Source: a virus
Length of the DNA: 41,125 bases
Virus record (IMG/VR): IMGVR_UViG_3300006923_000053
Location: 1-41,125 of that record
Direction: 5' to 3' (one strand)
Part shown: piece by piece, positions 1 through 41,125 of the stretch
Numbering within the stretch: the first letter of the stretch is position 1
How the letters are laid out: every line of letters starts with the position of its first letter
Made by a program: the position numbers and the translations under genes
Notes under the pieces: generated by a model
Databases searched by the model: none
What the model was told of the DNA's origin: nothing
The model's input: only the letters and a program-made list of their open reading frames with translations

Positions 1-627
1 GATAATACTTATGAAAGGTTTGGGATAAGGAAAGACAAATATAATCTTAATAATGTAGCTTCTATGCGACAAGCATTGTCGGCTGTTTATTCAAATGCTC
101 TTAAAGACAATAGCACTGGGCCTTACGAAGCAATTTGTTTAGCTGCCAGTAATGATCCCACAAACGAGATCCCACTACAAGTCCAACCAAAAACACCAGG
201 ATTTTTATTGCGAGTTATTGCGAGGATACCCGAATTTCATGCAAGTCTCCCAAAGCCAGACGATGCTTTAGGCTGTGTGGAACTTAGAAATTTAGCGATA
301 TTGATGCACCCGGTGTTTTATAGTGTTTTGAAAAATAATGAAACTGTTCCTAAGCCGGGCAACAAAATTAAAGTTAATCTATTTTCTTCTAATGGCGGGC
401 AATATGGAGAGTATCTTGGCATTGTAAATTCGTCTGAATCGGCTTCGCCCAGCTCATCTTCTAGTCCTGAAGAAATAATGAACAACTCAGAGATCGTACC
501 CACGACTTTAGAAGATGCACCACAATACCATACCGATGAAGGGATCGCAGCTAAACAGAGAGCTTTAGAGTCCTACACAGCGGATTTTGATGAGATAGAA
601 GAAGAGTTTACATTTAACGGAGGTTAA
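1..627 (+). CDS. Probable baseplate hub/spike-type virion protein, 5'-truncated
   Basis: The frame is open from base 1 with no stop, so the gene enters from the left; the ATG at 64 is an internal Met and not a convincing start (no Shine-Dalgarno). The visible 208 residues hold a compact segment with the motif RIPEFHASLPKP, then LAILMHPVF and PGNKIKVNLFSSNGGQYGEYLG. This looks like a small beta-barrel of the kind seen at the front of tail hub/spike proteins: a pattern 'HPxF ... PGxxVxVxF ... GxYLG'. A Ser-rich linker (SESASPSSSSSPEE) and an acidic tail follow. The stop codon lies just after a GGAGG (619-623) that serves the next gene, which suggests coupled translation. The role as hub or spike is inference from the motif and the baseplate context; the enzymatic part, if any, would lie outside the window. 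Confidence 0.6.
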   Translation, partial: DNTYERFGIRKDKYNLNNVASMRQALSAVYSNALKDNSTGPYEAICLAASNDPTNEIPLQVQPKTPGFLLRVIARIPEFHASLPKPDDALGCVELRNLAILMHPVFYSVLKNNETVPKPGNKIKVNLFSSNGGQYGEYLGIVNSSESASPSSSSSPEEIMNNSEIVPTTLEDAPQYHTDEGIAAKQRALESYTADFDEIEEEFTFNGG

Positions 628-632
628 GAATA

Positions 633-1670
633 GTGGCGAAACAAAGTGCTAGAAATGGAACTGAAGCTCAAAAGAAAAGAGATGAGGAGTGCTTGGCCAG
701 AAAGGCCAGCGGAGAATCTGTTAACTTAGACGGTCAAGGGGGCATCGGTGATGTTGAGGAGCCAATAGTCACCTATGAAAAGGTAGACAGTGAAATAGTT
801 TTGCCAAGAAAGAATACCCATTGGGGTAGGCATAGGATAGCATTTGGCCGCGATAGGCACACGAGAGAGGCCCTCAGTGGGTATGGAGGGCGGGGCTGTA
901 CTGCTGCCGGGTCAATAGACATCGTAGTGGGTAGCGGAGGTCCTGAGCCCAAAGCAGGGACTGTGGTGGGACCTAATTTTTTTACTGATGCTGCTAGAAT
1001 TTATTTGACCCAAAGGGGAGATATAGATCGATATTTTAATTTATCTCCTGATGACGCTAACGGGATATTACCATCGGAAAATAGGTCAGCAATAGGCATA
1101 AAAGCAGACGCGGTAAGGATAATCGGTAGAGAGGGAGTAAGAATTTATACTAATGCCCGCACAAAGGGTTCAGGAAAGGTAGAAGAAACAACTTCTCAAG
1201 GCGGAAATATTCAGTCCCATAATGGTATTCATCTTATAGCCAATTGCAGTACTGGAGTTATCGGTGAATTGGACCCCACCGTGCAATCGGCAAACTTACT
1301 ATATGGTGGGCCATTTAATAAGGTTCAGCCAATGGTAAGGGGTGATTTGTTGGTTGCATTTTTAAAAGATTTAATAGAAGATATACAAAATTTATCAGAC
1401 GCAGTAAATAATTTTGCCATGTATCAATTAAAATACAATACGCGAATCGCAGAACATTCTCACACTGTGGCCTCAGCGACTCCTGGCGTTGCAGTGCCGG
1501 ATTTTGCATCGCTGATTCCGGGATCTGCATCGTCCACCATAAAGATTATTCAAGATACTCTAGTGAAAAATTCTCTAAATGTTGCAAATATGAAAATTGC
1601 AACTCAATTTAACTGGCTGGAAGCTAGTAGTCCTCTTTGTATTCTCTCTCCAAACAACAAAACTAATTAA
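633..1670 (+). CDS. Virion structural protein, spike-like, unknown function
   Basis: 345 residues starting at a GTG, chosen because GGAGG (619-623) sits 9 bases upstream and the preceding stop is at 625-627. The N-terminal 30 residues are charged and low in structure. The middle (about residues 90-190) is Gly-rich beta-type sequence with blocks such as DAARIYLTQRGDIDRYFNL and SAIGIKADAVRIIGREGVRIYT, followed by a 'NGIHLIAN' block and then a helical segment (about residues 235-275: VRGDLLVAFLKDLIEDI) ending in a His pair (AEHSHT). I have the impression of meeting this arrangement in phage proteins encoded next to hub/spike genes, where the strand-rich repeats could form a trimeric spike or sheath-like shaft. 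No catalytic motif is visible. Position between the hub-like gene and the large structural genes supports a tail-tip role; the exact function is unknown. Confidence 0.55.
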   Translation: MAKQSARNGTEAQKKRDEECLARKASGESVNLDGQGGIGDVEEPIVTYEKVDSEIVLPRKNTHWGRHRIAFGRDRHTREALSGYGGRGCTAAGSIDIVVGSGGPEPKAGTVVGPNFFTDAARIYLTQRGDIDRYFNLSPDDANGILPSENRSAIGIKADAVRIIGREGVRIYTNARTKGSGKVEETTSQGGNIQSHNGIHLIANCSTGVIGELDPTVQSANLLYGGPFNKVQPMVRGDLLVAFLKDLIEDIQNLSDAVNNFAMYQLKYNTRIAEHSHTVASATPGVAVPDFASLIPGSASSTIKIIQDTLVKNSLNVANMKIATQFNWLEASSPLCILSPNNKTN

Positions 1671-1680
1671 GGATTAAGCT

Positions 1681-4600
1681 ATGGCACAATGCCCAGAAAT
1701 TGAAATTTATGATGATGATCCTTTTATTTATTATGCAAGAGCTTTAATCGATGCGTTCAAGCAGAGGTATGGCACAGAACTTAGCTCACATACTAATAAA
1801 AATGTTTTTGAAGAAGGTCTAGAAATAAACATAGATACAGATAGCGGCACCCCTTTTGACGACCCACTTCCGGAGACCTATTATATTGATACTAAGGAAG
1901 CTGGTGGGTTTAGTGACTGGAGTGGGGCTTTGCCTTACTATATAAAGGGTCCTAAATATACTATATTTAGCGATTATAGTATAAAGGAATGGTCAGTGGA
2001 TGCAACGAGGACGACGACAGACGAGGAGGACGATTGGATAAGCATGGCCGGGTGTTTGGTTGTTCACCCTATGTTAAGAGTAGACTATGAAAGATATGTA
2101 GAAAAGGGTAGATCTGACACATACTGGGAAAACTGGTTCTCGACTGAAGAAGAGCTGCGAGAGGATGTTTTTAAAGAGGGGCCAGGCAGCCTTGGAAGTA
2201 CTTCTGACGATCCAATGACTGATGCCCTTCAGTTTGCTTTCTTACTAGAAGTATTAGATTCCTTTCTGCACATTAATGAAGACAAGAAAACCTCAGATGA
2301 GCATTGGCTTAAAACTAGTATGCAAAAATTCACTTGGTGTCAGATGTTTTGGTATGGCTATGAAACGCATGATGTGGAGACTACAACAGTGCCTGGGATT
2401 GGGGAATTTGCTGACAGAACACAGTTAGGAAAACAAGCTGGCTCTCCAAGCGCACCAAATGTTGGAAGCGGCGCTGGACTCCCAGTATGGGCTGGCGAAT
2501 TAGACCCTGAACCACAGGGTTCCCACACAACTTCTATTAGGTATTATCCCAAAAAAGGTGCCCGAAAAACAGTTAGCTCGGTCGACGACGGCGTAACAAA
2601 CATTGATGGTCGTGGGTGGGGAGCAATTCATTCCAATTGGTGCCCAGATAGGGATGAACACTTTCTAGGACACTCAGTAAGAATTGTGGATGCTGATTAC
2701 AGGGCATTCGTAACATGGTTGGAAAAAGCTATAACTATTCTGGATGATGCTGGGATAGGTCCCGGTTCGTCGTGGTACGACGGAATCCTAGAAGATGCAG
2801 GGTATGGTAACCTAACTCAGACTGAATGCAGCCTCCCTCCTTATGGGGGCTCTATGGATTATGATGCTCTTAGCGATTCTTGGACCAACTCTTGCAGCAT
2901 GAAAGTATTTCGTTCCATGGTGGATAAGATCTATTTTAGCGGAAGTGCTTCGCTCGATGAGATACTCCACCCTGATTCATTAGATTTTTGGTATTCTTTT
3001 TTGGAAGGCCATAACGCATCCCCAGCGTTGTCCACTGAAATCCTAAACCAAGCAATAATGAATTCTGGAGTTATTGGGGTAGAGTGCGACTCAATAGGGT
3101 CGGCTATAGATATTGGCTTAGACTTCCAACCGATTAATGCAAGCGATTGTAAAGATATAGTAGGCCCTCCTATAGTTGAAACTTACATGACTTGTATCCC
3201 AAACCCGCAAGCCTTGACTCCCAACTGGCTAAACCAGACAGAGGAAGAACCGTTTTTAAATCAAAAAACTTGCGAATACTCTATTGTTATGTTGGCCGAT
3301 CCTCCCGATTGTAGCCAAGCATACTTAGATTCTTTTATTCCATCTGCGATGGACAAGCTTTTAAGCTACTATAATAAAGAGAAAACAACGACTTTCTTAG
3401 ACTTATCAGATGGTACTGGGGTCAATTTGAATTCAAAAGATTCATTGATAGACGGAAGCAGTGGTTTTTATTTGGATGGTATAGTCTTTTCTGGCACGGC
3501 AAGAGTTAAGGATTTTTATATTCCCCCAAGACCATTGGCCAAAACAAAGGTTCTTATAACTGTATCTGCCGAAGAATTTAATAGAATACTCGATAAGACA
3601 CCCTCAGTAGAGGAGCAACCTCTATCCTCTGTCCATTACGACGGAGAATCTTCTTTTGTTGTTTTTCTGGTATCAGAGATGCAGAGCATATTTGATAAAG
3701 TAAGCTATGGCCTTGAGTTATACGAAAATTCTTATGCTCATTGGCATTTGGAGACAGGAAGGACCATAAAGGGTCTGAATCTAACCGCAGAATCCAGTAG
3801 GATTATGAATTTCTACAAAGAACTAATGCTTTTGTTTAGAGAATCTGGGTACCCCAAAGATGATTTAGAGTGGGTAGAGATAGGGTTTTCACCAACTTAT
3901 AAGATTGAGTATATAAAAGTACAAAAGCCATTTAGCCCTCCGTTTAGTCTGGAAAAAGGAGTTGATTCTTTTATAAATCGCCCTGTGGCAGCAGATGCCA
4001 CAGCAATGGCCTATATTTCACAATTGCCAAATATAAAAACAGATATGATGGCAAGGAATTCTATGACATGGTACGATATGGTGAAAAAATATCGATACCC
4101 TGAGATAGAAGAGAGCTATGGTCTCAATTTAACCTCCCCAGTGGTTGAGGGGAATGAGGGCATTAAAAAACTTTCTGAAGTGGCTTGTCCTGGGGGAACC
4201 TCCGCTGGTGTATTCGAGGGTAAAGCAACTGCTGGCGAATGGGCAATGAGCCAAGTAAACGATATCAAAAGCGCTCTCCTTTCCCAATTAAGCGCAAATC
4301 CTTGCGTCCTGGTTGATCATAAAATCCTTGAGCACCAGGGCAGAGAAGACTTTGCTATGCAAATAACAGATATGACTCTTAAGGAATACTTGACGAGCGA
4401 TAGGTTTATTAACGATCTCCCAGAGCTTTTGGTGAGGGGAAGATATGATGATATTAACGCTTTATATGGTGGTATGTTAAACAATCTTGGTATGTGTGGT
4501 TTATTTGACTTGATTAAAGCTGCTGTGGATTGTGCGCTTAACGCCTTGGGATACGATGATTCGGTTAGCATTATTGCGGCAGCAGCTATAAGAGGCATGG

Positions 4601-7600
4601 ATGATGAGTTTATTGGGAATTTTATCAGCAGTATGTCCCCTGAAATGCAAGAAGTAGTCGTAGCCACCATCCGAGAAGCCATGCCCCAGCTTTTGCCTTT
4701 CTTATCAAGCTTTGTCACGGTCACTATAGTAGACAACGATGGAGCAACTATAGAGCCAGTTTATGATAGAAGGGCAAGTTATACAAGTACAGATGTACCT
4801 TTTGGTAGTTTAGGAGACCAGTCTTTCAGAGGGATTACTCAAAGTCCTGGTGCCGTTACTGCTGAGGTCTCCTTAAGCAATCCACCAGGCTCTATAGGGT
4901 CTATTGGGGGAGACAATCGATACCCAACACCTCAAGATTACGGCGAACTAAAAAATGTTGTTGCTGACTTGGTAATGAACGATCTTCTAAACGCAGATGA
5001 TTTATTAGACATCTTGAATACCTTGCCGGGAGCTGGGATAGCCATGTCTATCCTAGAAAAAATAGATAAATTTTGTGCTGTTCCTCCTTTGTTCTACCCA
5101 CCGCTTAAGGAGTTTATTAAAATTCCTGGTGTGAATATAGACGTTTGTGAATTGCAAGTCGGAATAACCGTGCCTATAATGCCAAAGATAAGGTTTAATA
5201 GTCTAGGAAAAATATTAATTGATAACGCATGGAGGGTTCTAAAAGAATTATTAATTCGTCTTCTGATTTTAATATTAAAGAAAATTCTTGAGATAATAGC
5301 GGAGGAACTATGTAAAACGAGGGTTGGCGCAGATCCATTGAATTTGCGTGAAGCTATGCTTAATGGAATATGTGGGGACCTCAACGTAGACTCTGCGGTC
5401 ATGGATGACGCTTTAGGAAATATTATGGGGTCCATAGGTTCTTGTTCTGACCCAGTAGCTCTTGGTAGGTACATAGACAATGTAGCTTCAGTAGTCACAC
5501 AGTGCGAACTACTTGACCTTATTACCGGGGAAGGTTCGGATAATCTCTATGATCTTGTTATTGAAATAACTAAAAATGATCCTGTTACTGAGCCCCTCTC
5601 GGAGTGTTTATATGATAAACCCTCTGTCCACCAGTTTTTCAAATCAATCGGCGTATTTGTTGATTTAGAGGCTCTTTGTATTGATGACGCAACAAACCTT
5701 CCGGTTAGCAAAGAAGTATGTGATAATCTTGGCCTTCTCAATGTATTCAGATCGGTTCGAGCAGATGCACTCCGCGAAAAGGGAGTAGACGAGGAATGTA
5801 TAGAAGACCAGCTATGCAAATTAAGGGAAAGAACCGTATCAGATTTAGAAGACCTTATGGGCCTATTACAAGCTGGTATATTTGACAGTGTTATTCCAAA
5901 TATTTTTCATGATGTTAACGATCCAGATAAGCCTTCGTTGCTGCCAGCGGCATTACCGGATGAAAGTATAGCTATGGATACAATGTTTAATTCTATGTTT
6001 GATGCCATGGCTGTTTCTTTTACAGAAGATATAATAGGTCGTCGTGGTTTTCTGAATATGGTCTTAGCCGATTCGAGAGGTCGTGGATATAACCAGCATT
6101 TAAAATTTGAACAAATGTTTGGTCCTTCTTTCTTTAACCTTTACGGTTCTTATGGGACAAGAGCACATCCTCCTCGCGATGAGTGGGGCAAGGGAGCAGA
6201 GGGCAACAAGGTGCAAGACCATAATGGCTGGGTCACAGGGCCTCTTAATTTTACTGACGACGCAGCAAATTTCTTCTGGTTGCCTTTCTTGTTTAACCCA
6301 CTTAGTGCTGACGGGACTCAGCCAGAAGCTGAGGGTGATCCTGATAATGATCAAAACGGGGACGGGGCGCCGGAAACACATGGTCGTCCCCCAGCTATTG
6401 GTGGCCTGCCCGACAAGGTCGCAGGACATTTACAATATACTTTAGAAAATTTCTCTGTATCTTATAGTCTTGCCCCTGCTGACCCCTACTCTGTGGTTAT
6501 ACCTTGGATCGGATATGAAGAAGAAAATCCCTTAACATTTATGTTTAGTTATGATTATTGGACTCCCCCTCCAGAAGGACAGGAGTATACATGGGATGGT
6601 CATCGAATGAAGGTAGTTATGACTTCTGAGGACTGGGAAGGCACGGGAGACTCCTTTACCGAAACTCTTGCTTATATGGATGTAAATTCTTCTGTTTCCC
6701 CAGGGGTGGCCGATTTTAAGGAGACTGTATTGGATCTTGATCTTAAATTTACCTCGCCTGACTATTCTTGGTTAGAATTGCTTAAATATAAGGTAGACTT
6801 AGCATTTGGGGGCGAAATTTCCCCTAGTGCTAGAGGCTCTACCTTTAAACCTATTAACAGAAATCTTATAAATCAATTAGCGGCTAAACTAGCTTCGAAT
6901 GATCGTATATTCAACTATGGGTTTAGGGACGCAGATGGTGAAGTCGAACCGCCAAAAGTTGTGTACTTTCACCAGACTGCCGAATTTGACGACATAGCCG
7001 CCGCTATTGAAAGGTATGGAGGTTCCGAAGGTAATCCGCCATTCTATATTAGATATCCTGATCCTCAAGGGTTTTTAAAGATAGCACAAGATATAATTCC
7101 TTCATTTAAGCCATGTGAGACACCTGACGGGTCTACGAATTTTCCAAAATTTAAGGAATTAGCTAAAGTAGCTGATGCTTTCGCTGGCAAAATAAAAGAT
7201 GATCCACGAGGATGGAGAAAGGTTGACGGGGTTACAACTGAAGTAGAATCTCCTTTCGACAGAATACTGCCCAAAGCGGCTCTTGGAGTAGTAGAGGGTA
7301 CAATAGCAGCGACTATAAGAGTTTATGCTGTTGAATTTATGTTAAAAGCTTTGCCTGCTCTTAGCGTGCTAGGCATGGAAAAAGGGAATTATGGTGATGT
7401 TTTTGCTGACTATATCATAGAAAATATGGAGAAGGGCCTTCTTACCTCTGGTCGGGGCAAAAGATATAACAAGAAGTATGAAGATTATTGGTGGCTATTC
7501 TTAGAACAGGTGGTTCAGAATTTTGGCCTAAAAGTTCAGCAAGGAATAATATTGGATGAGACTCCAGAGGAAAAAGAGGCGAGAGATTTAATTAACCAAC

Positions 7601-8847
7601 ATGTAAAAAATAATTGGACGTACACTCCACCGGAAGTGTTTACTGGGCTGTTCTCAGCTAAAAAAACCTCAACAGATAGAAAAGAAAAGTGGGACGCTGT
7701 TTTCCAAGGTGCGGTTGCAAGCCCAACCGCAGGCCTTCCGGTTTATATTCCCTCGCCAGTCATTGGTTACTGCAAGACAATATTAAGAAGATATGTTTTA
7801 GAAGAATTTGAAAGAACCTCGGAAATCTTTCAGGAGGTTGTTAAATCAGACTATACAGATATAGATGACTTCATATTAAAAAATAGAAGCCTTATTGGCG
7901 GGGCAATAGACACGTCGACGAATGGTGGAGACGGTGGCCCATTAGATGTACCTTCTGCTTCATATTATGCCTCATTGGCGGCAGGAGCCTCAGCTGATCA
8001 TCCTCTAGAGAGGCTGGAAGACCCAGACCCAGGGGGTAGGGGTCTTCCATTTATTCTTGAAAGATATGTTGTCATTGGCGGAACGCTCACAGACGCCAGT
8101 GCGAACGCCAGACAACTTGGGTATGTAGCTAATCTTGCCGACTTGGAAAATATACTCTCTGGCCACTCGATCGTCGCAGATGATGGGTGGAGGTTTGGTT
8201 TAAGACTAACATTTATTCCGGAAATGTTAGGAGCTTCTGTAGCAAGCGATTTTGAATTCCCAGCAGCCTCGGATTTGACCGCAGATTTTGGTTATATGAA
8301 TAAAGCCTACCACTCATACTATAAAAATGCAATTCCCTTAGCAGAAGCCGAGTTGGAAATAAATGAAGGGGAACTCTATACAGCGCAGCTTTACAACGAT
8401 TATTTACAAAATCTAATTTGCAAACTCATAGAAACCCCAGAGTATAAGATGTTGTTTGAGCATTGTTTCCCGATGCCAAAGTACATGGCGTTATTAGCTA
8501 TCTATTGTGGAACGACATTTGTTCCTTCTCTGGCTAATGTTGAAGATGGCTGGGCTGCTAAGAACGATGGTTCTGGTGGTGGTCGCTGGATAGGTCTGGG
8601 CAAATTTGGTGGAATGAATACTTGGAGAGGGAATGAGGGGATGGTGAATTCCTTTCAAAATACTAAAAGAACGGCTCGACAGATACTAGAAGCTACTTGC
8701 TACACTAATTACGATTATGTGGACAGAGATGGTATGACCCCCGAAGAAGTATATATAGAAAATGATAGTCCAACTAGAAATAGCGGGGTAGACTTAAAGT
8801 GGTGGCAATGGAGTTCATTACGCCCCTCACCGTGTAAGGAGGAATAA
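1681..8847 (+). CDS. Giant putative baseplate/tail structural protein (2388 aa)
   Basis: I do not recognise the family. ATG at 1681 has AAGGA 7 bases upstream. The protein is acidic, rich in Asp/Gly/Tyr/Trp in the first 800 residues, and carries scattered Cys. A strongly hydrophobic and basic helical stretch lies at about residues 1182-1212 (around VLKELLIRLLILILKKIL), followed by a Cys-containing helical region to about residue 1450. The last third again looks globular and aromatic-rich. Immediately downstream come gp25- and gp6-like wedge genes, so it is probably a virion protein of the baseplate or hub region. Its length is exceptional for a wedge component; T4 gp7, the largest I know, is about 1000 residues. 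It could combine several proteins that are separate in T4. No signal peptide, protease or hydrolase motif was noticed. Confidence 0.5.
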   Translation: MAQCPEIEIYDDDPFIYYARALIDAFKQRYGTELSSHTNKNVFEEGLEINIDTDSGTPFDDPLPETYYIDTKEAGGFSDWSGALPYYIKGPKYTIFSDYSIKEWSVDATRTTTDEEDDWISMAGCLVVHPMLRVDYERYVEKGRSDTYWENWFSTEEELREDVFKEGPGSLGSTSDDPMTDALQFAFLLEVLDSFLHINEDKKTSDEHWLKTSMQKFTWCQMFWYGYETHDVETTTVPGIGEFADRTQLGKQAGSPSAPNVGSGAGLPVWAGELDPEPQGSHTTSIRYYPKKGARKTVSSVDDGVTNIDGRGWGAIHSNWCPDRDEHFLGHSVRIVDADYRAFVTWLEKAITILDDAGIGPGSSWYDGILEDAGYGNLTQTECSLPPYGGSMDYDALSDSWTNSCSMKVFRSMVDKIYFSGSASLDEILHPDSLDFWYSFLEGHNASPALSTEILNQAIMNSGVIGVECDSIGSAIDIGLDFQPINASDCKDIVGPPIVETYMTCIPNPQALTPNWLNQTEEEPFLNQKTCEYSIVMLADPPDCSQAYLDSFIPSAMDKLLSYYNKEKTTTFLDLSDGTGVNLNSKDSLIDGSSGFYLDGIVFSGTARVKDFYIPPRPLAKTKVLITVSAEEFNRILDKTPSVEEQPLSSVHYDGESSFVVFLVSEMQSIFDKVSYGLELYENSYAHWHLETGRTIKGLNLTAESSRIMNFYKELMLLFRESGYPKDDLEWVEIGFSPTYKIEYIKVQKPFSPPFSLEKGVDSFINRPVAADATAMAYISQLPNIKTDMMARNSMTWYDMVKKYRYPEIEESYGLNLTSPVVEGNEGIKKLSEVACPGGTSAGVFEGKATAGEWAMSQVNDIKSALLSQLSANPCVLVDHKILEHQGREDFAMQITDMTLKEYLTSDRFINDLPELLVRGRYDDINALYGGMLNNLGMCGLFDLIKAAVDCALNALGYDDSVSIIAAAAIRGMDDEFIGNFISSMSPEMQEVVVATIREAMPQLLPFLSSFVTVTIVDNDGATIEPVYDRRASYTSTDVPFGSLGDQSFRGITQSPGAVTAEVSLSNPPGSIGSIGGDNRYPTPQDYGELKNVVADLVMNDLLNADDLLDILNTLPGAGIAMSILEKIDKFCAVPPLFYPPLKEFIKIPGVNIDVCELQVGITVPIMPKIRFNSLGKILIDNAWRVLKELLIRLLILILKKILEIIAEELCKTRVGADPLNLREAMLNGICGDLNVDSAVMDDALGNIMGSIGSCSDPVALGRYIDNVASVVTQCELLDLITGEGSDNLYDLVIEITKNDPVTEPLSECLYDKPSVHQFFKSIGVFVDLEALCIDDATNLPVSKEVCDNLGLLNVFRSVRADALREKGVDEECIEDQLCKLRERTVSDLEDLMGLLQAGIFDSVIPNIFHDVNDPDKPSLLPAALPDESIAMDTMFNSMFDAMAVSFTEDIIGRRGFLNMVLADSRGRGYNQHLKFEQMFGPSFFNLYGSYGTRAHPPRDEWGKGAEGNKVQDHNGWVTGPLNFTDDAANFFWLPFLFNPLSADGTQPEAEGDPDNDQNGDGAPETHGRPPAIGGLPDKVAGHLQYTLENFSVSYSLAPADPYSVVIPWIGYEEENPLTFMFSYDYWTPPPEGQEYTWDGHRMKVVMTSEDWEGTGDSFTETLAYMDVNSSVSPGVADFKETVLDLDLKFTSPDYSWLELLKYKVDLAFGGEISPSARGSTFKPINRNLINQLAAKLASNDRIFNYGFRDADGEVEPPKVVYFHQTAEFDDIAAAIERYGGSEGNPPFYIRYPDPQGFLKIAQDIIPSFKPCETPDGSTNFPKFKELAKVADAFAGKIKDDPRGWRKVDGVTTEVESPFDRILPKAALGVVEGTIAATIRVYAVEFMLKALPALSVLGMEKGNYGDVFADYIIENMEKGLLTSGRGKRYNKKYEDYWWLFLEQVVQNFGLKVQQGIILDETPEEKEARDLINQHVKNNWTYTPPEVFTGLFSAKKTSTDRKEKWDAVFQGAVASPTAGLPVYIPSPVIGYCKTILRRYVLEEFERTSEIFQEVVKSDYTDIDDFILKNRSLIGGAIDTSTNGGDGGPLDVPSASYYASLAAGASADHPLERLEDPDPGGRGLPFILERYVVIGGTLTDASANARQLGYVANLADLENILSGHSIVADDGWRFGLRLTFIPEMLGASVASDFEFPAASDLTADFGYMNKAYHSYYKNAIPLAEAELEINEGELYTAQLYNDYLQNLICKLIETPEYKMLFEHCFPMPKYMALLAIYCGTTFVPSLANVEDGWAAKNDGSGGGRWIGLGKFGGMNTWRGNEGMVNSFQNTKRTARQILEATCYTNYDYVDRDGMTPEEVYIENDSPTRNSGVDLKWWQWSSLRPSPCKEE
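8836..8842 (+). promoter_or_regulatory. Strong Shine-Dalgarno for the gp25-like gene
   Basis: AAGGAGG lies inside the last codons of the 2388-residue gene, 7 bases before the ATG at 8850 and only a few bases before the upstream stop (8845-8847). It is among the best ribosome binding sites in the window and fixes the start of the gp25-like gene. Confidence 0.75.
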
Positions 8848-8849
8848 AA

Positions 8850-9233
8850 ATGGCTGGTTTTTCGCCAAAGTTGCCGCTAACGCTAGACCCAGATGATGGA
8901 TATACCTTGACTAAAACGCTTAAGGAAGTCGCCAAACAAAACTTTAAAATGCTTGTTTTGACGAACCCAGGGGAAAGAATGATGGATCCTGAGTTTGGAG
9001 TTGGCATATTGGCCTATTTATTCGAGAACAATACCAGGACGACACAGGGGAGGATAGATGCTAGGATAAGAGAACAGACATCCAAGTATCTACCATATAT
9101 TCAGATTGAGAACATTCTATTTAAATCTATGGAAGATAGGCCAGAGTTGGCAGAAAATTTCTTAGGAGTTTCAATAGCCTATAGCATAAAGAAGCTGGCC
9201 GTTAGAGATGTCTTAGAAATTCCAACAAATTAA
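8850..9233 (+). CDS. 25: Baseplate wedge protein, gp25-like (GPW/gp25 family)
   Basis: 127 residues, the usual size for T4 gp25 and its relatives. The core motif NPGERMMDPEFGVGI (about residues 39-53) is the family signature: an E-R pair followed by a P-E-F-G-G-type turn. After it comes the helix LAYLFENNTRTTQGRIDARI, and the chain closes with a two-strand end (PYIQIENILF ... LGVSIAYSI). In T4, gp25 joins gp6 and gp53 in the inner baseplate, next to the sheath start. The family is lysozyme-related by name only, and no catalytic activity is expected. The start is set by the strong AAGGAGG at 8836-8842. The next gene is the gp6-like partner, the same pairing seen in contractile injection systems generally. 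Confidence 0.92.
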   Translation: MAGFSPKLPLTLDPDDGYTLTKTLKEVAKQNFKMLVLTNPGERMMDPEFGVGILAYLFENNTRTTQGRIDARIREQTSKYLPYIQIENILFKSMEDRPELAENFLGVSIAYSIKKLAVRDVLEIPTN

Positions 9234-9272
9234 TTTCAACTACTAATTATTAAAGAATTGGGGACCTAATAG

Positions 9273-11066
9273 ATGCCGTCTCGTAAAACACCGATAAAGT
9301 ACACAAGCAGAGAATTCGATTCGATTAAAAGAGATTTGATCGAACATGCCAAGCGATACTACCCAGATACCTTTAAAGATTTTAACGAAGCTTCGTTTGG
9401 AGCTTTAATGATTGACACCGTAGCGTATGTTGGGGACATCTTGTCTTTTTACCTCGACTACCAAGTTAATGAATCCTTTATCGATTCTGCGATAGAATAC
9501 AACAATATTATCAGACTCAGCCGCCAGATGGGGTTTAAATATAAAGCAAACCCATCATCCTATGGCACCGTCGCTATATACGCAATAGTGCCAGCAAGCA
9601 CATCTGGTCTCGGTCCAGATAGCGCTTATCTGCCAATCCTTAAAAAGGGAAGCGAGCTATCATCTACGTCAGGGAACACGTTTATACTAGATGAGGATGT
9701 AAGATTCGATGACCCTGCAAATGAAATAGTGGCAGCCAGGACCGATACCTCAACAGGGCTTCCTACATACTATGCTGTAAGGGCTTACGGAAGAATCGTT
9801 TCTGGCATCTTTGGAGTTGAAAAGATTAGTATTGGATCTTTTGAGAGATTTCGACGGACAAAACTTGATTCCGATACGATAACAGAGGTTCTATCTGTTG
9901 TGGATTCGGAAGGGAACGAGTATCTTGAGGTTGAGCACTTGTCACAGAACACTGTGTATAAGGAAGTCATAAATAAAGGAGATAATAAAGAAACCGTGCC
10001 CTCCTTATTGAGACCCATGATAGTCCCAAGAAGATTTGTGGTTGAAAGAGAGCAGGATAATATCTTCCTGCAATTTGGCTATGGAGGCCCCTCGGAAATA
10101 CGAAGTCCCTCGGTAGCCGATCCAAAAAATGTCGTCCTACAATTAAACGGGAGAGACTATATGACAGATAAGTCATTTGATCCTTATCGGCTTTTGACTA
10201 CTGACAAATTTGGGATTGCTCCTGCAAACACTACTCTGACCATCACCTATAGAACAAATACGGCGGCTAACGTTAACGCTGCTGCGGGTTCGGTAACTAA
10301 AGTTATTCGGCCAATTCTAGAATTCAGCAACAGATCGGATCTGACAGATTCCAAGGTTACAAACATATCTACATCTTTAGAGTCTTATAATAATGAGCCA
10401 ATAACGGGTGATACTTCACTGCCGTCCGCAGAAGAGTTAAGGAGAAGAACTATTGATTTCTTTGCAACTCAAAATAGGGCTGTGACACAACTTGACTATG
10501 AAGCGCTGGTGTATGCAATGCCAGAAAAGTTTGGTTCTGTCAAGAGGTGTAGAATTGTTAGAGATTCCGATTCTCTTAGACGAAACCTAAATTTGTATTT
10601 AATTTCTGAAGACTCCGCTGGTAAGCTTACGGCCACCAACAGTACTATTAAGGAAAATATTAAAGTTTGGCTAAATAGGAATAAAATGATTAGCGATACA
10701 GTTGATATTTTAGACGCTAAAATAGTCAATATTGGTGTTGAATACGAAGTTGTTGTTGATGAAGAAGTCAATCGATTTAAGGTTCTGTCTGACTGCACGC
10801 AGGCAATAAAGAAATTATTTTCTGTTGCTCCGTTTATCGGAGAGCCTCTTTATCTTACAGATATGTATAGCGCACTAAATAAGGTAAGTGGGGTTGTGGA
10901 TACTAAGAGGGTCAACATAATCAAGAAAAAGGGTGCAAACTATTCAAGCACAATGTTTGATATAAACGAAGCGCTGTCTGCTGATGGTCGCTATTTGTCG
11001 GTTCCTATTAATGTTGCGCTAGAACTAAAGTATCCAAATTCTGACATAACAGGAGCAATTTCGTAA
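9273..11066 (+). CDS. 6: Baseplate wedge protein, gp6 / baseplate J-like
   Basis: 597 residues, close to T4 gp6. The N-terminus (YTSREFDSIKRDLIEHAKRYYP, then DFNEASFGALMIDTVAYVGDILSFYLDYQ at about residues 39-67) is the characteristic start of gp6/baseplate-J proteins: a short amphipathic helix, then the 'GxxliDtvAyvgDiLsfYld' helix that forms the wedge dimer interface. The middle is a beta-rich insertion; the C-terminal third (about residues 390-540) resumes the J-like pattern with RAVTQLDYEALVYAMP and an FxxxAPFIGEPLYLTDMYSALNKV block. It assembles with the gp25-like protein into the inner baseplate ring. The gap before it (9234-9272) is AT-rich with only a weak GGGGA as ribosome site, so it is probably read from the same message as the upstream gene. 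Confidence 0.92.
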   Translation: MPSRKTPIKYTSREFDSIKRDLIEHAKRYYPDTFKDFNEASFGALMIDTVAYVGDILSFYLDYQVNESFIDSAIEYNNIIRLSRQMGFKYKANPSSYGTVAIYAIVPASTSGLGPDSAYLPILKKGSELSSTSGNTFILDEDVRFDDPANEIVAARTDTSTGLPTYYAVRAYGRIVSGIFGVEKISIGSFERFRRTKLDSDTITEVLSVVDSEGNEYLEVEHLSQNTVYKEVINKGDNKETVPSLLRPMIVPRRFVVEREQDNIFLQFGYGGPSEIRSPSVADPKNVVLQLNGRDYMTDKSFDPYRLLTTDKFGIAPANTTLTITYRTNTAANVNAAAGSVTKVIRPILEFSNRSDLTDSKVTNISTSLESYNNEPITGDTSLPSAEELRRRTIDFFATQNRAVTQLDYEALVYAMPEKFGSVKRCRIVRDSDSLRRNLNLYLISEDSAGKLTATNSTIKENIKVWLNRNKMISDTVDILDAKIVNIGVEYEVVVDEEVNRFKVLSDCTQAIKKLFSVAPFIGEPLYLTDMYSALNKVSGVVDTKRVNIIKKKGANYSSTMFDINEALSADGRYLSVPINVALELKYPNSDITGAIS

Positions 11067-12646
11067 TGGCTATTAAAAGGTATTTTGCCTCAAAAGACAA
11101 TACTATTACAAATGCTTTTAAACCTGATTTGAGTACTCGTGCGACCTCCTCAAATATGGGACTGTCAGACGTTTCAGAAATATTTTCCATTTATGGGCAA
11201 ACCTCCAGCTCGTTAGGTCTTAGCTTGGAAGAGGCTAGAATTCTTATTAGCTTTCCGACGACCACTATGGCCACTGACAGGACTAGCGGTGCTATCCCGG
11301 CTAGTGGTAGTGTATCTTTTTATCTAAAGATGTTCAATGCGGATCATGGACAAACCCTGCCACAAAACTATTATATGGAAGTCAAAGCTGTGACTGGGTC
11401 CGATGCTAATTCTAGAGATTGGCAAGAGGGGTATGGCCTTGATATGGAAAGCTACTCTGATTCTACGCAAGATATTACCGGTTCTAACTGGATAAATATG
11501 ACTGGAAGTGAGGCATGGACTACTGCTGGTGGGGATTACGCGGACCCAGACACGGATTTATCTTCTTCTTTCACACAGTATTTTGATGATGGCGTAGAAG
11601 ATTTAGAAATTGACATCACAACTCTTGTAGAGCAGTGGCTAAGTTCGTCGGCAAACTCAGAGACTGCTGTGAATATGGGTCTTAAACAAAATTATGGTGT
11701 TGGTGTGATGCTATCGTCTAGCCATACCGCAGAGTTCAGGTCCTTTTACACTAAAAAGTTCTTCGCTAGAGGTTCAGAATTTTATTTCAAAAGGCCCGTG
11801 TTAGAAGCCCGGTGGGATTCTAGAAAAAGAGATAACAGAGGAAACTTTATCTATAGTAGTTCTTTGGCGACACCTGACGAAAACTTAAATAAAATTTATC
11901 TATATAATTATTTCCGTGGCCAACTGAGGAACATACCTGATGTTGGAACTGGAAATATTTATATTAGTTTTTACTCTGGGTCAGCTGACGATTCCGCTCC
12001 TTATGGTAGCGCCTTAGAATTGGTCGTGGATGGCACCCATGTGACTGATGCAGCACGCAACACAGTCGTCACAGGGTCTTATTCGACTACAGGTATCTAT
12101 ACGGGGAGCGTGTCCCTCACGGGCGCGTCAACGCCTCTCACGACGATTTATGATGTATGGTTTAAAGGTGGGGATACCATCACCAACGCTTCAGACGCAT
12201 TAGTCCGATATCATACTGGCTCCATTAGACCAAAAACTTTAGATTCTTACGATGTTGCTCCATCTGATAAGTATATAACGAGTATCACAAACCTTAAGTC
12301 TGTTTACTCAAATACTGAGACCGCTAGATTTAGGGTGTTCGCCAGGACTAAGGATTGGTCTCCAACAATTTATACTGTCGCCACTACAGTAGTTGAAAGC
12401 ACGGAGATAGAAAGTGGTTCTTATAAAGTATTTAGGGTTATTGATGAACTTGACGTTATACCTTATGGAACTGGTAGTGATTTACATACGGCAATGAGTT
12501 ATGATCTATCTGGCAACTACTTTGATCTTGACATGTCAATACTACAAGTAGATTATATGTATGGAATTAAATTTACTTATTACAATAACTCAATAGGAGA
12601 TTGGGTGGAACAACCTGAGGTATTTAAATTTAGGGTTGAGAAATGA
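11066..12646 (+). CDS. Structural protein with DNRLRE/carbohydrate-binding-like N-terminal half
   Basis: 526 residues; the ATG overlaps the previous stop by one base (TAATG) and AGGAG lies 10 bases upstream. The first ~245 residues look like a beta-sandwich of the DNRLRE type: KRYFASKDNTITNAF at the start, an internal IDITTLVEQWLSSSANS helix, then NYGVGVML and FYTKKFFARGSEFYFKRPVLEARW. DNRLRE-type domains share the pattern 'DVTxLVQxW ... NxGxxL ... F.S.E....RP.L'. The rest (from about residue 255, DNRGNFIYSS onward) is Thr/Ser/Gly-rich and probably a string of beta domains, with a terminal pair of strands. It sits between wedge genes and the giant LamG protein, so it is likely a baseplate-peripheral protein, perhaps in place of T4 gp7/gp8-type wedge parts. 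The carbohydrate-binding reading is inference from pattern only. Confidence 0.55.
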   Translation: MAIKRYFASKDNTITNAFKPDLSTRATSSNMGLSDVSEIFSIYGQTSSSLGLSLEEARILISFPTTTMATDRTSGAIPASGSVSFYLKMFNADHGQTLPQNYYMEVKAVTGSDANSRDWQEGYGLDMESYSDSTQDITGSNWINMTGSEAWTTAGGDYADPDTDLSSSFTQYFDDGVEDLEIDITTLVEQWLSSSANSETAVNMGLKQNYGVGVMLSSSHTAEFRSFYTKKFFARGSEFYFKRPVLEARWDSRKRDNRGNFIYSSSLATPDENLNKIYLYNYFRGQLRNIPDVGTGNIYISFYSGSADDSAPYGSALELVVDGTHVTDAARNTVVTGSYSTTGIYTGSVSLTGASTPLTTIYDVWFKGGDTITNASDALVRYHTGSIRPKTLDSYDVAPSDKYITSITNLKSVYSNTETARFRVFARTKDWSPTIYTVATTVVESTEIESGSYKVFRVIDELDVIPYGTGSDLHTAMSYDLSGNYFDLDMSILQVDYMYGIKFTYYNNSIGDWVEQPEVFKFRVEK

Positions 12647-15600
12647 GCACTAAAAACCTTTTTGACAAAGGGAAATCATATAAAGTACTCTCTTCGGTTG
12701 ACCCAGACACTTTGGGGCTGGATGCGGAGTCTTATAGGAATGTTCGAGCTAAAGTTTTAGATAAAAATAGATTTGTTCCAAATGTAGATTTTTCTTCTGC
12801 CTCCAACTTTGTCAAATATGGCTCTGCAAAAAAGTATTATGAGACTGCTTTTGATAGAATTACCAATGAATACCCTTATGATGGGTCAAGTGCAGAGAAG
12901 CATGAATTCTTTAATAGCTCTTCGTATTTAGATTTACATCTTTTTGATAATGACTATCCAACCACAACAGGGTATATAACCCTAACCTCAGATCAATGGG
13001 GCACTTCTACGATTAAGGGTACCGGAGCAGGCACCGACGATGCGTGGGGGGTAACGGATGATACTGAATATCTTCATATTATAGGTGGCCCGCACACAGC
13101 TTCAGGTGGAATGATAGGAGAAACTATACACTCCAGATTCTCAGGATCGAATATTTACGATGGAGACATATACGATACTGAGGGAGTTCTCTCCTTGGGC
13201 AAACAAGGAACTAGAGAATCAAATTTAAAGTTTGATCTCACCAGAGGCGTGACTACGGAGTTTTGGATAAATAAGGGAACATGGCTTGGATCTTCACTGA
13301 GTGATAAGGAAGTTATTTTCGATTTCTGGAATGGAGAGGCCTCTTCAAGCGCAGGGTATGGCAGACTTCTCATCTACCTAACCGGTAGTTCCAATGGAGA
13401 AGACCCGATTAGGGCCCATCTGGCTTCTGGATCAAATGTCTGGGATATCTCTTATGGAGGATCCACAGTATTAACCTCATCTTTAACTAGCAATTGGAAG
13501 CACGTAGCTTTAACATTTGTTACTGGTTCCACGCAGCTAAAATCTGATTTTTATTATGATGGGGCGTTACAAGAAACCAAAACTAATACTTCTTTGACTT
13601 CTTTTGGAGAGATTACCGGATCTTTAAACGCTTTCGTAGGGGCACTGCAAACAACCCCGTCAGGCAATATTTATCATGGCGAAACCATGATTGGCGCTGG
13701 TAAACTTTCAGCTTCGTTGGATGAATTTAGATACTGGAAGGCTGAGAGAACACACGAAGAGGTAGCAAAGAATTATTTTAGACATGTCGATGGCGGGGCT
13801 AATGCCGACATAGCCAACACAGAACTCGGCGTATACTTTAAATTTAACGAAGGGATAACAACTATTGCTGCTACAGACGCATCTGTTTTGGACTATTCCG
13901 GTAGGATTAGTAATGGAGTCTGGGTTGGATACCCAGCCGGGACTGCAAGGAATACGGGCTCTGCTATTGTGTCTTCAAGCGCCGCTTCTTATGAGCTAGA
14001 AGATCCGATTATATATTCAATCCATCCCGATGTTACGGCCAAAAGGGCTGAGTTGGTTATAAGCGGCTCTGCCTACGACCATCAGAATAACTCTTCAATT
14101 TATTATACTTTGCCTTCTTGGATTATAGAGGAAGATGATGAAAGTGGAGAAATATTAAATCTTACCCAGGTTGTGGCAAGCTATTTTGATACCCTTCACG
14201 CTCAAATGGCAGAAGTCCCAAGGCTTAAAGACATTTCTTACTTAAGTTCTAGCTTAAAACCTTATCCATTTTCTAATAGACTTTTGGAATCAGCGGGTCT
14301 TTTTGCTCCTGAGATTTTTGTTGACGCCTCAGTCCTAGAGCACATAAAAGGTCAAAGCGAAACAAGATTTTATGATAAGGATCTATCCGAGATTAAAAAT
14401 CTCATCTACCAGAATATATACAATAATTTAGTTTATATTTATAAAACAAAGGGCACAGAAAAGTCATTTAGAAATGTTATTCGATGTTATGGGGTTGACG
14501 ACGAATTAATTAAGGTCAATCTTTATGGAAATAATGTAACACATAAACTAAGAGACAACTTTAGATCGTCAGTCACAAAGAAAACGTATGCGGACTTTAA
14601 TCATCCGACTAGGTTTGAATCCACAATAACTCACCAAACTTCTAGTACGAATATAAATACGCTAGATGTCACCTATATATCCGGGACAACTGGGAATTCC
14701 CGAACTGCTGAGGTCGAGGTTATCTTTCCTAAAAAGTTCAGACCAAGCGACGAACAGTATTTCAAAACTGATTTTTTAAGTTCTTCTGTCTTTGGCTACC
14801 ATCGAGTTAAAACAAGTTTAGATATACAAGATTTTTCTGGCTATTCTACTTCTGCTGATAGAAGCCTACAACTTTATGCTGTTCGTCCATTTGTAGAATC
14901 AAAAGATGCTTATTTTGTACTAGAGAATCCCGCCCAGACCATTAGACTAACAAGTAGTGTATACCAAGACTTATACGATGACACTAAATGGAATTTTGCC
15001 ATCAGAACGTACCTTTCCAAGAAGGAGCAAGCTGATTATGTTTCAGGTTCGGCGGGAACGGCAGGCGAAAGCGATATTATATTTGAGCTTTATGGCTGTA
15101 ATGTTGAATTGGGCATTGTGAAGAACCAGTTTTCGGTTACTGCTTCAACGGCTCAGTCTGCTACGGCAAATGGATACATAACTAGTCCAAGAAGATATTA
15201 TGCAGGGGCACACAGAGTAGACTTTACCGGGTCTATAACGACAAAATCTGACATAAAAGTTTCATCCGTGAGGCACTGGGAATCTTTTTTAACCAATGAA
15301 GAGGTAACCTCTCATGCTAAAAACACTAATGCTTATGGGGTCTTGGACCCTCTTGAAAGCACACACCTATATGATGTTGGGACACAAGGGCATCATATTC
15401 CCAAGATAGAGACTTTATCCCTATCCTGGGCTCTAGACGATGTGACTGGGTCTGATACTGATGGGGAATTTCTAATTAATGATTTTTCATCTGGCTCTAT
15501 AGAGAAGAGAACAAGATATCCAGGGGACTATGGCGAATCAGTCGGCAACCAACACACAGGACGTGGTTTTTTCTTCCCAGCCAGCTCCACAAGCTCTGTC

Positions 15601-18600
15601 TCTGTCGAGTATGTACAGACAGCAGTCCAGTCATTGCCAGAGGTTGTTACAAGCTATGACATGACAAATATCATGGATTTTGACGATGAGATTTTTGAAA
15701 AAGATAGTAGAACTATTAATCATTTCTTTGCGATCGAAAAGAGTATGTATCAAACCATTTCTGAAGAAATGCTTAATATGTTTAGTACAATTGTTGGTTT
15801 CAACAATTTAATTGGCGAACCTGTTAACAGGTATCGCCAAGAATACAAAGATATGGCTAAGCTGCGTAATCTCTTTTTCGAGAATGTAGAGAACGTTCCA
15901 GACTTAGATAAATACGTTGATTTTTATAGGTGGATCGACTCTTCACTCTCCATTATTCTGAGACAGTTAATCCCTGCTTCTGCAAATACATCAGAAGATG
16001 TTCGGACCATGATTGAAAGTCACGTCTTAGAAAGAAACAAATATTACAACAAGTTCCCAGCCCTAGAACTTAAATCTGGTGAGATTATTGCTGGCCTAAA
16101 TGGAATTAATAAGTTTGAACCAGATGAAATACCAAACTGGAGATATGCATATGCTCCCATCTCTGACAGCGAAGCTGACAATACAATCTATTGGAAATAT
16201 GCAGAGGCTACCCATCCTATTCTTTCTTCTAGCAATGCTGATGTAAACTTATCAAGAAATGCAATAATACGATCTAAGAGAGGGATGAGAGATAGAAGAT
16301 ACAGAACACCATATAAACTTAGTGCCGAAGTGGGTATAGAGGATAAAGTATCAAGACACGGCACAGGACGTAGAGTTATTCATGGCGGGATAAATTCAGC
16401 TCGCAGCAAGAAGGTCGGCTCTTATAGGGACGTGGTGAGCTTTGGAACCGCAGATGGATTTGTATTTGATAATATTAAGAATGTGATTGATGTGAACGAT
16501 GTCATACACCCTATGCATAAAAAATATCAAGTTTTTGAAGAAACTAATAATAGTTTAAAAGGAGAAACGTTTGCTCCATTTAGAGTCTTAAGTGGATCAG
16601 CAGATGGGTATAACTCTAGTTTCGGCACCTTTCAGGCTGTAAACCTTCATACTGATGCCTACCATGCTGGTGGAGAAATTCCATTGCAAAGTCCATTCAC
16701 GGAGAAGTTTGTCGGAGGCCATGTTTCAAGACATACCCCAATTAATAGTGGGTCAGATGATATAACTAACCGTGCTGAGTCGTGGAAGCTTACAACTACT
16801 TCTACTTCCCTTACGTTTGCTCACCCAGATACAGATAAACCGCGAGACACTATTACTAGAAATGTAAAGGCTAAACGTCCCGTAAACATAGAGAATTTAA
16901 AAATTACTGGTAGTAGTGCTTTGGGCAACTATTCTAACATTAGAGAAGTTGTGCAAGTCGCTGGCAGGGCTGGAAATAATAGTCAATTTGTCAGGAACGA
17001 AGGCGTATCCATAAGCCACATAGTGTCAGGAGACATCACAGGAATTGTGGACCACGAGATATCTCAATTTAGCAGCTCAGCCCACGTAATAGCGGAAATA
17101 TTTTCTGCTCCTGGGGGGCCTGACGTATCGCGAGGCGGGCTTGACGCAGAGACGGGGCAGTACAGTGTATATAATGTTTTGCCGTACAGGAACCTCCTAG
17201 TTAGAGTCCCACTCAGGACGATGCTATCTGCTTCTACCTCACAGTTTGGATTCAGGCCAGGAGCGACAGCAACATCGGCAGATTATTCTGGGACTGCCAA
17301 TTTCCATAAAATAAATAGAAATACTTTAAACAGAATTTTATATAGCAATGCTTACACGGGAGATTTGGGTACAGTGGCTACGGCTTCTGTGAATGATAAC
17401 AGTTTTATAACACGCCCCATACCACAAAGTGATTTACAATATGTATGGCTGACAGGCTCCTATGAGTCAACAGCATTGGGCGGCACACGTTCAAGTGGCA
17501 GGACAATGCTTGGGTACGCCCCTAGAGATTTTGAGGTTTCCACTTCAGCCGGTTATGTGAACGCCATTACATTTGCAAGTCAAAGTCATATCGCAGCCGC
17601 GAACACCGGAATCCCAGTAGATTTGATTGGGCTGAATACAGTGATAAACGAGCCGATATCGGCTTCGCAGCAAACGTTGGGCTACCCGCTAACCACAGAT
17701 GCAGGATCCACTAGTAGTCCCTACAACACAAATCCCACCAATAATGTCGGAAGTGGTCAAGTTCTTTCGGCTCTTATGGCCCATCGAAGAAGCCTTTCTG
17801 GGTTCAGTACATGGAGGCAAATAAGGACTGGAGAACATCCTGTTGCTAGGGTGCTAAGAGAAAGCCACATTATATCTATAGAAAATAACGACAAGCAAAC
17901 GTTTTCATCAGGTGGAAGAGTCTTGCCTGCGCAAAGACACGGAGGGTTTACCCAGTACAGAGAGTCTCCAGTTATTTCTAAATATAAACCCATAATTCAG
18001 TCTATGGCTGACTTAAATATCGGCTCTACATATGGAAACAATATATCTTATTATTCTAATCTTGCTCTCAACAGGAATTACGCTCCTCCGCAACAACCAC
18101 AATTATATGATAAGATTAAGTCAGCTTATGGCGCAGACTTTAATTATTTGAGATATTCAGAATCGGTGTACCCAGCTGAAAAGAATGCATATAATAATAG
18201 AATTAGACTCAGAAAGGGATATACAATCGACTATTGGCATTCTAATAGGCAAACTCGGGAGGATAATAAAGCTAACAAGATAAGTTTAGGAAGTCGAAGT
18301 AAATATAGTATTTGGGCGATGGATGCAAAAAATGGATTCGCAACGAGTACGACAGTTACCGCTCAAACGGATGGCACCTCCCCAGCTGGGGAGCTGCAAA
18401 ACTACGGAACTTATGGCCATTATGGAAACAAGCAATATATAACAGCTTCTGCTTTATATTCTCTTAAGCATTGGGTTGCTACGACAGCATCCGTTGCTGC
18501 ACCGTCTGGCATTGCTATAGCTGAGTCTGCTGGTGCGGCTGGTACGGGTGATCGTATTTTTGGATTCTTAACTGTCGGTGGGGGGAATGCTTTATGGGAA

Positions 18601-21024
18601 GCTGGCTCGCTCTCTGGTCGTATCGAAGACGGTGCTTTTGTCTCAAGCTCGGCAGGTAGACAAAGTCCTGCTTATGATTCTTATGAGGATTATGCTCTGG
18701 AATTGCGAGGCAAGAACAAGGATTTTTCAATCGTCCCCGAGTTCAGGATTAGCGATCACCTAGACTTCTATATTAACAAAAGCCGAGGAGATTTTCTAGC
18801 TGCTAATAGTGCTTCTTTTGATATATTTGGAGCGACAAGCTCAGCTGATTTCCCAACAGATAGCAGTCAAGAACAATTCTACAACGTCTATACCAATTCA
18901 GATTTCTTGAAATATTTTGAAGTTGTGAAGAGAGATCATGAAGGAATAGCAGACGATCAATCGGTTACTTTAAAATGTAAGGCTTTAATGAAGTTTCTTC
19001 CATATAATGGATTCTATCCGGCAGAAAGAACTCTTCAAATGGCGACACAATTCTCTTCTTCCTATGCGAATCACGTAGAATATACCGGGGCGGATTCTAC
19101 ATATGAAAATGCAAAGATAAGGCCATTCTTGGAAACTATGTTCGCTCCAGGGGTGGTTTATAACTCTATTAAATCCGGTATTGGCGTTCCATATCCTGTA
19201 CTTACATCAAGTTATGATGTACAAGCCTTGGGTAGTTACTATGCGATTAGTTCAAGCAATAATGGTAGCAGTTTTAGGATGATTGACTTTGAAGCGGCAG
19301 TAGAGCCAGAAAAGTATCTCTCTAGGGTTCCCTTGGTAGATATGGAAGCACACCCTAGTGCTTCACTTAATTTAACCGCATCTTGGAGTGGTCGAGGAGA
19401 CCCCCTCTATAGCATGATGGCACACAACTTCTTTGGAGAGGTACCAGAATTCTTCTTGCCACAAGGAAATGTAACAACAATAACCTCCCTCCCGGAAAGT
19501 GATCCGAGATTTGGCAATGCTATAAGCGGTAGTGTTTACGCAATGAGAATAAAAATGTTTAGAAGTATGAATGCAGCTCGATCATCTTCGGCGGGTACAT
19601 ATGACATGCCGCAAGACAATCCCTTGCAAGACAATCTTCGCGAAACGTTTACTATGTACAGCAGGCCCACAGCCTTTTTCCATGCCGTCACAGGAAGAGA
19701 TGCACTCACTGCTGCCACAGATCATGATGGAAACTATGGGCAAAGGATGCTAGATAGTTATAGCGGCTATAACTGGGTAGCAACTCCACCATACTATCAT
19801 GGGGAAGCTTGGCTGGACATACAGTTTACAGCCGATACAACTAAAAAATATACATTGGCTGAGGTCTTGGGTGACATAGACACAGTTTTCGAATCGAGAT
19901 TTGACAACAACACAGTTACTCCTGGGAATGACGCAGGATATTACCACGAAAGTCGCCTTAGGGACAACATACTAAAACTTACGGATACTCTTATAACTGA
20001 TGGTAGGGCAAGGATTAAATCTGTTGATTTTGACCCGGTTACTGGCAGACCAACAGCTGTTAGGGACGACCCAACAGCAAACCATGTGGCCTGGGTTGTC
20101 CAGCCTAAATGGGAGACTCCAATGTTTGATTTTGGAGATACTGGGGTCCGACCCATAACCAATGCCGCTGGAAATCTAACATTAACCCCCGACCATTCTG
20201 GATCTATTCCTAGAGGGATGTGGCACCAGTTTGGACTTCCACCAGACTCCCCAGATAAGGGAATCTTTTTGCAAATAACCGATATTCCTCAAGATTGGTT
20301 AGAGAACCACCCAGGAGTTAGTGCTCAGTATTATAATAATGGCAGCGTCAAATCCTTAGTAGATGTCTTTGGATTCGATCAGACCCCCCATAGACTTGGG
20401 GAGGTGGCTTTACACAAAACTGTTAGCGAGGCCGTTATAGCTGTACCTTTTGTCGAGAAGGGGACAACTAAAAAGTTTTTTCCAATATCAAGAGGGATTA
20501 TAAACAAGGCTTTAGCGGGTGACCTTGAAGAAGACAATTCTATTCGTCAAATGGTTGAAAAGTTACAAAATTATGTTTTGCCGCCCAAGATGGATTTCTT
20601 AACGTGTAAGCATGTGAAACCATTTGCTATGTATGTTTTTGAATTTGAACACATCTTCGATAAAGACGACTTAGCTCATATTTGGCAGAATCTGCCACCA
20701 AAATCTATAGATAGAATAGAGGAGAAGCAGGCTACTGTCACACATAAGCTTTTGTCTAGTGAGTTACTCGGAATTGATGGAATGCCAACCGGGCTTAGGT
20801 GGATGGTCTTCAAAGTGAAGAAGAAGGCAATTAAAAACTATTTTTCCAAGACAGCATCAAAGCATGGAGATAATTTAGATGATAAAAGGTATAAATTTGA
20901 ATTCGAGATAGCTGGGAGAACAAAGGAGATAGACTATAGTTACAACTGGCCTTATGATTTCTTTTCTCTTGTTGAGATGGTCAAGATAGATGCAGAGGTT
21001 GAGTTTAGGGGAGAGGACGAATAA
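12643..21024 (+). CDS. Giant LamG-domain baseplate/tail structural protein (2793 aa)
   Basis: The start overlaps the previous stop by 4 bases (ATGA). Residues about 200-420 form a LamG/concanavalin-type domain: TTEFWINKGTW, NWKHVALTFV, then SLDEFRYWKAERTHEEVAKN and LGVYFKFNEG. A second, more divergent one lies at about 727-901 (TKWNFAIRTYLS ... VSSVRHWESFLTNEEVTSHA). Between them, about residues 598-625, the segment YKTKGTEKSFRNVIRCYGVDDE resembles the 'kGT..s...ll...G' helix of P2 gpI-type tail proteins. A helical domain follows at about 1020-1170 (IDSSLSIILRQLIPASA). The middle is Ser/Gly-rich, and the C-terminal ~140 residues end in a conserved-looking block (DYSYNWPYDFFSLVEMVKI). In this context it should be a peripheral baseplate or fibre-network protein; glycan binding via LamG is plausible but inferred. 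Confidence 0.6.
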   Translation: MSTKNLFDKGKSYKVLSSVDPDTLGLDAESYRNVRAKVLDKNRFVPNVDFSSASNFVKYGSAKKYYETAFDRITNEYPYDGSSAEKHEFFNSSSYLDLHLFDNDYPTTTGYITLTSDQWGTSTIKGTGAGTDDAWGVTDDTEYLHIIGGPHTASGGMIGETIHSRFSGSNIYDGDIYDTEGVLSLGKQGTRESNLKFDLTRGVTTEFWINKGTWLGSSLSDKEVIFDFWNGEASSSAGYGRLLIYLTGSSNGEDPIRAHLASGSNVWDISYGGSTVLTSSLTSNWKHVALTFVTGSTQLKSDFYYDGALQETKTNTSLTSFGEITGSLNAFVGALQTTPSGNIYHGETMIGAGKLSASLDEFRYWKAERTHEEVAKNYFRHVDGGANADIANTELGVYFKFNEGITTIAATDASVLDYSGRISNGVWVGYPAGTARNTGSAIVSSSAASYELEDPIIYSIHPDVTAKRAELVISGSAYDHQNNSSIYYTLPSWIIEEDDESGEILNLTQVVASYFDTLHAQMAEVPRLKDISYLSSSLKPYPFSNRLLESAGLFAPEIFVDASVLEHIKGQSETRFYDKDLSEIKNLIYQNIYNNLVYIYKTKGTEKSFRNVIRCYGVDDELIKVNLYGNNVTHKLRDNFRSSVTKKTYADFNHPTRFESTITHQTSSTNINTLDVTYISGTTGNSRTAEVEVIFPKKFRPSDEQYFKTDFLSSSVFGYHRVKTSLDIQDFSGYSTSADRSLQLYAVRPFVESKDAYFVLENPAQTIRLTSSVYQDLYDDTKWNFAIRTYLSKKEQADYVSGSAGTAGESDIIFELYGCNVELGIVKNQFSVTASTAQSATANGYITSPRRYYAGAHRVDFTGSITTKSDIKVSSVRHWESFLTNEEVTSHAKNTNAYGVLDPLESTHLYDVGTQGHHIPKIETLSLSWALDDVTGSDTDGEFLINDFSSGSIEKRTRYPGDYGESVGNQHTGRGFFFPASSTSSVSVEYVQTAVQSLPEVVTSYDMTNIMDFDDEIFEKDSRTINHFFAIEKSMYQTISEEMLNMFSTIVGFNNLIGEPVNRYRQEYKDMAKLRNLFFENVENVPDLDKYVDFYRWIDSSLSIILRQLIPASANTSEDVRTMIESHVLERNKYYNKFPALELKSGEIIAGLNGINKFEPDEIPNWRYAYAPISDSEADNTIYWKYAEATHPILSSSNADVNLSRNAIIRSKRGMRDRRYRTPYKLSAEVGIEDKVSRHGTGRRVIHGGINSARSKKVGSYRDVVSFGTADGFVFDNIKNVIDVNDVIHPMHKKYQVFEETNNSLKGETFAPFRVLSGSADGYNSSFGTFQAVNLHTDAYHAGGEIPLQSPFTEKFVGGHVSRHTPINSGSDDITNRAESWKLTTTSTSLTFAHPDTDKPRDTITRNVKAKRPVNIENLKITGSSALGNYSNIREVVQVAGRAGNNSQFVRNEGVSISHIVSGDITGIVDHEISQFSSSAHVIAEIFSAPGGPDVSRGGLDAETGQYSVYNVLPYRNLLVRVPLRTMLSASTSQFGFRPGATATSADYSGTANFHKINRNTLNRILYSNAYTGDLGTVATASVNDNSFITRPIPQSDLQYVWLTGSYESTALGGTRSSGRTMLGYAPRDFEVSTSAGYVNAITFASQSHIAAANTGIPVDLIGLNTVINEPISASQQTLGYPLTTDAGSTSSPYNTNPTNNVGSGQVLSALMAHRRSLSGFSTWRQIRTGEHPVARVLRESHIISIENNDKQTFSSGGRVLPAQRHGGFTQYRESPVISKYKPIIQSMADLNIGSTYGNNISYYSNLALNRNYAPPQQPQLYDKIKSAYGADFNYLRYSESVYPAEKNAYNNRIRLRKGYTIDYWHSNRQTREDNKANKISLGSRSKYSIWAMDAKNGFATSTTVTAQTDGTSPAGELQNYGTYGHYGNKQYITASALYSLKHWVATTASVAAPSGIAIAESAGAAGTGDRIFGFLTVGGGNALWEAGSLSGRIEDGAFVSSSAGRQSPAYDSYEDYALELRGKNKDFSIVPEFRISDHLDFYINKSRGDFLAANSASFDIFGATSSADFPTDSSQEQFYNVYTNSDFLKYFEVVKRDHEGIADDQSVTLKCKALMKFLPYNGFYPAERTLQMATQFSSSYANHVEYTGADSTYENAKIRPFLETMFAPGVVYNSIKSGIGVPYPVLTSSYDVQALGSYYAISSSNNGSSFRMIDFEAAVEPEKYLSRVPLVDMEAHPSASLNLTASWSGRGDPLYSMMAHNFFGEVPEFFLPQGNVTTITSLPESDPRFGNAISGSVYAMRIKMFRSMNAARSSSAGTYDMPQDNPLQDNLRETFTMYSRPTAFFHAVTGRDALTAATDHDGNYGQRMLDSYSGYNWVATPPYYHGEAWLDIQFTADTTKKYTLAEVLGDIDTVFESRFDNNTVTPGNDAGYYHESRLRDNILKLTDTLITDGRARIKSVDFDPVTGRPTAVRDDPTANHVAWVVQPKWETPMFDFGDTGVRPITNAAGNLTLTPDHSGSIPRGMWHQFGLPPDSPDKGIFLQITDIPQDWLENHPGVSAQYYNNGSVKSLVDVFGFDQTPHRLGEVALHKTVSEAVIAVPFVEKGTTKKFFPISRGIINKALAGDLEEDNSIRQMVEKLQNYVLPPKMDFLTCKHVKPFAMYVFEFEHIFDKDDLAHIWQNLPPKSIDRIEEKQATVTHKLLSSELLGIDGMPTGLRWMVFKVKKKAIKNYFSKTASKHGDNLDDKRYKFEFEIAGRTKEIDYSYNWPYDFFSLVEMVKIDAEVEFRGEDE

Positions 21025-22115
21025 TGAAATTTATGAACAAAAAAGAACAAGTTTTAGACATTCAGCTAACTCCTTATGGGGAATACCTGATCTCTCAAGG
21101 TCGGTTTAAGCCGGAATATTATTCATTTTATGATGACAACATTCTTTATGAGTCCCAGTACGCCGGTTATGCTGACTCTCAAAATAATATTGAACCCAGA
21201 ACTCAAGAAGATACGCCACAATTAGAAACACAAGTTGTATTCTCAGATAGAGAAGGGTTTGTCAAGAGAACGTTCGCCGACAGTCACACAACTGTGGGTA
21301 CAGCAGTGGGAGCCATTATAACAGCCCCCAGCCCCCATAAACCTCTTATAGGTTCCACCTACATCTCTCAGGACCCCAGAGAGGTTACTGATTCCTTCTT
21401 TGAACGTTATAAGTACGGGCTACAGCATTGCTTAGGCAGATCAGATATTCTTAAAACAGACGCCCCAGCTTGGTCAGTGAGTATGTTAAGAGGAGAAATA
21501 ACCGGTTCAGCGAAAGCCATAACTGGGTCCAATACACCCGTGATAAACATCCCTCAACTAGATGTAACCCTGACTTACAAGATTAATACTGTGTCGGATA
21601 GGCAATTTATATCCGACACGGAGTTGGCCATACAATACCCAAATGGACAATATTTAGATGTTAAACCTGAGATTCTGCTCGCCCAGGTCCTGGAAAAGAA
21701 CGCAGAGTTCACAAAAGAAAACTTTGACATTGAAGTGTTTGAGGTCTTATCCGGCCCCCTCCCAGGGATGATAGACTCGACAGTAGAAGAGTTAAGGCCC
21801 TTAAAGTTCAAAAGACCGTACAGTTTGATACAAGACAACGTGCTACTGGACAAAGATGAGGTGGATATCTCCACACAGCCCTTAACCCCTGAATATGTAG
21901 AATACTACTTTGACGTGAAGGTAGGCAGAAAAATCAATAAACAACTTATTTGCTCTTCTCTTGATGAACTCAAATTAAAGGGTTTATATGTAGATACAGA
22001 TGTTGAATGTAAAGATACTAAAAATATTTCTTTAGTTGATATTTACAGTACGGATGCTGCTTCTGAACCGTGTCCTGAATTGAATGACCCATGTGAACCC
22101 GGAACTGTATACTAA
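21024..22115 (+). CDS. Conserved phage structural protein of unknown function
   Basis: 363 residues; one-base overlap with the upstream stop (TAATG) and a GGGGAGAGG in the preceding codons. The N-terminus NKKEQVLDIQLTPYGEYLISQG followed by FKPEYYSFYDDNILYESQYAG is a pattern I recall from phage structural clusters of this type, usually without an assigned function. The middle is beta-rich. The C-terminus carries several Cys (ICSS, VECKD, EPCPELNDPCEPG), unusual for an otherwise Cys-poor structural block, and its NDPCEPG resembles a motif in the next gene. Coupled translation with both neighbours suggests that the three products assemble together. A baseplate or tail-sheath accessory role is only inference. 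Confidence 0.5.
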   Translation: MKFMNKKEQVLDIQLTPYGEYLISQGRFKPEYYSFYDDNILYESQYAGYADSQNNIEPRTQEDTPQLETQVVFSDREGFVKRTFADSHTTVGTAVGAIITAPSPHKPLIGSTYISQDPREVTDSFFERYKYGLQHCLGRSDILKTDAPAWSVSMLRGEITGSAKAITGSNTPVINIPQLDVTLTYKINTVSDRQFISDTELAIQYPNGQYLDVKPEILLAQVLEKNAEFTKENFDIEVFEVLSGPLPGMIDSTVEELRPLKFKRPYSLIQDNVLLDKDEVDISTQPLTPEYVEYYFDVKVGRKINKQLICSSLDELKLKGLYVDTDVECKDTKNISLVDIYSTDAASEPCPELNDPCEPGTVY

Positions 22116-25100
22116 TGGCCAGTAAGAGTCAGATAATCCAAAGCTTAATAGGCGATATAGTGCCTTATGTTTTTATAGGAAGCATAAAGTTTAAAAATTT
22201 TGCTTCCTTAAGAGAGGAAGATACCTTAGTGTCTAAGACAAGCAGCCCTTCTTTTCGTAGAAATCGATTTGGAAAAAAAATACCTTTTGCTCGATCTGAG
22301 GATAGTCAAGGAAAGGTAGAGAAACCTTATATCGCGGAGGTTACTTTTGTCTTAAATGATTTACTCAATAATAGTCATTGGTACAATACTGGGATAGCAC
22401 CTTCGATGAACATAAAAGTTCTACAAAGTGATAGTGAGAAGACCACAAAGCTGATAAAGGATGGTAGCATAACAGATATATCTGATTTGAAAGAAAAGTA
22501 CAGGGATCGTGTTACTCAAAAAATTATTAAAATCCCAAGTGAAAAAGCATTAAGTGATCACGTATCCAAGGAACTAGAGGATTATAATGATAAATTATGT
22601 TCACTATACATAACAGAAAAATTCTTAGTGAAATCAAATCATTTGACATTTTTTGCATTTTGCGAGGTAGAAGGTCTTGGTCAACCTGGGAGAAGGACGA
22701 TCCAAAGAGTACTGCATAATAATAAAAAAATTAGAAAGTCACATGTGTATTATCTACCAGATGGTAAAGTCTGGAAAGGACCGATTCACAAGCACTCAAG
22801 TAAAGGATGGATGGCAGGAGCAAAGCACACTTCTCGTTATCATCCAACGTTGGAGCGAGTAGAACATCTAAATAACAAAATACAAGATTATCATATATTT
22901 GATATTTTAGAAGAAAAACAACAAAATATAATTTTAACCCAAGATATCAAAGAAAAAGGAAAGCTTTATTCGGATTTGAGTTTGTCTAGAGACCAGCTTG
23001 GTCAAGCTAGGGGGTTATTCGTTTTTGATATTATTGGGTTTCTTAGGCATTATTCCCGTTTAAATGGACTGATATCCAAGAGAAATGTAAAGGAGATGTT
23101 GTTTCTATCAGAGATAAAGAAATTAAGTATCATTAGAACAAAAGTGGTCAAAGGCTCGCCAGGCGATTTTGGGGTAGAGGACCAAAGAGATTTATATGAT
23201 GTAGTCTGTACGTCCCGTGATATTCCGCACAAATCCACACTGGCTAAAGTCCAAAATAGAATAGATTCGAATAAGGATGGCGTCATAGACAAAACCATTG
23301 GTGCGATAAGGGAAATAAAACTAGCAGGCACAGGCAATAAACGAACATTCACTTTCGTAGACTCCGAAATTGCAGAGTTTGAATCAGGCAAATATAAATA
23401 TGGTTTTGAAATATCTGTTGAAGATCCGACTACAAAATTCATCAAAACACAGATACAAAACCTAGAAATGGCAAAAAGAATCATAATCAGCTATTACAAT
23501 AGAGCTAATAGGAAAAGAAATTTTATACCAGGCACAACGAGGTTTTCTCCTGAGTTTTTAAAATATATTAGAACAATATATAATCTAGGTAGCAAGGTAA
23601 CGACTAGCAAGAGAAAGAAGAAGATAAAGGCTCCTTGGAGGGCTGCGGCAGTGCTTTATATTAAAGTGCTAGAAAATTTAACGGATACAAGATTCACAAA
23701 GTCTGAGAAGCTTGATTTGTACACTACTTTATATCCCGTTTCTGGGGATCTTGAGGGAGTTGAAAAATTCATTTTGCTTTTAGATGGTTTGATAAATAAA
23801 TTATCTTTTTATGATTTAGGAACGGAAACCACAAGAAGGGGCTCGGTTCAGAGACATGGCAGTAAAATGAGTAATTTGTTGTTAGACGAAAAAACATTTA
23901 AACCAATATTCAATGCCGCACTAGATAAAAATTATGGTTTTAACTATTTTAGGAAAACATTAACTTATAATAGCGATAGTTTACCTGTTACTACAAGACG
24001 TTCTCTTATAAATAGGTTCAATGTTGAAGTGGGAAAATTCTTTCCCGAGGCTGTGGGGAAGCGTAAAAACGAGATTAATGATCCATATTTAGAGGGTTTT
24101 CGAAGGAACTACTACTCTTATTTATCTCCGATGGCAGTCAATTATCCATCAGGTGAGATTTCTTTTGCCAAGTTATCCAAGCTAAATGAAAAAGAACAAA
24201 AGGATTTGTTATCACATGCTCACGTTCTTTCCCTTAAGAAGAAAAACGGAAAAGACCTACCAAATAGTGGCATACTAAGTGATGTGAGAGGAGAAGAGAC
24301 GGAAGAAACATTATCTTTTCTCTTAAGCGAACTGGGAAGCGTAGGTGCAACGATAACCTCTGGAATCACACAACAGGGCCAGTCTGGGAATAATGACGAT
24401 TTTGTTGACTCTGTCGAATATGTTGGAGAAACAGACAACTTTAAAGAAAAAGAAACGCAAGAACCATCTAATATAGAAAATCAGGATTTTGATGATCGTT
24501 CACTCCAAGCGATGAAAAGAGTTTTCGGAGGTACGGGCAGAGATTCTACTGCTGATTTTTTGGGAGCCTCAAGAGATAACGAAAAAATAGATTTAAACCC
24601 AAATCAAAAAGATAGCATACAAGCAAGATCATACAAAAAGAAAACAAATGAAGGAATAGACATCCCGCCCGAACAAAATGATTTAGTCTATAATAGCACA
24701 GTCAAAGTTGAGTATACCATAGGGTACGATAGTAAAATGCAGCCAATAATTAAAGCTGACCCCCCTTTGACAGCCTTACCGTTTGTAGCAACTGTAAAAA
24801 CCAAGCAGACAGACAGTACTGGCAACTTTGTTGATGAAATATATATCTACGATAATTTTATTTTGGTTTATGGGAGCGGCCAAGATGTTACTGAAACAAT
24901 TATAAAAGATGAAGAGCCATGCGATGAAATAGAGCGAGGACCAGAAGAAGAAGAAATAGATTCCCTACCTCCACCCCCTACTAATGACCCTTGTCCACCT
25001 GGAATGAGCTGGAATGTGTTGACGGGCAGGTGCGAAGACGTTAAGGTAACCCCACCGGGCGATGGTGAAACTAGCGTGGTTGTACCTACCCCGCCACCAG

Positions 25101-25351
25101 ATGACTTTGACATACCCGACATGCCAGATGACGATGACGGGGGAGATGACAGTGGAGACAGTAGCGAGGATACAGTGTTAACAACAAATCCAGAAGAGGA
25201 AATGATTATAGTTTCGCAACCATCTACCGTAGTCCAGACGGTCGAAGCCCAGACTATACCTACAGCAACAAGTGAGCAGCAGCAGGCTTATTTCAGAAGG
25301 GTCAGGGTAGAAAACGACACCCCCAGCGGAGGAAGCTCAAATGGCTATTAA
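22115..25351 (+). CDS. Large structural protein with His-rich block and Pro/Asp-rich C-terminus
   Basis: 1078 residues; the ATG overlaps the previous stop by one base. No known domain is certain. Around residues 212-249 is a compact block of Trp, His and Gly (DGKVWKGPIHKHSSKGWMAG, then AKHTSRYHPTLERV) whose invariant-looking spacing suggests a small folded or metal-binding module. Residues 384-395 (DSNKDGVIDKTI) resemble a degenerate EF-hand/dockerin Ca-loop that lacks the usual acid at position 12. The middle is Lys-rich and helical. The last ~130 residues are disordered: acidic and Pro-rich, with DPCPPGMSWNVLTGRCED around residue 965 and an Asp/Gly/Ser run. The final codons overlap the next start by 11 bases. 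Probably a tail or baseplate component; function unknown. Confidence 0.5.
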   Translation: MASKSQIIQSLIGDIVPYVFIGSIKFKNFASLREEDTLVSKTSSPSFRRNRFGKKIPFARSEDSQGKVEKPYIAEVTFVLNDLLNNSHWYNTGIAPSMNIKVLQSDSEKTTKLIKDGSITDISDLKEKYRDRVTQKIIKIPSEKALSDHVSKELEDYNDKLCSLYITEKFLVKSNHLTFFAFCEVEGLGQPGRRTIQRVLHNNKKIRKSHVYYLPDGKVWKGPIHKHSSKGWMAGAKHTSRYHPTLERVEHLNNKIQDYHIFDILEEKQQNIILTQDIKEKGKLYSDLSLSRDQLGQARGLFVFDIIGFLRHYSRLNGLISKRNVKEMLFLSEIKKLSIIRTKVVKGSPGDFGVEDQRDLYDVVCTSRDIPHKSTLAKVQNRIDSNKDGVIDKTIGAIREIKLAGTGNKRTFTFVDSEIAEFESGKYKYGFEISVEDPTTKFIKTQIQNLEMAKRIIISYYNRANRKRNFIPGTTRFSPEFLKYIRTIYNLGSKVTTSKRKKKIKAPWRAAAVLYIKVLENLTDTRFTKSEKLDLYTTLYPVSGDLEGVEKFILLLDGLINKLSFYDLGTETTRRGSVQRHGSKMSNLLLDEKTFKPIFNAALDKNYGFNYFRKTLTYNSDSLPVTTRRSLINRFNVEVGKFFPEAVGKRKNEINDPYLEGFRRNYYSYLSPMAVNYPSGEISFAKLSKLNEKEQKDLLSHAHVLSLKKKNGKDLPNSGILSDVRGEETEETLSFLLSELGSVGATITSGITQQGQSGNNDDFVDSVEYVGETDNFKEKETQEPSNIENQDFDDRSLQAMKRVFGGTGRDSTADFLGASRDNEKIDLNPNQKDSIQARSYKKKTNEGIDIPPEQNDLVYNSTVKVEYTIGYDSKMQPIIKADPPLTALPFVATVKTKQTDSTGNFVDEIYIYDNFILVYGSGQDVTETIIKDEEPCDEIERGPEEEEIDSLPPPPTNDPCPPGMSWNVLTGRCEDVKVTPPGDGETSVVVPTPPPDDFDIPDMPDDDDGGDDSGDSSEDTVLTTNPEEEMIIVSQPSTVVQTVEAQTIPTATSEQQQAYFRRVRVENDTPSGGSSNGY

Positions 25352-28300
25352 AAAATATATTAGCCCTGATGTCACATTTGGTACGATTCGGGATAACTTT
25401 AGAAAAACAATGGGCCAATACTGGGTGGCCAATACTAGTGGGGATTTAGAATACAACCCTGATGCAAAGAAAATACCAGATCCGGGAATTGGGTTTACTG
25501 GCGGTTTTGCCGATCCTGCCGTCCTGCTCATCGAGCCAGAAAACTCTTATGAAAGTATTAGGCAACTAGAAGTTAGAAGAATAGAAAATTCTTTAGACAT
25601 TCCCCACGAAGAGTATGGTCTTGCTAGAAACGCTCTTCTTGGCATGGCCCAACTAAAATTGAAAGTAACCGGCACCGCAGCAGACTATGATTCATTAGGC
25701 AAATTTAGGGATGATCTGGCTTTTTTATTCGGCAACTCAGAAGGATTCTATCATGATCGTTGCTTTAGTTATACGGTACCGGATGTAGATTCCTATTCGT
25801 CTACATCGACTTATAATTATTTTGTTGAATCCTATGAAGCACTGATTCCGTCCGTGTATGAAACGGCTCTTCCAAACCATTATAATATTAATATTATAGA
25901 CAGAACAGAAGATGAATTTGGATTAACTTTGTTTCCTGGTGGCGCTGGGGTTCTGTCGTCGGTGCCCACTACAGTTACCACATATCAGGAAAACTTGGAT
26001 CATGCGTTGTTATATGGGAAAATCGATTCAAGTATTATAACAGATGATGGACTTTATGAGGATTCTTATACTGTACCTGACATTGTTCTTAGCGGGTTAA
26101 GCCTTGCAGAATATATAGATGCCGACCTGGAAGCCACTCTTAACTTAAAATATACAAAATACATTGAGGAGTGGACTAAAAATTATGTAGAATTAGACTC
26201 TAGAGAGGCACAGGGAATTGAAGATAGAAGTAAAAATATTATTATATCTACTTTGGGTACCGCCGTTATAGAAGAGGATATGAATAATATACTTCCTGTA
26301 AAGGATAAGATGCCCTTCTACTCATCGGTTTCTTTCCCATCGGAAGAGTACAAAGCTGGTTTAGATAATATTCTTCCTGCCCACACAATCGACCCGATAG
26401 CAAAAGTTATATCAGGGAATTCACTTTTTTCTTCTTTTGGTTCACATATAGCTGGGGTTTATGATTCTTCTTATCAGGATCCAAATCTTGGATTAAACAT
26501 AGATAATGAATATGCCTTTTCAGGGATGACTTTTTATGACGAATCAGGAGAAGAAACTAGACTATTGGTCTCTTCATTCTTGGATGTCTATGAAACAGGG
26601 CTTCCTACTTTCTCAAACACAAATGCAAAATATAATTCATTTACTTCCGCATTAACATATCCTTTCTCAGTTCTGCCTTATTTCAGCTCTATTTTATCCA
26701 ATACTCCTCCGAGTTCTGCTAAATCTTTCGATATAACAAATAAATTATTTATAGATTATGAAACGTATGAAACAAATTTTGCTAGGGATTTGGCTAGAAT
26801 AGACGACCCAACCGATCCATTTGTACCAAACATCGCACAGTATTTGGCTTTTAAAAATTATGAGATGCAAACCACTCGATTATCCCACGACGAGCCTGGT
26901 CTTGCATCACTTTTGGGAGCCGGATTTGAATGGGGAATATCAAATCAAGCAAACTTTTCTTTTGGTTATGATAATTCAACAGATATTGGTCGACTATACA
27001 CAGGGGCTTTTGAGGATGGCCAAACAGCTTATAACGAAACCGTTATGTATAGAATAGCAAAATATCGAGGAACGGATACAACTGCTGCGCCTATACAAAA
27101 TATGTGGATCCCAAATTCTAAAGCCGACCTGGGAGGTACAAGTATATTGGCCCCTTATAGCGTAGGATCTTACGGGTCAAACATTGAATATATCGACACG
27201 CAAGTTAGATACGGACAAGTATATACTTATAAAGTCTCGGCGTTTAAATATTTGTTTGGATTGAAATACCAATATAAAGAACACAAAGCGCCTGGGATAT
27301 CTGTGGTAGAAACCGTCCTTGACGAGAGCGCAACAGTAATTGGCTATATAGTCAAATGGACAGGGATGTCAAATTTGTTTGATGATTGGGAGGCGGCTAC
27401 TGACTCGATGGCCCCAAACCCTGGAAGTAGCCCCGCTTATCCACACCACGTCTATGCTGAATTAGCAAACCCTGGAGTAGGTAGCGAATTGGAAATGGCC
27501 AATGACTACGCTACATATAGTGATGAAAATATTTATTATCTATCAATAGTCAGGCTTAATGAGATTTTGAAAAGATCCTGGACCCTCTCTATATTGCCCC
27601 AGGGGTTTCCATATGTTGATCCCATGAGGGGTGATTTCCTTAAAGTCCAGGATCTCCTTAACCCAGACTATGATACGAATGCGAGTCTACAAGAATTTTT
27701 TAGCTCTAACTTGACTTGGGAGGAGTTGACGAGCCCAGGCCCTTTTCCTACAACGGTTATCGATAGAGATATGATCACTGAATCCACACCAGTAAATTTT
27801 ACAGAGGGCTCTGCCGATATAGACCTCGCCACCAAGATGGTAGATGGCGAATGGAACTTAGGGCCAAACACTAAAAGTAAGGTTAAAAACTTTAGCGTAG
27901 AAGGTTGGCTAAGATTATGGTTTGGAGCAATTGAGGGAGAGGATTATTCACATTTAAACGATCTGGGGGCGAGGGTAAAAAAAATGTGGTGCCCTCCTTC
28001 GGGACATGTTCTGCCTATATCATCCGGAATCCTCTCGACACCCGTGGCCCTGGTTACCGGGTTTGAAAATCGCTATAGGACTGGTAATCCGACTGTAGGA
28101 AGTGTGGAGGCTGTTGAACCAGGAGCAGGTTTAACGACCGTGACTACCACAGGGTATGAGGCAGAATATAATCTTAATATGTACCCAACAGCTGAAATAG
28201 TAGAGGTTCCTTACTTTACTTCTACCACATCTATCTTGTCAAACCCACCTCCACCACCAGAAATATCGGTTATACCTTATCGCGGAGTGAACGATACTTT

Positions 28301-29021
28301 ATTATTCAGTTTTATAGCGACAGACATGGAGATCATAGCCAGTCCAGTCATAATAGAAGAGAGTGAAAAAAACCTATTCCTCCACCATTCCAAGGCCCAG
28401 GGCGTAAATTATGGAGATCCTCTTTTATTCAAGGTAGACGACATTCCATCATTCTTCCAAGTACTCAGAGTGGATAAAGCACCTTCAAGCTATTCTGATT
28501 TTTCTGGTAAACTCCAAGCTACCATATCAACTTTGATACCCGATTCGGATGAGTTTATCAGATCTACTTCGGCCAACTATAAAGAAAAATTACAGCCCAA
28601 TATAAAGTATTATTATACCTTTAGGGCAGTAGACTTCCATGGAAACCTATCAAACCCAACGGCTGTTTACGAAATAGAATTGGTTGATGATGGCGGCGCA
28701 GTGTATTTGCTTATGCAAACCTACGAATTTCCAATTATATCTGATAAGGTTCCTTCCAAAACAATGAAGAAATTTATTGAGATTCTCCCTAGACTAGAAC
28801 AAGTCACCGCAGATGTAAGTCAAAATTTCTTAGATGGCGTCGGGAATGCAGCAGAAGATCCGGACGATCCCATTGATATCACGCTCGGCTCAGACTCTAT
28901 AGCTGATGAAGATAGAATTTGGGACAAGAAATTTAAGATGAGATTAACTTCTAAAAAGACTGGGAAAAAGATTGATTTTAATATGACCTTTAATAAAAAG
29001 GACGAAAGAGGACTTACTTAA
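25341..29021 (+). CDS. Large structural protein with fibronectin-III-like segment (1226 aa)
   Basis: The start at 25341 is preceded by GGAGG (25328-25332) and lies inside the end of the upstream gene (11-base overlap). The sequence is Tyr/Ser/Asp-rich, acidic and largely beta-type. About residues 620-680 (VYTYKVSAFKYLFG onward) and especially 1089-1120 (KYYYTFRAVDFHGNLSNPTA) match the closing strands of fibronectin type III modules: Y-Y-x-F-R-A-V-D-x-x-G-N-x-S. The final 50 residues are basic (KKTGKKIDFNMTFNKKDERG). FnIII-like modules are common in phage tail and fibre proteins as surface-exposed spacers. The run of neighbours suggests an outer baseplate or fibre-attachment role; this is inference. 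It is followed by the longest intergenic gap of the structural block. Confidence 0.5.
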   Translation: MAIKKYISPDVTFGTIRDNFRKTMGQYWVANTSGDLEYNPDAKKIPDPGIGFTGGFADPAVLLIEPENSYESIRQLEVRRIENSLDIPHEEYGLARNALLGMAQLKLKVTGTAADYDSLGKFRDDLAFLFGNSEGFYHDRCFSYTVPDVDSYSSTSTYNYFVESYEALIPSVYETALPNHYNINIIDRTEDEFGLTLFPGGAGVLSSVPTTVTTYQENLDHALLYGKIDSSIITDDGLYEDSYTVPDIVLSGLSLAEYIDADLEATLNLKYTKYIEEWTKNYVELDSREAQGIEDRSKNIIISTLGTAVIEEDMNNILPVKDKMPFYSSVSFPSEEYKAGLDNILPAHTIDPIAKVISGNSLFSSFGSHIAGVYDSSYQDPNLGLNIDNEYAFSGMTFYDESGEETRLLVSSFLDVYETGLPTFSNTNAKYNSFTSALTYPFSVLPYFSSILSNTPPSSAKSFDITNKLFIDYETYETNFARDLARIDDPTDPFVPNIAQYLAFKNYEMQTTRLSHDEPGLASLLGAGFEWGISNQANFSFGYDNSTDIGRLYTGAFEDGQTAYNETVMYRIAKYRGTDTTAAPIQNMWIPNSKADLGGTSILAPYSVGSYGSNIEYIDTQVRYGQVYTYKVSAFKYLFGLKYQYKEHKAPGISVVETVLDESATVIGYIVKWTGMSNLFDDWEAATDSMAPNPGSSPAYPHHVYAELANPGVGSELEMANDYATYSDENIYYLSIVRLNEILKRSWTLSILPQGFPYVDPMRGDFLKVQDLLNPDYDTNASLQEFFSSNLTWEELTSPGPFPTTVIDRDMITESTPVNFTEGSADIDLATKMVDGEWNLGPNTKSKVKNFSVEGWLRLWFGAIEGEDYSHLNDLGARVKKMWCPPSGHVLPISSGILSTPVALVTGFENRYRTGNPTVGSVEAVEPGAGLTTVTTTGYEAEYNLNMYPTAEIVEVPYFTSTTSILSNPPPPPEISVIPYRGVNDTLLFSFIATDMEIIASPVIIEESEKNLFLHHSKAQGVNYGDPLLFKVDDIPSFFQVLRVDKAPSSYSDFSGKLQATISTLIPDSDEFIRSTSANYKEKLQPNIKYYYTFRAVDFHGNLSNPTAVYEIELVDDGGAVYLLMQTYEFPIISDKVPSKTMKKFIEILPRLEQVTADVSQNFLDGVGNAAEDPDDPIDITLGSDSIADEDRIWDKKFKMRLTSKKTGKKIDFNMTFNKKDERGLT

Positions 29022-29071
29022 TTAGAGACTATTTAGTATAAGGACTATTTAGAAAATGGAGAGACATAAAT
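29022..29071 (+). repeat. Intergenic direct repeat GACTATTTAG x2
   Basis: The 50-base gap holds two perfect copies of GACTATTTAG (29027-29036 and 29043-29052) with a 16-base period, separated by TATAAG, then GGAGAG (29058-29063) as ribosome site for the ATG at 29072. This is the longest spacer within the structural genes. The repeats could be a protein-binding or transcription signal, or chance in AT-rich DNA. The CATAAATA at 29065-29072 overlaps the start codon and is too close to act as a T4-type late promoter for this gene. Confidence 0.4.
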
Positions 29072-29974
29072 ATGGCTTTTTTAGATAACAGTGGCGATAT
29101 CATACTTGATGCCGTTTTAACTGATGTGGGGAGAAGAAGATTAGCTAGAGGAGATGGCAGTTTTAAAATTGCAAAATTTGCTTTGGGTGATGATGAGATA
29201 AACTATAGACTCTATAATCCAAGTCATGCAAGTGGCTCGGCATATTATGACTTAGAGATCCTACAAACCCCTGTGCTAGAGGCGTTTACAGATCCTGAAG
29301 CTCAAATGCACCATAGACTTATTTCTTTAAGAAGGAATGACCTTTTGTACCTTCCCATTTTGGAACTATTTGAAAGTGGCGATAGCACAAGACACGCTGG
29401 TACCAATTCCTTTTTAGTTGCGGTTGATACCGATACGGAAGATGCCCTTGGTGATTTAGGTGGACTTATCTACGGTGCCGAGGTTGGCTCCGTGTTGAGC
29501 AGCTTCGTGCAAATTGATCAAGGTGTGGATGCAAATGGTGTTTTGGCCGTCTCTGCTCTGTCGGGAGATTTGTTAGAGACTCAATATCAGGTAGAATTAG
29601 ATAATAGATTTGGTTCGATATATAACTCTGGCGGATCTCGTGCCCGTGTTTCATTCGTCAACGAACATAGCATGGCTAGTTACTATGTAGGACTCGGAAC
29701 AGACGCAACTTATGTATCTAGGATTACGGATCTGAGCGCAGGAGCCTCTTCTATTAATGGCAGGCGAGGCACGAGGCTAAGCTTTAAGATAGGAGCTTCA
29801 CTAGATTTAAATGGTAGTACGTCTTTGTTCACAAAGTTTGGCGGTACTTCAACAATTACCGCTGCTGATGCTAGTAGCGTATCTGTCTATCATATTGATT
29901 CTGTTGCAAGAGTAACTGGTGTCACTACTGGCTACAGTATGGATATCCCCATTAGATTCATTAAAAAAGTATAA
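29072..29974 (+). CDS. Conserved phage structural protein, tail-fibre/tail-associated type
   Basis: 300 residues, with GGAGAG 8 bases before the ATG. The N-terminal block FLDNSGDIILDAVLTDVGRR, then LARGDGSFKIAKFALGDDEI, is highly characteristic. I recall it from proteins in phage structural clusters, often annotated only as hypothetical or tail-fibre-like. The C-terminal half is small-residue-rich beta sequence (SINGRRGTRLSFKIG, DASSVSVYHIDS) typical of exposed trimeric or sandwich domains. No catalytic residues seen. The next gene starts 16 bases later with its own ribosome site, and the three genes 29072-32582 form a set of similarly sized virion proteins. Confidence 0.55.
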   Translation: MAFLDNSGDIILDAVLTDVGRRRLARGDGSFKIAKFALGDDEINYRLYNPSHASGSAYYDLEILQTPVLEAFTDPEAQMHHRLISLRRNDLLYLPILELFESGDSTRHAGTNSFLVAVDTDTEDALGDLGGLIYGAEVGSVLSSFVQIDQGVDANGVLAVSALSGDLLETQYQVELDNRFGSIYNSGGSRARVSFVNEHSMASYYVGLGTDATYVSRITDLSAGASSINGRRGTRLSFKIGASLDLNGSTSLFTKFGGTSTITAADASSVSVYHIDSVARVTGVTTGYSMDIPIRFIKKV

Positions 29975-29990
29975 TATAGGAAGGTAAAAT

Positions 29991-31145
29991 ATGGCAACGA
30001 CATTTAAAAGCTTAGGTAGTGGTGATGTAACAACGACAAGAACTTTGTTGCATGAATCTATTCCAATTACCGGTTCGATAGTTTCTGGTACATATGGTGG
30101 AGACGCGGTAGCGCTGGGAGCGGAAGGGCACGTTAAGACATACTCCCATGGAATGTTTGAGAGCGTTTTTGATTATCCCTATCTAAGCTCTTCTGCCAAT
30201 CATATTTTTGATATTACTGCTGGGTATGCCTCTACTTCTGTTTTATCGGGAGCGAGCAACACCCAAAATTCTAAGAAAATCAATATCTATAATCAGATGG
30301 CTCAGGTCCTTGTAGGATATGACATAACTGGAGCAGTTCGCTTATTTGACGAAGACGGAGATATTGTTTCTGGTGGTACTAAGCTTAATGAGTGTTACTT
30401 CTTAAACTTTACTAGACTACTCACTAAGGATGAAATTAAGAAGGGCTCATTTGAATTAGAGCTTGGGGTTAACAGCGACCATGACCAAGCCGGTGGAGTA
30501 TTCACGAAAAGAATTAAGTTGACAGACACGAGCGGTTCAAATGGATACTTTGTTAATTCGCCAGCTGGCGAATATGGAGTGCTATTCGCCTCTTCCTCTG
30601 TCGGAACTTCTGCTTTGCTAACGAGCGAAACGCTAGGAGACGCAACTACCAATCCAGCATGCGGTTTGATTTTTTATCAAGCTGGTGTGGCCGTTATTTC
30701 GGGTTCGGTGTTTAATGATACCGGAATTGGTGGCATTCTACACAATACCAATACCGACGCTATGGAAATGATAGACGGACTTGGTTACAATGGGTTTGAT
30801 TTCATCACAGGCTCAACTAATGATGTTGTTGCCGACCAGATTAGAAACAGAATTTATAATATCTCTTTCAACAACACTACGGAACTTAATTCAACAATCT
30901 ATTTCTGTAGGGCCAACAACACAGACTTTAATTATAGTGCCAATCCAACGTACCTCTCTACCTCCAATGGGCCTAGTGAGATTGTTATTAAGGATGGCAC
31001 GAGAACAAATGATCCATTAACGTATATTACAACTGTCGGTCTTTACTCTGCCGATAACGAATTGTTAGCGGTTGCTAAAGTTTCTGAGCCCCTAAAAAAG
31101 GACCCGTCGAACGAGTTAACATTAAGGGTCCGCTTAGATTACTAA
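29991..31145 (+). CDS. Structural protein, paralogue A of a tandem pair
   Basis: 384 residues; AGGAAGG (29978-29984) precedes the ATG by 6 bases. Blocks in order: YSHGMFESVFDYPYLSSSAN and NSKKINIYNQMAQVLVGYD near the N-terminus, a LTKDEIKKGSFELELG strand pair, CGLIFYQAGVAVISGS, NYSANPTYLS and a closing VGLYSADNELLAVAKVSEPLKK with a final LRVRLDY. The second half matches the downstream gene in order and spacing (see the tandem-paralogue finding). The conserved C-terminal block could be an attachment or trimerisation domain. Virion role inferred from context; no enzyme motif. Confidence 0.55.
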   Translation: MATTFKSLGSGDVTTTRTLLHESIPITGSIVSGTYGGDAVALGAEGHVKTYSHGMFESVFDYPYLSSSANHIFDITAGYASTSVLSGASNTQNSKKINIYNQMAQVLVGYDITGAVRLFDEDGDIVSGGTKLNECYFLNFTRLLTKDEIKKGSFELELGVNSDHDQAGGVFTKRIKLTDTSGSNGYFVNSPAGEYGVLFASSSVGTSALLTSETLGDATTNPACGLIFYQAGVAVISGSVFNDTGIGGILHNTNTDAMEMIDGLGYNGFDFITGSTNDVVADQIRNRIYNISFNNTTELNSTIYFCRANNTDFNYSANPTYLSTSNGPSEIVIKDGTRTNDPLTYITTVGLYSADNELLAVAKVSEPLKKDPSNELTLRVRLDY

Positions 31146-31150
31146 GGAGG
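31144..31150 (+). promoter_or_regulatory. Strong Shine-Dalgarno for paralogue B
   Basis: AAGGAGG overlaps the stop of the upstream gene and lies 4 bases before the ATG at 31155. The spacing is short but the match is full, marking 31155 as the start. Confidence 0.65.
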
Positions 31151-31154
31151 GCTT

Positions 31155-32582
31155 ATGGCTTTTTATAAATTCTCAGATAATGATTTATTCGTTAACCATA
31201 TAAAAACGAACCCATCATGTAAATTTGATATGTACGACTCCAAGACTTATTATAATAATAAGTCAGAAATGGTAGGAGCGTTTGTCAGTAATGTACCTGG
31301 AATTCCTACTGGACACATCAGTCTTCATGAAGTAAATGTAGATAGAAACTCTACAGACACTGGACTTGTTTTTCCGTTTCTGCAAAGAGACAGTTCTTTA
31401 ACAACCTTTAAAACAATCTCCACAAGTGATTACTATTCCACTGATTATGGTTCTTCAATTAATGCTGTGAGTGGTGCTGAGTATCCCTTGTCTGCTTCTA
31501 TAACAAGGGAATTCTTTGATGATAATCATTTTTCTACAATGAAAACGAATAACGAGACAACAGTTGATACCGAACGCACAGATCATGGGGGAGAACTAGC
31601 GTTGTCAGACCCACCGTTAACCGGAGATGGATTACCTAATTATAAAATAGATGATGATTTTATTTATGCTCCGACAACACTAGCAGGTTCAAGTAGTCTT
31701 GATAGGTATATAAGACTTAAAGGATTATTGTCCTCTTCGCATGTGAACACACTTGCAAGTACGATTAACCATTATTCGAACATGAGCCCCCACTTTAGAT
31801 ACTCAGCCAGTTTTGGATCGGGATATCAAAGAGATTTAGACACAGTACCAGTAAACCTTATAAGCATTCCAAGCATTTTTTATGGCTCAAATCTTGAGAG
31901 AGGGACAATAAGTTTAAAATATTATCTTACTGGCACTTTAATCGGAGAGATCAAAGATGAAAATAAAAATGGAGAACTAATCCAAGTAGGCCCTGAAGGG
32001 AGCACGGGATCCGGCAGTGTAGCTGGGATTGCCCTATACAGCCAAGGATTTGTTCTACTTACAGGTAGTTGGGACCTACAAACTACTGGTCCGTCTAGTG
32101 ATGCTCAATTGGATTATAAAAACACTGGAACAGCTGTTACCTCATCATGGCTTTACTTTGCTGCTGGAACGAATGACGGTATACCTGCGGACGGTGATAG
32201 CTTGGGAACAAGATATTCTGCAAGCTACTCCATGCATTTCTCAGGCACAAATGAAGTGCCGGTTATAACTATGTTTGCCCATGCAGCAAAAGGTCACCTT
32301 AACTATTCTAATAATCCGACGTATTTAAGCCACAGTACGGCAGAAAGCGATTACAATGCCATAACAAGTTCAATTTCGTATTTAGAACCAGACTTAGCAA
32401 CAACAAATATTGTTAGCTCTTCCTTTTCAAACCCAACGGCCAGTTTCGCCAAGGAGACTTATATTTCAAGGATTGGTCTTTATGATGAAAATAGAAATTT
32501 AATTGGCGTGACAACTGTGGCGAAACCGGTTAAGAAGACAGAAGATAGGGAGTTTACGTTTAAAATGAAGTTGGATGTATGA
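31155..32582 (+). CDS. Structural protein, paralogue B of a tandem pair
   Basis: 475 residues. The N-terminus (FYKFSDNDLFVNHIKTNPSC, then KFDMYDSKTYYNN) differs from its upstream paralogue, whereas the second half follows the same order: FYGSNLERGTISLKYYLTG, AGIALYSQGFVLLTGS, NYSNNPTYLS and a terminal YISRIGLYDENRNLIG followed by VAKPVKKTEDREFTFKMKLDV. The shared half points to duplication with replacement of the N-terminal domain. Ser/Thr/Gly/Tyr-rich, beta-type, consistent with an exposed virion protein such as a fibre or decoration. The stop overlaps the start of the RuvC-like gene by 4 bases (ATGA), so the nuclease is translated from the structural message. Confidence 0.55.
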   Translation: MAFYKFSDNDLFVNHIKTNPSCKFDMYDSKTYYNNKSEMVGAFVSNVPGIPTGHISLHEVNVDRNSTDTGLVFPFLQRDSSLTTFKTISTSDYYSTDYGSSINAVSGAEYPLSASITREFFDDNHFSTMKTNNETTVDTERTDHGGELALSDPPLTGDGLPNYKIDDDFIYAPTTLAGSSSLDRYIRLKGLLSSSHVNTLASTINHYSNMSPHFRYSASFGSGYQRDLDTVPVNLISIPSIFYGSNLERGTISLKYYLTGTLIGEIKDENKNGELIQVGPEGSTGSGSVAGIALYSQGFVLLTGSWDLQTTGPSSDAQLDYKNTGTAVTSSWLYFAAGTNDGIPADGDSLGTRYSASYSMHFSGTNEVPVITMFAHAAKGHLNYSNNPTYLSHSTAESDYNAITSSISYLEPDLATTNIVSSSFSNPTASFAKETYISRIGLYDENRNLIGVTTVAKPVKKTEDREFTFKMKLDV

Positions 32583-33112
32583 TACTAGGATTGGATGTTA
32601 GTACGTCAGTGACAGGATATACAATTTTAGATGAAGATGCAAACATAATAAAATGTGAAGCATGGGATTTAAGGAACAAGCGATACTTTCCGGATCTCTA
32701 TAGTAAAGGATCGCTTATTAAAAAAGAGTTGGAGGAGATAAAAAAAGAATATCTCATCTCTCACATCTATATTGAAGAACCCTTCACCTTCTTTCGAGCA
32801 GGAGGCTCAACAGCCAAGACAATGGCAAAGCTACAAGCATTTAATGGAATAGTATCCTGGCTGTGTCGTGACATTTTTAACTTTAATCCGACACACATCT
32901 CTTCTGCCAAAGCAAGAAAGTTAAATGGTATCAAAGTATCAAGAGGACAAAAGGCAAAAGAAGTTGTTTTGAACTATTTATTGAAGAATGAAGAGTCTTT
33001 TACTATCGAATATACTAATAGGGGAAACCCTAAACCCGTTTCATACGATAGAGCAGACAGCCTAATTATAGCGAGAGCCGGTTCTCGACTGCTTGGAGAA
33101 AAACCAGAATGA
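32579..33112 (+). CDS. RuvC-like Holliday junction resolvase
   Basis: 177 residues, the size of bacterial RuvC. The RNase H-type fold signature is present: GLDVSTSVTGY at residues 4-14 (catalytic Asp6 on the first strand), IYIEEP at 63-68 (acid Glu66 or Glu67), and SYDRADSLIIA at 155-165 (Asp157 and Asp160 on the last helix). Such enzymes cut four-way and branched DNA as dimers; in phages they debranch replication intermediates before packaging, the role T4 fills with the unrelated gp49. The gene overlaps both neighbours by 4 bases (ATGA at each end), with no strong ribosome site, so translation is probably coupled. It is the first DNA-metabolism gene after the structural block. Confidence 0.85.
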   Translation: MILGLDVSTSVTGYTILDEDANIIKCEAWDLRNKRYFPDLYSKGSLIKKELEEIKKEYLISHIYIEEPFTFFRAGGSTAKTMAKLQAFNGIVSWLCRDIFNFNPTHISSAKARKLNGIKVSRGQKAKEVVLNYLLKNEESFTIEYTNRGNPKPVSYDRADSLIIARAGSRLLGEKPE

Positions 33113-36100
33113 GTCTAAAATTAACGGAAGCCCAGATTTTTCAGATGATTGAAGAGGAGTCTAAATTTCTTGTTGAGGTAAAGCAAGAGATTCCGCCCGA
33201 CCTAATCTGGGGGGAGATAGAAGGCAAAATTGTTAAATGGTGGCAACTGATAGACTTGTGGAAAGGCTATCGGGCTCCTGAGAAATGGAAAAAAATAAAA
33301 GGCTTTTCGCCAGCAAGAAAAGCTTCGTTTCTGTATAGTGCTATGGGAGGACAAGTAGGAACTGATGAGGGTATGGTTTATGCTTGCCTCGCCAACTCCA
33401 AGGAAGAGAACGAACTAATTGAAGCAAAATATAATGAGCGACATGGCGACAACGCCCTGAAACAACACTTGTCAGGTGAACTGAGGGATTTTGGGGAGGT
33501 TAAGTATCTCACTATAGCCTTGCTACTTTTAGAGGGACACAAACGGTGGCTTTGGTCAGCGGAGAACTCGCGGGTGAGATTGGGAGCGATAGAAGCGGAA
33601 TACGCAGACGAAGAGGAACCAACAGCTGAAGAGGAATACGAAGAGGAATACGAAGACGAAGAGGAATACGAAGACGAAGAGGAATCAGCAGACGAAGAAG
33701 AGCCAGCAGTTCCTCCTGCTTCTACACCTACTCCTGCTTCTACACCTACTCCTGCTTCTGCTCAGAGAGGGAAAATCTTATTCCCTAAAAGCGATGAGGT
33801 TGGGCAAATTCAGGCAATCTTGAATAGGAGAGGTGCAAGCCTTACTCCAGATGAATTGTTCGGCCCTAAGACTTTGGCTGCATGGCAGGAGGCTACAAAT
33901 AGCACAACCGTACCGAGATCGGCGAAAGAAGCTCTAAAAGCTCTAACCCCACAGGCAGTCCCACAGGCAGCCCCACAGACAGCTAGTGCTCCTGGGTATA
34001 AAATTCCCCCAAGAAAGATTCAAGCCCAGATTCTTGCTTACGACAAAGCAATAAGACTAAGTACGAATGGTTGGAAGCCCGAGGGCACAGGGATCAACTA
34101 TGCTGCCCCAAAACCCAAAGATCTCCAAAATGATAAGTTTTATGCCCAGTTTGACTTGAAGGACCTCCAACGAAAAATAGCAGATCTTACCACACAAGCT
34201 CAATCCGCCAGAGTGAACATTAAAAAAAAGAATCTAACTAAACAATTAACCGCAGCAACCACAAATTATAAGGAAAGAAACCAGCGTATCCTTAATGCGA
34301 AGCAAGAGCGAGAGAAATTGGAAAGAAAATATTCTACATCTTCCCTTAGCGAAGCGCAGATACAAGAGATCATCCAGGAAGAGACTCTTAAGGTATTAAA
34401 AAAAAAACTAGATGAAGACATAGGAGCACAGTTGGGCGCTGCCGAGAAAAGCTCGGCTCGTGGGTTGGGTTCCCTGGGAGCTAAGAAAGGAACCTTCGCT
34501 TCAAAAGTATCGACAGCAGCCAAAGGAGCTTATGGTGCTACAAAGACTGCTGGTCAGGCCATGGGATTCATCGGGGATAGAGGTAGCAAAGCTCTAGTAG
34601 CGGCAGCCGGGAGTGCTAAGAAGGGGACCGGGTCAGCTCTGCTCAGATTTCTTGGTGTTGGTATAGTAGGTAGACTGGTAGGTTGGTTCTTTTCCTGGCC
34701 TGTGATGGTTGGCTGGCAGGTGTGGGATGAGCTTGTATCCCCATTTACAATAGAGGCAGAGCGCGGAGACATAACAAAAACTTACAAGCAAATGGCTAAT
34801 TCACAGGAGGCCTCCCAAAAGAGAGACAATATAGATAAATTCTCTGGGGACTTCCTTATCAAGGTCCAGGAGTACGTGAAGGGCTATAAAGGCTTTAGCT
34901 TCTTAGACCTCGTTTTAGACCTTACGGGTGGCTTGACAAATATAATTCTTAATTTTAACACCGATTTGGTTGGGTTTATCACTTCTAAATTCACAGACAA
35001 TCCCGTGTCAGCTGCGATTAAGAAGAGGAGAGTCGAAGCTTCTGTGCAATTCTTTAAGGTTTTACAAGAGTACGGACCCGAAGTTAGAGACAGCGAAGGA
35101 AACATCGTTCCCAACACCCCCCAAAAGGTACAGAGTTTAGAACAAGCCCTTAGTACCAAGATTGATGAGTTTCTTAAGCAAGAATACGATATCCTGTTAA
35201 CAACTGATATGGCGGAACTAATAGGAGATTCTATTCCCACCAAAGACGAAGCGAAAGCAGAATTGCAAGCGTCGGCCAATCCATTAATCAAAGCGTGCTT
35301 AGACTATTATAGTTTTATAGGAGGGGCACAGGCTTCCCAAGGCAGAAAAGCTTCTGCCACTACTACAGCAGGCCCCACAGCAGGCCCCACAGCAGGCCCC
35401 ACAGCAACTGGGGCAGCAGCAGGGACCGCTGTTGCAGCCACCACTAGAACAACACCTAAGCCTGCTACCTACTCTGGCAGAGCTAGGGAGCTGACGCAGA
35501 AAGTTGTTGATCTTCTTAAGTCACACGGGGTTAAGGACAGCGACCAGCAAGGTGCTTGGATTTCTTGGTCGAAGCGAGTGACCAAGAAGGACAACACTGT
35601 TAGAGACCAAACTATACTCTCTGTTATAGAGGAGTGGTTTGGTCTCACAGGTGAAAAAACTATGAGAGAAAACCGCGAACTCATGGAAGCTGTTGGCCTT
35701 GTTTTGCCTGTGAAAGGTGAATATGAATTCGAAGATTTTGTTCGCTGGCTTGAAGACAACAATGAGCAGTCTGGTTTGCCACCCAAATATGGGCTCTGGG
35801 ATCCCAGACATCTTCGGAGATATTTAAACTATGTTCGCACCTTCAAGAGAAGTGAAGCCCGTGCTGCAAGGCAAGACAAAAGGTCAGAAAGAATTTCTAA
35901 CAGGGCCAAAGAAAATAGAGAAGAAATCTTGTCCTTAGCCCGTGAGCTTGAAAGCCTTGGGGATTCCAAAAAGGACGCCAAGAAGGTAAATCGAATAAAT
36001 AAGAAGATTGAGAGATTGACAGGTGCAGCCGAAAGAAAAGATACGAGAGCGCAGAAAGTGCAGAAAGTCAAGCTCAGAAAAAAAGATGTTAAGAATTTAG

Positions 36101-36717
36101 AAGAAACTATATATAAACATGTGGAGAACAATAAAATGAAGATTACTAGGAAAGAACTAAATAGAATTATTCTACAGGAAGTGGCTGCTGTCACCGAAGC
36201 TGGCAGTGAATGGCTACAGGGTAGGGACCCTGGTGCGCTTGTCGGTAGACCCGGTGCCACCCTTGGCGACCTTACAGACATAGAGAAAGAAACATTGAGG
36301 TCTAAGGAGTGGGCGGATACGGCTATGGATATGGATGCTGGATTTGATTACGACGAGACAGATAGTATCGATTTTGAAGATGGGGTCGAAGTGCTTAAGC
36401 AGCAAGCCAACAAATTAGCAGATGAGATAGCTGGTATGTATATGCAGTATGAAGACCTAACTAAAGAGCACACCCGATTAAGAGGGGAACGTAAGAGCAC
36501 CAAGTGGCCTAGAAAGAGAAGGGAGATAGAGACTAAGATAGCTGGTATCGTTAAACGGATGAACGGCATAAAGGGTCAGATTAATAAGGCTTGGAGTAAA
36601 TCAGTGGAGCTTCCCCCCACCGGCTACACCGAAAAAGTTAATGATGCACTACAGAGCCCTGGATCAAAGGCATATTCTGCCCTCATGGCTAAAGTTCGAA
36701 GTGGTAGAACTGTTTGA
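33109..36717 (+). CDS. Mosaic protein with annexin-like repeat, PG-binding-like motif and three amphipathic tags
   Basis: 1202 residues; ATGA overlap with the resolvase, GGAG 10 bases upstream. In order: amphipathic tag 1 (residues 4-21, LTEAQIFQMIEEES); an annexin-like repeat (about 70-141) with AMGGQVGTDE, LANS and LSGELRDF; an acidic E/D/Y run (163-199) and a Pro/Thr/Ser linker; a peptidoglycan-binding-type motif (about 228-262, GQIQAILNRRG ... LFGPKTLAAWQ); a Lys-rich coiled-coil (345-410); tag 2 (413-430); Gly/Ala/Lys-rich stretch; a hydrophobic segment (about 510-536, FLGVGIVGRLVGWFFSW); a helical region; a Thr/Gly/Pro/Ala linker (750-785); a basic coiled-coil (910-1000); tag 3 at about 1010 (MKITRKELNRIILQEVAAV); and an acidic plus helical tail. 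Not a recognised family as a whole. The mix suggests a virion-packaged or envelope-acting protein; function is unknown. Confidence 0.6.
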   Translation: MSLKLTEAQIFQMIEEESKFLVEVKQEIPPDLIWGEIEGKIVKWWQLIDLWKGYRAPEKWKKIKGFSPARKASFLYSAMGGQVGTDEGMVYACLANSKEENELIEAKYNERHGDNALKQHLSGELRDFGEVKYLTIALLLLEGHKRWLWSAENSRVRLGAIEAEYADEEEPTAEEEYEEEYEDEEEYEDEEESADEEEPAVPPASTPTPASTPTPASAQRGKILFPKSDEVGQIQAILNRRGASLTPDELFGPKTLAAWQEATNSTTVPRSAKEALKALTPQAVPQAAPQTASAPGYKIPPRKIQAQILAYDKAIRLSTNGWKPEGTGINYAAPKPKDLQNDKFYAQFDLKDLQRKIADLTTQAQSARVNIKKKNLTKQLTAATTNYKERNQRILNAKQEREKLERKYSTSSLSEAQIQEIIQEETLKVLKKKLDEDIGAQLGAAEKSSARGLGSLGAKKGTFASKVSTAAKGAYGATKTAGQAMGFIGDRGSKALVAAAGSAKKGTGSALLRFLGVGIVGRLVGWFFSWPVMVGWQVWDELVSPFTIEAERGDITKTYKQMANSQEASQKRDNIDKFSGDFLIKVQEYVKGYKGFSFLDLVLDLTGGLTNIILNFNTDLVGFITSKFTDNPVSAAIKKRRVEASVQFFKVLQEYGPEVRDSEGNIVPNTPQKVQSLEQALSTKIDEFLKQEYDILLTTDMAELIGDSIPTKDEAKAELQASANPLIKACLDYYSFIGGAQASQGRKASATTTAGPTAGPTAGPTATGAAAGTAVAATTRTTPKPATYSGRARELTQKVVDLLKSHGVKDSDQQGAWISWSKRVTKKDNTVRDQTILSVIEEWFGLTGEKTMRENRELMEAVGLVLPVKGEYEFEDFVRWLEDNNEQSGLPPKYGLWDPRHLRRYLNYVRTFKRSEARAARQDKRSERISNRAKENREEILSLARELESLGDSKKDAKKVNRINKKIERLTGAAERKDTRAQKVQKVKLRKKDVKNLEETIYKHVENNKMKITRKELNRIILQEVAAVTEAGSEWLQGRDPGALVGRPGATLGDLTDIEKETLRSKEWADTAMDMDAGFDYDETDSIDFEDGVEVLKQQANKLADEIAGMYMQYEDLTKEHTRLRGERKSTKWPRKRREIETKIAGIVKRMNGIKGQINKAWSKSVELPPTGYTEKVNDALQSPGSKAYSALMAKVRSGRTV
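33316..33531 (+). other. Annexin-like repeat within the 1202-residue protein
   Basis: Residues about 70-141 line up with a single annexin repeat: AM-G-x-x-GTDE, hydrophobic positions on the second helix, LANS in place of the L..RS turn, a Tyr on the third helix, then L...L.GEL..F and a LTIALLL helix. The acid E124 is 38 residues after D86, the same spacing as in the type II Ca-binding loop of annexin repeats (from memory of annexin A5: GLGTD ... E72). One repeat only; annexins normally have four. Confidence 0.6.
33604..33705 (+). repeat. Acidic short tandem repeats (GAAGAGGAATAC-type)
   Basis: In-frame near-repeats of GACGAAGAGGAA and GAAGAGGAATAC encode an E/D/Y-rich stretch (EEEYEEEYEDEEEYEDEEE). 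This is an intrinsically disordered, highly acidic spacer between the annexin-like part and the peptidoglycan-binding-like part, and a likely site of length variation. Confidence 0.75.
33715..33759 (+). repeat. 18-bp tandem repeat, 2.5 copies
   Basis: CCTGCTTCTACACCTACT occurs at 33715-33732 and 33733-33750 with a partial third copy, encoding (PASTPT)n. It forms a flexible Pro/Thr/Ser linker directly in front of the peptidoglycan-binding-like motif. Confidence 0.85.
33790..33894 (+). other. Peptidoglycan-binding-like motif (PG_binding_1 type)
   Basis: Residues about 228-262 show GQIQAILNRRG, a short turn, then DELFGPKTLAAWQEA. This matches the usual 'vrxLQxxLnxxG ... DGxFGpxTxxAv' pattern of the three-helix PG_binding_1 domain, though shorter, and with E in place of the usual G of 'DGxFG'. 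It is flanked by disordered linkers, as such modules usually are. Confidence 0.55.
34398..34407 (+). other. Run of ten A residues inside the coding frame
   Basis: TTA AAA AAA AAA CTA encodes L-K-K-K-L just after amphipathic tag 2. Both other frames end at once after the run: TGA at 34413-34415 in the -1 frame and TAG at 34409-34411 in the +1 frame. Slippage would give a truncated product of about 433-435 residues. Confidence 0.6.
34636..34716 (+). other. Putative membrane segment in the 1202-residue protein
   Basis: About residues 510-536 are hydrophobic with two Arg (LLRFLGVGIVGRLVGWFFSW, then PVMVGW). It could be a single transmembrane or membrane-inserting helix. It is preceded by a Gly/Ala/Lys-rich stretch and followed by an acidic region. 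Could also be a buried helix. Confidence 0.45.
35365..35406 (+). repeat. 12-bp tandem repeat, 3.5 copies
   Basis: ACAGCAGGCCCC is repeated perfectly at 35365-35376, 35377-35388 and 35389-35400, followed by ACAGCA. It encodes (TAGP)3TA, a flexible linker between helical regions of the 1202-residue protein. Its GC content stands out against the surrounding AT-rich DNA. Confidence 0.9.
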
Positions 36718-36742
36718 CACCTAACTAAAGCCATGCTATACT
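36714..36742 (+). promoter_or_regulatory. Sigma70-type promoter for the primase operon
   Basis: TTGACA (36714-36719), a 17-base spacer, then TATACT (36737-36742). The -35 box is a perfect match, the -10 has one mismatch to TATAAT, and the spacing is optimal. The -35 overlaps the TGA stop (36715-36717) of the upstream gene. The predicted start of transcription, about 7 bases past the -10, falls on or beside the A of the primase ATG (36749). It would be read by unmodified host polymerase, fitting early or middle expression of the replication genes. Confidence 0.75.
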
Positions 36743-36748
36743 CATGGC
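36730..36748. promoter_or_regulatory. Palindromic operator-like site around the -10 box
   Basis: GCCATG (36730-36735) and CATGGC (36743-36748) form a perfect 6-bp inverted repeat whose 7-base centre CTATACT contains the whole -10 hexamer. A dimeric repressor bound here would block the promoter. The repressor is not identified in this window. Confidence 0.5.
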
Positions 36749-37681
36749 ATGAGAGAAAAGCTTCAGATCCTGAAAGATGTTCTTGGACAGTACCGTGTGT
36801 CGAACCAAGAACATCTTTTTCTATGTCCATATTGCGAACACCACAAAAGAAAATTCTCCATTAATATAGAAAAGAATGTCTATAAATGTTGGGTTTGTGA
36901 TACTCGTGGCCTTGACATATATCAGATTATTCGTAAGCACGGCTCTTTTAATAATGTCCAGCAGTGGAGGGTCCTCACCAACAAGGTAGAAATAGGTGAA
37001 TTTGACAACCTTTTTGGAGAACCAGAGGAGATAAAAGAAGAAAAGATACCTCTTCCAAAAGAGTTTGTCTCTCTTGTTAATGATGCTCCTGTCACAGCTA
37101 GACCACCTCTGAACTATCTAAAAAAACGTGGAGTGACAAAAGAAGACATTCTTCGATGGAAAATAGGATATTGCTATGATGGGGTCTACAAAAATAGAAT
37201 TATTGTCCCATCATTTGGTATGACGGGCTATGCTAATTTCTTTATTGCCCGTTCATATAACGGAGATTGGAAGAGATATAAGAATCCCCAAGTCAATCGA
37301 AATATCATCTTTAATGAGTTATACGTTGATTGGGACAAAGATGTTATTTTAGTTGAGGGTGCCTTTGATGCTATTCGAGCTTATTCTATTGGCTCATCGA
37401 TACCTCTTTTGGGGTCCACATTGAGGATAGAATCCAAACTATTCCAATCAATAGTGAGGCATGATCCAAAAGTTTATGTCGCATTAGATGAAGATGCGCA
37501 ATATAAATCTTCAAAGATAACTCAAAATCTAATGAAATATGGTATAAAAACTTATTCAATAGATACTTCTGGCTACGAAGACATAGCAGAAATGCCAAGA
37601 GAAGTTCTTCAAATTAGAAAAGAAGAAGCAACTGTAATGGATTCAAACAACTATTTATTCCAGAGAATAAGGAGTTTATAA
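36749..37681 (+). CDS. DNA primase, zinc-finger plus TOPRIM (DnaG/gp61 type)
   Basis: 310 residues, similar in size to T4 gp61. Residues 24-53 form a zinc-binding ribbon: CPYC (C26, C29) with His31/His32, and CWVC (C47, C50). The TOPRIM catalytic core follows: ILVEGAFDAIRA (residues 200-211; E203, D207), VALDEDA (244-250; D247, D249) and a last Asp near IDTSG (272). It would make RNA primers for lagging-strand synthesis, working with a replicative helicase not seen in this window. No helicase domain is fused. The ATG has no Shine-Dalgarno and coincides with the predicted transcription start of the promoter at 36714-36742, so it may be translated leaderless; no other Met precedes the zinc ribbon. 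Confidence 0.88.
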   Translation: MREKLQILKDVLGQYRVSNQEHLFLCPYCEHHKRKFSINIEKNVYKCWVCDTRGLDIYQIIRKHGSFNNVQQWRVLTNKVEIGEFDNLFGEPEEIKEEKIPLPKEFVSLVNDAPVTARPPLNYLKKRGVTKEDILRWKIGYCYDGVYKNRIIVPSFGMTGYANFFIARSYNGDWKRYKNPQVNRNIIFNELYVDWDKDVILVEGAFDAIRAYSIGSSIPLLGSTLRIESKLFQSIVRHDPKVYVALDEDAQYKSSKITQNLMKYGIKTYSIDTSGYEDIAEMPREVLQIRKEEATVMDSNNYLFQRIRSL

Positions 37682-37682
37682 T

Positions 37683-38735
37683 ATGCTTAAAATTTCAGAT
37701 AATGACATTATGTCTTTGGTAAATAAATCCTTCCAGAGGGAAGCCAGAAAAAGGGGCCTTCTCGCTGAAGAAGAGGGTAACGAAGGGATCAAACAATTAG
37801 ACATAAAGCTTTTTAAACTCTTTATAAATGAAAAGTTATGGGGTACTTCTAGGGAGAAATCTCTAGAGGGTAGACTATTAAATCAGGTAGTGTCCACTAT
37901 TAAAGGAGAGACAGCATTAGAAAAAATACTAGATCTTAATAATATTATTAATGACCAAGTAAAGACTTCTACGAAAGATTGTTCCTTTGACCAATTATTT
38001 TCTAGAATAACCCTGTTAAACACAATTAGTTCGTTGGTTCACGAATTCGAGCCAGGAGCAGGCGGGCAAATATTAGAAGGATTTTTAGCAGGATTGCTGG
38101 GTGGCCGACAAGTTAAATCCCTCGGAGGCCAGCAGGAAGACTTGGTAGATTTAGAGGCAGGAGAAAAATTTTATAGTATAAAACTTATGACACCGAATAC
38201 AGAACACAAAGCAGGAGCAAAGGGTAGCTATGACCTCTTATATCAAAATCTTTTTATGGAAGGTAAAGCAATAGAGTATATTATCTTTTTGAAAGCTACG
38301 GAAAACAAGATAATAGTAAAGAGCTTTGTTATTACAAAAGATAATATATTATCTTTTTTTAGTGATAAATATCGATCAAAAGTGGAGGGGTACCTCTCCT
38401 TGAGGATGGAAGGGACAGAATCAACCATAGCTCTAAAGCAAACTGGTTTGGGGAAGAAGTTTCATTTACGAAAGTCCTACTACAGTAGATCAGAAAGCTA
38501 TGGCGAGGGGGTGTTAGATATAGATACAATAGCTATGCTTAAGGCTGCCGAGGCTAATTTGATTGAACTGGCAGTGGAAGCTAGTAACCTTATCACATCG
38601 GTTAATAACATGATAGAGGGTGTGAACTCTTATCTCTTGGCAAGCAGCCTGCCATCCGACGCTCAAGCAAAAGTCCAGGACGTTAGTAATAATATAAATA
38701 TATTTGCACAAAAACAACTAACATCTTGTGGCTAA
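37683..38735 (+). CDS. Unknown protein, possible PD-(D/E)XK-like nuclease fold
   Basis: 350 residues, starting one base after the primase stop, so clearly in the same operon. The N-terminus (LKISDNDIMSLVNKSFQREA) is amphipathic and resembles the tags of the 1202-residue protein. Residues 118-142 (LVHEFEPGAGGQILEGFLAGLLGG) form a Gly-rich helix pair with acids; then EDLVDLEAGEKFYSIKLMTP (about 152-171) suggests two strands with D153/D156 and K167, reminiscent of the PD-(D/E)XK core, and a GSYDLLYQN helix follows. The usual D/E before x-K is Ser here, so the nuclease assignment is weak. The C-terminal ~80 residues are helical and end with Cys. Context between primase and SbcDC supports a DNA-related role. 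Confidence 0.45.
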   Translation: MLKISDNDIMSLVNKSFQREARKRGLLAEEEGNEGIKQLDIKLFKLFINEKLWGTSREKSLEGRLLNQVVSTIKGETALEKILDLNNIINDQVKTSTKDCSFDQLFSRITLLNTISSLVHEFEPGAGGQILEGFLAGLLGGRQVKSLGGQQEDLVDLEAGEKFYSIKLMTPNTEHKAGAKGSYDLLYQNLFMEGKAIEYIIFLKATENKIIVKSFVITKDNILSFFSDKYRSKVEGYLSLRMEGTESTIALKQTGLGKKFHLRKSYYSRSESYGEGVLDIDTIAMLKAAEANLIELAVEASNLITSVNNMIEGVNSYLLASSLPSDAQAKVQDVSNNINIFAQKQLTSCG

Positions 38736-38768
38736 AGAGAACATAACCAGTTATAAGCTAACAAAACC

Positions 38769-38777
38769 GGAGGAAGG
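38769..38777 (+). promoter_or_regulatory. Ribosome binding site of the SbcD-SbcC fusion
   Basis: GGAGGAAGG lies directly before the ATG at 38778, in the 42-base gap after the unknown gene. It sets the start codon, which also gives the expected short N-terminus before the first metallophosphatase motif. Confidence 0.75.
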
Positions 38778-41125
38778 ATGGGACTTAAATTCTGTCACTT
38801 GGCTGACACACATATTAGAAACCTTAGGTATCACAAGGAGTATAGGGGAGTATTCAGCCAATTATACGAATATCTCAGAGAAGAGAAGGTAGATTACATT
38901 ATACATTGTGGCGACATAGCCCATACAAAGACTCAGATATCTCCAGAATTTGTAGATATGTGCTCAGATTTTTTAAACAGTTTAGCGGATATTGCCCCAA
39001 CGTATGTAATACTTGGGAACCATGATGGTAACCTTAAAAATTCAGGCCGTTTAGACGCCCTCACGCCTATCGTAGAGGCTCTTGGGCACCCAGACCTACA
39101 TCTGCTCAAGGACTCCCAGGAAGTTTATTTAAGGGACGGTTTTGCCCTTAATGTGCTATCTGTATTTGATGAGTACGGCTGGGATGATCCATCCAATTAT
39201 GATAATGTAAATATAGCCGTATATCATGGGTCAATTTCCAACTGCCAGACTGATACTGGTTGGATTATGGAGAAGGGTGAACATGATATAAATATATTTG
39301 AAGAGTTTGACTATGCCTTTCTCGGAGATATTCATAAGGAGCAAGCCATGGATAGTAAAGGTAAGATCCGCTATCCAGGTTCCACCATACAGCAAGGGTT
39401 TGGAGAAACAGAGGATAAAGGTATACTTATCTGGGAGATACAGGATCGGGACAGATTTACAGTTAAAAGAAAGACCTTTCATAATCCCAAGCCTTTCATC
39501 ACCGTTGAATTGGAGCAGGGCAAGGTACCAGAAATAGAAATCCAAGAGGGTGCTCGTGTACGTCTTGTGTCTATTGAGAATATAACTCTTGAGGATATGA
39601 AGAAGGCTGTCGATGTAGCCCAACATAAATTTAAGCCTGAAAGTATTTCCTTTTTAAGTAGAAACATAAGTCAGCATAGTCTTGCCAGCGATACAGTGGA
39701 AAATATTCATCATGATGACCTTCGGGATATTGTAGTCCAGCGTAGACTCATAAAAGAGTTCTTAGCAGATTATCAATTAAATGATAACATTATAAATAAG
39801 ATAATTGAGTTGAATGACAAATACAATTTGATGGCCGAAGAAAAAGAAGAGATTCTTCGAAATGTTAATTGGAAGATTAGAACCTTAACTTTTGACAACC
39901 TCTTTAACTATGGAGAAGATAACAGAGTAAATTTTGCCAACCTTAATGGAATAGTCGGGATCTTTGGAAAGAATTTCTCTGGCAAATCTAGTATTATTGA
40001 TAGTTTTCTCTACACAATGTTTAATACAACATCAAAGAATGAGAGAAAAAATCTTAACGTCATAAACTATGATAAAGATTATGCCTGTGGTGACCTGGAG
40101 CTTATGACAGAAGACGGAACCATATGGAACATCAACAGAAAGTCAGATAAATATACTAAGAAATCAAAAGGCCAACAGATTGTTGAAGCTAAAACAGATG
40201 TCGCGTTTTTTTCTACTGCAATAGATGGTATATCAACCATTCTGAATAGCACTACGAGAAATGAAACTGATAAAGAGATAAGAAAAACTTTTGGAACAAT
40301 TGATGATTTCTTACTCACATCTATGTCATCGCAGCTAGATTCACTTTCTTTCATTAGAGAAGGGTCTACCAAGAGAAAAGAAATCTTTGCTAAGTTCCTG
40401 GATCTTGAATTGTTTGATAGAAAGTTTAAGTTTGCCAAGTCGGAAGCGTCTAGCCTGCGTGGTGCTCTGAAGAGGCTTGAGGGCAAGGACTTCGCTTCTT
40501 CTATAGACGAAGTCCTATACGATTTGCAGGAGTGTATTTTTGAACACGAAGAAAAGCAAAGCGAAAAGGCAAAAGTAGAAGAGTCTATCAAGGAGCACAA
40601 TATTGCTATCGAAGAGTTAAATATAATGATACGTGATACTCCCACTGAGCTTATTAATATTGCCAAACTTCGCCGAGAGCTTACTAATAAGAAAAACCAA
40701 CATATTTCTTTAGTAGACGCCAACGCAGACCTCAAAGAAAAGTTGATGTTTTCAACAGAGATGCTACAGCAGATACAAGAATATATCAATAATTTTAACA
40801 TTGATGTTTATAGGAATAGGATCAACAAATCCACGGAACTTGAAAATTTATTATCAAAGATAGATAATAAAATAGGGCAAGAAGAGAGAGCCAAATCCAG
40901 GAACGAAAGACAGACTTTAATTTTGGATGGAATTCCTTGTGGAACGCAATATCCAACCTGTAAGTTTATTAAAGATGCCTATGTAGCTAAAGCAAATATA
41001 CCTGAAAATGAAAAGAGCATAGGTATCTTGTCCAACAAGAAGGAGGAATGCAAAGAAAAAATATCCGCCTACCAAGCTGGAGAGGCCAAGACTTATGTTG
41101 AAAAATATGATAGACTCTTAAAGAA
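38778..41125 (+). CDS. SbcD-SbcC (gp47-gp46) fusion: Mre11-type nuclease plus Rad50-type ATPase, 3'-truncated
   Basis: The frame is open from the ATG to the end of the window (782 codons and two bases), with no stop between the two halves. Residues 1 to about 355 carry the calcineurin-type phosphoesterase motifs of SbcD/Mre11: HLADTHI (D10, H12), IHCGDIAHT, ILGNHDG, VYHGSIS and FLGDIHK. From about residue 364 the Rad50/SbcC head begins (WKIRTLTFDNLFNYGE), with Walker A FGKNFSGKSS at about 396-405 and the Q-loop region LLTSMSSQLDSLSF. A coiled-coil follows, with a Cys pair CGTQYPTC (near residue 721) at the expected hook. In T4 these are separate genes 47 and 46, needed for recombination-dependent replication and host DNA breakdown. 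The ATPase C-terminus (signature motif, Walker B) lies outside the window. Confidence 0.9.
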   Translation, partial: MGLKFCHLADTHIRNLRYHKEYRGVFSQLYEYLREEKVDYIIHCGDIAHTKTQISPEFVDMCSDFLNSLADIAPTYVILGNHDGNLKNSGRLDALTPIVEALGHPDLHLLKDSQEVYLRDGFALNVLSVFDEYGWDDPSNYDNVNIAVYHGSISNCQTDTGWIMEKGEHDINIFEEFDYAFLGDIHKEQAMDSKGKIRYPGSTIQQGFGETEDKGILIWEIQDRDRFTVKRKTFHNPKPFITVELEQGKVPEIEIQEGARVRLVSIENITLEDMKKAVDVAQHKFKPESISFLSRNISQHSLASDTVENIHHDDLRDIVVQRRLIKEFLADYQLNDNIINKIIELNDKYNLMAEEKEEILRNVNWKIRTLTFDNLFNYGEDNRVNFANLNGIVGIFGKNFSGKSSIIDSFLYTMFNTTSKNERKNLNVINYDKDYACGDLELMTEDGTIWNINRKSDKYTKKSKGQQIVEAKTDVAFFSTAIDGISTILNSTTRNETDKEIRKTFGTIDDFLLTSMSSQLDSLSFIREGSTKRKEIFAKFLDLELFDRKFKFAKSEASSLRGALKRLEGKDFASSIDEVLYDLQECIFEHEEKQSEKAKVEESIKEHNIAIEELNIMIRDTPTELINIAKLRRELTNKKNQHISLVDANADLKEKLMFSTEMLQQIQEYINNFNIDVYRNRINKSTELENLLSKIDNKIGQEERAKSRNERQTLILDGIPCGTQYPTCKFIKDAYVAKANIPENEKSIGILSNKKEECKEKISAYQAGEAKTYVEKYDRLLK

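Follow-up and report, generated by a model that had tools for sequence, protein, structure and literature searches.

INTRODUCTION

The annexin fold, which binds calcium and membranes, is best known from animals and plants; in eukaryotes, annexins are the classical example of proteins that bind membranes in a Ca-dependent manner. A 2014 survey described about thirty bacterial annexin homologues joined to varied domains and reported no annexin in viruses (PMC3894181). Single annexin domains also occur in PVC-delivered polymorphic toxins, where they were proposed to aid in breaching target membranes (PMC3482391). In Myxococcus xanthus, the annexin-repeat protein MXAN_1899 is encoded in a variable region where prophages also reside, and it has been likened to a contact-dependent inhibition protein (PMC5030687). 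The internal proteins of the T4 head carry N-terminal targeting propeptides of 10–19 residues; the T4 protease gp21 cleaves after L/I-X-E, and Alt is cleaved at its C-terminus as well (PMC9026906). Among the ejection proteins of giant phages, mature SPN3US gp47 is predicted to have a transmembrane helix (PMC9026906, PMC5694885).

We analysed a complete IMG/VR virus record of 41,125 bases (the window), which reads as an uncultivated T4-like phage. It encodes a 1202-aa protein with one annexin repeat. In common with the repeats of eukaryotic annexins such as A3, A5 and A6, this repeat has a predicted five-helix form, a GTDE loop, an acid at +38 and similarity that extends past the loop. It differs in that the loop is one residue longer, that it lies inside a phage polyprotein and that it is missed by PF00191. 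The protein also does not have the architecture of a whole annexin, i.e. four or eight repeats with a Ca-dependent phospholipid-binding core. The viral repeats described below are joined to varied domains, as in the bacterial annexins of the survey; in contrast to those, the present repeat belongs to a phage gene and lies at a swap site (PMC3894181). As described for the PVC-delivered toxins, annexin is an accessory domain here, but those proteins are bacterial and have a C-terminal toxin domain (PMC3482391), whereas no catalytic or toxin domain was matched in the 1202-aa protein by Pfam or PHROGs. Unlike MXAN_1899 as portrayed in the cited text (PMC5030687), it is a phage protein. A targeting propeptide at the N-terminus, and protease sites that end in E, are features that it may share with the internal head proteins of T4 and the ejection proteins of giant phages; the accounts of those proteins drawn on here mention no annexin repeat (PMC9026906, PMC5694885), and packaging of the 1202-aa protein is proposed.

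RESULTS

The locus

The gene for the 1202-aa protein is flanked by genes for a RuvC-like resolvase and a DnaG-like primase. Its features and those of its neighbours, all on the + strand, are as follows.

32579..33112, +, RuvC-like Holliday junction resolvase, upstream neighbour (family match)
33109..36717, +, ORF of the 1202-aa protein with the annexin repeat
33109..33177, +, N-terminal amphipathic motif, residues 1–23, KLTEAQIFQMIEEESKFLVE, ending in L-V-E (LVE 21–23); a candidate capsid-targeting propeptide, with similar starts in L002, L094, L121 and L097
33138..33681, +, segment swapped relative to L002 (DNA comparison)
33310..33558, +, annexin repeat, predicted helices A–E (AlphaFold2, PDB fold matches)
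33340..33369, +, A–B loop AMGGQVGTDE, residues 78–87 (sequence)
33478..33480, +, E124, candidate type II Ca ligand, D86+38 (sequence)
33592..33702, +, acidic linker, residues 162–198 (sequence)
33808..33900, +, weak peptidoglycan-binding-like stretch, residues 234–264 (PF09374, E 0.11, below cut-off)
34342..34416, +, motif copy 2, residues 412–436, SLSEAQIQEIIQEETLKVLKKKLDE (sequence)
34636..34692, +, hydrophobic segment, residues 510–528 (sequence)
36133..36198, +, motif copy 3 with an internal Met, residues 1009–1030, KMKITRKELNRIILQEVAAVTE (sequence)
36749..37681, +, DnaG-like primase, downstream neighbour (family match)

Elsewhere in the window a gp25-like baseplate gene is present at 8850 (PF04965, E 7.6e-13), and a second baseplate gene gave a weak gp6-like match (E 0.087). 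One gene matches a phosphoesterase and an SMC-type ATPase and is, in our reading, SbcCD-like. The 2793-aa protein encoded at 12643–21024 matches the lectin-like family Laminin_G_3 weakly, at E 0.00036 and below the cut-off. A 350-aa protein with no clear family match is encoded at 37683–38735; in the relative L121 the same place is taken by a 469-aa gene whose start is similar.

Sequence evidence for the annexin repeat

A first-pass annotation of the window had placed an annexin repeat at 33316–33531 (residues 70–141), and this assignment was confirmed by phmmer, by a held-out viral profile and by the predicted fold. Residues 68–150 resemble annexins alone among PDB sequences. With residues 1–164 as the phmmer query, all 12 distinct PDB sequences at E<=10 were annexins; the best match had a whole-sequence E of 7.4e-5, and the best single stretch of the same chain had 0.0064. 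The similarity reaches beyond the GTDE loop: a query of residues 60–149 in which the five loop residues before E87 were masked again returned only annexins (12/12, best E 0.0011).

When 2409 ORFs were searched with a profile built from 37 other viral repeats, the target being left out, the target was found with 26.5 bits (E 7.2e-7). Scored against residues 56–150, the same profile yielded 32.7 bits, compared to a maximum of 8.2 over the 1889 scored of 2000 shuffles. Masking of the motif in both profile and target lowered the score to 5.7 bits, which was reached by 2 of the 1751 scored shuffles (of 2000). Thus, the loop supplies much of the profile signal, as expected from a set selected by its loop. 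The protein contains one GTDE loop, and the held-out profile gave 26.5 bits for the whole protein versus 25.8 for the best stretch, in agreement with the annotated single repeat. In the proposed PF00191 search, neither the 1202-aa protein nor the window had a match at E<=10; at that threshold 7 of 14 control genomes give matches, none above the cut-off. From these data we conclude that this is a genuine annexin repeat, its homology being well supported. A chance motif is ruled out by the held-out profile match, the masked PDB search and the shuffles.

Predicted fold

AlphaFold2 modelling with the viral alignment yielded a mean pLDDT of 76.5 and placed helices at residues 68–80, 87–94, 98–112, 116–127 and 130–150. 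Block means were 80–96 over residues 61–120 and then 73, 64 and 55 over residues 121–150, leaving helix E uncertain. The five-helix arrangement by which the annotation was to be judged is therefore present in the model, with its last helix at low confidence, and annexins were the top PDB fold matches. Foldseek ranked annexins first with probability 0.99–1.00 and an rmsd of 1.7–2.8 over 61–77 columns in compact alignments; the best E was 0.09, and none was at E<=0.001. In VIA-align the annexin rows ran from Z 10.3 to 6.9, and the first row outside the annexins, giardins and annexin fusions was Astrotactin-2 at Z 6.9, values of a size that is not decisive by itself in helical proteins. Some of these alignments draw on two repeats of a chain.

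Geometry of the calcium loop

The annotation had given the loop as AM-G-x-x-GTDE. It reads AMGGQVGTDE, one residue longer than the usual AMxGxGTDE. The acid 38 residues past the loop Asp is where it was said to be (E124 from D86). A putative type II Ca site would accordingly have its canonical acid, E124, but a loop that is one residue too long. In the viral set the acid is at +39 in 22 of 37 repeats and at +38 in 9 of 37; for bacterial repeats, it is at +38 in 41 of the 61 modules among the matches listed. The position of the acid thus agrees with the canonical site and the form of the loop does not, and the sequence by itself does not decide whether Ca is bound.

Other viral and bacterial repeats

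IMG/VR was scanned with a DNA pattern for AMxGxGTDE. The 90 stretches obtained comprised 55 distinct ORFs, which were sorted by eye; 37 annexin-like modules were kept and 18 ORFs were dropped (e.g. an SbcC-like family). There are therefore 37 further distinct viral annexin repeats besides the target, in a set that was picked by loop pattern and includes close lineages (35 intact N-termini reduce to 23 non-redundant). The possibility of a one-off annexin phage is ruled out by these other repeats. Alignment A1 contained the target and 36 of the 37 viral modules, L005 being omitted. At E<=0.1, PF00191 matched 30 of the 37 A1 rows, which did not include that of the target. In a PDB search with the A1 profile, annexins reached E values as low as 6e-66; of 93 matches, the 60 listed are all annexins or annexin fusions. 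When 20 viral records were searched with PF00191 (19 of the set plus that of L002), 16 matched at E<=0.01 and 8 exceeded the curated cut-off, compared to 0 of 14 control genomes.

A search of viral contigs with the repeat alone returned no close relatives. Among the named phages of INPHARED, the whole 1202-aa protein had no match, the repeat had three chance-level matches (E 2–9), and queries from L003, L057, L042, L077 and L074 had none; hence these searches yielded no cultivated example. Annexin-like repeats (E<1e-5; at least 61 modules) were present in at least 41 of 119 loci with the pattern among the matches listed from genome records of bacteria and archaea. The target's best phmmer match among the 37 viral modules and the 61 bacterial ones of the matches listed was bacterial L202, with an E of 1.4e-6 for that small set.

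Several other observations were made during this survey. The at least 41 bacterial or archaeal loci exceed the about thirty homologues of 2014, and short repeats in the Bacteroidetes records L156, L164, L184 and L222 resemble viral ones. Three annexin-like genes are clustered at 3173–4930 of L026; a short gene between two of them has an N-terminal hydrophobic helix and looks peptidoglycan-binding-like to us, such that parts fused in other phages stand side by side. L048 has two annexin-like proteins in one virus record (2665–3414 and 4553–6247), perhaps a duplication.

Membrane and cell-wall parts

The annotation had also noted a hydrophobic segment, which we locate at residues 510–528, and a peptidoglycan-binding-like motif. 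A stretch of the latter kind does lie nearby, but it is weak. A hydrophobic segment is present in 20 of 38 viral annexin proteins (target included), and L026 and L042 have short annexin proteins with an N-terminal hydrophobic helix. A peptidoglycan-binding-like pattern of our own occurs in 11 of the 38, the target not being one of them. The Pfam family PG_binding_1 was matched in L069 (E 7e-10) and was weak elsewhere, save in the L094 gene at the same locus as the target (PF01471, 2.9e-15). A PHROG scan of 39 full-length proteins (37 of the viral set, the target and L002) gave endolysin phrog_2649 in 6, an internal virion protein with an endolysin domain in 5 and tape measure phrog_167 in 5. 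That some viral repeats are joined to membrane and cell-wall-binding parts hints at phage use at the host envelope.

Module exchange at the RuvC–primase locus

With the whole protein as query, one close relative was found, L002. Its DNA aligns with two stretches of the window, 32401 (the query edge) to 33137 with 94.7% identity and 33682 to 35800 (again the edge) with 90.5%. Between these flanks, 33138–33681 is replaced by unrelated sequence, except for a 33-base match in the acidic linker (33604–33636), and the left seam interrupts the coding sequence of the N-terminal motif, with the first 29 bases of the gene to its left. Because the flanks align while the intervening segment is unrelated, the annexin repeat is a swapped module. 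We conclude that it is an exchangeable front module of a phage polyprotein. Single-sequence structure prediction of the replacing segment was too poor for use (pLDDT 54.8). An A1 profile search of 17 related viral records, run without a positive control, found no annexin repeats.

The RuvC–primase region was compared across 30 loci, of which 27 could be judged by eye; L093 was left out because its contig ends after the start of a large gene at this place, and the RuvC side is missing in L099 and L111. RuvC and primase were adjacent in 22 of the 27, with no listed gene of >=110 aa between them. In the other five (L094, L095, L096, L097 and L121; the first three nearly identical in sequence) one or two large genes intervene, the first of which starts with a similar motif and otherwise differs. 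In L097 the motif gene adjoins a 392-aa gene (7989–9164) with a motif-like stretch at its C-terminus, KLFDIIKQEVRKFLML. Its pattern is one that we take to be of the M15-type peptidases; Pfam gives no support.

The repeated motif and the prohead protease

The N-terminal motif recurs internally at residues 412 and 1009 of the target, near 414 in L002 and near 501 in L094 and L121. Three of the five internal copies contain an internal Met, namely the target's third copy and those of L094 and L121, in each case after a basic stretch; the target's second copy and that of L002 are without it. The copies with Met look as if genes that each started with the motif had been fused.

A gp21-type prohead protease (PF03420) was identified in G021, G022 and G023, three relatives with a gene at the RuvC–primase place, with E from 3.5e-33 to 6.7e-37. 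PF03420 was matched in 14 of 25 records searched, among them 6 of 15 annexin-bearing records, many of them fragments; no match was seen in G001, which like the window is a fragment. The gene after the protease also starts with an amphipathic stretch, MKKSELKALLKPLIKECIKESILEEG in G023. In G001, a gene cluster at 2558–10416 of L123 has several amphipathic starts, two of them with MKLLFESWRRYxNE, and includes a 1701-aa gene; it is possible that this cluster encodes further packaged cargo.

Twelve of the 23 non-redundant viral annexin proteins have the triplet L/I-x-E in residues 10–35. When windows were drawn from elsewhere in these proteins the mean was 3.9, and 0 of 2000 draws reached 12; shuffled N-termini gave a mean of 5.8, and 7 of 2000 reached 12. 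Such triplets are frequent within the motif, and ordinary genes of four related contigs had one in the same residues in 86 of 231 cases. This site test is weak, given the frequency in ordinary genes and the seven shuffles. The enrichment is suggestive of propeptide processing, not proof of it.

DISCUSSION

Our working interpretation, which we hold tentatively and at a little short of an even chance, is that the 1202-aa protein is an ejection polyprotein, packaged in the head and processed by a protease, and that its annexin repeat serves to dock it on the membrane of the host. The N-terminal amphipathic motif would direct the polyprotein into the prohead, where a gp21-type protease would cut after L/I-x-E sites at this motif and at the two internal copies. 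The candidate sites are LVE (residue 23), LDE (436) and LQE (1024). The processed fragments would then be ejected with the DNA, and the annexin repeat, with Ca2+, would lay its fragment on acidic phospholipids of the host inner membrane. Beside it, the peptidoglycan-binding part may handle the wall and the hydrophobic part the bilayer. The first-pass annotation had offered roles in DNA entry, assembly or lysis; the relatives, with the motif at the same locus and a gp21-type protease, favour a head-packaged ejection protein over lysis.

The same features can be read in other ways. Peptidoglycan-binding domains are frequent on phage tails, the gene follows a block with baseplate genes that include the gp25-like one, and some members match the tape measure PHROG, all of which would suit a tail- or baseplate-associated protein for cell puncture or wall docking. 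We regard this as rather unlikely, because the direct neighbours are RuvC and primase, the motif is by eye absent from the starts of the tail genes of G021 and G023, and it is the gene after the protease that starts with a similar amphipathic stretch. A late role in lysis or envelope disruption, with the protein made in the cell as an endolysin-like or superinfection-exclusion factor, would draw on the hydrophobic segment, the peptidoglycan-binding domain of the same-locus gene in L094 and the endolysin PHROG in several members. It strikes us as improbable, since Pfam and PHROGs match no catalytic domain in the target and the three motif copies are left unexplained.

A further alternative concerns the repeat itself, which may have lost its membrane function and serve in assembly as a compact helical spacer or protein–protein domain, e.g. 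through scaffold or core contacts. The lengthened A–B loop and the prevalence of +39 over +38 among viral repeats would fit such loosely kept site geometry. Set against this are the canonical position of E124 in the target and the joining of viral repeats to hydrophobic segments or their occurrence in short proteins that carry a hydrophobic helix at the N-terminus, and we consider loss of the membrane function unlikely.

The annotation knew of no described function for a phage annexin module, and our searches of the open-access literature likewise listed no phage-annexin paper. Under the ejection reading of the 1202-aa protein, a broader proposal can be framed, which is possible but doubtful at present: that in many uncultivated T4-like and large phages annexin repeats are exchangeable effector modules, which are packaged in the head, injected and then docked on the host membrane from the inside, and that this offers a possible route by which annexins spread among bacteria. 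If true, this would be a viral use of annexins not described in the searchable literature. The origin of bacterial annexins is an open question, on which viral repeats, some of them in cargo proteins that look envelope-active, bear. Viral annexin repeats would also make the encounter of phage ejection proteins with the host membrane accessible to experimental tests.
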